NCBI RefSeq assembly: GCF_014127285.1
Contig: NZ_CP059901.1
Span: 2,480,001-2,544,000 of the forward strand
DNA: 64,000 bases
Source of the DNA: Mumia sp. ZJ1417
GTDB lineage: Bacteria; Actinomycetota; Actinomycetes; Propionibacteriales; Nocardioidaceae
Direction of reading: 5' to 3'
Both the position numbers and the translations under genes were made by a program. Every line of letters begins with the position of its first letter. Position 1 is the first letter of the stretch. This document shows, one piece after another, positions 1 to 64,000 of this stretch. The notes beneath the pieces were generated by a model. It ran no database searches, was not told the DNA's origin, and saw nothing but the letters and a program-made list of their open reading frames with translations.

Positions 1-23
1 TCGACCTGTGGGACGACTCTAGT

Positions 24-39
24 CCGAACACCTGTTCGA
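24..39 (-). promoter_or_regulatory. LexA (SOS) box, probably of recA
   Basis: On the minus strand this reads TCGAACAGGTGTTCGG, which fits the actinobacterial SOS consensus CGAAC-N4-GTTCG with both half-sites intact. From memory it matches the box described for mycobacterial recA. A possible -10 (TAGAGT) follows on the minus strand. The gene it controls would lie left of position 1. recA is the expected neighbour because a DUF3046 gene, which usually sits beside recA, is at 2.5 kb. The recA assignment is inference; the box itself is seen. Confidence 0.75.
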
Positions 40-40
40 T

Positions 41-79
41 GCGACTACCGACACGCGCGTGTCGCGTGTCGGTAGTCGC
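41..79 (-). terminator. Long hairpin between katE and the off-window gene
   Basis: Arms 41-57 and 63-79 are perfectly complementary (17 bp) around a 5-nt loop, and pairing extends outward with one mismatch. It follows the katE stop (108) on the minus strand and lies just before the SOS box, so it probably ends the katE transcript. There is no T-run, which is common for actinobacterial terminators. Confidence 0.6.
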
Positions 80-107
80 GTCGATCCCCAGGGGGGCGGC
101 TGAGCGC

Positions 108-2360
108 TCAGACTGCGGGCGCGAAGCGGTCCCACGCCCGGTGCAGCGCCATGGCCTCCTGGACACCGGCGAGCACCTCAGCCCCGTTCTCGCCTCGGAC
201 GATGCCGAGGCCGTCGGCTCCCAGGGCGTCCAGCACGGCCGCGCCGGCGCCCCACGCCCCGATGGCCTTGGCCTGTCGGAAGCACTCCTCTACCAGCAGC
301 ACCACGCGCGGGTCGATCGTGGTCGTCCCGGCCGTACCCGCCTTCTCGTCGCGCAGCGGCAGCGCGTCCGGCGCCGGAACCGGCGCGCCGGCGAGGAGAA
401 CGGCGTCGAACTCCACCGACCGCGCCGTCGCGAAGGTCCGCTGCACGGTGATCCCGTCGCCGACCGTCCCGCCGTGCGGAGCGATCACGAGCGGCATCAT
501 GCCGGCCTCGAAGATCGTCGTGCTGATCGCGTCGACGCCGGACAGGTCACCGTCCGGGTCGACAACGATGCCGACGATACGTCCGTCCGACGGCCACGTC
601 TCGCCCACCTGCGAGAGCGCGGGGCTCGGCACGGGCTCGGCCAGCTCGATCGTCGGCGACGGTGCAGGCAGGCCCAGACCCGTGGCGACCTCGGCGCAGA
701 GCACCGGGTCGATGTTCGCCAGGCACTCCAGCTGACGTTCCTTGATCGTCTGCTCGTAGCACTTGCCCAGCTCGAACGTGTAGGCGCGGATGATGTGCTC
801 CTGCTCCACCGGCGTCATGCTCTTCCAGAAGAGCCGCACCTGGCTGAAGTGGTCGTCGTACGAGGCAGGCTGTGCCCGTACCTTCGTGCCTTCGGCCACG
901 CGCACCGCGAGATGCTCGAAGGCCCCTTCGACGTCGGCGCCGGCATGGAACGGACAGCCACCATCGAGCGAGTTGGGCCGGTACGGCGCCACCCCCGCGT
1001 GCACGGCGTGCTGGTGGAAGCCGTCGCGGAGCATGTCGTTGACCTCGGTGTGCGGCCGGTTCACGGGGAGCTGGTTGAAGTTCGGCCCCCCGAGCCGCGT
1101 CAGCTGCGTGTCGACGTACGAGAACAGGCGCGCCTGCACCAGCGGATCATCCGTCGCGTCGATCCCGGGGACCAGGTGCCCGACGTGGAAGGCCACCTGC
1201 TCGGTCTCGGCGAAGAAGTTCGTCGGGTTCGCGGTGAGCACCATCAGGCCCACCGGCTGCACGGGAGCCAGCTCCTCGGGCACGATCTTCGTCGGGTCGA
1301 GAAGGTCGATGCCGTCGAACATCTGCTCTGGGTTGTCCGGGAAGACCTGCAGGCCCAACTCCCATGCGGGGAAGGCACCCGCCTCGATCGCGTCGTACAG
1401 GTCACGCCGGTGGAAGTCCGGGTCGACGCCGGCGGCGATCTGGGCCTCTTCCCAGGTCAGCGAGTGCACGCCGAGCCGCGGCTTCCAGTGGAACTTCACC
1501 AGCGAGGTCTCCCCAGCGGCGTTCTCCACGCGGAAGGTGTGAACGCCGAACCCCTCCATCATCCGGTAGGAGCGCGGGATGCCGCGGTCGGACATGTTCC
1601 ACATCGTGTGGTGCTGCGCCTCGGTGTGCAGCGAGACGAAGTCCCAGAAGGTGTCGTGGGCGCTCTGCGCCTGCGGGATCTCCCGGTCCGGGTGGGGCTT
1701 GCCGGCGTGGATGACGTCGGGGAACTTGATGCCGTCCTGGATGAAGAACACCGGGATGTTGTTGCCGACGAGGTCGAAGTTGCCCTCGTCGGTGTAGAAC
1801 TTCGTCGCGAAGCCGCGCGTGTCGCGGACCGTGTCCGCCGAGCCGCGGGAGCCCAGCACGGTCGAGAAGCGCACGAACGTCGGCGTCTCCACGCCTTCGC
1901 GCAGGAACGTCGCCCTGCAGACGGCGTCGGCGGTGCCGTAGCCCACGAACACGCCGTGCGCCCCGGCGCCTCGGGCGTGCACCACCCGCTCGGGGATGCG
2001 CTCGTGGTCGAAGTGGGTGATCTTCTCGCGCAGGTGGTGGTCCTGAAGCAGTGTCGGGCCCCGCTCACCTGCCTTGAGGGAGTGGTCGGTGTCGCGTAGG
2101 CGAACCCCTGCCGACGTCGTCAGGAAGGTCTCCTGCTGCGCCCGGGCGGTCAGCGGCGCACCAGTCTCCACGCCGGTGGCGGTACGGGTCGCGGGCGCGG
2201 ACTGGTCGGGCTTCGGCGGCAGCGGCTCACGCGGTTCCGTCGGCTCGGCGAGACTCGGCGGCTCCACACCCGGAGCGCCCGGGATCGCACGCTCTGCATC
2301 TCCGGTGAGGCCGTGGACGACCCGATCGAAGGTCTCTTTGGCCAGCTGTTTGAGATCCAT
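108..2360 (-). CDS. katE: Large-subunit monofunctional catalase (HPII/KatE type)
   Basis: A 750-aa haem catalase that disproportionates hydrogen peroxide in the cytoplasm. A family-typical core begins near residue 75. The catalytic His is near residue 128 in VVHARGAG, the distal-pocket Asn is in GNFDLVGNNIPVFF, and the proximal haem Tyr is in RLFSYVDTQL. An extra C-terminal domain of roughly 150 residues (from about residue 590) has the flavodoxin/DJ-1-like fold sequence of HPII-type enzymes. The ATG at 2360 is chosen because GAGGAGAG sits just upstream; the longer open frame upstream is low-complexity and unlike catalases. The 109 bases up to the DUF3046 stop hold nothing recognisable. It interrupts the usual DUF3046-recA pair, so it looks like a local insertion. 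Confidence 0.95.
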   Translation of the reverse strand: MDLKQLAKETFDRVVHGLTGDAERAIPGAPGVEPPSLAEPTEPREPLPPKPDQSAPATRTATGVETGAPLTARAQQETFLTTSAGVRLRDTDHSLKAGERGPTLLQDHHLREKITHFDHERIPERVVHARGAGAHGVFVGYGTADAVCRATFLREGVETPTFVRFSTVLGSRGSADTVRDTRGFATKFYTDEGNFDLVGNNIPVFFIQDGIKFPDVIHAGKPHPDREIPQAQSAHDTFWDFVSLHTEAQHHTMWNMSDRGIPRSYRMMEGFGVHTFRVENAAGETSLVKFHWKPRLGVHSLTWEEAQIAAGVDPDFHRRDLYDAIEAGAFPAWELGLQVFPDNPEQMFDGIDLLDPTKIVPEELAPVQPVGLMVLTANPTNFFAETEQVAFHVGHLVPGIDATDDPLVQARLFSYVDTQLTRLGGPNFNQLPVNRPHTEVNDMLRDGFHQHAVHAGVAPYRPNSLDGGCPFHAGADVEGAFEHLAVRVAEGTKVRAQPASYDDHFSQVRLFWKSMTPVEQEHIIRAYTFELGKCYEQTIKERQLECLANIDPVLCAEVATGLGLPAPSPTIELAEPVPSPALSQVGETWPSDGRIVGIVVDPDGDLSGVDAISTTIFEAGMMPLVIAPHGGTVGDGITVQRTFATARSVEFDAVLLAGAPVPAPDALPLRDEKAGTAGTTTIDPRVVLLVEECFRQAKAIGAWGAGAAVLDALGADGLGIVRGENGAEVLAGVQEAMALHRAWDRFAPAV

Positions 2361-2469
2361 CGTCTCTCCTCGTTGATCGGAACGGCTTACCGGTCGTACG
2401 AGGGGCCGGTACCCGCGCGGGGTCCCTGCACACCACCGACCGCCGGCGATCTCCGATCTCGAGGCGACG

Positions 2470-2664
2470 TCAGCGCTCGGCCGGCGGCAGCTGCAACGCC
2501 GCCCAGACGGCACGCCAGACCGTCTTGGGGGCGACCCCGGCGTCGAGCGCCTCGGTGACGGTCCGCCCGCCGAGCTCGGCCAGCACCTGGTGGTCGGCCC
2601 ACACCGGGGCGTACCCGCCACCGAGGTGCTTTTCCATGCGCTCCCAGAGCTCGCTGTGCCTCAC
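2470..2664 (-). CDS. DUF3046 family protein
   Basis: A small 64-aa protein beginning MRHSELWERM and containing the family's conserved stretch around WADHQVLAELGGRTV. DUF3046 (Rv2738c in M. tuberculosis) is a short actinobacterial protein of unknown function, normally encoded next to recA. Its GTG start overlaps the stop of the MMPL exporter gene by four bases (GTGA), implying translational coupling. This coupling is probably incidental, because in relatives the upstream genes are clgR/pgsA-type core genes. The whole 64-aa length matches the family, so the gene is intact. Function is unknown. Confidence 0.9.
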   Translation of the reverse strand: MRHSELWERMEKHLGGGYAPVWADHQVLAELGGRTVTEALDAGVAPKTVWRAVWAALQLPPAER

Positions 2665-4838
2665 TCGGCCAGTATGCGGGTGCGCTCCTTGCCGACCCCG
2701 CCGGCCGCCGGCTCCGCGCCGCCCTCGCGCAGGCCGTACCGCTCCCACCACCGGCGCAGCGGGCCCGGCGCCCACCAGTTCGCGCGGCCGAGGAGCTTCA
2801 TCGTCGCGGGCACCATGACGAGCCGGACGAGCGTGGCGTCGATCAGCAGCGCCACGAGCATCCCGACGCCGATCATCTTCATGAACACGATCCCCGACGT
2901 CGCGAACGCGCCGATCACGACCGCGAGCAGCAGCGCCGCGCTGGTGATGATCCGACCGGTCTTCTGGACGCCCGTCGCGACCGCGACCTCGTTGTCACCG
3001 GTGACGTCCCACTGCTCGCGGATCCGCGACAGCAGGAACACCTCGTAGTCCATCGACAACCCGAACAGGATCGCGAACATCAAGATCGGCTGCGTCCCGT
3101 CGAGGTAGCCCGACGACGTGTAGCCGAGCAGTCCCTCAAGGTTGCCGTCGGCGAAGATCCACGTCACCACCCCGAACGCCGCCGTGATCGACACGATGTT
3201 GACCAAGACGGCCTTGATCGGGAGCACCACCGATCCGAACGCGACGAACAGCAGCACCAGCATCGCCGCCACGATCAGCCCGATCATCAGCGGGAGCCGG
3301 TCACCGATCTCGTCGAGCATGTCGACCGTCTGCGCCGTCGTGCCACCCACGTACGCGTCCGCGGGCGCGTCGACCGCACGCAGATCTCGTACGAGGTCCT
3401 GGGACGACTGGCTCTGCGAGGTGCCAGACCATGTGACGTCGACGAGTGTGCCGCCGTCGGCGGCGGCGACCGTACGTGCGTCTGCCACGCCGTCCACGGT
3501 GCGCAGGTCGGTGACGTACGACGCCACGTCGGCCCGGTCGTCGGTGGCGAGGAACACCTGCGCGTCGCTCGTCGGTCCGCCGAAGCCGTCCTCGAGCCTC
3601 TCCGTGGCGATCCGCGACGGTGCGTCCGCCGGCAGCGCCCGGTGATCGACGCTCCCCCACGACGCCGACAGGAACGGGCTCGCGAGCAGCAAGAGGAAGG
3701 CGGTGACCAGCGCGAGGCTCACGATCGGCCTGCGCATGACCGTGCGGGCGAAGCGCGCCCAGCCCTGGGACGGACGCCGCGCCCGACGTCGCCACGGCAT
3801 CGCGCCGGCCTCGATGCGCCTGCCGAGCAGCGCGAGCGTCGCCGGGAGCAGCGTCAACGCCGCGGCCATCGCGACGACCACGGCGGCCACCCCGCCGTAC
3901 GCCATCGAGCGCAGGAACGTCTGCGGGAAGACCAGCAGCGCGGACATCGCCGTGGCGACGGTCAGTCCGGAGAAGAGGACCGTACGGCCAGCGGTACGCA
4001 TCGTCGCGCCGACGGCGTCATGCACCTGCGCGCGGTCGGAGGAGTCGCGTACGGCCAGCTCGTCGCGGAACCGGCTCACCACGAACAGCGCGTAGTCGAT
4101 CGCGAGCCCCAGTCCGAGCAGCGTGATGATGTTGATCGCGAAGACCGACACGTCGGTGACGGTGGTCAGCAGCCGCACGACTGCGAGGGCACCGAGCACC
4201 GCGACGGCCCCGATGCCGACCGGCATGAGTGCGGCCACGACCGACCCGAAGACGATCAGGCTGAGCACGAGCACGAGCGGCATCGACAGCATCTCGGCGC
4301 GGGCGATGTCTTCGGAGACGATCGTGTTGACGTCGTCGAAGACCGCCCACTGACCCGCGACCGCGAGGTCGAGCGTCCCGTCGTCGACGGCGTCGCCGTC
4401 GAGCGCGGGCCGGACCTCGTCGTACGCCTCGAGCAGCGCGTCCTGGTCCTCGCCGGTCAGGGTGATCAGGACACTCGTCGCGTGCCGGTCGCCCGAGACC
4501 AGCGACTCGGTCCCCGGCGGGCCGTACGCGACGACCTCTTCGACGGCCTCGGCGGGCAGCCCCGCGACGACGTCGGCGACCGCCTCGCGGAACGGTGCCG
4601 CGTCGACCGTCATGTCCTTGCTCTCGTAGACCGCGACGACGTCGGCACCGTGGCGCCCGACGGTCTCGTCGATCAGCTCGGAGGCGCGGTACGACTCGCT
4701 ACCGGGATCGTCGAACCCACCGTCGCTGAGAGTGCCGAACACCCCTGTGCCGTACGCCCCCGCGGCCACGACCACCAGCAGTCCCAGGCCGAGCACCCAT
4801 CCCGCTCGTCGTGCGACGAAGCGTCCCCACCGTTCCAT
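2661..4838 (-). CDS. MMPL/RND family exporter
   Basis: A 725-aa inner-membrane transporter of the MMPL subgroup of RND pumps, driven by proton motive force; the substrate (lipid or drug) is not evident. A first membrane helix lies at residues 12-32. Two MMPL repeats follow, each with a periplasmic loop then a helix bundle. Family motifs are DYALFVVSRFRDE in the first half and GLSMDYEVFLLSRIREQW in the second. It has about eleven to twelve predicted helices and normal length. The ATG at 4838 has GGGGGAT five bases upstream. A tetR gene diverges from it across a 90-bp spacer with a palindromic operator candidate, so substrate-induced derepression is likely. Confidence 0.92.
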   Translation of the reverse strand: MERWGRFVARRAGWVLGLGLLVVVAAGAYGTGVFGTLSDGGFDDPGSESYRASELIDETVGRHGADVVAVYESKDMTVDAAPFREAVADVVAGLPAEAVEEVVAYGPPGTESLVSGDRHATSVLITLTGEDQDALLEAYDEVRPALDGDAVDDGTLDLAVAGQWAVFDDVNTIVSEDIARAEMLSMPLVLVLSLIVFGSVVAALMPVGIGAVAVLGALAVVRLLTTVTDVSVFAINIITLLGLGLAIDYALFVVSRFRDELAVRDSSDRAQVHDAVGATMRTAGRTVLFSGLTVATAMSALLVFPQTFLRSMAYGGVAAVVVAMAAALTLLPATLALLGRRIEAGAMPWRRRARRPSQGWARFARTVMRRPIVSLALVTAFLLLLASPFLSASWGSVDHRALPADAPSRIATERLEDGFGGPTSDAQVFLATDDRADVASYVTDLRTVDGVADARTVAAADGGTLVDVTWSGTSQSQSSQDLVRDLRAVDAPADAYVGGTTAQTVDMLDEIGDRLPLMIGLIVAAMLVLLFVAFGSVVLPIKAVLVNIVSITAAFGVVTWIFADGNLEGLLGYTSSGYLDGTQPILMFAILFGLSMDYEVFLLSRIREQWDVTGDNEVAVATGVQKTGRIITSAALLLAVVIGAFATSGIVFMKMIGVGMLVALLIDATLVRLVMVPATMKLLGRANWWAPGPLRRWWERYGLREGGAEPAAGGVGKERTRILAE

Positions 4839-4865
4839 CGGAATCCCCCGTCATCTTCACCACAT

Positions 4866-4882
4866 AGTGAATGGCGTTCACT
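4866..4882. promoter_or_regulatory. Palindromic operator candidate for the TetR regulator
   Basis: AGTGAA-N5-TTCACT is a perfect inverted repeat in the AT-richer 90-bp gap between mmpL (minus) and tetR (plus). A related partial repeat (GTTAACAGCG...CGCTAAC) lies at about 4886-4907. The position and symmetry suit binding of the adjacent TetR dimer and repression of both promoters. This is inferred from layout only. Confidence 0.5.
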
Positions 4883-4928
4883 CTTGTTAACAGCGTTCAC
4901 CGCTAACACTGTTTACTATGCTGAGCGG

Positions 4929-5750
4929 ATGGACGCGATGTCAAGGGGTCGGCCCACACGCCGCGACCAGCAGCGCCAGGCGACCCTCGACGAGATCGTG
5001 CGCACAGCACGCGCGCTCCTCGTCGAGACGCACGAGATCTCGTTGCGCGCGGTGGCGCAGACGATGGGGATGACCGCGCCGGCGCTCTACCGCTACGTGA
5101 GCAGCCTCGAGGACCTCACGTTGCGCGTCGCCGCGCAGGTGTACGACGACCTGCTCGCCACGCTCGAGGCGACCGCCGCCCCGTACGAGGGCGACCCGGC
5201 GGCCCAGGTCGTCGCCGCCTCTACCGCGTTCCGGCAGTGGTCGCTGCAGAACCCTCAGGAGTTCGGGCTGACCTTCGCGAATCCGATCACGAGCGGCGCC
5301 AAGTCCGTCGACCTCGGCGCGGACCTGCTCGGAGGCCCCGTCGAGCCGCCGTCCGGCGCCACGGTGGTCGGAGCGGAGTGCACGGCGGCGGCGCATCGCT
5401 TCGGCAACTTCTTCGGGCGGCTCGTCGTCGAGATCTGGGAGCGCCAGGGCTATCCGGCGACCGGCCCGGTCCCCGCTCCCGCCGAGGAGAGCTTCACGAC
5501 GTCGCTGACGTCGAAGCTCAATACCGACGTCCCCACCGAAGCGACGTGGGCCTTCGTCCGCGCGTGGTCTCGCCTGTACGGGACAACGGCGTTGGAGGTG
5601 TTCGGGCACATCGACAAGGAGGTCGTCGCCACCGGCGCGCTCTACCGCGACATGATGAACGACTGCGCCGAGATCCTCGGCCTGCAGGCGCGGCGTACCG
5701 ACCTCCAGCGTGTCGTCAGCGAGGTGCTCGAAGCCGAGCCCGCACCCTGA
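4929..5750 (+). CDS. TetR/AcrR family regulator with WHG-type C-terminal domain
   Basis: A 273-aa DNA-binding repressor. Residues about 10-60 form a TetR helix-turn-helix (ISLRAVAQTMGMTAPALYRY). The C-terminal ligand domain, with F/W-rich stretches such as RFGNFFGRLVVEIWERQ, fits the TetR_C WHG class. It diverges from the MMPL exporter and probably represses it and itself. The start is uncertain: ATG 4929 has almost no Shine-Dalgarno, ATG 4938 has GGATGGA upstream, and a leaderless transcript from the short promoter gap is also possible. The gene end is convergent with the ABC permease gene, only 12 bp away. Confidence 0.88.
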   Translation: MDAMSRGRPTRRDQQRQATLDEIVRTARALLVETHEISLRAVAQTMGMTAPALYRYVSSLEDLTLRVAAQVYDDLLATLEATAAPYEGDPAAQVVAASTAFRQWSLQNPQEFGLTFANPITSGAKSVDLGADLLGGPVEPPSGATVVGAECTAAAHRFGNFFGRLVVEIWERQGYPATGPVPAPAEESFTTSLTSKLNTDVPTEATWAFVRAWSRLYGTTALEVFGHIDKEVVATGALYRDMMNDCAEILGLQARRTDLQRVVSEVLEAEPAP

Positions 5751-5762
5751 GCCCCAGGCGGC

Positions 5763-6575
5763 TCAGCGCAGGATCAGCGTGCCCACCCGCTGCGAGGCGA
5801 CACGCAGCCCGAGCGTGCCGAAGACGAGGAAGTACACGACCGGCAGCCATAACCCCGGCGTTACGTGCCCGGTCGTGAGCGAACGGATGAGGTCCACCGC
5901 CTGGTAGAGCGGCGTCACCTGAACCACCTGCTGAAGCCACCCCGGATACGCCGACAGCGGGTAGAACGTCGCCGACAGCAAGAACATCGGCATCACCGCC
6001 ACCTGGATCAGCTCGAAGTCCTGCCACGAGCGCATGTACGTGGACAGCGCCATGCCGCAGGCGGCGAACGCAAACGCGACCAGCAGCGCTGCCGGCAGGG
6101 CCAGCAGGGCCCACCACGACTCGGTCAGCCCCATCACCGCCATGATCACGACGAACGCCGCGGAGTAGCCGGCCCCGCGAAGCGTCGCCCAGGTCACCTC
6201 ACCCACCGCGACGTCCACCGGCCGCATCGGCGTCGCGAGCACGGCGTCGTACAGGTGCTCGTACTTGAGTCGGAAGAAGACCCCGAACGTCGCGTCGAAC
6301 AGCGCCCCGTTCATCGCCTGCGTCGCGAGCATCGCCGGCGCGACGAAGACCGTGTAGGGGACCTCCTGGCCGTTGTCGAGGGTCACGTCCCCGACCAGCG
6401 CCGCGACGCCGACCCCGATGGACAGCAGATAGATCAGCGGCTCCAGGAACCCCGACGCGAACACCAGCGGCGCCCGTCGGTAGACCAGGATGTTGCGGCC
6501 GACCAACCGGCCCGAACCGGTCCGCCGCTGCGCCTCGCGGCGTTGCGCCTCGGTCGGCACCGTCGTCGTGCTCAT
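5763..6575 (-). CDS. ABC-2 type transporter permease (second subunit)
   Basis: A 270-aa membrane permease of the ABC-2/NodJ-DrrB class with six predicted helices. A cytoplasmic basic N-terminus is followed by NILVYRRAPLVFASGFLEPL, the usual entry into helix 1. The conserved C-terminal periplasmic segment (LSATFYPLSAYPGWLQQVVQ) is also present. It pairs with the neighbouring permease and ATPase to form an exporter, possibly of drug or polyketide-like molecules. The ATG at 6575 shares one base with the stop of the upstream permease gene (TGATG). The longer open frame upstream overlaps that gene and is rejected. Substrate unknown. Confidence 0.9.
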   Translation of the reverse strand: MSTTTVPTEAQRREAQRRTGSGRLVGRNILVYRRAPLVFASGFLEPLIYLLSIGVGVAALVGDVTLDNGQEVPYTVFVAPAMLATQAMNGALFDATFGVFFRLKYEHLYDAVLATPMRPVDVAVGEVTWATLRGAGYSAAFVVIMAVMGLTESWWALLALPAALLVAFAFAACGMALSTYMRSWQDFELIQVAVMPMFLLSATFYPLSAYPGWLQQVVQVTPLYQAVDLIRSLTTGHVTPGLWLPVVYFLVFGTLGLRVASQRVGTLILR

Positions 6576-7405
6576 CACTGGCTCCCTAGACGTCGTCCGA
6601 ACGCCCGTCGCGCCCACCACCAGCCGGCGAGACCGACGACCACGAGGTACGCGACGTACACGAGAGCCATCGGCGTCAGCGTGTCGGTGCTGCACATCCG
6701 CGCGAGCTCCACGCCGTGCCACGCAGGGAGGACGTGAGCGATCACCTGAACGACCTCCGGCAGCTGGTCGATCGGAAAGAACGCGCCGGAGAACATCGTC
6801 ATCGGTATCACGCCGAGCCGGAACATCAGCGTCAGCGCGCTGTCGGAGCCGGTCCAGGCCGCGTACCCGATGAAGACCGCCCCGTGCGCCGCACCGACGA
6901 GCGTGCCTGCCAGGACGAGCAGCAACGCGCCGCCGACCGACGCGAGCGTGCCGAAGAGGCCGAGCACGATCGTCAGGGCGACCGTCGCCGTGGCCACGCG
7001 GAACGTCACGTACGCCGTCACGCCGTTGACGACGTCGACCGCGCCGAGCGGCGTCGACGACATCGCGTACGCCATCTTGGTCCAGGTGAACATCGCATAC
7101 ACCGGGTAAAGCGCCTCCCCCGCCGCCGCCGTCAGCGCGGACGTCGCGAGGATGCCCGGCGCGATGAAGTCGAGGTAGTCGACCCCGCCGAGCGCCGCGT
7201 CGTCATTGACGAAGCTGCCGAGCCCCAGGCCGAACGACGCCAGCATGATCACCGGCAGGACCGCGTACGAGAAGATCGAGCCGCGCCAGGTACGGCGGAG
7301 CACGGTCAGGTAGTACGGGACCTGGCGGCGTACGGCGGCCCATCGACCGCCGTCGCCGCGCGGTCGGTCGTGCAGCACCTCCGAGATCGCCGGGGCAGTG
7401 CTCAT
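6575..7405 (-). CDS. ABC-2 type transporter permease (first subunit)
   Basis: A 276-aa permease homologous in layout to its downstream partner, with about six helices. The segment MFSGAFFPIDQLPEVVQVIA is the conserved re-entrant region before the last helix in NodJ/DrrB proteins. Two dissimilar permease subunits suggest a heterodimeric membrane channel. The start ATG overlaps the ATPase stop by four bases (ATGA), so the three genes 8328-5763 form one tightly coupled operon. Family known; cargo not deducible. Confidence 0.9.
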   Translation of the reverse strand: MSTAPAISEVLHDRPRGDGGRWAAVRRQVPYYLTVLRRTWRGSIFSYAVLPVIMLASFGLGLGSFVNDDAALGGVDYLDFIAPGILATSALTAAAGEALYPVYAMFTWTKMAYAMSSTPLGAVDVVNGVTAYVTFRVATATVALTIVLGLFGTLASVGGALLLVLAGTLVGAAHGAVFIGYAAWTGSDSALTLMFRLGVIPMTMFSGAFFPIDQLPEVVQVIAHVLPAWHGVELARMCSTDTLTPMALVYVAYLVVVGLAGWWWARRAFGRRLGSQ

Positions 7406-8328
7406 GCGTCCAGCGCCCGTCCTGTCAGGCGGAGGAAGACGTCCTCCAGGGTCGAGCGCCGTACGAGGGTCGAACGGGGTTGCAGCCCTCGGTCCACGGC
7501 TGCCTCGGCGGCCTTCTCGCCGTCGGCGGTGTAGATCAGCACACGGTCGGGCAGCACCTCTACGCGCTCGCCGAGATCGGCGACCTGCTGGGCGGCGGCC
7601 TCATTCTCGCCGACGCCCATCCGCAGTTCGACGACCTCGCGCGTCGAGTAGCGCGCGATCAGCTCGTGCGGGGCGCCTTCGGCGACGATCTGGCCGTCGT
7701 CCATGACCACGAGCCGGTCGCACAGCTGCTCGGCCTCATCCATGTAGTGCGTCGTGAGCACCAGCGTCACGCCGGTCTGCTTGAGCCGGTAGAGCTGGTC
7801 CCAGACGACGTGGCGAGCCTGCGGGTCGAGCCCGGTCGTCGGCTCGTCGAGCAGCAGCATCTCGGGGTTGTTGACGAGCGAGCGCGCGATCGTGAGGCGC
7901 CGCTTCATGCCGCCGGAGAGGTCGTCGACCATCTGGTGGCGCTTGTCGGTGAGCTTGACGAACGCGAGCAGCTCGTCGGCCTTGGCCCGGGCGTACGACC
8001 GCGAGAACCCGAAGTAGCGCGTGTAGACGACGAGGTTCTCGTAGACGGTGAGGTCGGTGTCGAGCGAGTCCTCCTGCGGGCAGACGCCGATCCGGGCGCG
8101 GATCTCGGACCCGTCCGTCGCCGGGTCGCGTCCGAGGATGCGCAGCGTGCCTCCGCTGGTCGGCGAGACCGCCGCGATCATCCGCATCGTCGAGGACTTG
8201 CCGGCACCGTTCGGGCCGAGGAAGCCGAAGGCCTCGCCGCGCCCGACCACCACGTCGATGCCCTTGACCGCCTCGAAGTCCCCGTACGCCTTGCGCAGCC
8301 CGTGCGCCTCGATCATCGCCTCCGTCAC
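7402..8328 (-). CDS. ABC transporter ATP-binding protein (NodI/DrrA type)
   Basis: A 308-aa ATPase that powers the two downstream ABC-2 permeases. Walker A is GPNGAGKSS (about residue 38), the Q-loop follows at VCPQED, the signature is LSGGMKRRL, Walker B is MLLLDEPTTGLDP, and the switch His is in TTHYMDEAEQL. A C-terminal extension of about 80 residues resembles the regulatory tail of DrrA-like proteins. GTG 8328 has AAGG nine bases upstream; ATG 8316 is an alternative. Upstream, the gene faces lhr across a gap that contains palindromic element A. Confidence 0.93.
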   Translation of the reverse strand: MTEAMIEAHGLRKAYGDFEAVKGIDVVVGRGEAFGFLGPNGAGKSSTMRMIAAVSPTSGGTLRILGRDPATDGSEIRARIGVCPQEDSLDTDLTVYENLVVYTRYFGFSRSYARAKADELLAFVKLTDKRHQMVDDLSGGMKRRLTIARSLVNNPEMLLLDEPTTGLDPQARHVVWDQLYRLKQTGVTLVLTTHYMDEAEQLCDRLVVMDDGQIVAEGAPHELIARYSTREVVELRMGVGENEAAAQQVADLGERVEVLPDRVLIYTADGEKAAEAAVDRGLQPRSTLVRRSTLEDVFLRLTGRALDA

Positions 8329-8392
8329 CGTTCGACCTTAGGGATGTCTGCTGACAGTTGTCTTGTCGATATCGGCCCGCCCGGCGCCCCGT

Positions 8393-8467
8393 CCGCCCCA
8401 CGATTTGACGCCTTGCCCACCGTTCGCGGGGCGCATTCGGTGGGCAACGCGTCAAATCGCGGGGCGG
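8393..8467. repeat. Palindromic element A, copy 1 (intergenic)
   Basis: Arms 8393-8422 and 8438-8467 pair over 30 nt with two mismatches around a 15-nt loop. The inner 22 nt of the arm (8401-8422) align without gaps to the arms of the copies at 16.8 kb and 30.6 kb, sharing CGATT and CCACCG at the ends. It lies between two divergent genes, so it is not a simple terminator. Confidence 0.85.
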
Positions 8468-8507
8468 GCCACCTGAACGTGTCAGCCCCGCGAGGCAGGA
8501 TGGACGG

Positions 8508-11500
8508 GTGCCCGATGTGCTCGACCGCTTCTCGCCCGCGACCGCGGCGTGGTTCCGCGGCGCGTTCCCGGCCCCGACCCCCGCACAGGCCGGCGCGTGG
8601 GACGCGATCGCCCAGGGCAGCAACGCCCTCGTGGTCGCGCCGACCGGATCCGGCAAGACGCTGTCGGCGTTCCTGTGGGCGCTCGACCAGCTCATCACCG
8701 GCCCGAAGTCCGACGAACCCAAGCAGCGCACGCGCGTCCTGTACGTCTCGCCGCTCAAGGCCCTCGCCGTCGACGTCGAACGCAACCTGCGCTCCCCCCT
8801 GGTCGGCATCACCCAGACCGCCAAGCGCCTCGCGGCCACCGGCGAGTCGGCCGCGCCTCGCGACGTCACGGTCGGCGTCCGCTCCGGAGACACGACGCCC
8901 GCCGAACGCCGTACGCTCTCGACCCGTCCTCCCGACATCCTCATCACGACGCCGGAGTCGCTGTTCCTCGTCCTCACCTCCGCCGCCCGCGAGACGCTGC
9001 GCGGTGTCCAGGCGGTGATCGTCGACGAGGTCCACGCGGTCGCCGGCACCAAGCGCGGCGCCCACCTCGCGCTCAGCCTCGAGCGCCTCGATGCGCTCCT
9101 CGACCGACCCGCGCAACGCATCGGCCTGTCGGCGACCGTACGCCCGCACACCGAGGTCGCGCGCTTCCTCGGCGGCGCCGCCCCGGTGCGCGTGGTCGCG
9201 CCGGAGTCGCAGAAGCGCTGGGACCTCTCGGTCGTCGTCCCCGTCGAAGACATGACCGCGCTCCCCACGCGTACGGGCACAGACGACGGCGACGACCCCG
9301 ATCCCCGCGACCAGGCCTCGATCTGGCCCCACGTCGAGGAGCGGGTCGTCGACCTCGTCGAGCAGGCTCGCTCGTCGATCGTCTTCGCCAACTCGCGCCG
9401 ACTCGCCGAGCGGCTGACCGCCCGCCTCAACGAGATCCACGCCGCGAGGCAGGGCGTCGACCCGGTACCGCGTACTCCCGCGCAGACAATGGCCCAAGCT
9501 GGTGCGTCGGTGACGGCGGCCAGCCCGGCGCCCACGGTCGCGCCGCCGATCTTGGCAGCCGCCCACCACGGGTCCGTCAGCAAGGAGCAGCGCGCCCTCA
9601 TCGAGGACGATCTCAAGACCGGCCGTCTCCCGTGCGTGGTCGCGACCTCCAGCCTCGAGCTCGGCATCGACATGGGCGCGGTCGACCTCGTCGTCCAGGT
9701 CGAGTCGCCGCCGTCGGTCGCGAGCGGCCTGCAGCGCGTCGGGCGTGCCGGCCACCAGGTCGGCGAGGTCTCGCGCGGCGTCGTCTTCCCCAAGCACCGC
9801 AGCGACCTCCTCCAAGCCACGGTCACGATCGAGCGGATGGTCTCGGGAGCCATCGAGGAGCTGTCCGTCCCGACCAACCCGCTCGACGTCCTCGCCCAGC
9901 AGGTCGTGGCCGCGTGCGCGCTCGACGTGCTCGACGTGGACGAGCTCTACGAGACGGTCCGCCGTGCGGCCCCGTACGCGACACTCCCCCGCTCGGCGTA
10001 CGACGCCACGCTCGACCTGCTCGCCGGCCGCTACCCGTCGGACGAGTTCGCCGAGCTGCGCCCGCGCATCGTGTGGGACCGCGTCGCCGGCACGCTCACC
10101 GGCCGCCCCGGCGCCCAGCGTCTCGCGGTGACCTCGGGCGGCACGATCCCCGATCGCGGGCTGTTCGGCGTCTACCTCGTCGGTGCCGAGTCCACCGCCC
10201 GTGGCAGTGCGCGCGTCGGCGAACTCGACGAGGAGATGGTGTACGAGTCGCGCGTCGGCGACGTGTTCGCCCTCGGCGCCACGAGCTGGCGCATCGAGGA
10301 CATCACGCACGACCGAGTTCTGGTCTCCCCCGCGTATGGTCAGCCCGGGCGGCTCCCGTTCTGGCGCGGCGACAACCCCGGGCGGCCCATCGAGCTCGGC
10401 CGCGCGCTCGGCGCATTCACCCGCGCGATGGCGACCGGCGCCCGCGACCAGGCCCGGACACGCTGCGAGGCCGCGGGGCTCGACCGATACGCGATCGACA
10501 ACCTGTTCGCCCTCGTCGACGAGCAGAAGCAGGCGACCGGACGCGTCCCCGACGACACGCTGCTGGTCGTCGAGCGGTTCCGCGACGAGCTCGGCGACTG
10601 GCGTCTGGTCCTGCACTCCCCGCTCGGCCTTGCGGTACACGCCCCGTGGGCGCTCGCGGTGGGGGCGCGCGTGCGCGAACGATACGGCCTCGACTCCGCG
10701 AGCATGGCCAGCGACGACGGCATCGTCGTACGCCTTCCCGAGACCGATGCCGAGCCGCCCGGCGGCGAGCTGTTCGCGTTCACGCCGGACGAGATCGAGG
10801 ACCTGGTCACCGAGGAGGTCGGCGGCTCGGCACTGTTCGCCGCGCGGTTCCGCGAGTGCGCCGCGCGGGCGCTGCTGCTGCCCCGCCGTGATCCCGGACG
10901 CCGCAGCCCTCTCTGGCAGCAGCGCCAGCGTGCCGCCCAGCTGCTCGAGGTCGCGCGCCGCTACCCGACGTTCCCGATCGTGCTCGAGACCGTACGCGAG
11001 GTGCTGCAGGACGTGTACGACGTGCCGTCTCTCGTGCAGATGATGCGCGACCTCGAAAGCCGTCAGCTGCGCCTCGTCGACGTCGCGACTCAGGAGCCGT
11101 CGCCGTTCGCGAAGTCGCTGATGTTCGGCTACGTCGCCGCGTTCCTGTACGAGGGCGACAGCCCGCTGGCCGAGCGTCGTGCCGCGGCCCTCTCGCTCGA
11201 CTCATCGCTGCTGTCGGAGCTGCTGGGCCGTGCCGAGCTGCGCGACCTGCTCGACGCCGAGGTGATCGCGCAGATCGAGGCCGAGCTCCAACGGCTCGTG
11301 CCGGACCGGCGCGCCCGTGGCGCCGAGGGGGTCGCCGACCTGCTCCGCGTCCTCGGGCCGATGACGTCCGAGGAGGTCGCTGAGCGCTGCACCGAGCCGT
11401 CCGAGGCATCGGCATGGCTGGTGTCGCTGGCCGAAGCGCGCCGCGTGATCCGGGTCGCGGCGCCGTCCAGCGTCGGCGAGGGCGCCCAGTGGTGGGTCGC

Positions 11501-13139
11501 CGTCGAGGATGCGGGGCGACTGCGCGACGCCCTCGGCACGCCTGTCCCGATGGGAGTGCCGAATGCTTTCGTCGAGCCCGTCGACGACCCGCTGGGCGAC
11601 CTCGTGGCGCGCTATGCCCGTACGCACGGGCCGTTCGTCGCCGGCGACGTCGCCTCGCGGTTCGGCCTCGGAGTGGCCGTCGTGTCCGAGACGCTGCGCC
11701 GCCTCGCCGGCCACGGGCGCGTGACCGAGGGCGAGTTCACGCCCGGCGCCGGCGGATCGGAGTGGTGTGACGCGGAGGTCCTGCGGCGGCTGCGGCGGCG
11801 CTCGCTCGCGGCGCTGCGCAAGGAGGTCGAGCCGGTCTCTCCCGAGACGCTGGGCCGCTTCCTGCCCGCCTGGCAGCACGTCGGTGGGCGTCTGCGCGGC
11901 GTCGACGGGCTCGTGACCGCAATCGAGCAGCTCGCCGGATCGTCGGTCCCCGCGTCTGCGCTCGAGCCGCTGGTCCTGCGCTCACGCGTGCTCGACTACT
12001 CCCCCGCGATGCTCGACGAGCTCACCACGGCCGGCGAGGTCGTCTGGTCCGGGGTCGGCGCACTGCCCGGCAACGACGGTTGGATCTCGCTCCACCTCGC
12101 GGACACCGCGCCGCTCACGCTCGCCGCGCCGTCCGAGCTCGAGCTCAGCGCGCTCCAGGAAGCCGTGCTGGGGGTCGTCCAGACCGGGGGGGCCTACTTC
12201 TTCCGCCAGCTCGCCGACGCGGTCGCCGCGGGAGCATTGGGCTCCGGCACCGAGCCGGCTCGCGTCGACGACACCGAGCTCGCGGACGCGCTCTGGGACC
12301 TCGTCTGGGCCGGCTACCTCACCAACGACACCCTCGCGCCGCTGCGCACGCTGATCGGCGCCGGCCGTACGGCCCATCGCACCGCCCGAAGCGCTCCACG
12401 CATTCGCGGCCGCCGCTCACCGTCGTTCGCGCGACCGACGATGCCCTCCCGTACGGGCCCGCCGACCGCCGGCGGCCGCTGGGCGCTCATCCCCCGCCCC
12501 GAGGACAACCCGACCCTCCGCGCCCACGCGACAGCCGAGCAGCTCCTCGAGCGCCACGGGATCGTCACGCGCGGGACCGCCGTCAGCGAACGCGTGACGG
12601 GTGGGTTCGCCGCGGTCTACAAGGTGCTGAGCGGGTTCGAAGAGGCCGGGCGCGCGCGTCGCGGCTACTTCGTCGAAGGGCTCGGGGCGGCACAGTTCGC
12701 CACCGCCGGCGCCGTCGACCGCCTGCGCTCGTACGCCCGCGAACCCGGCCAGGACGCCGAGCGCCGCGCCGTGACGCTCGCTGCGACCGACCCCGCCAAC
12801 CCGTACGGGGCCGCGCTCGGTTGGCCCGAGACCGGCGGCGGGCACCGGCCCGGGCGCAAGGCCGGAGCACTCGTGGTGCTCGTCGACGGAGCACTGTCGC
12901 TGTACGTCGAGCGCGGAGGCCGGACGCTGCTCACCTTCGATGACCTCGACGATCCGGAGGGCGCTGCTCGGCTGGAGCCCGCGATCGACGCGCTCGCGAC
13001 CGCCGTACGCGACGGGGCGCTCGGACGCCTGACCGTCGAGAAGGCCGACGGCGAGGCGGTGCTCGGCACGGCCCTCGGCGACGCGCTTGCCCGCGCCGGA
13101 TTCCACGCGACCCCCCGCGGCCTGCGGATCCGGGGCTGA
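8508..13139 (+). CDS. lhr: ATP-dependent helicase Lhr
   Basis: A 1543-aa superfamily-2 helicase, close to the length of mycobacterial Lhr. Lhr is a 3'-5' translocase implicated in the response to DNA damage. Motif I is APTGSGKT (residues 44-51), motif II is DEVH in VIVDEVHAV (about residue 170), motif III is SAT in IGLSATVRPH, and motif VI is QRVGRAGHQ. A winged-helix and the large Lhr C-terminal region follow. GTG 8508 is preceded by AGGATGG. The stop is followed three bases later by nei, the same pairing as Rv3296-Rv3297, so a DNA-repair operon is likely. The gene is complete. Confidence 0.95.
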   Translation: MPDVLDRFSPATAAWFRGAFPAPTPAQAGAWDAIAQGSNALVVAPTGSGKTLSAFLWALDQLITGPKSDEPKQRTRVLYVSPLKALAVDVERNLRSPLVGITQTAKRLAATGESAAPRDVTVGVRSGDTTPAERRTLSTRPPDILITTPESLFLVLTSAARETLRGVQAVIVDEVHAVAGTKRGAHLALSLERLDALLDRPAQRIGLSATVRPHTEVARFLGGAAPVRVVAPESQKRWDLSVVVPVEDMTALPTRTGTDDGDDPDPRDQASIWPHVEERVVDLVEQARSSIVFANSRRLAERLTARLNEIHAARQGVDPVPRTPAQTMAQAGASVTAASPAPTVAPPILAAAHHGSVSKEQRALIEDDLKTGRLPCVVATSSLELGIDMGAVDLVVQVESPPSVASGLQRVGRAGHQVGEVSRGVVFPKHRSDLLQATVTIERMVSGAIEELSVPTNPLDVLAQQVVAACALDVLDVDELYETVRRAAPYATLPRSAYDATLDLLAGRYPSDEFAELRPRIVWDRVAGTLTGRPGAQRLAVTSGGTIPDRGLFGVYLVGAESTARGSARVGELDEEMVYESRVGDVFALGATSWRIEDITHDRVLVSPAYGQPGRLPFWRGDNPGRPIELGRALGAFTRAMATGARDQARTRCEAAGLDRYAIDNLFALVDEQKQATGRVPDDTLLVVERFRDELGDWRLVLHSPLGLAVHAPWALAVGARVRERYGLDSASMASDDGIVVRLPETDAEPPGGELFAFTPDEIEDLVTEEVGGSALFAARFRECAARALLLPRRDPGRRSPLWQQRQRAAQLLEVARRYPTFPIVLETVREVLQDVYDVPSLVQMMRDLESRQLRLVDVATQEPSPFAKSLMFGYVAAFLYEGDSPLAERRAAALSLDSSLLSELLGRAELRDLLDAEVIAQIEAELQRLVPDRRARGAEGVADLLRVLGPMTSEEVAERCTEPSEASAWLVSLAEARRVIRVAAPSSVGEGAQWWVAVEDAGRLRDALGTPVPMGVPNAFVEPVDDPLGDLVARYARTHGPFVAGDVASRFGLGVAVVSETLRRLAGHGRVTEGEFTPGAGGSEWCDAEVLRRLRRRSLAALRKEVEPVSPETLGRFLPAWQHVGGRLRGVDGLVTAIEQLAGSSVPASALEPLVLRSRVLDYSPAMLDELTTAGEVVWSGVGALPGNDGWISLHLADTAPLTLAAPSELELSALQEAVLGVVQTGGAYFFRQLADAVAAGALGSGTEPARVDDTELADALWDLVWAGYLTNDTLAPLRTLIGAGRTAHRTARSAPRIRGRRSPSFARPTMPSRTGPPTAGGRWALIPRPEDNPTLRAHATAEQLLERHGIVTRGTAVSERVTGGFAAVYKVLSGFEEAGRARRGYFVEGLGAAQFATAGAVDRLRSYAREPGQDAERRAVTLAATDPANPYGAALGWPETGGGHRPGRKAGALVVLVDGALSLYVERGGRTLLTFDDLDDPEGAARLEPAIDALATAVRDGALGRLTVEKADGEAVLGTALGDALARAGFHATPRGLRIRG

Positions 13140-13142
13140 CGG

Positions 13143-13964
13143 GTGCCCGAGGGCGACGCCGTCTGGCGTACGGCACGCCGGCTCGACAAGGCGCTACGTG
13201 GCGCCACCCTCGTCCGCACCGACTTCCGCGTCCCCCAGCTCGCAACCCTCGACCTCGCCGACGAGGCGGTGCACGGCGTGACGAGCCGCGGCAAGCACCT
13301 CTTCGCCCGGATCGGCGACGTCTCGCTCCACACGCGGCTCGGCATGGACGGCTCGTGGCGGACGTACGACGCTGGTGCCCGTTGGTCTCGACCGGCGCAC
13401 GAGGCGCGGGTGGTGCTCGCGACCGAGCGTGTCCAGGCCGTCGGCTTCCTGCTGCCGACGGTCGAGCTGCTGTCGCTCGAGCAGGCCGACGCGGTCCGCG
13501 CGCGACTCGGCCCCGATCTGCTCGATCCGGAGTTCGACGCCGCCGAGGCGCTGCGTCGGGTGGTCTCCGACCCGGGACGCAACCTCGGCGAGGCGCTGCT
13601 CGACCAGAGCAACCTCGCGGGTGTCGGCAACATCTTCCGCAACGAGATCCTGTATGTCCGCGGGCTCCACCCCGACACCACGGTCGGCGACGACCCCGAC
13701 CTCGCCCGTACGGTCACGACGGCGCGGCGCATGCTCCTCGCGAACCGCGACTACCCCGCGATCGTCACCACGGGCATCGACCGGCGTGGTCAGCGCACGT
13801 GGGTGTACGGGCGGGGCGGCGAGCCGTGTCGCCGCTGCGGCACACGCATCGAGCGGCGCACCCCTGTCGTGACGCAGACCCACGGCGTCGAGGAGCGCGT
13901 CACGTACTGGTGCCCGCACTGCCAGCCCTCCCCCACCTCCGTCGTCGTCGCGTCCGCGTTGTGA
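13143..13964 (+). CDS. nei: Fpg/Nei family DNA glycosylase (endonuclease VIII)
   Basis: A 273-aa bifunctional glycosylase/AP lyase that removes oxidised bases. The mature N-terminus PEGDAV supplies the catalytic Pro and Glu. The helix-2-turn-helix is near LLDQSNLAGVGNIFRNE, and a zinc finger closes the protein (CRRC ... WCPHC). GTG 13143 is required to place Pro at position 2. It lies three bases after lhr, as in mycobacteria. The last codons and the stop fall inside palindromic element B (from 13950), so the C-terminal residues after the zinc finger derive partly from that repeat. Confidence 0.93.
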   Translation: MPEGDAVWRTARRLDKALRGATLVRTDFRVPQLATLDLADEAVHGVTSRGKHLFARIGDVSLHTRLGMDGSWRTYDAGARWSRPAHEARVVLATERVQAVGFLLPTVELLSLEQADAVRARLGPDLLDPEFDAAEALRRVVSDPGRNLGEALLDQSNLAGVGNIFRNEILYVRGLHPDTTVGDDPDLARTVTTARRMLLANRDYPAIVTTGIDRRGQRTWVYGRGGEPCRRCGTRIERRTPVVTQTHGVEERVTYWCPHCQPSPTSVVVASAL

Positions 13965-14023
13965 AGGCAATCTGACCGAACTGACCGGCGGAAACGGTCA
14001 GGTTGCTTTCACAACGCGGACGC
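13950..14023. repeat. Palindromic element B, copy 1
   Basis: Arms 13950-13978 and 13995-14023 are 29 nt with two differences, both compatible with G-U pairing. The core GTTGTGAAAGCAACCTGACC is nearly identical to the element at 41.4 kb. It overlaps the end of nei and lies between convergent genes, so it may act as a bidirectional terminator. The 190 bases from here to clgR hold nothing else recognisable. Confidence 0.85.
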
Positions 14024-14213
14024 AGAGGGCGACAGCCGCACCATCAGCGGTCAGCCGAGAGCGACGAATTGACCAGGAGGTCCGGCGAGAGTAGCGGGCC
14101 GGCGTATGCGATACGTTCGACGGTCACCGTCGACGGACGCGAGGCGGGATCGGCGCACCGCGCAGTTGCCAAGGCTGACTGCGCAGAGGCCAGGTGCTCC
14201 GAGGCAGCCGAGC

Positions 14214-14510
14214 TCAGCGGACGCCGACGGAGTCGGACTCAGGCGCCAGCGCGATCGAGGCGTCGATCGTCGACTGCTCCTGGATCTCCATGAGCGCGCT
14301 CACGTCGCGCAGGACCTGCGACATCGGCACGTCGAGGGCGTCGCAGAGAGCGGCGAGGAGCTCGGAGCTGGGCTCCTTCTGGCCGCGCTCGACCTCGGAG
14401 ATGTAGCCCAGGCTCACCCGAGCAGCAGCGGAGACGTCGCGCAGCGTCAGGCCCTTGGCCATCCGGCGAGCCCGCAGGACCTCGCCGATCAAACGTCGAA
14501 GCACCGTCAT
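14214..14510 (-). CDS. clgR: XRE-family regulator ClgR
   Basis: A 98-aa DNA-binding protein with a central helix-turn-helix, [20 protein letters not shown], followed by [15 protein letters not shown], the typical ClgR/PopR sequence. In actinobacteria ClgR activates the Clp protease genes and other proteostasis or DNA-repair genes, and is itself degraded by Clp. GGAGGTG stands five bases before the ATG. Position after pgsA and cinA matches the conserved order. In relatives DUF3046 and recA follow; here about 11.5 kb of other genes intervenes. Confidence 0.92.
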
Positions 14511-14609
14511 CTCACACCTCCGCTCTCAGACTTGGTACAACTCCTCGTCGAGCCGTGTTCTTCCCACCACTCTATGCGCTCCCGGTCGCACACCGGCAAC
14601 GTGCTCACG

Positions 14610-15107
14610 TCAGCGGGCGTTTCGCCCCTCGCCGAGCACGGTGGCGAGCAGCGCCAGCGCGCCGTCGACGGACGCGCTCCGCACGGCGCCGCGGTCACCG
14701 TCGAGCGCCAGACCCAGGCTTCGCACTCCTCCCGGCCAGGCGACCGCGACGAACACGGTGCCTGCGGGTTTGCCCTCGGCCGGGCCCGGGCCGGCGACGC
14801 CAGTCGTCGCGAGCCCGTACGTGGCACCGAGGCGGTCACGCACACCCTGCGCCATCGCCTCGGCGACTCCCGGATCGACGGTGCCGCGCTCCTCGAGGAG
14901 CCGTCCATCCACACCCAACAGTGTGGCCTTGAGGTCTGCCGCGTACGCAACGACGGCCCCGCGCACGACGTCCGACGCCCCGGAGACATCCACCAGGCGT
15001 GCGCACAGCGCTCCCCCGGTCAGCGACTCTGCGAGCGCGAGCGACTCCGTACGCCGGCGGAGCTCGGCGATCAGCGCGGCAGGATCAGCACCAGCCGGCG
15101 CGGTCAC
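14610..15107 (-). CDS. cinA: CinA C-terminal domain protein (nicotinamide-nucleotide amidohydrolase)
   Basis: A 165-aa stand-alone CinA_C/PncC domain, which deamidates NMN to NaMN in pyridine nucleotide salvage. Signature stretches include LALAESLTGGALCARLVD, GAVVAYAADLKATLLGV and TTGVAGPGPAEGKPAGTV. The N-terminal MoCF-like domain of full CinA is absent, as is common in actinobacteria. GTG 15107 is chosen because it overlaps the pgsA stop by four bases (GTGA). The longer upstream frame is a shadow of pgsA. Confidence 0.9.
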   Translation of the reverse strand: MTAPAGADPAALIAELRRRTESLALAESLTGGALCARLVDVSGASDVVRGAVVAYAADLKATLLGVDGRLLEERGTVDPGVAEAMAQGVRDRLGATYGLATTGVAGPGPAEGKPAGTVFVAVAWPGGVRSLGLALDGDRGAVRSASVDGALALLATVLGEGRNAR

Positions 15108-15736
15108 GGGCGGCCGGCGACCTGCTCGGGAGCGTCCTTCGCCTTGGACTCGCGCACCATGCGTACGGCCTGAGCGATGTAGTCGAAACCGGTCACGATC
15201 GTCACCGCCACGGCCGCACCCATCGTCAGGTAGGCGAACCACATCATCCAGTCGGGCAGCAGCGCCTCGATCGGGAAGACGTACGCGGCGAGCGCGACGG
15301 CCTGAAGGACGGTCTTGAGCTTGCCACCGCGTGAGGCGGGCATGACGCCATACCGGATGACGCCGAAGCGCATCACGGTGATGCCCCACTCGCGGACGAG
15401 GACGAGGATCGTGACCCACCACGGCAGAGCGCCGATGATCGAGAGCCCGACGAACGCCATGCCCGTGAGCGCCTTGTCAGCGATCGGGTCGGCGATCTTG
15501 CCGAAGTCGGTGATGAGGCCGCGGCTGCGTGCGAGGTTGCCGTCGATGCGGTCGGTGGCCATCGCGACAACGAAGACCGCAAAGGCCGCCAGACGAAGAC
15601 CGGTGTCGTCTCCTCCGTCGATGAGGAGGAGCCACCCGAACAACGGCACGAACGCGATCCGTAGGACGGTCAACGCGTTCGCGATGTTGTAGTTGCTCGG
15701 CGCCTGCGTGGCAGCGGGCGTCGATGAGTCGTTCAT
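15104..15736 (-). CDS. pgsA: CDP-diacylglycerol-glycerol-3-phosphate 3-phosphatidyltransferase
   Basis: A 210-aa integral membrane enzyme making phosphatidylglycerophosphate, the precursor of PG and cardiolipin. The CDP-alcohol phosphatidyltransferase motif is complete: DRIDGNLARS, then a Gly eight residues on, then DPIAD. About five to six helices follow. The start at 15736 has GAGGAGAG directly upstream. The order ftsK, rodZ-like, pgsA, cinA, clgR is conserved across actinobacteria. Essential gene in most relatives. Confidence 0.94.
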   Translation of the reverse strand: MNDSSTPAATQAPSNYNIANALTVLRIAFVPLFGWLLLIDGGDDTGLRLAAFAVFVVAMATDRIDGNLARSRGLITDFGKIADPIADKALTGMAFVGLSIIGALPWWVTILVLVREWGITVMRFGVIRYGVMPASRGGKLKTVLQAVALAAYVFPIEALLPDWMMWFAYLTMGAAVAVTIVTGFDYIAQAVRMVRESKAKDAPEQVAGRP

Positions 15737-15815
15737 CTCTCTCCTCGGGCTGGGACGGGGGTGCAGGTCGTCTGGTGCCCCTGCCCTATGACCTCCGTCC
15801 AGCCTATCGCCACCC

Positions 15816-17447
15816 TCAAGAATCACCGACCGTGGTCGACGCCTTCTCGGAGCCGTCTGCGACGCGCCGCGCCTTGCCACCGTTCACCGCCACTGTGGCG
15901 GCGTCGGCCCTTCCGACGGACACCTTGGCGGGCCCGACGACGCTGACGCGCTTGAACTCCCCCTTGGCGATGTCGCCCGTCCAGATCGTCGCGCCCGTCC
16001 CGTCGGTGACGGTGATCTTGGTGGGCTTCTTCTCCTTGCCACGGATGAGGAGATGGTTCGTGGTCGGGGCACCGAGACCGGCCAGCGACGACGGGTCGGT
16101 AGGCGGCGGCGCGACCTCGGTCGGGACGGCCGCGGGGGCGTCGGCATCGTCCCCGTTGCCGACGACGAGCTGCCCGATCCCCCAGATGATCGCGAGCACG
16201 AGGACGACGACAGTCACGGCGAGCCAGCTCCGGCCGCCGCGGGCGACGCGGATGGTCTGCGAGCCCGTCGCACGCTCGGCCTCGAAGACGGCACGAGCCG
16301 GGATCGGGGCCTGGGCGTACGAGGCGTCGTAGCGGGCGATCCACGGCGCGGGGTCGGCGCCGAGGGCGCGGGCGAGTGAGCGGAGGTGCCCGCGGGCATA
16401 GAAGTCGCCCCCGCAGGCCGACACGTCGTCAGCCTCGAGGGCTTCGATCACGTGAGGGCGGATACGGGTGCGCTCAGCAAGCCCGTCGATCGAGACTCCC
16501 GCGCTCTCGCGAGCGGTACGGAGGAGGTCGCCGAGGCCGGGAACGGTCTGCACGGTCTCAGACTCCGCGTCTTCCGGCTCGGACTCGGGCGCTGGCTCGT
16601 CGACCACGAGCGGAGGGGCAACGCGTGCCGCCGGGGCATCGATGACCAGCTCGGGGCGGCCACGGCTGGCACGCAGGGCGGTGACGACCTTGTATCCCGG
16701 GGCGAGCGCGGAGCTGCCCACGCTCTGGACCAGGCCGAGGTCGATCCGGGCAGGGGCGCTGACGGTGGGTTCGACAAGATCAGGGCCGCCCTCTCGTCCC
16801 CGATTCGGTCGATTCTCCACCGGATCCGGCTCGTCATTCGGTGGAGAATCGACCGAATCGGGGACGGGAGGGGCGGGATCGGGGACGGGAGGGATCGAAT
16901 CGGGGACGGGAGGGACGGGGGCGGCGGGATCGGGTCCGTCCTGCGGATCCGGGTCCGGCTCGACCACGATCTCGTCGTCGCCCGACAGCTGCCGCAGGGC
17001 GGCGGCCACGTCCTCGCTGCTCGCCCGTACGGCCAGCCCGAGCGGCACCACGAACGCCGTGCCGTCGGAGGCGACCACGTCGATCGCGCCGTCCGCGAGC
17101 AGGCCGCGCGGCTCCGCGAGCACGATGTGGTCGACGTCCGCCCACGGGAAGCCCCGCCACGCGTCACCGTGCCGGACCCGAACCCCGAGCGAGTCCGCGA
17201 CCAGCAGCGGGCTCCGGGCGTCGAACCAGCCGCGCCCGGCGAGCAGGCCGCCGCCCGCGAGCAGTCCCGCGACCAGCCAGAGCAGCATCGACCCTTCGGC
17301 GGCGCGCACGGCGTACGCGATCGCGAGCACACCCGCACCCACCGCGACGAGGGCCAGCACGCCGGCGCTGCGGCGTACCTCCAGCACCTCTCCCGCCCCC
17401 GTACCTGCGGGGTCGGGCGTTCGTCCCTGCTCCAGCCGATCCGTCAT
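15816..17447 (-). CDS. RodZ-like membrane HTH protein with extra N-terminal membrane/PH-like module
   Basis: A 543-aa composite. Residues about 305-370 form a RodZ-type helix-turn-helix (LGDLLRTARESAGVSIDGLA). A membrane helix lies at about 407-430, and a DUF4115 beta domain ends the protein. This part is the usual neighbour of ftsK and probably links the cell-wall or cytoskeleton machinery to the membrane. Unusually it is preceded by two helices (27-47, 53-71), a PH-like strand region (about 80-150), and a Pro/Asp-rich linker (160-230). The linker is encoded by a 21-nt tandem repeat and a 27-bp perfect palindrome. The start lies one base after the ftsK stop. The fusion could be an old merger of two adjacent genes; no frame break is visible. 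Confidence 0.85.
   Translation of the reverse strand: MTDRLEQGRTPDPAGTGAGEVLEVRRSAGVLALVAVGAGVLAIAYAVRAAEGSMLLWLVAGLLAGGGLLAGRGWFDARSPLLVADSLGVRVRHGDAWRGFPWADVDHIVLAEPRGLLADGAIDVVASDGTAFVVPLGLAVRASSEDVAAALRQLSGDDEIVVEPDPDPQDGPDPAAPVPPVPDSIPPVPDPAPPVPDSVDSPPNDEPDPVENRPNRGREGGPDLVEPTVSAPARIDLGLVQSVGSSALAPGYKVVTALRASRGRPELVIDAPAARVAPPLVVDEPAPESEPEDAESETVQTVPGLGDLLRTARESAGVSIDGLAERTRIRPHVIEALEADDVSACGGDFYARGHLRSLARALGADPAPWIARYDASYAQAPIPARAVFEAERATGSQTIRVARGGRSWLAVTVVVLVLAIIWGIGQLVVGNGDDADAPAAVPTEVAPPPTDPSSLAGLGAPTTNHLLIRGKEKKPTKITVTDGTGATIWTGDIAKGEFKRVSVVGPAKVSVGRADAATVAVNGGKARRVADGSEKASTTVGDS
16796..16865. repeat. Palindromic element A, copy 2 (inside the RodZ-like gene)
   Basis: Arms 16796-16822 and 16839-16865 are perfectly complementary over 27 bp around a 16-nt loop. 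The inner 22 nt (16801-16822) align with the other element A arms, sharing TTCTCCACCG exactly with the copy at 30.6 kb. It is translated in frame into linker residues around 206-229 of the RodZ-like protein. Confidence 0.9.
16858..16914. repeat. 21-nt tandem repeat encoding a PPVPDxx linker
   Basis: TCGGGGACGGGAGGG recurs exactly at 16858, 16879 and 16900, a period of 21 nt or seven codons. On the coding (minus) strand it encodes repeats of PPVPD plus two variable residues. The plus strand has many runs of three to five G, so G-quadruplex formation is possible. The array begins inside the right arm of element A copy 2. Confidence 0.85.
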
Positions 17448-17448
17448 G

Positions 17449-19983
17449 TCACTCTCCCCGCAGCGTCTCCAGGACCTCGTCCAGGTCGTCCGGCTTGATC
17501 ATCACGTCGCGCGCCTTCGAGCCCTCGCTGGGGCCGACGACGCCACGTGACTCGAGGATGTCCATCAGGCGGCCGGCCTTCGCGAAGCCGACGCGCAGCT
17601 TGCGCTGCAGCATCGAGGTCGATCCGAACTGCGTGTTGACGACCAGCTCGACGGCCTGCAGCACCAGATCGAGGTCGTCGCCGATGTCGTCGTCGAGATC
17701 GCGCTTGGTGGTCTGAGGCGCGGTCACGTCCTCGCGATAGACCGGCTGCAGCTGGTCCTTGCAGTGCTGGACGACCTCGCGGATCTCCTTCTCGGTGATC
17801 CAGGCGCCCTGCATGCGCACCGCCTTGTTGGCGCCCATCGGCAGGAAGAGTCCGTCACCGCCACCGACAAGCTTCTCGGCACCGGGCTGGTCGAGGATGA
17901 CGCGGCTGTCGGCCAGCGACGACGTCGCGAACGCGAGCCGGCTCGGCACGTTCGCCTTGATCAGGCCCGTGACGACGTCGACCGACGGCCGCTGCGTCGC
18001 GAGCACGAGGTGGATGCCTGCCGCACGCGCGAGCTGCGTGATGCGGACGATCGAGTCCTCCACATCGCGCGGCGCGACCATCATGAGGTCGGCGAGCTCG
18101 TCGACGACGACGAGCAGGTACGGATACGGGGCCAGGACGCGCTCGCTGCCCGGAGGGACCTTCACCGAACCCTCGCGTACGGCCTTGTTGAAGTCGTCGA
18201 TGTGGCGGAACCCGAAGTTGGCCAGATCGTCGTAGCGCAGGTCCATCTCGCGCACGACCCACTGCAGCGCCTCGGCGGCCTTCTTGGGGTTGGTGATGAT
18301 CTGCGTGATGAGGTGCGGGATGCCCTCGTACGCGGTGAGCTCCACGCGCTTGGGGTCGACGAGGATCATCCGCACCTCGTCGGGCGTCGAGCGCATGAGC
18401 ACCGACGAGATCATCGAGTTGATGAAGCTCGACTTGCCCGAGCCGGTGGCGCCAGCGACGAGGAGGTGCGGCATCTTCGCCATGTTGGCGACGACGAACC
18501 CACCCTCGACGTCCTTGCCGAGGCCCACGACCATCGGGTGGTGGTCGCTGCGCGCCCGGTTGGAGCGGAGCACGTCGCCGAGGGAGACGGTCTCCTTGTC
18601 GGTGTTGGGGATCTCGATGCCGATCGCTGACTTGCCGGGGATCGGCGAGAGGATGCGCACCTCGTTGGAGGCGACGGCGTACGAGATGTTCTTGGCGAGC
18701 GCGGTGATCTTCTCGACCTTGACGCCCTGGCCCAGCTCGATCTCGTACCGGGTGACCGTCGGGCCTCGCGTGTAGCCGGTGACCTCGGCATCGACGGCGA
18801 ACTCCTCGAGCACGGTCGTGAGCCGAGCGACGACGGCGTCGGAGGCCGCGGTACGCGCCTTGTGCGGGGTGCCCTCGCGGAGCATGTCGTTGGCCGGGAG
18901 GGTGTAGACGATGTCGCCGGACAGCGCGAGCTGCTCGGCGCGTGCCGGCAGCGGCGTCATCGGCGGCAGCTCGACCGGCTCGTCGTCGGGCGGGGCAGCC
19001 GCCGCGGGGACCTCCACGCCGACGGTGTCGTCGTCGGGGCTCGGCGCGTTCTTGGCCTTGGCCTTGCCCTTGCGGGCCCCGGTGTCGATGGTCGGCTCGT
19101 CGTCGGCGCCGACGACGAGCGGGTTGTCGTACGGGACGTCGCTGCCGGCACCGCCGCGCGGCGCGCGCTTGCGGGCGGGCCCGGCGGGGGCGGCATCGGG
19201 CTCGACGTGACGGCGGCCGAGGAGCAGGTCGCGTGCGCCGCGGATGCGGTCGGGGATGCGGTAGACGGGCGTGCCTGTGACGACCAGCAGACCGAAGAAC
19301 GCCAGCAGGACCAGCAGAGGAACGGTCACGTACGACGTGCGGAGCAGGTCGTCGAGCAGCTTGGAGACGCCGAAGCCGATCGCGCCACCCGCATCGCGGA
19401 TGCCGTCGCCACCCGCCTCGGACGGCTTGGGGATGCCGTTGGCGATCGAGACGATCCCGAGCGTGCCACCGGCGAGGGCCGCCCAGCCAATCACCTGGCG
19501 GCCGAGCGGACCGTTGGCCTCCGGGTCGCGCATCGTCCGGGCGCCGACCACGAACAGCGCCAGCGGCACGGTCCAGGCGAGCAGGCCGACGCTGTTGGAG
19601 ACGGCCTCGGCGACGGCAACGGTGACCGGGCTGTCGACCTGGAACCACACGGCCCCGACGACGACCACGCCGAGCCCGATGAGCGCGAGACCGATCCCGT
19701 CGCGGCGGTGTTCCGGGTCGAGGTCGCGTGCGGCCGTGCCGATGCTGCGGATGACTGCCCCGGTCATGCGGGCGAGGCCCATCCAGAGGGCACCGATGCC
19801 GCGCCCGATCACGCTGAGGGCACGGACGAACGGACCAGGGCCGGTCCTCGGCGGCGGGGCCGGCGGCTGACGCTTGGTCGAGCCACGGCCGCGCTGCTGC
19901 GGACGTCGGTCCTGGCCTCCGGACGACCGCGAGCTCTTCTTCTTGGACGACCCTCGCGGTGGGGAAGACGTACGGCTCGCCAT
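17449..19983 (-). CDS. ftsK: DNA translocase FtsK
   Basis: An 844-aa septal DNA pump that moves chromosome termini at division. A basic N-terminal tail leads to four membrane helices (about residues 80-240). A variable linker and the FtsK alpha-beta motor domain follow: Walker A GATGSGKSS, Walker B LLVVVDELADLMM, and ATQRPSVDVVTGLIKANVPS. The C-terminal gamma winged helix (LRVGFAKAGRLMDILESRGV) recognises KOPS. ATG 19983 begins MASRTSS; no strong ribosome site is visible. The convergent-looking plus-strand frame here is a shadow. Length is typical of actinobacterial FtsK. Confidence 0.95.
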   Translation of the reverse strand: MASRTSSPPRGSSKKKSSRSSGGQDRRPQQRGRGSTKRQPPAPPPRTGPGPFVRALSVIGRGIGALWMGLARMTGAVIRSIGTAARDLDPEHRRDGIGLALIGLGVVVVGAVWFQVDSPVTVAVAEAVSNSVGLLAWTVPLALFVVGARTMRDPEANGPLGRQVIGWAALAGGTLGIVSIANGIPKPSEAGGDGIRDAGGAIGFGVSKLLDDLLRTSYVTVPLLVLLAFFGLLVVTGTPVYRIPDRIRGARDLLLGRRHVEPDAAPAGPARKRAPRGGAGSDVPYDNPLVVGADDEPTIDTGARKGKAKAKNAPSPDDDTVGVEVPAAAAPPDDEPVELPPMTPLPARAEQLALSGDIVYTLPANDMLREGTPHKARTAASDAVVARLTTVLEEFAVDAEVTGYTRGPTVTRYEIELGQGVKVEKITALAKNISYAVASNEVRILSPIPGKSAIGIEIPNTDKETVSLGDVLRSNRARSDHHPMVVGLGKDVEGGFVVANMAKMPHLLVAGATGSGKSSFINSMISSVLMRSTPDEVRMILVDPKRVELTAYEGIPHLITQIITNPKKAAEALQWVVREMDLRYDDLANFGFRHIDDFNKAVREGSVKVPPGSERVLAPYPYLLVVVDELADLMMVAPRDVEDSIVRITQLARAAGIHLVLATQRPSVDVVTGLIKANVPSRLAFATSSLADSRVILDQPGAEKLVGGGDGLFLPMGANKAVRMQGAWITEKEIREVVQHCKDQLQPVYREDVTAPQTTKRDLDDDIGDDLDLVLQAVELVVNTQFGSTSMLQRKLRVGFAKAGRLMDILESRGVVGPSEGSKARDVMIKPDDLDEVLETLRGE

Positions 19984-20083
19984 GCTGGCGAGCCTAAGGG
20001 CGCGCCACGCCGTTCTGCGGTATCCCACGCCGGGCGTCCCCGCCGTTCCGTACGGGCCGTCCGTCGGCGGGCGCGCGGCCGGC

Positions 20084-20110
20084 TGTCACACGTCGACGTC
20101 GGGCGGTGTC
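20084..20110 (+). promoter_or_regulatory. ECF41-type promoter candidate
   Basis: TGTCACA at 20084-20090 matches the -35 motif known for ECF41 sigma factors. It is followed after 16 nt by TGTC (20107-20110), close to the CGTC -10 motif. It stands 34 bases before the ATG of the carboxymuconolactone decarboxylase gene that precedes the ECF41 sigma gene, as expected for autoregulation. Confidence 0.6.
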
Positions 20111-20143
20111 TTCATGCCAAGACCACCCCACCGAGGAGGAAAC

Positions 20144-20731
20144 ATGACCACCACCCGCGTACCGCCAACCGAGATCACCGGCCTGTACGGCGCCGCCGTG
20201 AAGAGGTTCAGCCGCAAGATGTTCGGTGACGTCCCCGAAGGGCTCGGCGTGCTCTGGAACAACCCGCCGGTCCTCAAGGCCAGCCTCTCCCTCAGCACGA
20301 AGACCGCGAAGTGGGACAAGTGCGACAAGAGCCTCAAGTCATACGCCCACATGGCTGTCGCCTCACTGATCGGCTGCTCGTTCTGTCTGGACCTCGGCTA
20401 TTTCCAGTCGCACCACGAGGGACTCGACGTCGACAAGGCCCGCGAGGTGCCGCGGTGGCGCGAGTCCGACGTGTTCACGTCGCTCGAGCGTGACGTCCTG
20501 GAGTACGCCGAGGCGATGTCGCAGACGCCGCCGACCGTGACGGACGCGCTGTCCGCACGGCTGCTCGACCAGCTCGGCGCGCCGGCGCTCGTCGAGCTGA
20601 CGACCTGGATCGCGATCGCCAACCAGATGGCCCGCGGCAACGTCGCGCTCGGCATCGAAGGTCAGGGCTACGCGGCCGCCTGCGGTCTGGCACCGCTCGC
20701 GACCCCGAGCGGCGTAACGTCGCCGGCATGA
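20144..20731 (+). CDS. Carboxymuconolactone decarboxylase / AhpD-like protein
   Basis: A 195-aa CMD-family protein. The AhpD-type redox pair is CSFC (Cys78, Cys81) in a helix beginning ASLIGCSFCLDLG, so a thiol or peroxidase-like role is more likely than true decarboxylation. ATG 20144 has GAGGAGGA five to twelve bases upstream. Its end overlaps the sigma factor start (ATGA). CMD, oxidoreductase and epimerase (COE) genes are the established partners and main targets of ECF41 sigma factors, which fits this pair and the promoter upstream. Confidence 0.92.
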   Translation: MTTTRVPPTEITGLYGAAVKRFSRKMFGDVPEGLGVLWNNPPVLKASLSLSTKTAKWDKCDKSLKSYAHMAVASLIGCSFCLDLGYFQSHHEGLDVDKAREVPRWRESDVFTSLERDVLEYAEAMSQTPPTVTDALSARLLDQLGAPALVELTTWIAIANQMARGNVALGIEGQGYAAACGLAPLATPSGVTSPA

Positions 20732-21603
20732 CCGACCCGTTCGTGGCCCACCGCAGCCTCCTGTTCACGGTCGCGTACGAGATGCTCGGCTCCGCTGCGG
20801 ACGCCGAGGATGTCGTCCAGGACACGTGGCTGAGGTGGGCCGGGCTCGACACGTCCGCACGGGCCGAGGTCCGCGACCCGCGCGCCTTCCTCGTCCGGAT
20901 CGTGACCCGCCAGTCGCTCAACCGGATGCGCACAGTGTCGCGGCGCCGGGAGGACTACGTCGGCCAGTGGCTCCCCGAGCCGCTGCTGACCAGCCCCGAC
21001 GTGGCCGACGACGTCGAGCTCGCCGAGAGCGTGTCGTTCGCGATGCTCACCGTGCTCGAGACGCTCGCGCCGACCGAGCGGGCCGTGTTCGTGCTGCGCG
21101 AGGTGTTCGAGGCCCCGTACGACGAGATCGCGGAGGCCGTCGACAAGTCTCCGGCTGCGGTGCGGCAGATCGCGCACCGTGCCCGTACGCGGGTCGCCGA
21201 GCGGCGCCCGCGCGCGACGGTGGACCGGGGGCAACAGGAGGCGGTCGTCCAGCAGTTCATGGCGGCGCTGAGCGGAGGAGACCTGCAAGCACTGATGGAC
21301 GTGCTCGCACCCGACGTCGTCGCGGTGGGCGACGGAGGCGGGCTCGCCCCCGCAGCCAAGCGGCCGATCGTCGGCGCCGACCGTGTGGCGCGTCTGCTGA
21401 TGGCGTTCTCGCGGCAGCAGGCCGCGTACACGATGTCGCCGACGTGGCTCAACGGTGCACCTGCGGCGCGGGTCGATCTCGATGGCGCGGCCGCCGGCGT
21501 GGTCAGCGTGGTGGTCGAGGACGGCCGGATCACGCGCCTCTACGCCGTCGCGAACCCGCACAAGCTCGGCCGACTCGGCGAGGAGGCCGCGCTGACGCGC
21601 TGA
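20728..21603 (+). CDS. sigJ: ECF41 family RNA polymerase sigma factor (SigJ-like)
   Basis: A 291-aa sigma-70 factor. Region 2 (FTVAYEMLGSAADAEDVVQD) and region 4 (ALAPTERAVFVLREVFEAPY) are followed by a SnoaL-like C-terminal domain of about 110 residues. ECF41 hallmarks are seen: WLPEP at residues 81-85, DGGG near 205, and NPHKL near the end (family NPDKL, here with His). The C-terminal domain controls activity in place of an anti-sigma factor. It is co-translated with the CMD gene. The symbol sigJ follows mycobacterial usage and is approximate. Confidence 0.92.
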   Translation: MTDPFVAHRSLLFTVAYEMLGSAADAEDVVQDTWLRWAGLDTSARAEVRDPRAFLVRIVTRQSLNRMRTVSRRREDYVGQWLPEPLLTSPDVADDVELAESVSFAMLTVLETLAPTERAVFVLREVFEAPYDEIAEAVDKSPAAVRQIAHRARTRVAERRPRATVDRGQQEAVVQQFMAALSGGDLQALMDVLAPDVVAVGDGGGLAPAAKRPIVGADRVARLLMAFSRQQAAYTMSPTWLNGAPAARVDLDGAAAGVVSVVVEDGRITRLYAVANPHKLGRLGEEAALTR

Positions 21604-21634
21604 GCCAGCGCCCCGCCCACCACCGCCCGTACGG

Positions 21635-22891
21635 TCAGAAGGCCACCGGATCGCGCACGATCGGGCACGTCATGCAGTGCCCGCCCCCGCGCCCGCGCCC
21701 GAGCTCGGCGCCGACGATCGTGATGACCTCGACCCCGGCCTTGCGCAGCAGCGCATTGGTCTCCGTGTTGCGGTCGTACGTGAACACGACCCCGGGCTCG
21801 AGCGCGACGGCGTTGTTGCCGGAGTCCCACTGCTGGCGCTCCGACGCATACACGTCGCCCCCGGTCTCGATCACCCGCAGCTCCGGCAGCCCGAGCGACT
21901 GCGCGACGACCTCGACGAACCGCCCCTCCCCCTCGTCGACGACCTCGACGCCAGGCTCGGTGTCGCTCGGAAAGAGCGAGAACGTGTGGACGGCGTCCAT
22001 GATCCGCGGGTACAGCGTGACGACGTCGCGGTCGGCGAACGTGAAGACGGTGTCGAGGTGCATCGCGGCGCGCAGCTTCGGCATCCCCGCGACCACGACG
22101 CGCTCGGCCGCGCCCTGCGCGAACAGCGCCTGCGCCACCTGCGTGATCGCGTGCCGCGAGGTGCGCTCGCTCATGCCCATGAGCACGACGCCGTTGCCGA
22201 CGGGCATGATGTCGCCGCCCTCGAACGTCGCCTGCCCCCAGTCGAGCTCCGGGTCACCCCACCAGACGGTCGAGCCGACGAAGTCCGGGTGGAACCCGTA
22301 GATCGCCTTCATCAGCAGCGTCTCGTCGTGCCGTGCCGGCCAGAACAACGGGTTGAGCGTCACTCCTCCGTACAGCCAGCACGTCGTGTCACGGGTGTAG
22401 AGCGTGTTGGGCAGTGGCGGCATCAGATACTCCTGGACGCCGGTCGACTCGCGCGCCATCGCCAGGTACGAGGTCCGGTAGTCCTCGGGCAGGTCCACCG
22501 TCGCCATGCCGCCGATCAGCAGCTCGGCGAGGGCCGCCGGGGTGAGCGTCTCGAGGTACGACCGGGTGCCGTCGAGGAGCCCCAGCCCGACCTCGTTCGC
22601 GACGATCTTGCGGTCGAGCAGCCAGTCACGTGCCTCGGGGACGGCGACCGTCTGCGCGAGCAGGTCGTGCAGCTCGACGACCTCGACGCCACGGTTCGTG
22701 AGCTTGTTGACGAAGTCGGCGTGGTCGCGCTGCGCGTTCTCGACCCACATCACGTCGTCGAACAGCAGGTCGTCGGCGTTCGTCGGGGTGAGCCGCCGGT
22801 GCGCGAGCCCGGGACGACAGACGAGCACCTTGCGGAGCCGGCCGACCTCGGAGTGGACTCCGTACGAGCCTGCGGGGGCCGTTTCGGTCAT
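21635..22891 (-). CDS. arcA: Arginine deiminase
   Basis: A 418-aa cytoplasmic enzyme converting arginine to citrulline and ammonia. Guanidino-group-modifying motifs are present: FEGGD, MHLDTVF and the catalytic Cys in GGGHCMTCP about twelve residues from the end. The N-terminus [17 protein letters not shown] is typical. It lies 21 bases after the amino-acid antiporter gene. The usual partners arcB and arcC are not in the window, so the full ATP-yielding pathway cannot be claimed. Converges with sigJ over 31 bp. Confidence 0.95.
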
Positions 22892-22912
22892 GGCGGTGCC
22901 TTTCTGAGGAGG

Positions 22913-24364
22913 TCAGAGGGTGATGCGGCCGGTCCAGAGCGCGGTGACAGCGGCGATCGCTCCGACGACGATGAGGACGAACAGCGCGATCTCGGTGGGG
23001 GTGAACAGGCGGCGCCCGTTCTCGGTGCGCGCCTTGACGTACAGGAGCGTCGCCGGAGCGAGGATCAGCGTCGACAGCAGGAGGAACTCGAGCCCGGCGG
23101 CGTCGAAGAGGAACAGCGTGTACGCCGTGGCGATACCGGCGACGATCGTCTCCGTACGACGTGTGCGGGCGGAGACACCCTCGTACGCCTCGCCCGTCAG
23201 GCCGAGCTTGAGGGCGTACGCGGCGGCGAGGAGGTACGGCAGCAGCGCGAGGCTCGTGCTCAGGTCGAGCATGAAGTTGAGCGCGTCCTCGATGACGAGG
23301 GTGAGCGCGAGGAGTGCCTGGACGCCGAGCGACGTCACAACGAGCGCCGTGATGGGGGTGCCCTTCTCGTTCTCCTGGCCGAGGAACCGCGGGAAGTCGT
23401 CGTTGCGTGCCGGGATGTACATGACCTCGGCGGCCATCAGGGTCCACGCGAGATAGGCCCCGAGCACCGACACGATGACCGCGGCGCTGATGAAGACCTC
23501 GCCCCAGTTGCCCACGACCGACTCGAAGACGCCGACCATCGAGGGCTGGCGGGTGTCGGCGAGCTCCGGCTGCGGCATCACCGAATAGCTGGACAGCGTG
23601 ACGAGCGCGAACAGCGACAGCACGCTGAGGAACCCGAGCACCGTCGCGCGTCCGACGTCGGAGCGCTTCTTGGCGTAGCGCGAGTAGACGCTCGCGCCCT
23701 CGATCCCGATGAACACGAACGTCGTGATGATCATCGTGTTGCGGACCTGCTCGTCGAGGTTGCCGAGGTCGCCGTAGCCGTACGCGGTCCAGTTGTCGGC
23801 GAACACGCCCGCGTCGAAGTTCGCGAACAGCACGATGATGAACACGATGATCGGGAGGATCTTGAAGACGGTGACGATCCGGTTGATGATCGCCGCGTCG
23901 CGCACCCCGCGGGCGATCAGGTAGTGGAAGCACCACACGCCCGCCGTCCCCAGCGCCACCGCGAGGAGCGTGTCGCCGTCGCCGAAGCCGTCGAAGAACG
24001 CGCCGAGCGTGGCGGTGATGAACACCCAGTAGAACGTGTTGCCCGCGACCGCACTCGCCCAGAACCCGATCGCGGAGTTGAAACCCGCATAGTCGCCAAA
24101 CCCTGCCTTGGCGTAGATGAACACACCAGAGTCGAGGTTGGGTTTGCGGATCGCGAGGTTCTGGAAGACGAAGGCCAGCATCAGCATGCCCGCACCCGCG
24201 ATCGCCCACGCGATGAGCGACCCGAGGATGCCCGTCGCGACGCCGAACCGCGCCGGCAGCGAGAACACGCCCGCGCCGACCATGCCGCCGACCACCATCG
24301 CGGTGAGCGTCGGGAGGCTCATCTTGTTGGCCGTCGACGGTGCCTCTGCGTCAGTCGCGCTCAT
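22913..24364 (-). CDS. arcD: APC-family basic amino-acid/polyamine antiporter (ArcD-like)
   Basis: A 483-aa membrane protein with about twelve to thirteen helices. The APC entry motif MVVGGMVGAGVFSLP is at residues 23-37. Sequence such as RNDDFPRFLGQENEKGTP matches the basic amino-acid/polyamine antiporter group that includes arginine:ornithine exchangers. Position directly upstream of arcA supports arginine uptake coupled to product export. With no arcB nearby, citrulline rather than ornithine exchange is also possible. A 7-bp inverted repeat lies just upstream of the ATG. Confidence 0.9.
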   Translation of the reverse strand: MSATDAEAPSTANKMSLPTLTAMVVGGMVGAGVFSLPARFGVATGILGSLIAWAIAGAGMLMLAFVFQNLAIRKPNLDSGVFIYAKAGFGDYAGFNSAIGFWASAVAGNTFYWVFITATLGAFFDGFGDGDTLLAVALGTAGVWCFHYLIARGVRDAAIINRIVTVFKILPIIVFIIVLFANFDAGVFADNWTAYGYGDLGNLDEQVRNTMIITTFVFIGIEGASVYSRYAKKRSDVGRATVLGFLSVLSLFALVTLSSYSVMPQPELADTRQPSMVGVFESVVGNWGEVFISAAVIVSVLGAYLAWTLMAAEVMYIPARNDDFPRFLGQENEKGTPITALVVTSLGVQALLALTLVIEDALNFMLDLSTSLALLPYLLAAAYALKLGLTGEAYEGVSARTRRTETIVAGIATAYTLFLFDAAGLEFLLLSTLILAPATLLYVKARTENGRRLFTPTEIALFVLIVVGAIAAVTALWTGRITL

Positions 24365-24370
24365 GGCTCT

Positions 24371-24391
24371 CCCTGACTCGTGTTGTCAGGG
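24371..24391 (-). promoter_or_regulatory. Inverted repeat in the arcD leader
   Basis: CCCTGAC (24371-24377) and GTCAGGG (24385-24391) are perfectly complementary around seven bases, beginning six bases before the arcD ATG. It may be an operator or an RNA hairpin hiding the ribosome site. The regulator is unknown. No other feature is seen between 24392 and 24477. Confidence 0.3.
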
Positions 24392-24477
24392 GTGAGGCTA
24401 GGGGTGCGGGCGCTGCGCCGCACGGCAAGCGCACGTGGCGGCGGCGGGCTGGGCGGATGCGCGACCACGACTGAAGG

Positions 24478-24734
24478 TCACTCCACCGACGGATCCAGCG
24501 AGACGGTGACGCGTTCGGCCCACAGCCGCGCCGAGATCTCCAGCGTCACCAGGTCGACGTAGCGCCCATGGACTGACAGATCCGCCACCTGCCCCCGTGC
24601 GTCAACGGGGAACCCTCTGGGTCGCGATCCTCGGGTCCAGCAGGGTCCCATTCGTCGACACGTGCACGAGCGAACTCGTACAGGTTCCCGGGCACGATCA
24701 CACCAACGACCTCACGCCGCCCGGACCGCGTCAC
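24478..24734 (-). pseudogene. Small ORF after cbiX, apparently frameshifted
   Basis: A GTG at 24734 overlaps the cbiX stop (GTGA), the same coupling seen through the operon. The frame starts MTRSGRREVVGVIVPGNLY but ends early at 24546 in unlikely sequence. A second frame ending at 24478 reads like protein (LVTLEISARLWAERVTVSLD). Adding one base in the run of four G at 24607-24610 would join them into one protein of about 85 aa. It may be a one-base deletion, a sequencing error or true decay. The product family is not recognised. Confidence 0.4.
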
Positions 24735-25435
24735 GCCGCGTGTGCGTACGCCTGCGGGCGGGCGTCGAGGAAGCGGCGTACGACGAGGCCCGTGAGTCGC
24801 GCATCGGGCTCGGCGCCGTCGAGCAGCGGGGCGCTCACCAGATCGGCACCGACCTCGTCGAGGCGGTCACGGAACCAGCCGGGCGCGAGGAGGTACGAGG
24901 CGACGGCGACGCGCGCGTACGGGTACCGCCGACGCTCCTCCGCCACGACGGCAGCCACCGTGTCGCGACCGGCGCCGACGTGCCCCAGCGCGACAGGGCG
25001 GCCGAGCGCCGTCGCAAGCAGCGCCGCCGCCCGCTCGGTGTCACGGCGCGCCAGCGGGTCCGACGAGGCAGCGGCGGCGAGCACGACGCGGTCGCTCGTC
25101 CCCATGCCCGCCTGACGTAGGCGTTTCGCGAGCAACCCCGCGAGCACCGGGTCCGGACCGAGCGCAGGCGCCGCCACGACGTCCTCACGTTCCGCGACGG
25201 CTGCGGCGATGTCGACGTGGACGTGGTACCCCGACGACAGCAGCAACGGAACCACGACGGTCGGTCCACCGGTATCCGTGACGACCTCCGCGACCTGCGG
25301 GTGCTGCACGTCGACAAACGTCGGCGCGACCGCGAGCCCCGGCAGCGCACCGGCGACCGCGTCGACGAGCCCCGCGATCGCTGCCTGCCCTGCGCGGTCA
25401 CGCGTGCCGTGGCTGCACGCCACCAGCGTCGTCAT
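24731..25435 (-). CDS. Sirohydrochlorin chelatase (CbiX/SirB-like)
   Basis: A 234-aa two-lobed chelatase that inserts Fe or Co into sirohydrochlorin. In a nitrite reductase operon the product is most likely sirohaem, the cofactor of NirB. Metal-binding His motifs are LVACSHGTRD near the N-terminus and SSGYHVHVDI around residue 70; a second lobe carries PVALGHVGAGRD. ATG 25435 overlaps the nnaR stop (ATGA), so the longer upstream frame is rejected. The Streptomyces and mycobacterial nitrite operons have the same neighbour. Confidence 0.88.
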   Translation of the reverse strand: MTTLVACSHGTRDRAGQAAIAGLVDAVAGALPGLAVAPTFVDVQHPQVAEVVTDTGGPTVVVPLLLSSGYHVHVDIAAAVAEREDVVAAPALGPDPVLAGLLAKRLRQAGMGTSDRVVLAAAASSDPLARRDTERAAALLATALGRPVALGHVGAGRDTVAAVVAEERRRYPYARVAVASYLLAPGWFRDRLDEVGADLVSAPLLDGAEPDARLTGLVVRRFLDARPQAYAHAA

Positions 25436-26556
25436 GCCCGCCCTCCCTGGTCGAGGTTGATCCGGTAGCCGCGCTTCACCACGGTCTCCACGACCGGACG
25501 CCCACCGAACGCCTCCCGCAGTCTCGCGACGGCGACCTCGGCGGTGTGCGGGTCGGTCGAGCATCCCGGCAGCACGCGCAGCAACGCCTCGCGTGAGACG
25601 ACCGCACCCGGCACCGCGACCAGCGAACGCAGCACCGCGAGCCCACTGGGTGAGACGCCGACGACGTCGTGGTCGAGCGTCGCTGCCCGCGCGCGAAGCC
25701 GGAGCGCGCCAGCCGCGGTCTGGGTCGCTTCGTGGTCGTCCCCGAGGTGCATGATGAGCGTGCGTACGAGGGACCCGAGGCGCCCACGGTCCGGGATGAT
25801 CGGGTCGAGCCCCGCCACACGAAGCGGCTCCGCGGTGACCGGGCCGACAGCCGCCGAGGTCAGCACGCCGGAACGGCCGAGCGCGATGACATCCTCCAGG
25901 ACACCCGCCGCTCGCGCCGCCGTGATCCATGCGGCAGCGCCCGGGGCGGACGTGAAGACCACGGCGTCGTACGCTCCCGCGGCCGCGTCGCGTACGGAGG
26001 CGACGACGGCATCGGGGTCCGGCGGCGGACCCCAGCGATAGACGACGAGCCCCACCGGCTCCCCGCCCGCAGCGCGTAGCCGCTCCTCGAGGCCGTCGTC
26101 GCCGGCACCGTGGTGCTGCACGACGATCCGCTGGCCGGCAACACCTTCGGTGCAGAGGAAGTCCGCGATCTCGGCCGACGTCTCCGACTCCGCGACCCAG
26201 TCGGGGACGAGCCCGGCGGCCTGAAGCGCGCCGCGCGCCTTCGGGCCACGCGCGACCAGCCGCGTACGGGAGAGCGCGACGACCAGCGCCTCCCCCAGTC
26301 CGGCGGCTTCGGCGGTGTCCAGCCACGAGCGGAACCCGATGCCGGTCGTCACGACGACGACGTCCGCCGAATCCGCGACGAGCTCGCGGGTGCGTTCCAG
26401 CAGGGTGTCCTCGTCGATCTGCGACTCCACGCCCAGCGCCGAAGCGACCGAGACGACGGCGCCCCTGCGGCCCAGCGCCATCGCCAGGTCGTCCGCACGG
26501 CGCTGCGCGGTGACGAGGACTGATGTCCCGGAGAGGACCGCACCGAGAGGCGTCAT
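25432..26556 (-). CDS. nnaR: HemD-like/winged-helix regulator (NnaR type)
   Basis: A 374-aa fusion of a uroporphyrinogen-III synthase-like domain (about residues 10-265) and an OmpR-type winged helix (about 280-370, ending VVETVVKRGYRINL). Proteins with this layout beside nitrite reductase genes (NnaR) cooperate with GlnR to activate nitrate/nitrite assimilation in Streptomyces and mycobacteria. Enzymatic HemD activity is possible but the regulatory role is better supported by the DNA-binding domain and position. It overlaps nirD upstream and cbiX downstream by four bases each. Confidence 0.88.
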   Translation of the reverse strand: MTPLGAVLSGTSVLVTAQRRADDLAMALGRRGAVVSVASALGVESQIDEDTLLERTRELVADSADVVVVTTGIGFRSWLDTAEAAGLGEALVVALSRTRLVARGPKARGALQAAGLVPDWVAESETSAEIADFLCTEGVAGQRIVVQHHGAGDDGLEERLRAAGGEPVGLVVYRWGPPPDPDAVVASVRDAAAGAYDAVVFTSAPGAAAWITAARAAGVLEDVIALGRSGVLTSAAVGPVTAEPLRVAGLDPIIPDRGRLGSLVRTLIMHLGDDHEATQTAAGALRLRARAATLDHDVVGVSPSGLAVLRSLVAVPGAVVSREALLRVLPGCSTDPHTAEVAVARLREAFGGRPVVETVVKRGYRINLDQGGRA

Positions 26557-27038
26557 GGCGCCGGCGGGGCCGCGGACGAACCGACGGTTGAGCCAGTCGA
26601 AACCCCGACAGGCGTGGTCTCGACAAGCTCGAGCGACGAAAGCGGCTCGAGCGACGACGGCCGCGGCTCGAGCAGCGGGGTGGCGGCGACCTCGACGACG
26701 CCGTCGACGACACGGGTCGCCCAGACGCCGACCGAGACCGCCGGGTTTTCGACCGCGGCGCCGTCGTCGAACCGGAACCGCTGCTTGTGCATCGGCGAGA
26801 CCACCACCGGGACGTCGCCGACCGTGCCGACCAGACCGCGCGCCATCACGTTCGCCCCGCTGTACGGGTCGCGGTGCCCGATCGCGCGCACGACGTCGGG
26901 CTCACCCGCCAGCCGGAACAGCGCGACCTGCCGGCCGTCGACCAGCGCGGCCGCTCCGCGGTCGGGGAACAGCGCGTCGAGCGCGCAGACGCGTACCCAC
27001 GTCGCGACCTCGCGCTCGGTCAGAGACGCAGCACTCAC
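26553..27038 (-). CDS. nirD: Nitrite reductase (NADH) small subunit
   Basis: A 161-aa partner of NirB. Residues about 8-115 form the Rieske-like NirD fold without the cluster ligands, as is normal for NirD (VDGRQVALFRL, GHRDPYSGANVMARG, SPMHKQRFRFDDG). The family usually ends near 110-120 aa; here about 40 further residues rich in Ser, Leu, Glu and Thr are encoded by imperfect repeats and a REP-like element. It overlaps nirB (ATGA) and nnaR (ATGA). Confidence 0.92.
   Translation of the reverse strand: MSAASLTEREVATWVRVCALDALFPDRGAAALVDGRQVALFRLAGEPDVVRAIGHRDPYSGANVMARGLVGTVGDVPVVVSPMHKQRFRFDDGAAVENPAVSVGVWATRVVDGVVEVAATPLLEPRPSSLEPLSSLELVETTPVGVSTGSTVGSSAAPPAP
26586..26675. repeat. REP-like element and short repeats in the 3' end of nirD
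   Basis: GTGGTCTCGACAAGCTCGAG (26614-26633) matches, in opposite orientation and with few differences, the element at 29781-29802. GCTCGAGCGACGA recurs at 26627 and 26645, with a partial copy at 26666. GGTTGAGCCAGTCGAAACC is adjacent. Together they encode the C-terminal extension of NirD. Confidence 0.7.
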
Positions 27039-29671
27039 GAGCGAACCTCCAGCGTCGTCCCGGCGATCAGCGTCGCGCGCTCCTGCGCATTGGCGGGTCG
27101 GCGTTGACCGCGCTCGGCGACGTAGACCAGGTCCGGGTCAGGGGTGTCGGGGCTGTTGACGAAGCTGGCGAACTTGCGCAGCTTGTCGGGATCGGCGAGC
27201 GTCGCTGCCCACTCGTCCTCGTACTTCTCGACGTGCACCGCCATCGCTGCGTCGAGATCGGCGGCGATCCCGAGACTGTCGTCGAGCACCACCGATCGTA
27301 CGTGATCCAGGCCGCCCTCGACCGCTTCGAGCCACGGGGCGGTCCGCTGGAGCCGGTCGGCGGTGCGGATGTAGTACATGAGGAACCGGTCGACCGTCCG
27401 TACGAGCTCCTCGGTCGAGAGGTCCTCGGCGAACAGCTGCGCGTGCCTCGGGGTGAAGCCGCCGTTGCCGCCCACGTAGACGTTCCAGCCCTTCTCCGTC
27501 GCGATCACGCCCACGTCCTTGCCGCGCGCCTCGGCACACTCGCGGGCGCAGCCGGAGACGCCGAGCTTGATCTTGTGCGGCGAACGCAGCCCGCGATAGC
27601 GCAGCTCGAGAGCGATCGCGAGTCCGACGGAGTCCTGCACTCCGAAACGGCACCACGTCGAGCCGACGCACGACTTCACGGTGCGCAGCGACTTGCCGTA
27701 CGCGTGGCCGGACTCGAACCCCGCGTCGACGAGCCGCCTCCAGATCGCCGGGAGCTGCTCGATCCGCGCGCCGAACAGGTCGATCCGCTGGCCGCCGGTG
27801 ATCTTCGTGTAGAGCCCGAAGTCCGCGGCGACCTGCCCGATCGCGATCAGTCCCTCGGGCGTTACCTCGCCGCCGGGGATGCGCGGGACGACGGAGTACG
27901 TCCCGTCCTTCTGCATGTTGGCCATCACGTGGTCGTTGGTGTCCTGCAGCGCCGCCGCCTCGCCGTCGAGGACGTGCCCGGTCTCCAGCGAGGCGAGGAT
28001 CGACGCCACGACGGGACGGCAGATGTCGCAGCCACGCCCGGTGCCGTGGGCGGCGACGAGCTCGGAGAACGTACGGATGCCGGTGACCCGTACGACGTCG
28101 AAGAGCTGCGCACGGCTCATCGCGAAGTGCTCGCACAGCGCGTTCGAGGTCGCGATGCCGGCGGCGGTCAACTCCTCGTCGAGCAGCTTCTTGACGAGCG
28201 GAAGGCACGATCCGCAGCTCGTACCGGCCTTCGTGCAGCCCTTGAGCGTGCCGAGGTCGTGGCAGGGCTCACCATTGGCCTCCCCCCGCACCGCGCACCG
28301 GATCGCTCCCGCGGTCACGTTGTTGCACGAGCACACCGCCGCAGCGTCGGGCAGCGACCCACCGGACACCGGCGTCACGCCGTCCGGCACCAGCCACGCC
28401 GTCGGGTCGCCCCCGAGCTCGCTGCCGACCATCGGCCGCAGCGACGCGTACGCCTCCGCGTCGCCGACGAGGATGCCGCCGAGCAGCGTCTTGGCGTCGT
28501 CGGACATCACGAGCTTCTTGTAGACGCCGCCGACCGGGTCCGCGTACACGACCTCGAGGCTGCCCTCTGTGCCCGCGAACGCGTCGCCGAAGCTCGCGAC
28601 GTCGACGCCGAGCAGCTTGAGCTTGGTCGAGAGGTCGCCGCCGGTGAACGTCGCGTCCCCGCCGAGCAGCCGGTCCGCGATCACCTCGGCCATCGCGTAG
28701 CCAGGGCCAACGAGACCCCACGTGCGACCTCCGATGTGCGCGACCTCACCGATCGCGAACACGTGCGGGTCGTCCGTACGGCACGCGTCGTCGCACGCCA
28801 CTCCCCCGCGCTCGCCGATCGCGAGACCCATCGCCCGGGCAAGCTCGTCCCGTGGGCGGACGCCGGTGGCGAACACGACGACGTCGGCGTCGATGCTGCC
28901 TCCCCCGTCGGCGAAGTCCATCGCACGAACGGTGCCGCTGCGGCCGACTCGGATACGTGAGGTCGCCGTCGAGGTGCGGACCTCGACCCCCAGCTGCTCG
29001 ATGATCCGTCGCAGCGTCCGTCCGCCGGCCTCGTCGACCTGCATCGGCATCAGCCACGGCGCGAACTCGACAACCGTGGAGTCCGCACCGAGCGCCCGGA
29101 GCGCGCCCGCGGCCTCGAGGCCGAGGAGCCCGCCGCCGACGACGGCGCCGCGTACGGGCCGGTCGAGGCGCGCGGCGAGCTCGTTGACGTACGCACGCAG
29201 CTCAGCGACGTCGTCGACCGTGCGATAGACGAAGCACCCGGGGGTGTCCTTGCCCTCGACCGGCGGCACCATCGCGTACGAGCCGGTTGCGAGCACCAGC
29301 GCGTCGTACGGGTACGCCCGGCCGCGGGCGGTGACCGTACGGGCGTCCTTGTCCACCGCGGTCACCCTCACACCGCGGTGGAGCCGGATGCCGTCGGTCG
29401 CCCACAGCGACGGGTCGCCGAGGACGAGGTCGTCGGGGTCGCGGTCGGAGAAGAACGACGTCAGCGCCACCCGGTCGTACGGGGGCCGGCTCTCCTCGCC
29501 GAAGACGTCGATGGTCCAGGTGTCGGCACCGCCGCGACCGACGAGCGCCTCCACCAGGCGGTGCGCGACCATGCCGGCACCGACGACGACGAGGCGCTTG
29601 CGTGTGGCGGAGTCGGTGGCGGAGCCCATGTCGATCACCGTAGGAACGGGGTGTTTCGGGTCCTGACTCAT
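27035..29671 (-). CDS. nirB: Assimilatory nitrite reductase (NADH) large subunit
   Basis: An 878-aa cytoplasmic enzyme reducing nitrite to ammonia with NADH. An N-terminal FAD/NAD module (VVVGAGMVAHRLVEAL; VVGGGLLGLEAAGAL; FAIGEVAHIGG) is followed by two BFD-like [2Fe-2S] regions (CSCNNV ... GTSCGSC; GCDIC). The ferredoxin-like and sirohaem/4Fe-4S core follows, with ligands CVGSTWC and SGCARECAEA. ATG 29671 is chosen, with AAGGGTG upstream; GTG 29683 lies too close to that ribosome site. The gene starts four bases after the nasB stop and overlaps nirD. Full family length. Confidence 0.95.
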   Translation of the reverse strand: MSQDPKHPVPTVIDMGSATDSATRKRLVVVGAGMVAHRLVEALVGRGGADTWTIDVFGEESRPPYDRVALTSFFSDRDPDDLVLGDPSLWATDGIRLHRGVRVTAVDKDARTVTARGRAYPYDALVLATGSYAMVPPVEGKDTPGCFVYRTVDDVAELRAYVNELAARLDRPVRGAVVGGGLLGLEAAGALRALGADSTVVEFAPWLMPMQVDEAGGRTLRRIIEQLGVEVRTSTATSRIRVGRSGTVRAMDFADGGGSIDADVVVFATGVRPRDELARAMGLAIGERGGVACDDACRTDDPHVFAIGEVAHIGGRTWGLVGPGYAMAEVIADRLLGGDATFTGGDLSTKLKLLGVDVASFGDAFAGTEGSLEVVYADPVGGVYKKLVMSDDAKTLLGGILVGDAEAYASLRPMVGSELGGDPTAWLVPDGVTPVSGGSLPDAAAVCSCNNVTAGAIRCAVRGEANGEPCHDLGTLKGCTKAGTSCGSCLPLVKKLLDEELTAAGIATSNALCEHFAMSRAQLFDVVRVTGIRTFSELVAAHGTGRGCDICRPVVASILASLETGHVLDGEAAALQDTNDHVMANMQKDGTYSVVPRIPGGEVTPEGLIAIGQVAADFGLYTKITGGQRIDLFGARIEQLPAIWRRLVDAGFESGHAYGKSLRTVKSCVGSTWCRFGVQDSVGLAIALELRYRGLRSPHKIKLGVSGCARECAEARGKDVGVIATEKGWNVYVGGNGGFTPRHAQLFAEDLSTEELVRTVDRFLMYYIRTADRLQRTAPWLEAVEGGLDHVRSVVLDDSLGIAADLDAAMAVHVEKYEDEWAATLADPDKLRKFASFVNSPDTPDPDLVYVAERGQRRPANAQERATLIAGTTLEVRS

Positions 29672-29675
29672 CGGG

Positions 29676-31307
29676 TTACGCACCCTTCACAACGGGCTCA
29701 CGCGAGGGCGTGGCGGTCTGTGAGCCGCCCTCACCGCCGGTCGAGACTCCCTCACCGCCGGTCGAGCCGCCCTCACCGGCGGTCGAGCCTGTCGAGACCA
29801 CCAGCCAGTCCGCGATCCCACGCACGAGCGACACGCAGCCCCCGCAGCCGGTGGTCGCGCGCGTGGTGGCCGCGAGCGCGTCGACGGAGCACGCCCCGCC
29901 GTCCCACGCCGCGACCAGGTCACGCTTGGTCACGCCGTTGCAGCGGCACACCGTCGTGCTGCCCGGCATCGTGGTGGGCGACCCGGCGGCGGCGTCGGCC
30001 TGCCCGGCGCTCGGCGCGAGGAGCTGCAGCGGGTCGAGCGGGACGACGCCCGGCCGCCCGTACTGGACGCTCAGCGACGCTGCGAGCTCGGCGGCTCCGA
30101 GGCAGGTCATCCCGACCAGCTCGTCGCCGTCGAGGACGACCTCCACGTAGCGGCGCGCGTACGGGTCGCTCATCGTCAGCACCCGCGCCCCGTCGGCGCA
30201 AGACGCCTTCCGCCCCATCGCGACGAGGCTGAGCCCGGCCGCCTTGAGGCGCATGGCGGCGCCGTCGACGACCACGGGTGCAGGGTCGGCCGCGGTGCCG
30301 CCGTCGGTGAGCCGCCGAGCGAGTGCGCGGGCCTGCTCCCACCCGGGTGCGACGAGCCCTGAGACCCCCGACGGCGTCTGCGCGCAGTCGCCGATCGCGT
30401 GGATCGCCGGGTCGTATGTGGTCGTCAGGTCGTCGCCGACGACGATCCCGTGGGCGACCTCGAGTCCGGCGGCACCCGCGAGGGCGGTCTCGGGGACAGC
30501 CCCGGCCGCGAGGACGACGAGGTCAGCCGCGAGCGTACGACCGTCGTCGAGCACCACCGCCTCCACGTGGCCGCCTCGTCCCCTCCACGATTTGACGGGT
30601 TCTCCACCGGTTGAGGGCACCGATTGGGGGGACAACCCGTCAAATCGTGGAGGAGCGCAGGTCACGCCCGCGAGCGCGGCGTTGCCGTGGAACGTGATGC
30701 CGAGGTCGGAGACCGCGTCGGCGAGCAGCCGGCCGGGCGCGGGGTCGAGGTCGCGGTCGAGGAGGTGCCCCGCGAACGAGATCACCTCCACCGCGACTCC
30801 CCGCAGCCGCATCCCGCAGGCGACCTCGACACCGAGCGGACCGCCCCCGACGACGACGGCACGCCGGGCGTTGAGCGCGGCGGCGGTGATGCCGCGGGCG
30901 TCGTCGACCGAGCGCAGCGCGAAGACGCCACCGGGCAGCGGGTCGCCCGGAGCGCCGTCGAGGCCCGGGACGCGCAGCACCCGCGCCCGCGCGCCGGTCG
31001 CCAGGACGAGGTGGTCGTACGGGATGGGCTCGCCGTCCACCCACACCGTACGGGCGCCACGGTCGATCCCGTCCACCCGCGCGCCGAGCCGTACGGTCAC
31101 CCCGGCCGGCCGCGGCAGCACGAGGCTCGCGAGCTCCGCGCGCCCGGCGACGAGCTCGGTGAGCAGGATCCGGTTGTACGGCTCGTACTCCTCCTCCCCC
31201 AGCACCAGCACGTCGAACCGTCCCTCGCGGTCGGCGCGTGCGAGCTCCTCGGCGAATCGGGTGCCGACCATGCCGGCCCCGACGACCACCACCCGCTCGC
31301 GCGTCAC
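29676..31307 (-). CDS. nasB: FAD-dependent electron-transfer subunit of assimilatory nitrate reductase
   Basis: A 543-aa NAD(P)H/FAD oxidoreductase (VVVVGAGMVGTRFAEEL; VVVGGGPLGVEVACGM; HAIGDCAQ) with a C-terminal BFD-like [2Fe-2S] domain (CRCNGVTKRD ... TGCGGC). It most likely feeds electrons to NasA next door. Two oddities: residues about 217-242 are extra peptide encoded by palindromic element A, placed between strands where homologs have a short loop. After about residue 505 the protein continues as seven-residue STGGEGx repeats from a 21-nt tandem array. It overlaps nasA by four bases. The nasB/nasC naming differs between species. Confidence 0.88.
   Translation of the reverse strand: MTRERVVVVGAGMVGTRFAEELARADREGRFDVLVLGEEEYEPYNRILLTELVAGRAELASLVLPRPAGVTVRLGARVDGIDRGARTVWVDGEPIPYDHLVLATGARARVLRVPGLDGAPGDPLPGGVFALRSVDDARGITAAALNARRAVVVGGGPLGVEVACGMRLRGVAVEVISFAGHLLDRDLDPAPGRLLADAVSDLGITFHGNAALAGVTCAPPRFDGLSPQSVPSTGGEPVKSWRGRGGHVEAVVLDDGRTLAADLVVLAAGAVPETALAGAAGLEVAHGIVVGDDLTTTYDPAIHAIGDCAQTPSGVSGLVAPGWEQARALARRLTDGGTAADPAPVVVDGAAMRLKAAGLSLVAMGRKASCADGARVLTMSDPYARRYVEVVLDGDELVGMTCLGAAELAASLSVQYGRPGVVPLDPLQLLAPSAGQADAAAGSPTTMPGSTTVCRCNGVTKRDLVAAWDGGACSVDALAATTRATTGCGGCVSLVRGIADWLVVSTGSTAGEGGSTGGEGVSTGGEGGSQTATPSREPVVKGA
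29728..29802. repeat. 21-nt tandem repeat plus REP-like element at the 3' end of nasB
   Basis: CCCTCACCGCCGGTCGAG starts at 29728 and 29749 and, with one change, at 29770: a period of exactly 21 nt. The last unit runs into GGTCGAGCCTGTCGAGACCA (29781-29800), the reverse complement of the REP-like sequence in nirD. It encodes the STGGEG repeats of NasB. Confidence 0.8.
30582..30653. repeat. Palindromic element A, copy 3 (inside nasB)
   Basis: Arms 30582-30601 and 30634-30653 are perfectly complementary over 20 bp. The 22 nt from 30588 to 30609 align with the other element A arms: the first ten equal copy 1 and the last ten equal copy 2. The inner part of the right arm has drifted, leaving a 32-nt loop. 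It is read in frame within nasB. Confidence 0.9.
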
Positions 31308-33412
31308 TGTGCTGCCTCGACGGTCACGGCGGACACCTTGAACTCCGGCATCCCCGAGATCGGGTCGGTGGCCGCGCTGGTGACACTGTTGACCCGCTCG
31401 AGCCCCGCGAAGTGGAACGGGGCGAACACCGTGTCCGGCCGGATGTCCGCGCTGATCCGCGCCTGCGCGACCATCGAGCCGCGACTCGACGTCACCCGGA
31501 TCTCCTCCACGCCCTCGATGCCGAGCCGCGCGGCGAGCAGCGGATGGAGCTCGACGTACGCCGCGGGCGCCGCGTCCCGCAGGCGCGCGACGCGGCGGGT
31601 CTGGGCGCCGGACTGGTAGTGCTGGAGCACCCGCCCGGTCACGAGGAACAGCGGAGCGGCGCGCGTCAGGTCGTCCACCCGCCCAGTCGGCTCGACCGCC
31701 ACCATCCGTGCCCGGCCGTCCACATGGGCGAAGCCGTCCGCGAACAGCCGCGGCGTGCCCGGATGGGCCTCATCGGGGCACGGCCAGAACAGCGCCTCGC
31801 CCGCGTCCAACCGGTCGTACGAGATGCCGGCGTAGTCGGCACGCCCCCCGGCCGACGCGCGCCGTAGCTCGTCGTACACCTCGCGCGGGTCGGTCGGCAG
31901 CGACACCGTGGCCCCGAGCCGCGCCCCCAACCCGGCCAGGATCTCGAGCTCGCTGCGCACCCCCGGCGGTGGCGTCACGGCGGCCCGGCGACGGATCACC
32001 CGGCCCTCGAGGCTCGTCATCGTGCCCTCCTCCTCCGCCCACTGCGTCGTCGGCAGCACGAAGTCGGCCAGCATCGCGGTCTCCGACGGCACGAAGTCGC
32101 AGACCACCAGCAGGTCGAGCGCCCGCAGCCGGTCGGTCACAGTCCGCGCGTCGGGGGCGCTGACCACGAGGTTGGACCCGTGGACGAACAGCGCCCTCGG
32201 GCCGTCATCCGTGCCGAGGCCCATCAGCAGCTCGACGGCAGGCACGCCCTTGCCCGGCAGCGAGTCGGGGTCGACGCCCCAGACCTCGGCCACGTGCGCC
32301 CGCGCCGCAGGGTCGTCGATCATCCGGTAACCGGGCAGCTGATCCGACTTCTGCCCGTGCTCGCGCCCACCCTGGCCGTTCCCCTGCCCCGTGATGCAGC
32401 CGTACCCGCTCCCGACCCGCGCCGGCAGGCCGAGGCACAGCGCGAGGTTGATCGCCGCGGTCACCGTGTCCGTACCGTCCGTGTGCTGCTCGGCGCCGCG
32501 TCCGGTCAGCACGTACGCGCCTGCGCCGCCGTGGCACGGGGCGGCCGCCGCGAGGCGCCGCGCGATCCGGCGCAGGCGCCCCTCGTCGATGCCGGTGGCC
32601 GACGCGACGCGCTCCGGCCACCACGCGGCGACGCTGCGCCGGACGTCGTCGAGGCCGTTCGTACGGTCGTCCAGATACGCCGCGTCCGCGAGACCCTCGG
32701 CGAGCACGACATGGGTCAGCCCGAGGAGCAGCGTCAGGTCCGTCCCGGGGACGAGCGCGAGGTGCTCTCCGGCACCGTCGTCGGTCAGGCGTGCGGTCGC
32801 ACTGCGCCGCGGGTCGACGACGACGAGCCCACCTTGCGCACGTGCATGGGACAGGTGCTGCACCGCCGGCGGCATCGTGTCCGCGAGGTTGCTCCCGAGC
32901 AGCAGCACCGCGTCGGCAGCGTTGAGGTCCTCCAGCGGGAACGGAAGGCCGCGATCGATCCCGAAGGCGCGGTTGCCGGCTGCGACCGCCGACGACATGC
33001 AGAAGCGGCCGTTGTAGTCGATGAACCGCGTCCGCAGCACCGTGCGGGCGAACTTGCCGAGCGCGTAGGCCTTCTCGTTGGTCAGCCCTCCCCCACCGAA
33101 GACCGCGATCGCGTCCCGTCCGTGGGCCTGCTGGAGTGCGGTCACGCGTGCCGCGATCTCGTCGAGCGCGTCGTCCCAGGAGACCTCCTCGTAGCGGCCG
33201 TCGGCGGTACGACGCAGCGGTGCGGTGATCCGGTCGGGCGTACGGAGGAGGTCAGCGCTCGTCCAGCCCTTCTGGCACATCCCGCCCCGGTTGGTCGGGA
33301 ACTCCCGAGGCGAGGCGGCCAGGTCGCCGCTCGCCTCGGGAGCCAGCCGCATCGCGCACTGGAGTGCGCAGTACGGGCAGTGGGTGTCTGTTGACGCAGC
33401 GGTGCTGGTCAC
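31304..33412 (-). CDS. nasA: Assimilatory nitrate reductase catalytic subunit
   Basis: A 702-aa molybdopterin-dependent enzyme reducing nitrate to nitrite in the cytoplasm. An N-terminal [4Fe-4S] site (CPYCALQC ... GGMCQKG) is followed by molybdopterin oxidoreductase domains (YNGRFCMSSAVAAGNRAFG; GSNLADTMPPA; GCITGQGNGQGGREHGQK). The C-terminal dinucleotide-binding domain contains LVTGRVLQHYQSGAQTRR. No Tat signal is seen, as expected for assimilatory enzymes. GTG 33412 overlaps the narK stop (GTGA) and has GAAGG upstream; the longer frame only adds narK shadow. Cofactor and electrons would come from NasB. Confidence 0.93.
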   Translation of the reverse strand: MTSTAASTDTHCPYCALQCAMRLAPEASGDLAASPREFPTNRGGMCQKGWTSADLLRTPDRITAPLRRTADGRYEEVSWDDALDEIAARVTALQQAHGRDAIAVFGGGGLTNEKAYALGKFARTVLRTRFIDYNGRFCMSSAVAAGNRAFGIDRGLPFPLEDLNAADAVLLLGSNLADTMPPAVQHLSHARAQGGLVVVDPRRSATARLTDDGAGEHLALVPGTDLTLLLGLTHVVLAEGLADAAYLDDRTNGLDDVRRSVAAWWPERVASATGIDEGRLRRIARRLAAAAPCHGGAGAYVLTGRGAEQHTDGTDTVTAAINLALCLGLPARVGSGYGCITGQGNGQGGREHGQKSDQLPGYRMIDDPAARAHVAEVWGVDPDSLPGKGVPAVELLMGLGTDDGPRALFVHGSNLVVSAPDARTVTDRLRALDLLVVCDFVPSETAMLADFVLPTTQWAEEEGTMTSLEGRVIRRRAAVTPPPGVRSELEILAGLGARLGATVSLPTDPREVYDELRRASAGGRADYAGISYDRLDAGEALFWPCPDEAHPGTPRLFADGFAHVDGRARMVAVEPTGRVDDLTRAAPLFLVTGRVLQHYQSGAQTRRVARLRDAAPAAYVELHPLLAARLGIEGVEEIRVTSSRGSMVAQARISADIRPDTVFAPFHFAGLERVNSVTSAATDPISGMPEFKVSAVTVEAAQ

Positions 33413-34788
33413 ACGTGTGCCTTCGCCATCGCGGCTCCCGGCCGCAGGTAGGCGCACCACGTGACGGCGAGCATCGCCGCGTACACCCCCACGTACACGA
33501 ACATCGCCGGCTCGATCGAGCCCGTCGCCTCAGACGCCCACGAGTAGACGCGCGGGACGAAGAACCCGCCGAACGCGCCGACCGCCGAGATGATGCCGAT
33601 CGCGGCCGCCGCCTCGCGCTTGGCCCGCAGCGTGCCCTCCGCTCCTTCGGTGGCGGTCGCGCGGAAGATCGCAGGGATCATCCGGTACGTCGAGCCGTTG
33701 CTGACGCCGGTCGCGACGAACAGCACCAGGAACGAGGCCAGGAAGAACGCGAAGGAACCGGCCCGCAGCGCGAAGATCGCGGCGAGCACGCCGACGCCCA
33801 TCACCACGAAGCTCGCCGCCGTCACGGCCGCACCGCCGACCCGGTCGGACAGGCGCCCGCCGAACGGCCGGGCCAGCGACCCGACGAGCGCGCCGAGAAA
33901 CGCCCAGGACGTCGGGTTCACGTCGGCGAACTCCATCTTGATGAGCATTGGGAACGCCGCCGCGTACCCCATGAACGAGCCGAACGTGCCGATGTAGAGG
34001 AAGGCCATCACCCAGGTGTGCGGGCGCTTCGCAGCCGCCGCGGAGGTCGAGAAGTCGGCTTGGGCGGTGCTGAGGTTGTCCATCGCCTTCCACGCGAGGA
34101 ACGCGGCGAGCAAGATCAGCGGGACCCACATCAGACCGGCCCGCCAGAGCACGAGCCCTCCGCCGGCGGTGACGACCGCTGTGACGACGAAGGGCGCCTG
34201 GACGACCGCGACGCCGATGTTGCCGCCGGCCGCGTTGAGCCCGAGGGCCCAGCCCTTCTCCTTCTCGGGGTAGAAGTACGAGATGTTCGTCATCGACGAC
34301 GCGAAGTTGCCGCCGCCGAAGCCCGCCGTGGACGCAACCAGCAGCAGGACCCAGAACGGGGTGTCGGGCCGCTGGACGACGATCGCGAGCCCGGTCGTCG
34401 GGATCAGCAGCAGCAGCGCCGAGACAATCGTGAAGTTGCGGCCCCCGAAGAGCCCGACCGCGAACGTGTACGGGAGGCGCAGCGTCGCCCCCACGAGACT
34501 CGGCACGGCGACGAGCCACAGCAGCTGCGAGTTCGTGAGCGAGAAGCCGGCGGCGTTGAGGTTCACCGCGACGATGCTCCAGAGCATCCACACGGAGAAC
34601 CCGAGGTGCTCGGCGAGGATCGAGACGATCAGGTTCCGGCGGGCGACCGGGCGCCCCGTACCCTCCCAGAACTCCGCGTCCTCAGGGTCCCAGTGGTCGA
34701 TCCAGCGGCCGGTACGACGGCGTACCGGGGAGGTCGTCGTGCTCGCGGGCGTGGTGCTCGGCTCGGTGCCGAGGGTGGGCAGCGCCAT
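33409..34788 (-). CDS. narK: Nitrate/nitrite transporter NarK
   Basis: A 459-aa major facilitator protein with twelve predicted helices after an N-terminal tail of about 50 residues. Nitrate/nitrite porter signatures include GFGGGNFASSMTNISYFYP and the related segment LFVATGVSNGSTYRMIP in the second half, both Gly-rich NarK motifs. It is the first gene of the seven-gene nitrate assimilation operon that runs to cbiX, supplying substrate for NasA. Upstream is a 228-bp gap with a possible GlnR site and the rnj terminator. Confidence 0.94.
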   Translation of the reverse strand: MALPTLGTEPSTTPASTTTSPVRRRTGRWIDHWDPEDAEFWEGTGRPVARRNLIVSILAEHLGFSVWMLWSIVAVNLNAAGFSLTNSQLLWLVAVPSLVGATLRLPYTFAVGLFGGRNFTIVSALLLLIPTTGLAIVVQRPDTPFWVLLLVASTAGFGGGNFASSMTNISYFYPEKEKGWALGLNAAGGNIGVAVVQAPFVVTAVVTAGGGLVLWRAGLMWVPLILLAAFLAWKAMDNLSTAQADFSTSAAAAKRPHTWVMAFLYIGTFGSFMGYAAAFPMLIKMEFADVNPTSWAFLGALVGSLARPFGGRLSDRVGGAAVTAASFVVMGVGVLAAIFALRAGSFAFFLASFLVLFVATGVSNGSTYRMIPAIFRATATEGAEGTLRAKREAAAAIGIISAVGAFGGFFVPRVYSWASEATGSIEPAMFVYVGVYAAMLAVTWCAYLRPGAAMAKAHV

Positions 34789-34858
34789 GACGGGCTCCTG
34801 GAGGCGGAGGGGCCCGGCCGGATGCCGGACACCGTACCCAGGACGCTACGAACGCCGT

Positions 34859-34897
34859 GTTTCCGGCCCGTTGCCCTGCGGGTGGCGGGTCCGTAAC
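34859..34897 (-). promoter_or_regulatory. Possible GlnR-type site upstream of narK
   Basis: On the minus strand GTTAC (34893-34897) is followed six bases later by GCCAC, and further on by GGAAAC (34859-34864). This is a loose match to the actinobacterial GlnR pattern GTnAC-n6-GAAAC with 11-bp phasing. It is about 70-110 bp before the narK start. Nitrate operons of relatives are GlnR-controlled; this site is only a weak candidate. Confidence 0.3.
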
Positions 34898-34958
34898 CGT
34901 CCTCGCACAGCCTCGTACGCCCCCGTGTGAGGCGCCCGCGACGTGACGCTCCCCCGCA

Positions 34959-35002
34959 ACGTCATACGTTCCGTGGCCCCTGGACCACGGAACGTATGAC
35001 GT
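34959..35002 (-). terminator. Long hairpin after rnj
   Basis: Arms 34959-34976 and 34985-35002 are perfectly complementary (18 bp, ACGTCATACGTTCCGTGG) around an 8-nt loop. It begins 15 bases after the rnj stop on the minus strand and precedes narK. No T-run is present. Confidence 0.7.
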
Positions 35003-35016
35003 CAGAGAGCGGAGGC

Positions 35017-36708
35017 TCAGGCCTCCAGGACCACGGGCACGATCATCGGGCGACGCCGGTGCGCGCCCGAGACCCAGCGGCCGACCGTACGGCGGATGAT
35101 CTGCTGGAGCTGGTGGGTGTCGTACGTCCCGTCGGCAACGGCGCTCGCGAGCGCCTGCTCGATCTGGGGCACGATCGCCTGGAACACCGAGTCGTCCTCG
35201 GCGAACCCCCGCGCCTGGATCTCCGGGCCGCTGACCAGCTTGCCGGTCGACGAGTCGATGACGACCATGACCGAGATGAAGCCCTCCTCGCCGAGGATCC
35301 GGCGATCCTTGAGCTCGGACTCGGTGATGTCGCCGACCGACGAGCCGTCGACGTAGATGTAGCCACAGTCGACCTTGCCGGTGACGCGCGCCCGTCCGTC
35401 GATGAGGTCGACGACGAAGCCGTCCTCCGCGATCACGACGCGGTCGGGCTCGACGCCCGTCGCACGCGCCAGCGCCGCGTTGGCGTGGAGGTGACGCATC
35501 TCGCCGTGCACGGGCATGACGTTGCTCGGCTTGACGATGTTGTAGCAGTAGAGCAGCTCGCCTGCGGACGCGTGACCGGAGACGTGCACGAGCGCGTTGC
35601 CCTTGTGGACCACGTTCGCGCCGAGCCGGATCAGTCCGTCGATCACGCGGTAGACCGCGTTCTCGTTGCCAGGGATCAGCGAGCTCGCGAGCACGACGGT
35701 GTCACCGGGCTCGATGCGGACCGAGTCGTGCGAGTTCGCGGCGATGCGCGACAACGCGGCCATCGGCTCGCCCTGCGACCCCGTCGAGACGAGAACGAGC
35801 TCCTCGGGGCGGTACTCGGAGACCTTGCGCCCGTCGACGATCACGCCGTCCGGCACGTGGAGGTAGCCGAGGTCGCGCGCAATCTGCATGTTGCGGATCA
35901 TCGACCGGCCGATGTAGGCGACCTTGCGTCCGTGCTTCACCGCGGCGTCGAGGATCTGCTGGACGCGGTGCACGTGCGAGGCGAAGCACGCCGTGATGAT
36001 CCGCTGCTGGCTCTGCGCGAAGACGCGGTCGAGCACCGGCGAGATGTCGCGCTCGGTGGTGGTGAACCCCTGCACGTCAGCATTCGTCGAGTCGGTGAGG
36101 AACAGGTCCACCCCCTCCTCACCGAGCCTCGCGAACGCCCGCAGGTCGGTGATGCGCCCGTCGAGCGGGAGCTGGTCCATCTTGAAGTCGCCGGTGTGGA
36201 TCACCAGGCCGGCGGCCGTACGGATGGCGACGGCGAGCGCGTCGGGGATCGAGTGGTTGACCGCCACGAACTCGAGGTCGAACGGCTCCATCGAGAGCGT
36301 CTCGTCCTCGGCGACGACGTACTTCGGCACGTCCTTGATCCGGTGCTCGCGGAGCTTGGAGTCGACGAGCGCCAGCGTGAGCTTGGAGCCGACCAGAGGA
36401 ATGTTGCTGCGCTCACGGAGAAGGTAGGGGACGCCGCCGATGTGATCCTCGTGGCCGTGGGTCAGCACGATCGCGACGATGTCGTCGAGGCGGTCCCGGA
36501 TCGGCGCGAAGTCGGGGAGGATCAGGTCGACGCCGGGCTGGTGGTCCTCGGGGAACAGGACGCCGCAGTCGACGACGAGCAGCTTGCCGGCGTGCTCGAA
36601 GACGGTCATGTTGCGCCCGATCTCTCCGAGGCCACCGAGCGCGATCACGCGCAGGCCGTCGGCGGGCAGCTCCGGCGGGGCGCCGAGCTCGGGATGGGGA
36701 TGGCTCAT
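35017..36708 (-). CDS. rnj: Ribonuclease J
   Basis: A 563-aa metallo-beta-lactamase/beta-CASP ribonuclease with 5'-3' exo and endo activity in RNA turnover and rRNA maturation. The zinc motif HGHEDH is at residues 84-89, a further motif is HTGDFK, and the beta-CASP region has STGSQGEPMAAL and HVSGHA. The gene starts three bases after dapA ends, the dapA-rnj pair being conserved in actinobacteria (Rv2753c-Rv2752c). Full length. Confidence 0.95.
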   Translation of the reverse strand: MSHPHPELGAPPELPADGLRVIALGGLGEIGRNMTVFEHAGKLLVVDCGVLFPEDHQPGVDLILPDFAPIRDRLDDIVAIVLTHGHEDHIGGVPYLLRERSNIPLVGSKLTLALVDSKLREHRIKDVPKYVVAEDETLSMEPFDLEFVAVNHSIPDALAVAIRTAAGLVIHTGDFKMDQLPLDGRITDLRAFARLGEEGVDLFLTDSTNADVQGFTTTERDISPVLDRVFAQSQQRIITACFASHVHRVQQILDAAVKHGRKVAYIGRSMIRNMQIARDLGYLHVPDGVIVDGRKVSEYRPEELVLVSTGSQGEPMAALSRIAANSHDSVRIEPGDTVVLASSLIPGNENAVYRVIDGLIRLGANVVHKGNALVHVSGHASAGELLYCYNIVKPSNVMPVHGEMRHLHANAALARATGVEPDRVVIAEDGFVVDLIDGRARVTGKVDCGYIYVDGSSVGDITESELKDRRILGEEGFISVMVVIDSSTGKLVSGPEIQARGFAEDDSVFQAIVPQIEQALASAVADGTYDTHQLQQIIRRTVGRWVSGAHRRRPMIVPVVLEA

Positions 36709-36711
36709 CGA

Positions 36712-37629
36712 TCAGTCCTTCAGCAGAGTGGCGTCACGGAGCACCTGGGCCAGCGTCGCCACCTGCTCGTCGGTCGCGTCCACGTACGGGGAGCGGGTCG
36801 TGCGGTTCTGGATCACACCGAGCAGCTGCATCGCCGCCTTGGCCATGATCGCGCCCTGCGAGGTCGGCGACATGATCGTGGCGACGACGTCGAGGAGCTC
36901 GTCGTTGATCGTACGGGCGTCGACGAGGCGGCCGTCATCGACCGCCCTCACCATCGAGGCGTACTGCGAGGCAGCGACGTGGCTGACGACCGAGACGACA
37001 CCGGCGGCGCCGTACGCGAGCCAGGCGAGGTTGAGCGGGTCGTCGCCGGAATACCAGGCGAGACCGGTCTCGCGCATGAGGCGCACCCCGGAGGCGAGAT
37101 CGCCGACCGCGTCCTTGACCGCGACGATCGCCTCGTGCTGCGCGATCTCCGCGTAGGTCTCGGGCGCGATGCGGACGACGGCACGGCCCGGGATGTCGTA
37201 AAGCATCACCGGGACGCCTTCGCCCGCATCGGCCACGGTCGTGAAGTGGCGAACGAGGCCGGCCTGCGGCGGCTTGTTGTAGTAGGGCGACACGAGCAGC
37301 ATGCCGTGGGCACCCAGCTCGGCAGCCTGGCGGGCCAGCCGCGCCGACGCCTGCGTGTCGTTGTTGCCGACGCCGGCGACGACGGAGGCGCGGTCACCGA
37401 CCGCCTCGAGGACCGCGGCCAGCAGGCGGCCGTCCTCTTCGGGGTTGGTGGTGGGCGACTCGCCGGTCGTCCCGCTCACCACGATGCCGTCGGAGCCTTC
37501 GTCGACGAGGTAGGTCGCCAACTTCTTGGCGGCGTCGAGGTCGAGGGCGCCGTCCGGGGTGAACGGCGTCACCATGGCGGTCAGCACCCGGCCGAACGGG
37601 GCCTCAGGTCTGGCGAGCGGAGAGGTCAT
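36712..37629 (-). CDS. dapA: 4-hydroxy-tetrahydrodipicolinate synthase
   Basis: A 305-aa aldolase condensing pyruvate with aspartate semialdehyde in lysine and diaminopimelate synthesis. The Schiff-base lysine is K172 in IVAVKDAVGD; the catalytic Tyr is in SPYYNKPPQ, and YDIPGR and GTTGES bind substrate. ATG 37629 has GGGA five bases upstream; the longer frame to 37743 runs through the palindromic terminator and is rejected. dapB is separately at 41.5 kb, as in mycobacteria. Confidence 0.95.
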   Translation of the reverse strand: MTSPLARPEAPFGRVLTAMVTPFTPDGALDLDAAKKLATYLVDEGSDGIVVSGTTGESPTTNPEEDGRLLAAVLEAVGDRASVVAGVGNNDTQASARLARQAAELGAHGMLLVSPYYNKPPQAGLVRHFTTVADAGEGVPVMLYDIPGRAVVRIAPETYAEIAQHEAIVAVKDAVGDLASGVRLMRETGLAWYSGDDPLNLAWLAYGAAGVVSVVSHVAASQYASMVRAVDDGRLVDARTINDELLDVVATIMSPTSQGAIMAKAAMQLLGVIQNRTTRSPYVDATDEQVATLAQVLRDATLLKD

Positions 37630-37698
37630 ATGTCCCACGCTACCGCTTGGGCGGGACGGACTGTGGGGCCGGTCAAACCAGCGAACCCGGACATGGAA

Positions 37699-37742
37699 TG
37701 TCCCGGTGCTGCCCGTTCGGGGGCCCGGGCAGCACCGGGACA
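37699..37742 (-). terminator. Long hairpin between dfrA and dapA
   Basis: Arms 37699-37715 and 37726-37742 (TGTCCCGGTGCTGCCCG) are perfectly complementary over 17 bp around a 10-nt loop. It sits 66 bases after the dfrA stop on the minus strand and ends 70 bases before the dapA start, so it most likely ends the thyA-dfrA transcript. Confidence 0.7.
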
Positions 37743-37808
37743 CTCAGAACATCGCCCGAAGCCAGAACGGCGTTACGGCCGATCACGAGCCACGTATTGT
37801 GACCTGTG

Positions 37809-38312
37809 TCACACCCGCTCGTACGTCGCGATCCGGTAGCCGTCGTAGGGGATCGCGTCGATCTCGCACCACTGCGACCAGTCCACCTCGGGGAACCACG
37901 CATCGCCCTCAGGGGCCGCGTCGACGAGGGTCAGCACCATCCGGTCGGCCTGGTCGAGCGTCTGCCTGTAGATCTGCTCGCCGCCGATGACGAACACCTC
38001 GCCGCCGAGCTGAGCGGCGAGGTCGAGAGCCCCGTCGACGTCGTTGCTGACGACCACGTCGTCCGGCCCCTTCCAGCCCGTACGGCGGGTGATGACGACG
38101 GACGTGCGGTCGGGCAGCGGGCGCCCGATCGAGTCGTAGGTCTTGCGCCCCATCACGAGCACGTGGCCGGTCGTAAGGGCCTTGAACTGCTTGAGGTCGC
38201 CGGTGCGTGGCCACGGCAGGTCGCCGTCGCGCCCGATGACGCCGTTGGTGCCGACGGCGGCGACGAGCGTGATGCGGGCGTGGCGCTGCGCGCCCAGATC
38301 GCGAGGGGTCAT
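37809..38312 (-). CDS. dfrA: Dihydrofolate reductase
   Basis: A 167-aa enzyme reducing dihydrofolate with NADPH. Conserved features are [20 protein letters not shown] (Met20-loop region and acidic residue), [17 protein letters not shown] and [12 protein letters not shown]. It overlaps thyA by four bases (ATGA), so dihydrofolate made by ThyA is recycled by a co-translated enzyme. Normal length. Confidence 0.95.
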
Positions 38313-39121
38313 ACGGCGATGGGCGCCTTGATGCCCGGGTGAGGGTCGTAGCCGGCGAGCTTGACCGAGTCGAGCGTGAAGCCGTCGATCGAGGTGACAC
38401 CGGGGTCGAGCTCGAGCTGCGGGAGCGGCCGAGGCTCGCGCGACAGCTGCTCGCGGGCCTGGTCGAGGTGGTTGAGATAGAGGTGCGCGTCGCCGAGCGT
38501 GTGGACGAAGTCGCCCACCTCGAGCCCGGTCACCTGAGCCACCATGTGGGTCAGCAGGGCGTACGAGGCGATGTTGAACGGGACGCCGAGGAACACGTCA
38601 CCCGAGCGCTGGTAGAGCTGGCACGACAGGCGACCGGGCCCGCCGTCCTCCCCCGGCGCGACGTAGAACTGGAACATCGTGTGGCACGGCGCCAGCGCCA
38701 TGTCGGGCAGGTCGGCGACGTTCCAGGCGCTCACGATGTGGCGACGCGAGTCGGGATCGCCGACGAGGGCGTCGATCACGCCCTGGAGCTGGTCGACGTG
38801 CCGCCCGCCCGGAGCCGGCCACGAGCGCCACTGGTAGCCGTAGATCGGGCCCAGCTCACCCTGCTCGTCTGCCCACTCGTCCCAGATCGAGACGCCGTTC
38901 TCTTTGAGATAGGCGGTGTTGGTGCTGCCCGCGATGAACCACAGGAGCTCGGCCACGACGGACTTCACGTGGACCTTCTTGGTGGTGACCAGCGGGAAGC
39001 CTTCACGCAGGTCGAACCGCATCTGGTGGCCGAACACGCTGAGCGTGCCGGTGCCCGTACGGTCGTCCTTGCGGACGCCGTCGTCGAGGATCCGTTGAAC
39101 GAGGTCGAGGTAGGCGCGCAC
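38309..39121 (-). CDS. thyA: Thymidylate synthase
   Basis: A 270-aa folate-dependent enzyme methylating dUMP to dTMP. The catalytic Cys is C146 in [14 protein letters not shown], in the same position as E. coli. [13 protein letters not shown] binds phosphate, and [18 protein letters not shown] is the family signature. The first gene of the thyA-dfrA operon; it diverges from a GNAT gene across only 38 bp, so the two promoters must be compact or overlapping. Confidence 0.96.
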
Positions 39122-39159
39122 GTTCTCACGCTACGACACCGACCTGACACAATCGAGCA

Positions 39160-39720
39160 GTGACTACCGCCGACACCAGTGTCCGGGTCGCGTGGCGCGC
39201 CGACGCCCCCGCGATCGCCTCCCTACAGGCCGACGCGTGGCGGGAGCGATACGGCCCGGTGCTGCCGCCGGAGATCGTCGCGCAGATCGTCCCCGCCCTG
39301 TTCGAGGAGAAGTGGGTCGCCTCGCTCGACAAGCCCGGCGACGCCCGCAACCGGGTCCTCGTCGCGCTCGAGCACAGCACCGTACGCGGGTTCGCCGTCA
39401 CGGGGCCCTCGAGCGACGACGATGCCGACCCGGTCGCCGACGGCGAGGTCAGCGAGCTGACGGTCTCCCCCGCCCGCCGCGGCGCCGGCCACGGCTCACG
39501 GCTCCTGCAGGCCTGCGCCGACACGCTGCGTGCCGACCGGTTCGTCCGGGCGACGATGTGGCTCGACGCCTCCGACGACGCGATGCGCGGGTTCGTCACC
39601 GGCACCGGATGGGCGCCTGACGGCGCGCACCGCGAGGTCGACCCGGTGGGCGACGGGGTCGTTCTCCTCAGGCAGGTCCGCCTGCACACGATGCTGGGCG
39701 GTGACGAGGACGGTGACTGA
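39160..39720 (+). CDS. GNAT family N-acetyltransferase
   Basis: A 186-aa predicted acetyl-CoA-dependent acetyltransferase. The acetyl-CoA loop is in VSELTVSPARRGAGHGSRLL (about residues 99-118), matching the R/Q-x-x-G-x-G/A motif, and a later strand MWLDASDDAMRGF fits GNAT motif B. GTG 39160 is the likely start though the ribosome site is weak. It overlaps the next gene by eight bases. Substrate unknown. Confidence 0.85.
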   Translation: MTTADTSVRVAWRADAPAIASLQADAWRERYGPVLPPEIVAQIVPALFEEKWVASLDKPGDARNRVLVALEHSTVRGFAVTGPSSDDDADPVADGEVSELTVSPARRGAGHGSRLLQACADTLRADRFVRATMWLDASDDAMRGFVTGTGWAPDGAHREVDPVGDGVVLLRQVRLHTMLGGDEDGD

Positions 39721-40357
39721 CACCGACCACGTGCCGGTCGGCTTCACCGTCGCCGCCGCCGACTTCTACGAGGACCTCGAGAACGACAACTCCCGCACGT
39801 TCTGGACCGCCCACAAGGACGACTACGACACGCTGGTGCGGCGCCCGATGCTGGCACTCACCGCCGCGCTCGCCGACGAGTTCGGTGCGGCCAAGGTGTT
39901 CCGGCCATACCGTGACGTGCGGTTCAGCGCCGACAAGACCCCTTACAAGACCCATCAGGGCGCCTTCGTCGCGACCGAGCCGGCCACCGGCTACTACGTC
40001 CAGATCGACGCGTCGGGGCTGCGGGTCGGAGCCGGCTGGTACGACGCGACCGCCGAGCGCAAGCACCGCTTCCGTACGGCGGTCGACGACACGCGCAAGG
40101 GTGCCGAGCTCGAGCGGCTGCTCGGCCGGCTCACCGCCGACGGGTTCGAGCTCGGCGGCGACCGCGTCAAGACCCAGCCGCGCGGCTGGTCCGCGGAGCA
40201 TCCCCGCATCGAGCTCCTGCGGCACAACACGCTCACGCTCATGCGCTGGTACGGCACGCCCGAGTGGATGGGCACCCCCGGACTCGCCACGCGGGTCGCC
40301 GACGACTGGCGGGCATTGACCCCGCTCCTGGACTGGCACGCACGACATGTCGGCTGA
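39713..40357 (+). CDS. DUF2461 family protein
   Basis: A 214-aa protein with the DUF2461 pattern: an N-terminal NDNSRTFWTAHKDDYDTLVR segment, FRPYRDVRFSADKTPYKTHQ in the centre, and YYVQIDASGLRVGAGWY. The family has no settled function. GTG 39713 gives the right N-terminus and starts inside the preceding GNAT gene. It overlaps azlC by eleven bases, so the four genes 39160-41404 appear to be one operon. Confidence 0.88.
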   Translation: MTDTDHVPVGFTVAAADFYEDLENDNSRTFWTAHKDDYDTLVRRPMLALTAALADEFGAAKVFRPYRDVRFSADKTPYKTHQGAFVATEPATGYYVQIDASGLRVGAGWYDATAERKHRFRTAVDDTRKGAELERLLGRLTADGFELGGDRVKTQPRGWSAEHPRIELLRHNTLTLMRWYGTPEWMGTPGLATRVADDWRALTPLLDWHARHVG

Positions 40358-41108
40358 GGCGCCCGCGCCCAGCGACCGCAGCGTCGTCATCGACTCGCTC
40401 GGGGTCGGCCTGGCCACGGGTGCTTACGGGATCAGCTTCGGCGCGATCGGGACGGCCTCGGGGCTGACGGTCCTCCAGACGTGCGTGCTGTCGCTGCTGA
40501 TGTTCAGCGGGGCGTCACAGTTCGCGTTCGCGGGTGTGGTGGCCTCGGGCGGCAACCCGTTCACCGGCGCGGTCACCGCGGTCCTCCTCGGCAGCCGCAA
40601 CAGCTTCTACGGGCTCGGACTGGCGCCGCGGCTGCGGGTGCACGGCTGGCGGCGACTGCTCTCGGCGCAGATCGTCATCGACGAGTCCACCGCGATGGGT
40701 GTCGCCCGCACGACCGACCGGCACGCTCGGATCGGCTTCTACGTCACGGGCGTCTCGATTTTCATCCTCTGGAACCTCATGACGTTCGTCGGCGCCCTCG
40801 CCGGAAACGCTCTCGGCGACCCCCGGACGTACGGGCTCGATGCCGCCGTGGGCGCCGCGTTCCTGGCGCTGCTGTGGCCCCGGCTGACGGCGTGGCCGCA
40901 GCGCACGGTCGCGATCGTCGGCGCGCTCGTGGCCATCGGCACGGTGCCGCTCTCCCCCGCAGGCGCGCCGATCATCATCGGCGGTGCCGTCGCCGTCGCC
41001 CTCGGGATCTGGATCACCCGTCGCAGCACCGACGCCGAGATCACCGACGCGCTCGAGCACCCCGAGGAGCCGCACCACCACGATCACCACGAGAGGGGCG
41101 AGTCGTGA
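40347..41108 (+). CDS. azlC: AzlC family branched-chain amino-acid exporter, large subunit
   Basis: A 253-aa membrane protein with about six to eight helices and AzlC signatures (TGAYGISFGAIGTASGL, MFSGASQFAFAGVVASGG, LGSRNSFYGLGLAPRLR). AzlC with AzlD forms an exporter of branched-chain amino acids or related compounds. A His-rich tail (EEPHHHDHHER) ends the protein and might bind metal, though this is not a family trait. The stop overlaps azlD (GTGA). Confidence 0.92.
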   Translation: MSAEAPAPSDRSVVIDSLGVGLATGAYGISFGAIGTASGLTVLQTCVLSLLMFSGASQFAFAGVVASGGNPFTGAVTAVLLGSRNSFYGLGLAPRLRVHGWRRLLSAQIVIDESTAMGVARTTDRHARIGFYVTGVSIFILWNLMTFVGALAGNALGDPRTYGLDAAVGAAFLALLWPRLTAWPQRTVAIVGALVAIGTVPLSPAGAPIIIGGAVAVALGIWITRRSTDAEITDALEHPEEPHHHDHHERGES

Positions 41109-41404
41109 TCTGGTGGGCCATCATCGCGGCGTCGCTCGCGTGCTACGGACTCAAGCTCGCCGGGCTCTCCATACCCGACCGTGCCCTCGAGCATCCGCTG
41201 ACCGTCCGTGTCGCGGCGCTCATCCCGGTCGGGCTGCTCGGTGCGCTGATCGCGGTGCAGGTGTTCGGCGACGGGCAGTCGCTCGTGCTGGACGCACGGG
41301 TGGTCGGGCTCGGTGTCGCGGTGCTGCTCCTGGTCGTACGGGCGCCGTTCCTCGTCGTCGTGGGCGCAGCCGCCCTCGCGGCCGCCCTCGTACGCCTGCT
41401 CTGA
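41105..41404 (+). CDS. azlD: AzlD family branched-chain amino-acid exporter, small subunit
   Basis: A 99-aa membrane protein with three to four helices, beginning VIWWAIIAASLACYGLKLAG and rich in Val, Ala and Leu, the typical AzlD layout. The GTG start overlaps the azlC stop. It ends just before palindromic element B copy 2, which probably terminates this operon and the convergent dapB. Confidence 0.9.
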   Translation: MIWWAIIAASLACYGLKLAGLSIPDRALEHPLTVRVAALIPVGLLGALIAVQVFGDGQSLVLDARVVGLGVAVLLLVVRAPFLVVVGAAALAAALVRLL

Positions 41405-41413
41405 CGCCGTCCG

Positions 41414-41485
41414 CGTCCGCGTTGTGAAAGCAACCTGACCGAATCGCGTCCCGAATTCGGTCAGGTTGCTTTCACAACGCGGACG
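41414..41485. repeat. Palindromic element B, copy 2
   Basis: Arms 41414-41444 and 41455-41485 are perfectly complementary over 31 bp around a 10-nt loop. The arm shares GTTGTGAAAGCAACCTGACC with the right arm of copy 1 at 14 kb. It lies between azlD (plus) and dapB (minus), a convergent junction, and can serve as a bidirectional terminator. Confidence 0.92.
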
Positions 41486-41501
41486 GATCCGGGGTGTGCC
41501 G

Positions 41502-43386
<1,885 letters not shown>

Positions 43387-43541
43387 GTGGTACGGTCGTC
43401 AGTAGTTGCAATACCGTCACGCCGCAGATTCGAATGCAAGACCCTCGTTTATCGAGGCCTCTCGTTCTTCTCCCAGGTTGAGGTGATCGCGACACCAGTC
43501 GCACGCGAACGTCGCGTGCGCACGACCAGAGGAGAAACATC
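43387..43541 (+). promoter_or_regulatory. Promoter and 5' leader of the cold-shock gene
   Basis: A 155-nt gap, less GC-rich than its surroundings. TTGCAA at about 43416 is a possible -35, but no clear -10 is seen. Downstream, GCACGCG...CGCGTGC (about 43501-43519) forms a hairpin, and CTCG...CGAG a smaller one, ahead of the ribosome site GAGGAG. Cold-shock genes often have structured leaders that control translation; that role is inferred. Confidence 0.4.
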
Positions 43542-43745
43542 ATGGCTACAGGCACCGTTAAGTGGTTCAACGCTGACAAGGGCTTCGGCTTCATCGCTCC
43601 CGACGGCGGCGGCGAGGACCTGTTCGCGCACTTCAGCGCGATCGCAGCCTCGGGCTTCCGCTCGCTCGATGAGGGCCAGAAGGTGGAGTTCGACGTCGAG
43701 CAGGGCCAGAAGGGCCTGCAGGCGGCCAACATCCGCCCGCTCTGA
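43542..43745 (+). CDS. cspA: Cold-shock protein
   Basis: A 67-aa cold-shock domain protein binding single-stranded RNA/DNA. RNP1 is KGFGFI and RNP2 is DLFAHF; the start [12 protein letters not shown] is classical. The ribosome site GAGGAGA lies nine bases before the ATG. Ends just before a strong terminator. Which cspA paralogue it is cannot be told. Confidence 0.96.
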
Positions 43746-43773
43746 CTCTGACGCGGCTCAGCCGCGTTTGACG

Positions 43774-43807
43774 AAGCCCCCGCCTCCCTCACGGGAGGCG
43801 GGGGCTT
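43774..43807 (+). terminator. Rho-independent terminator of cspA
   Basis: AAGCCCCCGCCTCCC (43774-43788) pairs perfectly with 43793-43807, a 15-bp GC-rich stem with a 4-nt loop, followed by TCG. It lies 29 bases after the cspA stop and could also serve the convergent minus-strand gene. Confidence 0.85.
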
Positions 43808-43829
43808 TCGCGTCTGCGGATGACCCGCG

Positions 43830-44144
43830 TCAGCGGCCGACGGTCAGCGGAGCCGCGTCAGGATCGACGGCAGCGATGATCGCGCGGATCCGCTCGACGT
43901 CGTCCTGCAGGCAGGCGACCTCGAAGTTGCCCACGGGCTCTCGACGAGACCCGATCCAGGTGTCGATCCCCTCCGCCCTCAGGGCAGCCAGGATGGGGGC
44001 ACAGCTGCGCCCCTCGCCCGGCTTCCACGCGATGATGCGGGGGCGCTCAGGGCGGTTGTCGCTCAGGCCCATCCGGCTGAGGTCACGCGGTCGACGTCGC
44101 GACCGGCTCGGGGCTGATCCGACCGGATCAGGATGGTCGTTCAT
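43830..44144 (-). CDS. Hypothetical protein
   Basis: A 104-aa predicted protein not recognised. The first 40 residues are Arg/Ser/Pro-rich; the rest looks folded (RIIAWKPGEGRSCAPILAAL, VGNFEVACLQDDVERIRAII), an alpha-beta pattern of about 65 residues with one central and one distal Cys. ATG 44144 is chosen over 44267 because the extra N-terminus overlaps low-complexity sequence, but no good ribosome site is visible for either. It could start even later, at the Met before GLSDNRPERPR. Confidence 0.5.
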   Translation of the reverse strand: MNDHPDPVGSAPSRSRRRPRDLSRMGLSDNRPERPRIIAWKPGEGRSCAPILAALRAEGIDTWIGSRREPVGNFEVACLQDDVERIRAIIAAVDPDAAPLTVGR

Positions 44145-44244
44145 CGGGGGCACCGACTCTCCACTCGCCGGCGCCGCGCCCGGGTGAGCGCGTCGAACCG
44201 GTAACCCCGACTGTACGCCACGGGATGAATATCCCTCCAGGCCT

Positions 44245-45339
44245 TCATCGGCCCATCTCGGCAGCAAGCGGGCAGTCGAACGGGCTTCGTGCCCGCAGGC
44301 CGACGTTGTTGAGGTAGCCGATCACGATCCGGTACGACCCGATCAGGCTCTCCTCTGTGTACGGGATGCCGTGGCGCAGGCAGTGCTCCCGGACGATGGG
44401 CCGCGCCCGGCGCAGGTTGGGCCGCGGCATGCTCGGGAACAGGTGGTGCTCGATCTGGTAGTTCAGGCCGCCCATCGCGGCGTCGACGAACCAGCTGCCA
44501 CGGATGTTGCGCGACATCAGGACCTGCCGGCGAAGGAAGTCGATCTTCATGGTCGCCGGGACGATCGGCATGCCCTTGTGGTTCGGCGCGAATGCGCTCC
44601 CGAGGCACACCCCGAAGACCGCCATCTGCACCGCGAAGAACGCCACTGCCTTGCCCGGAGGAAGCAGGACGAAGAGCAGCGCGACGTACGCGACGAGTCG
44701 CGTGCTGACCATCGCGAGCTCCAGCCGGCGCCACGGCAACGTGGTCCGCTCGACGAGCGTACGGATGCTGGCGGTGTGGAGGTTGAGGCCTTCGAGTGTC
44801 AGGAGCGGGAAGAAGAACCACCCCTGGCGCCGGGCGAACCAGCCGGCGAAGCCCGTGCGACTCTCGACGATGTCTCGCGTGAACGCGATCGCGCCGGGAG
44901 CGATGTCAGGGTCTCGCCCTTCTTGGTTGGGCGCTGCGTGGTGCTTGTTGTGCTTGCCGCGCCACCATCCATAGCTCAGTCCAGCGAAGGCTCCCGCGAG
45001 GATGCGCGCCGCCCAGGCGTTGGCCCGGCCCGACGTGAAGAGCTGGCGGTGTGCGGCGTCGTGCCCGAGGAAGCCGAACTGCGTGACGACCAGCCCGAGG
45101 ACGGCGGCGAGCGCGAGCTGCCACCAGGAGTTGCCCAAGAGGACGACGCCGACCCAGACGGCGGCGAACGCGGCGACCGCGAACCCGATCCGGGTGAGGT
45201 AGTAGACAGGACGCCGTCGCAGCAGCCCGCGGTCGCGGACGTCGTTGAGCAGCGTCGCGTATGCGCTCACGAAGTTCTCGGCTCGGCGCGGGGCTCCAGG
45301 CTCTTGCTGGTCGAGGGCGGTGGTCGGTCGGTCAGCCAT
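44245..45339 (-). CDS. Membrane fatty-acid desaturase (acyl-CoA/acyl-lipid type)
   Basis: A 364-aa di-iron membrane enzyme introducing a double bond into fatty acyl chains. Three His boxes are present: GHDAAHRQ, HNKHHAAPN and QIEHHLFPSMPR, the last being the front-end/linoleoyl-CoA desaturase type. About four to six helices lie between them. ATG 45339 has GGAGAGG upstream; the longer frame adds unlikely sequence. Close to a cold-shock gene, so a role in cold adaptation of membranes is plausible but not shown. Confidence 0.9.
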   Translation of the reverse strand: MADRPTTALDQQEPGAPRRAENFVSAYATLLNDVRDRGLLRRRPVYYLTRIGFAVAAFAAVWVGVVLLGNSWWQLALAAVLGLVVTQFGFLGHDAAHRQLFTSGRANAWAARILAGAFAGLSYGWWRGKHNKHHAAPNQEGRDPDIAPGAIAFTRDIVESRTGFAGWFARRQGWFFFPLLTLEGLNLHTASIRTLVERTTLPWRRLELAMVSTRLVAYVALLFVLLPPGKAVAFFAVQMAVFGVCLGSAFAPNHKGMPIVPATMKIDFLRRQVLMSRNIRGSWFVDAAMGGLNYQIEHHLFPSMPRPNLRRARPIVREHCLRHGIPYTEESLIGSYRIVIGYLNNVGLRARSPFDCPLAAEMGR

Positions 45340-45400
45340 GGCTGCCTCTCCACGAACTCTCAGAGGTCCAGGGAGAATCACTCGAGCACATCCCTCCAAT

Positions 45401-46633
45401 CTACACGGAGAGCTGTCGGTCACCCTCCACGATCTGACGCGTGACGTCGAGCGCGGTCCACAGCTCCGCGTACGAGGTGGTCAGCGGCGAGAGCCCGAGC
45501 CGGATCATGTCGGGGTTGCGGAAGTCGGGGATCACCTTGGCCGCGTACATCGCGTCGGCGACCTCGCGTGCGCGCGGCCCCTGCACCGTCACGTGGCCCC
45601 CGCGCCGCGCCGGCTCGCGCGGCGACGCGACGGTGAAGCCGTGCGGCACCAGCCACGCGTCGACCAGCGCGACGCAGTGCTCGGTGAGCGCGACGGCCTT
45701 CTCCCGGATCGCGTCGATCCCGGCCTCGGCGACCAGCGACACCGACGCATCCACGGCGACGATCCCCGGGACGTACGCGGTGCCGGACAGCATCGCGCGG
45801 ATCGACGGGTCAGCCTCGTACGACGGGCCCATCGCGAAGCGGTCCTTGCTGCTCCACCACCCCGTGATCGGCTGACGCACGGCACTCAAGTGGCGCTCGG
45901 CCACGTAGACGAAGGCGGGCGCACCGGGACCTGCGTTGAGGTACTTGTAGGTGCAGCCGACCGCGAGGTCCGCCCCGACCGCGTCGAGGGCGAGCGGGAT
46001 CACGCCGGCGGAGTGGCAGAGGTCCCAGATCACGACCGCACCGGCCGCGTGGATCTGCTCGGTGACCGCCGCCATGTCGAGCAGCACGCCCGAGCGGTAG
46101 TCGACGTGACTCAGCAGGACCACCGCCGTCCGCTCCGAGAGCACCGCTGCCAGCTGGTCGGCGGTGACACCCTCGACGACATCCGGGCTCAGCCAGCGGA
46201 CCGTCATCCCCCGGGCACCCGCGACGGACTCGACCAGATAGCGATCGGTCGGGAAGTCGGCGTCCGTCGCGACGATCTCGTCCCGCCCCTCGCGCAGCCC
46301 GCACGCCGCGTGGATCGCCTTGTAGAGGTTGACCGACGTCGACTCGGCGATGACCGTCTGCCCAGCGGCAGCACCGAGGCATGCGGCCGCCAGGCGGTCA
46401 CCGACCTGCTCGGGAAGCTCCAGCCAGCCGTCCTCCCAGCTACGGATCAGTCCCTCCCCCCACTGGCGGCGCAGGACGTCTTCGACCCGCTCCAACGTCC
46501 GGCGCGGCGGCCGGCCGAGCGAGTTGCCGTCGAGGTAGGCGACGGGGTCGTCACCGCGCAGGAACTCATCGCGGAACGCCGCCAGCGGGTCGGCGAGGTC
46601 CATTGCAACCGCGTCGTCGTACGTGAGGGTCAT
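45401..46633 (-). CDS. kynU: Kynureninase
   Basis: A 410-aa PLP enzyme cleaving kynurenine to anthranilate and alanine. YLDGNSLGRPP is the family N-terminal motif, and the PLP lysine is K230 in GCTYKYLNAGPGAP. HVDYRSG and DLCHSAGV line the cofactor site. It is translationally coupled to a P-type ATPase gene (ATGA), an unexpected neighbour. No other kynurenine pathway genes are in the window. Confidence 0.94.
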   Translation of the reverse strand: MTLTYDDAVAMDLADPLAAFRDEFLRGDDPVAYLDGNSLGRPPRRTLERVEDVLRRQWGEGLIRSWEDGWLELPEQVGDRLAAACLGAAAGQTVIAESTSVNLYKAIHAACGLREGRDEIVATDADFPTDRYLVESVAGARGMTVRWLSPDVVEGVTADQLAAVLSERTAVVLLSHVDYRSGVLLDMAAVTEQIHAAGAVVIWDLCHSAGVIPLALDAVGADLAVGCTYKYLNAGPGAPAFVYVAERHLSAVRQPITGWWSSKDRFAMGPSYEADPSIRAMLSGTAYVPGIVAVDASVSLVAEAGIDAIREKAVALTEHCVALVDAWLVPHGFTVASPREPARRGGHVTVQGPRAREVADAMYAAKVIPDFRNPDMIRLGLSPLTTSYAELWTALDVTRQIVEGDRQLSV

Positions 46634-49347
46634 GCCCTGATCTCACCATGCGCCGCGTGTGTTCCGCGCGCCCGGTCCACCGCCTTGCCCACCTCGACGA
46701 GGAGGAAGACCGCGATGGCGAGCACGGCGGTGTAGGCCCAGATGTCCAGCCCGATCGGCGCCGAGCCGAACCAGGTGTTCATGAATGGCAGGTAGACGAA
46801 GCCGAGCTGGGAGATCACCATCGCCGCCGAGGCGATCCAGACGGCCTTGTTGCCACGGAGCACGGCGGGCGTGAGGCTCGAGCGGTCGAGGTAGCGGCTG
46901 TTGAACAGGTACGCCAGCTGGCCGAGCGCGAGCATCGTCACTGCCGCCGTCCGCGCCTCGTCGAGCCGCAGGCCCGCGTCGTGCGTGCTCGTGAAGACCA
47001 GCAGGGTCGCGCCGCCGATCAGGACCGAGACCACGATGATCCGCCACCCGTACGCGAGATCGACCACGGAGGCACCGGGGTCGCGTGGTGCCCGGTCCAT
47101 CACGCCCGGCTCGGCCTTCTCGTACGCAAGGGCGAGCGACAGCGTGACGGCCGTGACCATGTTGATCCAGAGCACCTGAACGGGCTCGAGGGGCAGCGTC
47201 ATGCCGAAGAGCACGGCGATCAGCATCACCAGCGCCTGCGCCCCGTTGGTCGGCAGCAGGAAGAGCACGGACTTGCGGACGTTGTCGTAGATCCGGCGCC
47301 CCTCCTCCACCGCCAGCTCGATCGTCGCGAAGTTGTCGTCGGCGAGGACGACGTCGGCGGCCTCCTTGGTCGCTTCCGTGCCCTTGATGCCCATCGCGAC
47401 GCCGACGTCCGCCTGCGTCAGTGCAGGAGCGTCGTTGACCCCGTCGCCGGTCATCGCGACGACCTCGCGGTGGAACTGCAGCGCCGAGACGATGCGGATC
47501 TTGTGCTCCGGGCTCGTCCGCGCATAGACGTCGACCTCCCGGACGACCTCGCGCAGCTGCTCGGTGGTCATCGCCTCAAGGTCGGCACCCGTGAGCACGC
47601 CGACCCCCTCGCCGCGGACCAGTCCCATCTCCCGCCCGATCGCAAGCGCGGTCCCGGCGTGGTCGCCGGTGATCATCTTCACCCTGATCCCCGCGCGTCG
47701 GCACTTCTTGATGGCGTCGATGGCCTCGGAGCGCGGCGGGTCCACGATGCCGACGAGCCCGACGAACTCGAGCCCCTCGCTGACGTCGTCGTCCGTGATG
47801 CGGGTCTCGGCGGGCGGCGGCCCGACGGCGGCGGCGAGGACGCGCAGGCCCTGCGCTCCGAGAGCGTCGATGTGCTCCTCCCACCAGCGCCGGTCGAGCG
47901 CCTCGCGGGTGCCGTCGGCCGCCCTCTGGTGCGCGGACCGGTCGAGGATGCGGTCGGGGGCGCCCTTCACGAGGAGCACCGCCGCTCCCTCGGGGTCGCG
48001 GTCGAGCGTCGCCATGTACTTCGTCTGCGAGTCGAACGGGACGACGTCGACCCGCGACCAGCCGTCGGCGTCGAAGCCGCCCTTGAGCGCGAGCGTCCGC
48101 AGGGCGCCGTCGGTCGGGACGCCGACGAGCCCCCACCGGTCGTCCTCGTCGCGACGGACGACCGCGTCGTTGCAGCGGGCCATCACGGTGACCAGCGAAC
48201 CGAGGTCCGCGTGGTCAGCGAGCGTGGCGACTCCGTCGCCGTCGCGGATCTCGCCGTCGGGCGCGTAGCCGATCCCGGTCACCTCGTACGACTGTGCGCG
48301 CGTCACGACGGTGCGTACCGTCATCTCGTTCTTGGTGAGCGTGCCGGTCTTGTCCGAGCAGATCGTCGTCACCGAGCCCAGTGCCTCGACCGCGGGCAGC
48401 TTGCGGGTGATCGCGCGCTCGCGCGCCATCTGCTGCACGCCGAGCGCGAGGATGATCGTCACCAGTGCGGGCAGCCCCTCGGGCACCGCAGCCACGGCGA
48501 ACCCGATCGTCGCCGACACCAGCTCCTCCCCTGCGAAGTCGTGCACGACCCGGCCGACCACGACCATGATGACCGCCATGACCGCGATCAGGAGCGCGAG
48601 CGCCTTGCCGAACGCGTCGAGCTGGCGGCTGAGCGGGGTCTCCAGCGGCTCGACCTCGTCGACGAGCGTCTGGATCTTGCCGACCTCGGTGCCCTGCCCC
48701 GTCGCCGTGACCACGCCGCGCGCGCTGCCCTGGGTGATCAGCGTCCCGGAGAACACCATGTCCGAACGGTCGCCGACGCCGGCATCGGACGCGACGACGT
48801 CCGCGTCCTTGCTCGACGGCACGGACTCCCCCGTCAGCGCGGACTCCTCCGCCTGCAGGTTAGACGCGGCGACGAGCCGCAGGTCCGCAGGCACCTTGTC
48901 GCCGCCACGCAGCCGTACGACGTCACCGGGGACGAGCGCATCGGCGTCCACCCGCTCCCAGGCGCCGTCGCGGCGGACGTCGGCCTGGACGCTGAGCATG
49001 GTCCGGATCCCGGCGAGCGCCTTCTCGGCCCGGCCCTCCTGGATCAGGCCGATCGCGGCGTTGATCACGGCGACGGCGAGGATCACGGTGAAGTCGACCC
49101 AGTCCCCGAGCGCCGCCTTGGCCGCGGCGGACGCGAGCAGGATGTAGATCAGCGTGTCCTGGAACTGCGCGAGCACCCGCTTCCACCACGGAGTCGGCTC
49201 CGGAGGTGGGAGCCGGTTGGGTCCCACCTCCGCGAGTCGTTGCCGCGCCTCGTCGTGCGTGAGCCCCTCTCGCGACGTGTCGAGTCGCGTGAGGACCTCG
49301 TCGACCGGACTGGCCCAGACCGGCGGCTGTTCGGTGACCTCCTGCAT
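46630..49347 (-). CDS. P-type cation-transporting ATPase (type II)
   Basis: A 905-aa ion pump with an N-terminal cation-ATPase domain. The TGES actuator motif is at 172-175. The M4 motif PEGLP, the phosphorylation site D332 in [22 protein letters not shown] and [12 protein letters not shown] are present, and ten helices are expected. The M4/M5/M6 sequence fits P2A-like pumps (Ca or Mg/Mn), but the ion cannot be assigned. ATG 49347 follows the MacB-type permease by 44 bases; the very long frame upstream is a shadow of that gene. Overlaps kynU. Confidence 0.92.
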
Positions 49348-49391
49348 GGGTCCATCGAACCCTGCCCGGTCTTCGCCCGCACTCGCAGGGG

Positions 49392-50588
49392 TCACGGCGT
49401 CGCGAGCGCCTCCGTCGGCGACATCCGCGCGGCACGGACCGCCGGGTAGAGGCCGGCCACCGCGCCGATGAGCAACGTCGCGGCCAGCCCGCCGGCCGTC
49501 GCCCAGACCGGTACGACGGTGACCCAGTCCTGCGAGGCCGCGTACGCCGTCGTGACCCCGACCCCGATCAGGAGTCCACCGACGCCTCCCAGCAGGCACA
49601 GGATCTGCGACTCGGCCAGGAACTGGGTACGGATCTGGCCGCGTGTCGCCCCCATCGACCTCCGCAGCCCGATCTCCGCCCGCCGTTCGAGGACGGAGAT
49701 CACCATCGTGTTCGCCACCCCGACACCCCCGACGAGCAGGGCGACGCCACCGAGTCCGAGGAGCAGCCCGCCCAGGGTGTCGTCGGTCGCCTGCTTGGCT
49801 GCCAGGGCTTCCGACGGACGCGACACCTCGACCTCGTTCGGGTTCTGCGGGTTCGCCGTCGCCGCGAGGACCGCGCGCACCTCGGCCACGTACGCGTCGT
49901 CCGCGCGGGTGTAGATCGTCGTCGGGTAGCCGTCGAAGTCGAGCCGCTCCTCGGCGACGTGCCACCCGACCAGCGCCGACATGTCGAGCTCGGGCGTGAG
50001 CGCCGACGACGCGAGGACTCCGACGACGGTGAACCACTGCCCTCCGAGCCACACCTGAACGCCCGTGCCCGGACGGCTCACCCCGAGGCGCTGCGCCGCC
50101 GAGCTTCCGAGCACGACGGCCGGATAGCGCGCGGTCGCCGCGTTCAGCCACGCCCCCGCCTCCACGGAGGTGCCTGTGGTGTCGAGGAGGTCGGTCCGCG
50201 CAGCCCGTACGGAGATCCCGCCGGACTCCGCGTCGGGGACGAGGTCGGAGCGATAGACGTTCGCCGCGAGGACGGCGGTCGCCGAGGTCGACGTGACCGG
50301 AGCGATCCGGTCGACCATCGCGACCGCGTCGTCGGGCAGGTGCGAGGCGTCGCCGAACAGCGTCTCCCCCGGCGCGACGGTTAGGAGGTTCGTCCCCAGC
50401 GCGTCGAGCTGACGGTCGAGCTCGGCCCGGCTCGAGGTGGAGATGCCGACGACCGCGAGCATCGACGCGATGCCGATCGCGATCCCCAGCGCACTCAGGA
50501 CGACCCGCAGCGGGCGTGTGACCAGGCCGGAGGCACCGACCCGGACGACGTCGCGGATCCGCATCCGCGCGGGCGCGAGCCCGCTCAT
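49392..50588 (-). CDS. MacB/FtsX-like ABC transporter permease
   Basis: A 398-aa permease with the MacB layout: one N-terminal helix ([21 protein letters not shown]), a large extracytoplasmic domain of about 220 residues, and three C-terminal helices with the FtsX motif [20 protein letters not shown]. It works with the ATPase and adaptor encoded just upstream and overlapping (ATGA). Such systems use mechanical motion of the periplasmic domain to extrude antibiotics or peptides. Cargo unknown. Confidence 0.92.
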
Positions 50589-51268
50589 CGTGCAACCGCC
50601 GTACGGGATACGACACGCCCGTCGCGCATCTCCACCTGCCGCGGGACGCTTGCGGCGATCTCGCGGTCGTGCGTGATCACGACGACCGTGGTTCCGGCTG
50701 CGTGGAGCTCGCGCAGCAGCCCCATCACGGCGCGTCCCGACGCGGAGTCCAGGTTGCCCGTCGGTTCGTCGGCCAACAGGAGCGCGGGCTCGGCCACGAC
50801 CGCCCGGGCGATCGCCACTCGCTGCCGCTCGCCGCCCGACAGCTCGTGTGGGCGGTGCCCTACTCGATGCTCGAGCCCGACGCGCGCCAGTGTCTCGGTG
50901 GCCCGGCGCCGTCGTTCCCGTTGGCCGACACCGAGATAGAGCAACCCGTCGGCGACGTTGTCCAGAGCGGCGACGCCGGGCGCGAGGTGGAACTGCTGGA
51001 AGACGAACCCGATCCGCCGGGCCCGCAGCGCCGACAACGCGCTGTCGGACAGGCGGGAGACGTCGTGCCCGTCGATCACGACCGTGCCTGTGCTCGGCCG
51101 GTCCAGGGTCCCCAGCAGGTGCAGCATCGTCGACTTCCCCGAGCCCGAGGGCCCGACGAGCGCGACGAGCTCGCCCCGGGCCACCCTCACGGACACGTCC
51201 CTCAGCGCGGTCACCCCGCCGGCGTACGTCTTGCCCACATCCTGCGTCTCCACGATCCAGGGACTCAT
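50585..51268 (-). CDS. ABC transporter ATP-binding protein (MacB/LolD class)
   Basis: A 227-aa ATPase. Walker A is GPSGSGKST, the Q-loop FVFQQFHL, the signature [13 protein letters not shown], Walker [13 protein letters not shown], and the switch [11 protein letters not shown]. The sequence class is that which partners FtsX-like permeases. It overlaps the adaptor upstream and permease downstream by four bases each, making a three-part exporter. Confidence 0.94.
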
Positions 51269-52323
51269 GACGGGACCACCACGTTCGTCCCCTCTGCGAG
51301 GCCCTCGCCGGACACCTCGACCTGCCCGTCGGCGAACAGACCGACCTCCACGGCGACGTACGAGGTGGTGCCGTCGTCGGCGACCACCTCCAGGCCGTAG
51401 CCGCCCTCCGCGAGCGCGACGAGGGCGTTCACCGGTGCCGCGAGGACGTCCTCGCGCTCCTCCGTCACGATCGTCACCTCGACGGGGGCCGCGTCGAGAC
51501 GGCCGAGCGCCTTATGCTTGCCGATCCGTACGGTCACGGGGACGGTCGTGGTCTCCTCCCCACCCTGCGGATCCTGCTCGGCCGTCGCCACGGTGCCGAC
51601 GTCGCTGACACGACCTGCGACGGTCGTGCCGTCGGGGAGCGTGACCGAGACCGCGTCCCTCTCACGGACCTCGTCCTGGTCGGCCGCGTCGAGATCGACC
51701 GCGACCGATCGCCGCCTGCTGGTGGTGGTGAGCACTGGGCCGGTGGCCAGATCGCCGACCGCCAGCGAATGGCTCGCGACGCGGACGGCACCCGCGGCGA
51801 CCACGACGTCGCCAGGCTCGACGCGACCGGTCTCGTCGATGCCGAGATCTTCCTGCCACCGCTCGACTGCGTCGGCGGTCGCCTCGGTGAACTCCTCGTC
51901 GACGGTGAAGCCGCTGTATCCGAGGGCGGCGAGGTTGCGCTCGAGCTGCTCGACGTCCTCCCCCTCGACACCGTCGGACAGCGGCCGGTATGCCGGCACC
52001 GTGCCGTACAGGAGCACGACGGGCCGGGCATCGACCTCGAACAGGCGCTCCCCCCGCTCCACTGTCCTGCCGGTCCCCCGGAGCCAGGTCAGCGTCCCGC
52101 TCCCCCGCGCCGAGACCGTCGTCGCGGTCCCGTACCCGAGGGTTCCGGCCAGCGACTGCGTGGCGGACAGCGTCGTACGGACGACCTCGGCAGTCGCTGG
52201 GGTCGACGGCTGCGCACTCTCCGGCTCCGGGTCGGCGCCGCCGTACCCGACCGCGGCGGCCGTCGCACCCGCGATCCCGAGCCCCGCTCCTGCCGCGACG
52301 GCCACACGGGCGAGGCGCCTCAT
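51265..52323 (-). CDS. Efflux adaptor (HlyD-like) with peptidoglycan-binding domain
   Basis: A 352-aa exported membrane-fusion-like protein. A signal/anchor helix is at residues 5-26. A split biotinyl-lipoyl hybrid region flanks a peptidoglycan-binding_1 domain ([19 protein letters not shown] ... [11 protein letters not shown], about residues 115-160), and beta-barrel sequence follows. In Gram-positive bacteria such adaptors join MacB-type ABC pumps and may anchor them to the cell wall. ATG 52323 overlaps the lipoprotein stop (ATGA). Confidence 0.88.
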
Positions 52324-52907
52324 GCCGTGGACCCCTCGACCTCGTCGCGGGCCCCGGGCTGCAGCGTCGCACAGGCCTCCATCGCCTTGCGGGTCTTCTC
52401 GTCGTCCTTGAAGCCCTGGAGCATCGGGCCGCCGTCGGCCTTCGGGTCCGACATATCGACGCCGTGCTCGCGCATGCACGCCGCGAACGCGCGCATCTGC
52501 TCGAGCTCCTCCTCGGTCGGCTTGCGGGTCTTCCCGTCGCCCGGCATGAGCGCGCGGCACTCCTCCATCGCCTTCTCGACCGTCGCCTGGGTGGGGCCGC
52601 TGCCCTTCTGGCTCCTGAGCGTGATCTTCGGGCCCTGGCCGTCCTCGCCAGGCTTCGGATCCTCCATGGGGACGCCGTTCTCGCGCATGCACGCGGCGAA
52701 CTCGAGCGCCTTCTCGTCGTCGGTCTTGTCGTCGTCGGACTCCTTCGAGGTCGCGGTCGGCGACGACGAGCCGCCGGCCGACGGAACCCCCGACCCGCCC
52801 GCAGACGACCCGCAGGCGGTGAGGAGAAGGAGTATGAGGGCGAGAGGAACGGCCAGGAGCCATGGTGTGTGAGGTCCTCGCTCGGAGGACGGTGCTGTGA
52901 TGTGCAT
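52320..52907 (-). CDS. Predicted lipoprotein with two FAACMR-type repeats
   Basis: A 195-aa secreted protein. A signal peptide ends in the lipobox LLTAC (lipidated Cys near residue 32). After a Ser/Asp-rich tether come two related units: FAACMRENGVPMEDP ... KAMEECRALMPG and FAACMREHGVDMSDP ... KAMEACATLQPG, each with two Cys. Similar proteins occur beside MacAB-like exporters of actinobacteria, but I know of no proven function; sensing or delivering the exported molecule, or metal binding, is inference. It sits between the histidine kinase gene and adaptor gene, co-translated with the latter. Confidence 0.82.
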   Translation of the reverse strand: MHITAPSSERGPHTPWLLAVPLALILLLLTACGSSAGGSGVPSAGGSSSPTATSKESDDDKTDDEKALEFAACMRENGVPMEDPKPGEDGQGPKITLRSQKGSGPTQATVEKAMEECRALMPGDGKTRKPTEEELEQMRAFAACMREHGVDMSDPKADGGPMLQGFKDDEKTRKAMEACATLQPGARDEVEGSTA

Positions 52908-52941
52908 GCCGCGAGCCTGGTCCCGTGGGCTCGGCACTCCC

Positions 52942-54477
52942 TCAGGACAACCTCGAGGTCCCCTCAGAGTGTGCGGGCAGCGGCAGGACGACCCGGAACG
53001 TCGCGCCGTGCGGCGTCGACCGCCGGAGCACGACCGCACCCGCGTGGGCGCTGGCGAGGGCAGCGACGATCGACAGTCCGAGCCCCGCACCACCACCTGT
53101 CCCCCGGGCACGGCTCCGGTCAGGACGGTAGAGCCGGTCGAAGATCTTCGCGGCGTGCTCGGGCGGGACGCCGGGACCGTCGTCGGCGACCTCGAGGTAG
53201 GCGTGCCGGCCGACCGGCGGCGCGCCGACGACGGACTGCACCCGGCTCGGTGGACCGCCCGCTGCATAGCCGGCTCGGACGACGACCCGTGCGTCGGACG
53301 GCGTGTGCTCGAGCGCATTGGCGACCAGGTTCGTCGCCACCTGGCGGAGCCGGGCCTCGTCCCCGGTCACGACCGGCCCTGCCTCCTCCCCCTTCACGAG
53401 CTCCAGACGGAGGTCACGACCAGGACAGCGCACCCGTGCGTCGCGGACCACGTCGGCAGCGATCCGCCCGAGCTCGACCCGTCCGCGCGCGAGCACGCGT
53501 TGTTCGTCGAGCGCGGCGAGCAGCAGCATGTCGTCGACGAGCGACCCCATCCGAGCCGCCTCGTCCTCGATCCGGCGCATGGTCGCGTCGAGCTCGGGGC
53601 CGGGGGGCGCTCCCCCGTGACGGTAGAGCTCGGCGAACCCGCGGATGGACGTCAACGGGGTCCGCAGCTCGTGCGAGGCGTCGGCGACGAACCCCCGCAG
53701 CCTCCGCTCGGAGGCCTCCCGGGCCGTCAGCGCCCCGTGCAGGCGTCCGAGCATCGTGTTGAGCGCGATCCCGAGCCGCCCGGGCTCCGTGTGCGGATCG
53801 GTGTCGTGGACGCGCGCCTCGAGCACACCACCGGCGATCGAGGCCGCCGTCGTCTCCATCCGTGTCAGCGGACGGAGCCCGATGCGGACGACGGCCAGCG
53901 CCGCACCGGCGATGAGGACCATCGCGAACAGGCTCACGGCGAGACCGATCCACAGCATCCGGCTGACCGTGGCCTCGACGTCGGAGAGGGAGGCCGCGAC
54001 CGCCAGGTATCCGCGGCTCGGTTCGGACGAGACCGCCACGCGCCAGCCTGCGCCGCCGTCGACATCGTCCACGGTGAACGTCGCACCACCGGCGCGATCG
54101 GCCAGCGCCGTGAGCGAGGGCAGCTCCGGCCCGCCCCCGTCGGCGGTGCCCAGGAGCGAGGTCTCGCTGCCGTCGGCGTCGACACGGACGATGCGTAGCG
54201 TCTCCCCCACGAGGGCATCCACCTGCGTGGTGAGCGTCCTCCCCGCGCCGCCTGTCGGCGGTTCGCCCGAGGCCTCCTGCCGGATCATGAGCTGGCCGCC
54301 GCCCGACATGCGCTCCGCCTGATCGTCCACGCGTTCGGTGAGGTAGCCCCGGAGCAGCGCCGTGCCGATCAGGGTGACCGTCACCAGCGCGACCCCCGCG
54401 GCCACGACGACCAGCGACGTCATCCGGGCACGGACAGTCCACGACCCCCACGGCCGGAGGCGGGCCCCCTCGGTCAC
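52942..54477 (-). CDS. Sensor histidine kinase
   Basis: A 511-aa membrane kinase. Helix 1 is at about residues 19-45, an extracytoplasmic sensor domain of about 130 residues follows, and helix 2 is near 175-195. HAMP, HisKA (DASHELRTPLTSIRGFAEL) and HATPase_c (NLVANALEHTP, DDGPGVP, GAGLGLSIV) domains complete it. GTG 54477 overlaps the response regulator stop (GTGA), rejecting the longer frame. It probably senses the substrate or cell-envelope stress handled by the downstream exporter. Ligand unknown. Confidence 0.9.
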   Translation of the reverse strand: MTEGARLRPWGSWTVRARMTSLVVVAAGVALVTVTLIGTALLRGYLTERVDDQAERMSGGGQLMIRQEASGEPPTGGAGRTLTTQVDALVGETLRIVRVDADGSETSLLGTADGGGPELPSLTALADRAGGATFTVDDVDGGAGWRVAVSSEPSRGYLAVAASLSDVEATVSRMLWIGLAVSLFAMVLIAGAALAVVRIGLRPLTRMETTAASIAGGVLEARVHDTDPHTEPGRLGIALNTMLGRLHGALTAREASERRLRGFVADASHELRTPLTSIRGFAELYRHGGAPPGPELDATMRRIEDEAARMGSLVDDMLLLAALDEQRVLARGRVELGRIAADVVRDARVRCPGRDLRLELVKGEEAGPVVTGDEARLRQVATNLVANALEHTPSDARVVVRAGYAAGGPPSRVQSVVGAPPVGRHAYLEVADDGPGVPPEHAAKIFDRLYRPDRSRARGTGGGAGLGLSIVAALASAHAGAVVLRRSTPHGATFRVVLPLPAHSEGTSRLS

Positions 54478-55199
54478 GAGCGGCGCTCCCGCACGGTGTA
54501 CCCCACGCCGCGCACGGTCTGGATCAGCGGAGGGCCGAGCGCGTCCAGCTTCTTGCGCAGGGTGTAGACGTACGACTCGACGATCGCGCCGCTGCCGTCG
54601 AACTCGTAGCTCCACACCCGGTCGAGGATCTGCGCCTTGCTCATCACGTGGCCGGCGTTGGTGAGCAGGAAGCGCAGCAGCTTGAACTCCGTCGGCGACA
54701 GGTCCACGAGGCGTCCCGCACGGCGGACCTCGTGCGCGTCCTCGTCGAGCGTCAGGTCGGCGTACGCGACGACGGCACTGTGACCGCCTTCCGCAGGACC
54801 GCTGCGCCGCAGGATCGCACGCACCCGAAGCACGACCTCCTCGAGGCTGAACGGCTTGGCCACGTAGTCGTCGCCCCCGGCCGTGAGGCCCGCGACCCGG
54901 TCGTCCACGCCGCCGCGTGCGGTGAGGAACAGGATGGGCGTCGTCCGCTCAGCGGCGCGCAGCCGCCGAGCGACCTCGAGACCGTCCAGGTCCGGCAGCA
55001 TGACGTCGAGCAGCACGAGGTGCGGGTCGTACGAGTCCACCGAGGCGAGGGCCTCACGTCCGCTGTGCGCCTGGCGTACGTCGAGGTCGACGAGACGCAG
55101 CGTCGAGCTCAGGAGCGTCGTGATGTTGGGCTCGTCGTCGACGACGAGAATCCGCGCGCGCGTCCCGGCCATGGGCTGAGCATCACCGACGAACCTCAC
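54474..55199 (-). CDS. OmpR-family response regulator
   Basis: A 241-aa regulator with a receiver domain (ILVVDDEPN, phosphoacceptor Asp in LVLLDVMLPD, KPF lysine) and a C-terminal winged helix (FKLLRFLLTNAGHVMSKAQI ... VRGVGYTVRE). GTG 55199 has GAGG five bases upstream; ATG 55172 (MAGTRARILVV) is a plausible alternative without a ribosome site. An 11-bp-spaced direct repeat just upstream is a likely binding site for itself. Heads the operon to kynU. Confidence 0.92.
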   Translation of the reverse strand: MRFVGDAQPMAGTRARILVVDDEPNITTLLSSTLRLVDLDVRQAHSGREALASVDSYDPHLVLLDVMLPDLDGLEVARRLRAAERTTPILFLTARGGVDDRVAGLTAGGDDYVAKPFSLEEVVLRVRAILRRSGPAEGGHSAVVAYADLTLDEDAHEVRRAGRLVDLSPTEFKLLRFLLTNAGHVMSKAQILDRVWSYEFDGSGAIVESYVYTLRKKLDALGPPLIQTVRGVGYTVRERRS

Positions 55200-55216
55200 G
55201 TGCGCCTCGGAACCAC

Positions 55217-55234
55217 CTGAAGATTCGCTGAAGA
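55217..55234 (-). promoter_or_regulatory. Direct-repeat response-regulator box
   Basis: CTGAAGA occurs at 55217-55223 and 55228-55234, exactly 11 bp apart, the spacing typical of OmpR/PhoB-type regulators binding one face of the helix. It lies in the 105-bp gap between the response-regulator gene and the divergent PPOX gene, 18 bp from the GTG start. Autoregulation is the simplest reading. If the box is close to the -35 region, the later ATG start would be favoured. Confidence 0.5.
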
Positions 55235-55304
55235 CCTGAGGTGCCGCGCCGCGCTACGGTCGAGGCAGGACTCCGGCACGCGCCGGGACGAACAGGGGGA
55301 CCCC

Positions 55305-55718
55305 ATGACGTTCGATCCGACGACGATCCCCGCAGCGGTCGTCGACCGGTTGACCGAGGACTACGTGCTCTGGCTGACGACGGTGAACGCGTCCGGCGAG
55401 CCGACACCGACGCCCGTGTGGTTCGTCTGGTTCGACGGCGAGGTCTGGATCCGCAGCCAACCCGAGGGGGCGAAGATCGACCACCTCGCCGCGAACCCCC
55501 ACGTCGCGCTCAACCTCAACAGCGACCGTACGGGCGGCGACGTGGTCGTCCTCAACGGCGCGGGCACCGCCCAGGACGCGATGCCCGACGCGGCGTGGGA
55601 GGCCTACGTGGCCAAGTACGACCAGCAGATCTCCGGCCTCGGCTTCACACCCGAGTCGTTCGCGGCGTCGTACGCGGTGCCGATCCACGTGACGCCCTCT
55701 CGTCTGCGCCACTGGTAG
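55305..55718 (+). CDS. PPOX-class (F420/flavin-dependent) oxidoreductase
   Basis: A 137-aa split-barrel protein of the pyridoxamine-5'-phosphate-oxidase-like class, resembling the Rv3369-type subgroup. The pattern LWLTTVNASGEPTPTPVWFVW, EGAKIDHLAANPHVALNLNS is typical. Cofactor may be F420, FMN or haem; sequence alone does not decide. AGGGGG precedes the ATG. The 119 bases to the M16 protease stop hold nothing recognised. Confidence 0.85.
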   Translation: MTFDPTTIPAAVVDRLTEDYVLWLTTVNASGEPTPTPVWFVWFDGEVWIRSQPEGAKIDHLAANPHVALNLNSDRTGGDVVVLNGAGTAQDAMPDAAWEAYVAKYDQQISGLGFTPESFAASYAVPIHVTPSRLRHW

Positions 55719-55837
55719 ACCGCGCCGCGCTCAGCCGATCAGGCCAGCCTCCCTCGTCGACTCGCGTACGGAGCTCGCCGACGGCCGCGTCGTCGCGCCG
55801 GACACGCAGCCCCAGCGCTGACCCGCGGCGGATCGGC

Positions 55838-57163
55838 TCAGACGTCGAGCGCGTCGAGGGACTCGAACGGTCCGACGACGGCGAGCGCGGGCTTGCCGGC
55901 GAACAGCCGGGCGACCTCGCGGGTGTCGTCGAGCGTGACGGCGTCGATGTTGGCCAGGAGCTCGTCGAGGCTCGCGAGCTCGCCGTTGAGGAGGTCGGCC
56001 TTGCCGATCCGCGACATCCGGGACGCCGGATCCTCCAGGCCGAGGACGACACTGCCCTTCAGCTGGCCCTTGCCGCGCTCGAGCTCGTCGGCCGACGGTC
56101 CGCGCTCGGCGTAGGTCCCGAGCTCGTCCCGTACGACCTTGAGGACGTCGCGCAGCTTGCCGGGCGCGCAGCCGGCGTAGACGCCGAGCATGCCGGCGTC
56201 CGCATAGCTGGAGCCGAACGAGTAGACCGAGTACGCGAGTCCGCGCTTCTCTCGGATCTCCTGGAACAGGCGCGACGACATGCCGCCACCGAGCACGGCG
56301 TTGAGCACGCCCAGAGCGTGCCGCCGCTGGTCTCCCCGGGCCAGGCCCGGGAGCGCGGCGACGACGTTGGCCTGCTCGGTCGGACGGGTCACGAGCCCAC
56401 GAGCCCGACGGAAGCGTGTCTTCGTGGCGCGCACACGAGGCGTCACCGGCTCGGCGTCGCCCGCAGCGGCCAGGAAAGGACCGAACGCGTCGGCTACCTG
56501 GGCCACGACACGGTCGTGGTCGACGTTGCCGGCGACCGAGACGACCATCGCGGACGGACGATAGCGGCGCCGGTAGTAGCGGACGATCTGCTCGCGCGAC
56601 AGCGTGCGGATCGAGTGCGGGTCGCCCGCGACGGGGCGGCCCAGCGGCGTCGTACCCCATGCGAGGGACGACGCGAGGTTGTGGACGACGTCGTCAGGGT
56701 CGTCCTCGTTCATCGCGATCTCTTCGAGGATCACGTCACGCTCTGCCTCGACGTCCTCGGCTGCGATCACCGAGTCGGTGACCATGTCGGCGAGGACGTC
56801 GACCGCGAGCGGGAGGTCGTCGTCGAGTACCCGCGCGTGGTAGCACGTGTACTCCTTGCCGGTGAACGCGTTCATCTCGCCACCGACGGCATCGAGCGCC
56901 GCGGAGATCTCCAGCGCGGAGCGGCGCCGGGTCCCCTTGAACAGCAGGTGCTCGAGGAAGTGGGAGGCACCGGACAGGGTCGGGGTCTCGTCGCGAGACC
57001 CGACCCCGACCCAGATGCCGATGGTGGCCGTCCGCACGCCCGGCATGGCCTCGGTCACCACGCGCAGCCCGCCCGCGAGCACCGTACGGCGGACGAGGCC
57101 GCCTTCGGTGAGGAGGGTGCGTGTGGTTCCCGGGGCCTGTGCCGGGTCGAGCGGGACGGTCAC
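55838..57163 (-). CDS. M16 family zinc metallopeptidase (PepR-like)
   Basis: A 441-aa peptidase of the pitrilysin/mitochondrial processing class. The inverted zinc motif HFLEH (in [15 protein letters not shown]) with the distal Glu in [16 protein letters not shown] is intact, and the C-terminal inactive half carries [20 protein letters not shown]. Located after pnp, as Rv2782c in M. tuberculosis; GTG start overlaps the pnp stop (GTGA). Physiological substrate unknown. Confidence 0.93.
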
Positions 57164-59391
57164 TTGTCGGTGTCTGCCTCGGCCTCGTCGCCCGCGACCT
57201 CGGCGGTCTCGGTCTCCTCGACCACCGGAGTCAGCGACAGCTTGCCGCGGTCGTCGATCTCGGCGATCGCGACCATGACCTTCTGGCCGACCTTGACGAC
57301 GTCGTCGACGTTCTCGACGCGCTTGCCGTCGTTGAGATCGCGCAGCTTGCTGATGTGCAGCAGGCCGTCCTTGCCCGGCATCAGCGACACGAAGGCGCCG
57401 AAGTTGGTCGTCTTGACGACCGTGCCGAGGTAGCGCTCGCCGACCTCGGGCATCGTCGGGTTGGCGATCGCGTTGATCGCCGCACGAGCCGCCTCGGCGG
57501 CCTCGCCCGACTCCGCACCGACATACACGGTGCCGTCGTCCTCGAGCGTGATCTGAGCGCCGGTGTCGTCCTGGATCTGGTTGATGACCTTGCCCTTGGG
57601 GCCGATCACCTCGCCGATCTTGTCGACCGGGATGTGGATCGTGATGATCCGCGGCGCGTACAGCGACATCTCGTCCGGAACCGCGATGGCCTCGTTCATG
57701 ACGTCGAGGATCGTGAACCGGGCGTCACGCGCCTGGGTCAGCGCGCCCGCCAGGACCGACGCCGGGATGCCGTCGAGCTTGGTGTCGAGCTGCAGCGCGG
57801 TGACGAACTCGCGGGTGCCGGCAACCTTGAAGTCCATGTCGCCGTAGGCATCCTCGGCGCCGAGGATGTCGGTCAGGGTGACGTACTCGGTCGAGCCGTC
57901 GACCTCACCCGAGATCAGGCCCATGGCGATGCCCGCGACCGGGGCGCGCAGCGGCACACCGGCGTTGAGCAGCGACATCGTCGAGGCGCAGACCGAGCCC
58001 ATCGAGGTCGAGCCGTTGGAGCTCAGCGCCTCGGAGACCTGACGGATCGCGTACGGGAACTCCTCGCGCGTCGGCAGCACCGGCATGAGAGCGCGGCCAG
58101 CGAGCGCGCCGTGACCGATCTCGCGACGCTTCGGCGAGCCGACCCGGCCGGTCTCACCGGTCGAGTACGGCGGGAAGTTGTAGTTGTGCAGGTAGCGGCG
58201 CGCACGCTCGGGCGAGAGCGTGTCGAGCTTCTGCTCCATCGTCAGCATGTTGAGCGTGGTGACACCCAAGATCTGGGTCTCGCCGCGCTCGAACAGCGCC
58301 GAGCCGTGGACGCGCGGGATCGTGCCGACCTCGGCGTGCAGCGTACGGATGTCGGCCAGGCCGCGTCCGTCCATGCGAACCTTGTCGGTGAGCACACGCT
58401 CGCGCACGAGCTTCTTGGTGACCGCGCGGACAGCCGCACCGATCTCCTTCTCGCGACCCTCGAACTGCTCGCCGAGCTTGTCGAGCACGTCGGCCTTGAT
58501 CGCGTCGAGACGCTCCTCACGCTCCGCCTTGCCGGCGATCGTGAGGGCCTCGCGCAGGTCGTCGGAAGCCGCTGCCTCGACGGCGTCGTGCACGTCGTCC
58601 TGGTAGTCGAGGAAGACCGGGAACTCCTGCACCGGCTTGGCGGCGGACGCGGCGAGCGCGGCCTGTGCCTCGCACAGCGTGCGGATGAACGGCTTGGCGG
58701 CCTCGAGGCCCTCGGCCACGACCTCCTCGGTCGGCGCCTTGGCGCCACTGCGGACGAGGTCCCACGTGACGTTGGTCGACTCGGCCTCGACCATCATGAT
58801 CGCGACGTCGTCGCCCGCGATCCGGCCCGCGACGACCATGTCGAACACGGCGTTCTCGAGCTCGGAGTGCTTCGGGAAGGCGACCCACTGGCCGTCGATC
58901 AGCGCGACGCGGACGCCGCCGATCGGGCCCGAGAAGGGCAGGCCGGAGATCTGCGTCGACGCCGACGCGGCGTTGATCGCGAGGACGTCGTAGGCGACGT
59001 CAGGGTTGAGCGAGAGGACGGTGATGACGACCTGGACCTCGTTGCGCAGACCCTTCTTGAAGGTCGGGCGCAGCGGGCGGTCGATCAGCCGGCACGTGAG
59101 GATCGCGTCCTCGCCGGGCCGGCCCTCGCGGCGGAAGAACGAGCCGGGGATGCGGCCCGCGGCGTACATCCGCTCCTCGACGTCGACCGTCAGAGGGAAG
59201 AAGTCGAAGTGGTCCTTGGGGTGCTTGCCCGCCGTGGTCGTCGACAGCAGCATCGTGTCGTCGTCGAGGAAGGCAGTCACTGCACCGGCGGCCTGGCGAG
59301 CCAGCACACCGGTCTCGAAGCGGATCTCCCGCTTGCCGAACCGACCGTTGTCGATCACAGCAGTCGTGGAGTGAATCTCGGGTCCCGTCAT
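57160..59391 (-). CDS. pnp: Polyribonucleotide nucleotidyltransferase (PNPase)
   Basis: A 743-aa phosphorolytic 3'-5' exoribonuclease of RNA decay; the actinobacterial form is also called GpsI. Two RNase PH domains, with [20 protein letters not shown] in the first, are followed by a KH domain ([20 protein letters not shown]) and an S1 domain ([15 protein letters not shown]). ATG 59391 has GAAAGGGG upstream; the longer frame enters the leader hairpins. rpsO-pnp order is near universal. Confidence 0.96.
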
Positions 59392-59672
59392 GGGTACCCC
59401 TTTCTCACGCGCATCCGCGCGTGGGTCTCGCGGAGCAGTCACGCGAGCGGGTCGTGCGCACCTTCGTGGGTGCGCCGGCTCCGATGGGCGCCGGTCTTCG
59501 ATCGAGGTCCGCGAAGTGCGAGCGTCTCGTACGCCGCCATCCGCAAGCCACTACCGAGGACCGAGCGTCGACCCGGGCGCTGCTCCGTCTGTGAGGTGGT
59601 GCGATATGAAGTTGTCAGGTCGAGGATGTCCTTGAGCCCAGTCTGCCTGAGCCCGGACCCCTCGTGCATGCG
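59392..59672 (-). promoter_or_regulatory. Structured leader region of pnp
   Basis: Most of the 324-bp gap between rpsO and pnp. It contains perfect hairpins CACGCGC/GCGCGTG (59406-59423, 4-nt loop) and GCGCACC/GGGTGCG (59456-59474, 5-nt loop) just before the pnp start. Enterobacterial pnp is autoregulated through leader hairpins; a comparable role here is inference only. No small gene or recognised promoter is seen in the rest. Confidence 0.4.
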
Positions 59673-59707
59673 ACGAACGGCCCGTCCGTGGCGGAGGGGC
59701 CGCTCGT
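59673..59707 (-). terminator. Hairpin after rpsO
   Basis: Arms 59673-59688 and 59692-59707 pair over 16 nt with two mismatches and a 3-nt loop, starting nine bases after the rpsO stop on the minus strand. It probably terminates or attenuates rpsO transcription and protects its 3' end. Confidence 0.7.
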
Positions 59708-59715
59708 CGCCGAGA

Positions 59716-60012
59716 TCATCGACGCAGGCCGAGGCGCTCGATGAGGCCGCGGTAGCGCGCGATGTCGTTCTTCTGGAGGTAGTTCAGGAGGCGACGGCGC
59801 TGGCCGACCATCAGCAGCAGGCCGCGCCGGCTGTGGTGGTCGTGCTTGTGCGTCTTGAGGTGCTCCGTCAGGTGCGCGATGCGCGCCGTGAGGAGTGCCA
59901 CCTGGACCTCCGGAGAACCGGTGTCGCCCTCAGTCGTCGCGAACTCCGCGATGATGTCCTTGCGGTCGACGTCCTTGATCTCGGCAGGGGTGTACGTCTT
60001 GGTCGCGCTCAC
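59716..60012 (-). CDS. rpsO: 30S ribosomal protein S15
   Basis: A 98-aa primary 16S-rRNA-binding protein. Family sequence includes [40 protein letters not shown] and [23 protein letters not shown] 60012 has AAGGAG seven bases upstream. About nine residues longer at the N-terminus than the usual 89 aa, common in actinobacteria. Confidence 0.96.
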
Positions 60013-60193
60013 GCGGTCTCCTTGTGGTCGTTGCACGGCGCGCCGGGGCAGGTTCACCCGGGCACTCTGGATCCGTGGCCGTTCTGACGGCAGCGTCCAG
60101 GATATCAGCGGCCCCGTAGCATCCCTAATCTGCGCTTGCCCCTGCTCCCCCGGGCGCGCACGATCGGAGGTACCGACCGAACGAGGGGGATGC

Positions 60194-60400
60194 ATGTCCG
60201 AGTTCGAGACCGAATCCTACGACGCCGAGGCGCCGCTCGACGAGGACCAGCCCGACGAACGTCTCACACCTGACCCCGACGTCGACCCGCAGCCCGGCAT
60301 CGACGTCGACGAGGTCGATCCGGACGCCGAGGCGAACGAGGCCGACCAGATCGACCAGGCGTGGGAGGTCGTGCTCGACGACGACACCGAGCGCGGGTGA
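60194..60400 (+). CDS. Small acidic hypothetical protein
   Basis: A 68-aa protein dominated by Asp and Glu ([19 protein letters not shown] ... [20 protein letters not shown]), with a short hydrophobic helix near the end ([12 protein letters not shown]). GAGGGGGA precedes the ATG at a good distance, so it is probably translated. It resembles short acidic actinobacterial proteins without assigned function. Divergent from rpsO. Confidence 0.65.
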
Positions 60401-60507
60401 GGTGACCGTCACGACCCCCCGTACCGGGTCGGGGTCGCCCCGGAACGAACCCTGAGATCGCTCCGAAGCCTTTGCTCCGTACGCCCTGGTGGGCCCAACC
60501 TAGGAGC

Positions 60508-62097
60508 GTGTCCTCAGGATCTGCAGCTCCCGCCCGCCCGCGCCGTCGCCGGCCCCTCGTGCTCGCGCTCGTGGCCGTGGTCTCGCTGGTCGTCCTGGCC
60601 GTCGGTGGGTTCGGCGTCTTCATCGCGGTGGCTCTGGTGACCGCGAAGGTCGACACCATCGGCGAGGTAGCCTTCGACCGCCCGCTCGCGGTCCCGCCGC
60701 TCGCCCCGTCGCGGGTCGACGCCAACGGGACCCGCGTCTTCGCGCTGCGGATGCAGCAGGGCGAGTCCGACCTCGGGGCGGGGCGACCGACGCCGACGTG
60801 GGGGTTCGACGGGGACTACCTCGGGCCGACGCTACGCGCCGCGCGTGGGGAGAAGGTCCGCGTCGAGGTGACCAACGGCGTCAGCGAGGCGAGCACCGTC
60901 CACTGGCACGGGATGCACCTCCCGCCAGCGATGGACGGCGGCCCGCACCAGTCGATCGAGCCGGGAACCACCTGGAAGCCGCACTGGACGATCGACCAGC
61001 CGGCAGCGACCCTCTGGTACCACCCGCACCCCCACGGCCAGACCGCCGCGCACGTACGACGAGGGCTGGTGGGGATGTTCCTCCTCGACGACGCCGTGGG
61101 TACGGACGCCCCCGTCTCGCAGGCGCTCCCCCACGAGTACGGCGTCGACGACGTCCCGCTGATCGTCCAGGACGTCCGGTTCGAGGACGACGGCACGCTG
61201 GACGAGAACGGCTCGTTCCTGAGCCCCGTCGGGCTGCTCGGCGACACGACCCTCGTCAACGGGACGCCGGGACCGTACGACGAGGTCACTGCCGAGCACA
61301 CCCGCTACCGGATCCTCAACGCCTCGAGCGCCCGAACGTACACGTTCACCTTCTCCGACCGGCGGGAGTTCGCGCTCGTCGGGACCGACGGCGGGCTCGT
61401 CGAGAAGCCCGTCGCGCTCCGCGAGGTGGTGCTCACGCCCGGGGAGCGGGCGGAGATCGTCGTCACGATGACACCGGGCGAGCGCACCGTCCTGCGCAGC
61501 GCCCCGCTCCCTGACGACCGCGGTTCCGGCAACCGGCTCGCCGGGGACGACGACGAGCTCGACATCCTCGAGCTGCGCGCCTCCGACACGCTGACCTCGT
61601 CCGCGCCTCTCCCCCGCCGACTCGCCGCCGCACCGGACGTCGACCCCGACGACGCGGTACGCACCCGGCGCTTCACCATCAGCGCGTCGGAGGTCAACGG
61701 CCGAAAGATGGACATGAACCGCATCGACGCCCGCGTCGAGGCGGGATCGACCGAGATCTGGGAGCTGTCGGCGCGCGACGGGAGCCCGCACAACTTCCAC
61801 GTGCACGACGTCCAGTTCCGGGTGCTCGACGTCGGCCGCCGTGACCCGGCACCCGATCAGCGTGGGTGGAAGGACACGGTGAACGTACGGCCGGGTGAGC
61901 CGGTGCGGATCGCGATCCGCTTCGACCTGCCCTCCGGAGCCGACGGCCCGGGCGACTCGCCGTACATGTTCCACTGCCACCTGCTGCGCCACGAGGATTC
62001 GGGCGCGATGGGCCAGTTCCTCGTCGTTCCGCCAGGTCAGGGTTCCGACAGTGCCGAAGGCGACCCCGTCGCCCCGTCGACCACCCGCCGGCACTGA
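60508..62097 (+). CDS. Multicopper oxidase (CueO/SufI-like)
   Basis: A 529-aa exported or membrane-anchored three-cupredoxin oxidase. A basic head and helix (about residues 15-40) are followed by copper sites HWHGMHLPP, WYHPHPHGQ, HNFHVHDVQF and MFHCHLLRHEDSGAM, supplying type 1, 2 and 3 ligands; an active copper or metal/phenol oxidase is likely. Start uncertain: GTG 60508 has AGGAG very close; TTG 60472 would add twelve residues. No copper chaperone or sensor is adjacent. Converges with ribF. Confidence 0.9.
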   Translation: MSSGSAAPARPRRRRPLVLALVAVVSLVVLAVGGFGVFIAVALVTAKVDTIGEVAFDRPLAVPPLAPSRVDANGTRVFALRMQQGESDLGAGRPTPTWGFDGDYLGPTLRAARGEKVRVEVTNGVSEASTVHWHGMHLPPAMDGGPHQSIEPGTTWKPHWTIDQPAATLWYHPHPHGQTAAHVRRGLVGMFLLDDAVGTDAPVSQALPHEYGVDDVPLIVQDVRFEDDGTLDENGSFLSPVGLLGDTTLVNGTPGPYDEVTAEHTRYRILNASSARTYTFTFSDRREFALVGTDGGLVEKPVALREVVLTPGERAEIVVTMTPGERTVLRSAPLPDDRGSGNRLAGDDDELDILELRASDTLTSSAPLPRRLAAAPDVDPDDAVRTRRFTISASEVNGRKMDMNRIDARVEAGSTEIWELSARDGSPHNFHVHDVQFRVLDVGRRDPAPDQRGWKDTVNVRPGEPVRIAIRFDLPSGADGPGDSPYMFHCHLLRHEDSGAMGQFLVVPPGQGSDSAEGDPVAPSTTRRH

Positions 62098-62110
62098 CAG
62101 AAAGGCACCC

Positions 62111-63070
62111 TCACCTCGAGGTGCCGAGGGCCTCTCGCACGTCGCGAACGTCTCGATGCATCCGGCCGATGAGCGACTCCACGTCGTCGAAGCGGATCTG
62201 GCCGCGGACCCGTGAGACGAACGACACCGCGACGTCGACCCCGTAGAGCTCGAGATCGTCGCGGTCCAGCACGTACGACTCGACCCGACGCTGGTTGCCG
62301 TCGAACGTCGGGTTGGTGCCGACGCTGATCGCCGCCGGCAGCACGTCACCGGTGTCGTAGCGGCGGAGCCACCCGGCGTACACGCCGTCGGCGGGCACGG
62401 CGAAACCCACGGGCGGGAGGACGTTCGCGGTGGGGAAGCCCATCTGGCGCCCCCGCTTGTCACCCTCGATAACCGTGCCGCGGATGCTGTGGGGGCGTCG
62501 CAGCACGCGCGCCGCCTCGGCGACGTCGCCCTCCGCGACCAGCGCGCGGACGTACGTCGAGGAGTAGACCGTCTCGCTGTCTCCGTCGAGCCCGACGCCT
62601 TCGGCCACGAAGCCGTGAGCGACGCCGCTCTTGATGAGGGTGTCCACGTCGCCGGCCGCCTTGCGCCCGTACGTGAAGTTGGCGCCGATGACGACTCCCG
62701 CCACCCGCAGCTGACCGATCAGGATGCGCTCGACGAACTCCTCAGGACTCCACGAGGCCATCTCGGTGCCGAAGCCCAGCACACGGACCTCGTCGGCGCC
62801 CGCCTCCTGGAGCAGGGCGACGCGCTGCTCGACCGTCGTGAGCAGGTCGGGCGCACGGTCGGGCGCGAACACTGCCGTCGGGTGCGGGTCGAAGGTCACG
62901 GCCACCACCTCCAGCGGGGTGCCCGGAGACAGCTCGGCCGCGCGCTCGCGGGCGCGCGCCAGCACGTGCCGGTGTCCGACGTGGACGCCGTCGAAAACTC
63001 CGACGCACACCACACTGGGCTCGGTGCGCGGTTGAGTACGCGCGCCCTCGATCGCTCGCCAGACGTTCAC
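62111..63070 (-). CDS. ribF: Bifunctional riboflavin kinase/FAD synthetase
   Basis: A 319-aa enzyme making FMN and FAD. The FAD synthetase half has the nucleotidyltransferase motif GVFDGVHVGHRHVL and ANFTYGRKAAGD; the kinase half starts about residue 185 with GTVIEGDKRGRQMGFPTANV. GTG 63070 gives the family N-terminus. Upstream of rpsO in the conserved block, but here an inserted multicopper oxidase and acidic protein gene separate them. Confidence 0.95.
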   Translation of the reverse strand: MNVWRAIEGARTQPRTEPSVVCVGVFDGVHVGHRHVLARARERAAELSPGTPLEVVAVTFDPHPTAVFAPDRAPDLLTTVEQRVALLQEAGADEVRVLGFGTEMASWSPEEFVERILIGQLRVAGVVIGANFTYGRKAAGDVDTLIKSGVAHGFVAEGVGLDGDSETVYSSTYVRALVAEGDVAEAARVLRRPHSIRGTVIEGDKRGRQMGFPTANVLPPVGFAVPADGVYAGWLRRYDTGDVLPAAISVGTNPTFDGNQRRVESYVLDRDDLELYGVDVAVSFVSRVRGQIRFDDVESLIGRMHRDVRDVREALGTSR

Positions 63071-63121
63071 AGGGCAACTGTGCCACGGACGACCGACGGG
63101 CTCGCGCTCGTCCCCCCGACA

Positions 63122-63141
63122 GGATGAGAGTTCTCTCATCC
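63122..63141. promoter_or_regulatory. Perfect palindrome upstream of the small secreted protein gene
   Basis: GGATGAGAG-TT-CTCTCATCC is a perfect 9-bp inverted repeat with a 2-bp centre, in the 114-bp gap between ribF (minus) and the small plus-strand gene. Compactness suggests a protein-binding operator rather than a terminator. The regulator is unknown. Confidence 0.5.
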
Positions 63142-63184
63142 TCGCTTCATGTTCTTGCGATGCCGAGCACGGATGGTGAACGCC

Positions 63185-63403
63185 ATGACGTTGTCGACCA
63201 AGATCGCCCTCGCACTCCTGGGTGTGCTGATCGCCGTCGTCGGAGGGACGGCGGCGATGGCCGCGATGAGCACCCCCAGCCCGTCGCCTGCGGACACCGA
63301 CCCGGTCCGGGTCACCCAAGGTCCAACCTCCCCCACGGCCCCGATGGCCACCGCAACGTCGGCCCCGTCGCCGACCGATGACGACGACGGCGAACACGAC
63401 TGA
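63185..63403 (+). CDS. Small membrane-anchored or secreted protein
   Basis: A 72-aa protein: an N-terminal hydrophobic helix (TKIALALLGVLIAVVGGTAA, residues 5-24) then a Ser/Thr/Pro-rich tail ending in DDDDGEHD. No domain recognised. ATG 63185 has GGTGA six bases upstream; in-frame ATGs at 63173 and 63149 are possible. A palindromic operator candidate lies upstream, so it may belong to an envelope-related regulon. It ends just before a kinase pseudogene on the other strand. Confidence 0.6.
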   Translation: MTLSTKIALALLGVLIAVVGGTAAMAAMSTPSPSPADTDPVRVTQGPTSPTAPMATATSAPSPTDDDDGEHD

Positions 63404-63412
63404 GCGCGACCA

Positions 63413-64000
63413 CAGGCTTCTCCGTACGGCAGAGCATCACCGGGGTGGTGGTCGCGCTGCGACCTCGCGCGGCTCCGGGCGGTCGTCCGGGCCCGGCGCC
63501 ATGCACGTCGACCGGCACGAAGTAGGGCATCGGCCGCGGCCGACTCACCAGCTGGCGATAGCGGACCTCGAGGGCGTCGTCGCGGTGCCCGATCTCGTAC
63601 GGCCCGTAGCCGCACGCGCCGAGGTAGAGCGTCGCGCCGAGGCCCCACACGTCGCTGGCGGGCGACGGCACACCGTACCCCTGCGGATCGGCCTGCTCGG
63701 GCGCGAGGTAGTCGTCGGTCCCGACGACGTAGCCGTGCGGGGGCGCCCATGATGACGCTGCTGGGCTTGACGTCGAGGTGCACCACGTCGCGTACGCGCA
63801 GGTAGTGCAGTGCCGACGCCAGCTCGAGCCCGAGCGGCAGCAGCTGCTGGACCGGCAGTGCGCCGTGCTTGCGTACGAGCGAGGAGAGGCGCGGGCCGTC
63901 GAGGTTCTCGAGGATCAGGTACGGCCGTGCCGCGGGCCGTCGCGCCGGACGCCGAACCGGCGCACGATCGCGGGATGGGCCAGATCGGCGAGCGTGTCGG
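63413..64000 (-). pseudogene. Decayed Ser/Thr protein kinase (partial, runs off the window)
   Basis: Pieces of an eukaryotic-like kinase appear in different frames. LADLAHPAIVRRFGVRRDG is in one; YLILENLDGPRLSSLVRKHG and the catalytic-loop region VVHLDVKPSSVIMGAP are in another; GTDDYLAPEQ and SDVWGLGATLYLGACGYGP (activation segment and helix F) follow in a third. The DFG-containing segment of about 20-25 residues between VIMGAP and GTDDYLAPEQ is missing, and the region after the last piece is degenerate. At least two frame changes plus a deletion make a functional kinase unlikely. The 5' part lies beyond position 64000. Confidence 0.75.

Follow-up and report, generated by a model that had tools for sequence, protein, structure and literature searches.

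The gene at 29676..31307 on the minus strand of the window (the whole stretch of 64,000 nucleotides of Mumia sp. ZJ1417 DNA that was analysed) encodes a protein of 543 aa with Pyr_redox_2 and BFD-like [2Fe-2S] domains, as expected for a NasB-type subunit. The name nasB, as well as nasA for its upstream and nirB for its downstream neighbour, is a presumptive one given on the basis of the ORF sequences. Within the gene, a palindrome designated as type A lies in frame at 30582..30653 (minus strand). It has 72 bases in total, with two 27-nt arms (30582-30608 and 30627-30653) paired at 25 of 27 positions (93% complementary) around a loop of 18 nt. The palindrome exceeds chance expectation: its arm score is 21 (scoring +1/-2), and the best hairpin among 30 dinucleotide-shuffled windows scored 15 in a scan that required three paired bases beside the loop and allowed loops of at most 26. 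Folded as RNA of the coding strand, it reaches -55 kcal/mol (z = -8.6), a stability equalled by none of 200 shuffles. The inserted stretch translates as ...GVT-CAPPRFDGLSPQSVPSTGGEPVKSWRGRG-GHV... and leaves the nasB reading frame intact. No Rfam match at gathering score was found over the element; the sole such match in the window is the Actino-pnp RNA (RF01688) at 59490-59565 on the minus strand, above the gathering score. A second repeat-derived extension of nasB is present at 29722-29790, where 21-bp tandem repeats encode its repetitive C-terminal tail (STGGEG...).

NasB homologues were searched for at the protein level in 39 genomes, including the own genome (G000). The close homologues in the congeners G001, G003, G004, and G005 each appear as two matches meeting at the would-be place of the segment, with a short, GVTHSDGHV-like junction; in G002, the fifth congener, a close nasB is lacking. 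In DNA alignment, nasB of G000 has a net gain of 78 nt, i.e., 26 codons. As the segment is missing from all four congeneric homologues, the palindrome is a lineage-specific insertion, private to its own lineage among the genomes sampled. The closest of the four congeners compared is G004, with 84-87% DNA identity around nasB, and it has no nasB insert either. No target-site duplication is recognisable at this one site, the empty counterparts of which have diverged. The sequence-only reading had placed an in-frame palindrome inside the NADH/FAD module of nasB with exact coordinates, its module assignment agrees with the domains matched, and its estimate of about 26 extra residues with the frame kept is borne out by the alignment. 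It had also suggested aligning NasB homologues to see whether they share the segment at the protein level, and none of the four congeneric ones does. Its view of an older insertion is not supported, as the palindrome is absent even from G004.

The nasB palindrome belongs to a dispersed family whose members are palindromes roughly 60-90 nt long (59-89 nt measured) and have paired ends. Three types were distinguished according to their signatures, namely type A with CCACGATTTGACGnnTTnTCCACCG (the nasB and 8.4-kb copies), type B with CGTCCGCGTTGTGAAAGCAACCTGACCGAATC (the 13.95-kb and 41.4-kb copies), and type C with CGTCCCCGATTCGGGCnGTTCTCCACCG (the 16.8-kb copy), and they have 7, 13, and 18 matching places in the own genome, respectively. 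In the window, a solo type A palindrome lies between two ORFs at 8393..8467. Solo palindromes of type B overlap the 3' end of a coding-like ORF at 13950..14023 and lie 17 nt from the stop codon of another at 41414..41485. The type C palindrome at 16789..16872 (minus strand) is again in frame, within a RodZ-like gene (15816..17447, minus strand) with HTH_25 and RodZ_C domains, of which it occupies the variable linker; the congeners have other low-complexity sequence at this place of the linker. G004 lacks all five window palindromes at the corresponding sites. We confirmed the arm identities pointed out earlier, which link the nasB element to the 8.4-kb copy through CGATTTGACG and to the 16.8-kb copy through TTCTCCACCG. 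These three copies, regarded then as related though mosaic, do belong to a dispersed family; grouping of the first two into type A and of the third into type C offers a simple reading of the mosaic look. The palindrome types, the preference for gene 3' ends, and the cognate nuclease-like genes described below had not been noticed in that reading.

Several other repeats were seen in the window. In the RodZ-like linker, tandem repeats of 21 bp at 16851-16924 adjoin the type C palindrome and look like repeated duplications of its outer end. A near-perfect palindrome of 44 nt at 34959-35002 is outside types A-C and has a close counterpart in G004. Another palindrome, TGTCCCGGTGCTGCCCGTTCGGGGGCCCGGGCAGCACCGGGACA, is at 37699-37742, and its counterparts in G005 and G001 retain the loop with the stem altered on both sides.

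Most copies in the own genome are situated at gene 3' ends, so coding insertions are exceptions. When 29 of the 31 copies were counted (A_3690 and B_1056, misplaced by the hairpin finder, were dropped), 22 had the stop codon of a coding-like ORF no more than 80 nt away, compared with 39 of 400 random positions, and 7 had stop codons on both sides. The GC filter for gene-spanning copies is insensitive, the nasB copy itself having escaped recognition as gene-spanned. At the 3' ends of the A-type gene and of the gene that we take to be meaB, the stop codon is supplied by CGATTTGA of the element. Across 28 of the 31 elements (A_3690, B_1056, and B_258 dropped), 98 of 168 frames are stop-free, which leaves room for copies that survive in frame. 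When nine A copies were aligned with the 16.8-kb C copy, 11 of 25 pairs proved to have changed on both sides, and the covariation score was reached by none of 500 shuffles, although the structure was derived from the same ten-copy alignment, which favours this result.

Types A, B, and C each bracket a gene for their own AbiEi-like/DUF559 (Vsr-like) protein. One gene of about 900 bp (G000:C1:792151-793053) lies between two A copies and another (1486485-1487366) between two B copies, both outside the window. The DUF559 profile (PF04480) matched the C-terminal part of all four proteins compared with 24.2-29.0 bits (cut-off 20.6), and PADLOC AbiEi models match the N-terminal half (E down to 1.8e-14). 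The core R-x-DLVY...VEYDG..H...R..D..RR is invariant in thirteen relatives. Matches to solved structures were weak (best E 0.12), and a single-sequence structure model of the relative L232 was useless (pLDDT 34). When the A protein was used to search six Mumia genomes, 30 relatives were obtained. All 12 close-clade genes (at least 60% identity, six Mumia genomes) are flanked on either side by a long palindrome at a hairpin score of at least 13, a threshold lowered after first use of 14, at which 10 of 12 are bracketed and L245 and L247 each lose one side. Long palindromes on both sides were found in 13 of 20,000 control spans, which were random spans of the same size, not real genes, and ignore the 3'-end preference. 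Around the 12 genes, the upstream palindrome precedes the start by 28-83 nt and the downstream one lies at -43 to +20 nt relative to the stop; in one case (L243), palindromes of different types lie on the two sides.

Among all 30 loci, 21 score as both-sided and 20 are credible; L253 was rejected as both-sided since its upstream hairpin is a poly-G/poly-C tract. The 18 distant relatives have credible palindromes on both sides in 8 cases, on one side in 3, and on none in 6, plus the L253 artefact, with L250 and L261 probably undercounted due to poorly set gene ends. They often carry quite different palindromes, e.g., GGCGGTGAGCCTGGTCCCACC or TGGGGTACCCCAG. Distant Mumia DUF559-like genes with their own unrelated flanking palindromes were seen at L256, L254, L260, L252, L258, L261, and L265. 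The long poly-G/poly-C tracts at L253 (1144-1362), beside a G004 relative, are possibly an assembly artefact.

The left and right palindromes of the same close-clade gene resemble each other with a mean score of 79, compared with 37 across genes, and none of 20,000 permutations was as good; the true partner ranked first for 6 of the 12 genes and among the top two for 10. Palindrome similarity also tracks protein identity (Mantel r 0.76, reached in 0 of 5000), a correlation of which some would be yielded by ancestry alone.

Mobilisation by a RAYT or another Y1 enzyme was considered and dropped, as no Y1 (PF01797)/RAYT domain match was obtained in any of the six Mumia genomes and the same search was positive in 5 of 14 control genomes. 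A phage or plasmid vehicle was likewise dropped. Protein relatives were absent from 72,556 plasmid records (E up to 1e-15) and from 50,697 phage records (E up to 1e-10); viral contigs gave one weak protein match of 26%, and the outer-motif pattern occurred in four of them, once each and on a single strand only.

The distribution of the types over the six Mumia genomes was compared with that of their genes. A comparison of solo copies by own-versus-other-genome similarity, in which the own genome was best or equal for 12 of 29 and which did not favour the reading as posed, was judged to be an unsuitable test, as types are shared between species, and it was replaced by a type-by-genome prediction. 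According to the prediction, made beforehand, many type A places were to be expected in G000, G003, and G005 and few or none in G001, G002, and G004. With a query trimmed by some bases relative to that named in the prediction, 7, 3, and 9 places were found in the first three genomes, respectively, and none in the others. As predicted, type A is thus found only in the three genomes with an A-bracketed gene, with a low count in G003. For type C, searched with a similarly trimmed query, the advance expectation was of many places in G000 and G004 and few in G002, G003, and G005; the numbers found there are 18, 10, 0, 0, and 2, respectively, the two in G005 being present despite the lack of a C-bracketed gene. 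G001, for which no type C prediction was made, has 6 places, two of which adjoin its own C-like genes. Type B has 13 places in G000, 3 partial or weak ones in G004, and none in the other four genomes, a pattern known before the prediction; among the 12 close-clade genes, a B-bracketed one is present in G000 only. Between species, the type of palindrome goes with that of the protein, largely in line with the prediction.

The junction between meaB and the citrate synthase gene (both names presumptive) differs among the six genomes. G000 and G005 hold the A unit there, and G003 holds a relative with 66% identity in the opposite orientation. A lone palindrome in G002 is type A-like by eye and undetected by the type A search; the palindrome of G001 is of another kind, and G004 has other sequence. 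Units and solo palindromes therefore come and go at one place.

Among 81 genomes of the family, matches to the palindrome model were found in 16 of 17 with a close protein relative and in 4 of 64 others (Fisher p 2e-12). This was tallied by hand with a close relative set at E up to 1e-60, a cut chosen after seeing the data; at 1e-50, the numbers are 16 of 20 and 4 of 61. Some of the matches are the bracketing copies themselves, and the cross-genome tests are inflated by shared ancestry. In other Nocardioidaceae genera, 24 loci revealed palindromes on both sides in 7 cases, on one side in 11, and on none in 6. Of 60 genomes sampled across the phylum, 25 had DUF559 matches. Outside the family, most DUF559 loci in the phylum are free of bracketing palindromes, and 1 of 28 was bracketed on both sides (score 15 or more). 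In a distant actinobacterium (G149), a DUF559 gene (L273) is bracketed by a different, 50-nt palindrome that has 17 places in all, i.e., the two at the gene and 15 further dispersed ones, and several copies join arms of two variants. The outer-motif pattern was found in 74 stretches from 84,980 species genomes, and 25 of them match on both strands. Nocardioidaceae (Mumia, Aeromicrobium, and uncultured members) account for 21 of these, and the remaining four are one each from Muribaculaceae, Melainabacteria, Lachnospiraceae, and Ruminiclostridium. At Lachnospiraceae loci among L160-L226, many genomes share a stretch of about 65 bp fitting the pattern, mostly on one strand.

Palindromic inserts that keep the reading frame, as well as pairs of REP and RAYT, are already known (PMC3733652). 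In REP/RAYT systems, dispersed palindromes are mostly at gene 3' ends and can supply the stop codon of a neighbour with their ends, the repeats bracket the cognate gene, and some copies are inside ORFs (PMC3733652). The Mumia palindromes are similar in being mainly at 3' ends, some supplying stop codons and some in ORFs, and in bracketing a cognate gene with its own repeat type, but this gene is not a RAYT. While the defining REP unit is 20-40 bp with an unpaired GTAG or CGTC tag, the Mumia unit is a single palindrome of 59-89 nt, with arms of about 20-40 nt and paired ends, and has no unpaired GTAG tag. In place of TnpA-REP, a Y1 HUH enzyme, the cognate protein is AbiEi-like with a DUF559/Vsr-like part, and no Y1 domain match was obtained in 6 of 6 genomes. 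The CGTC REPs have stems of 8-9 bp with an unpaired tag and no known dedicated transposase (PMC3733652); the Mumia stem is about three times longer, its CG-rich end is paired, and a candidate enzyme is present. In PMC3733652, REPs of actinobacteria are not listed and the term does not occur. Rickettsia palindromic elements (RPE) are palindromic insertions in ORFs, many of which add 20-30 residues (PMC3733652), and the lineage-specific in-frame insertion in the conserved nasB (4 of 4 homologues without it) is alike, as is the second in-frame copy in the RodZ-like linker. Short, non-coding, dispersed hairpins are also a feature of MITEs, but no parent with separated arms is among the own-genome matches to the A element, nasB shows no recognisable target duplication, and the palindromes that flank the cognate gene are complete ones, not single inverted ends. 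Known AbiEi acts together with AbiEii. The Mumia proteins resemble AbiEi antitoxins and DUF559 proteins in their domain matches and differ from known AbiEi in that the AbiEi-like domain is fused to a nuclease-like one and bracketed by palindromes. A search of the PMC literature, outside of which are most subscription papers and preprints, found no AbiEi/DUF559 proteins tied to a palindromic family. We assign the nasB element to the REP/RPE kind and not to REP/RAYT, two defining features of which were looked for and not found.

The segment in nasB is probably a REP/RPE-like non-autonomous mobile palindrome, with a cognate AbiEi-like/DUF559 nuclease, unrelated to RAYTs, as its probable mobiliser. 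Insertion into nasB, dispersal of the family, the match between palindrome type and gene, and their joint presence in different genomes are observations, and from this association, rather than from observed movement, we infer mobilisation by the cognate protein. A solo type A copy would have entered nasB after the species split from its closest sampled relatives. It would have been tolerated there, as its net 78 nt are stop-free in the frame used and the site is probably a loop that connects two strands within the NADH/FAD module. Of the several palindrome types, A, B, and C would each be served by their own AbiEi-like and DUF559/Vsr-like fusion gene. The N-terminal AbiEi-like domain may recognise the cognate palindrome, the nuclease domain may cut it as an extruded cruciform or a single-stranded DNA hairpin, and host repair or replication could finish copying into the new site. 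Vsr-like enzymes nick without a covalent intermediate, so the copying would involve a chemistry other than the HUH one used by RAYTs. Arm pairing would be maintained since recognition or movement requires the hairpin. Most new copies would persist only at gene 3' ends, and in-frame ones such as that in nasB would be rare survivors.

The strongest of three rivals to be weighed treats the palindromes as operators or terminators, with autoregulation of the gene by the AbiEi-like domain, dispersed copies acting as bidirectional terminators or mRNA-end hairpins and spread by general recombination, and the nuclease-like domain otherwise employed. AbiEi proteins are DNA-binding autoregulators, the hairpin is very stable, and the 22 of 29 copies at gene 3' ends, as well as the 7 of 29 with stops on both sides, would suit such a role. 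A palindrome is, however, also present downstream of the cognate gene, where an operator is unneeded, and the inside of nasB is no position for a terminator; by inspection of the nasB copy, no T-run follows the hairpin on either strand. The types are, moreover, numerous mainly where the cognate gene is present, and this explanation is considered unlikely. More improbable still is the spread of the palindromes by host processes alone, i.e., template switching, end joining, or gene conversion between hairpins, with the nuclease-like gene as a frequent landing neighbour or fellow passenger. A passenger would hardly give rise to both-sided bracketing of 12 of 12 genes or to a protein and a palindrome that diverge together, even if the lack of a recognisable target-site duplication at nasB fits such processes and the G149 copies joining arms of two variants suggest exchange between copies.

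A defence or restriction-like system, in which the palindromes are self marks or decoys with their number set by immunity selection, would account for the AbiEi models matching the N-terminal half and for the DUF559-like C-terminal half. It has very little probability, as the A-type gene lies between meaB and the citrate synthase gene with no AbiEii toxin gene adjacent (A-type locus only), and no relatives are present in the plasmid and phage records at the limits given above. That the segment is an ancient part of NasB, palindromic by coincidence, is hardly conceivable and already contradicted by the four congeneric homologues without it and by related DNA found again at unrelated loci, with no supporting point found.

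For the REP/RPE-like mobile palindrome with a cognate nuclease, a wider reading has about even chances: the orphan AbiEi-like/DUF559 proteins of Actinomycetota would include a hitherto unrecognised palindrome-mobilising class, each member of which spreads its own hairpin type within the genome by nicking or cutting with the help of host repair. The class would have no relation to the HUH RAYTs in its enzyme chemistry and yet be convergent with them, and the nasB insert would be its footprint. A palindromic family with in-frame copies here has a candidate enzyme of another superfamily than RAYT. With this candidate, several gene/palindrome pairs within a single genus, and four relatives in which the site is empty, the movement of palindromic repeats becomes testable in a cultivated genus, and the orphan family DUF559 gains a possible function.
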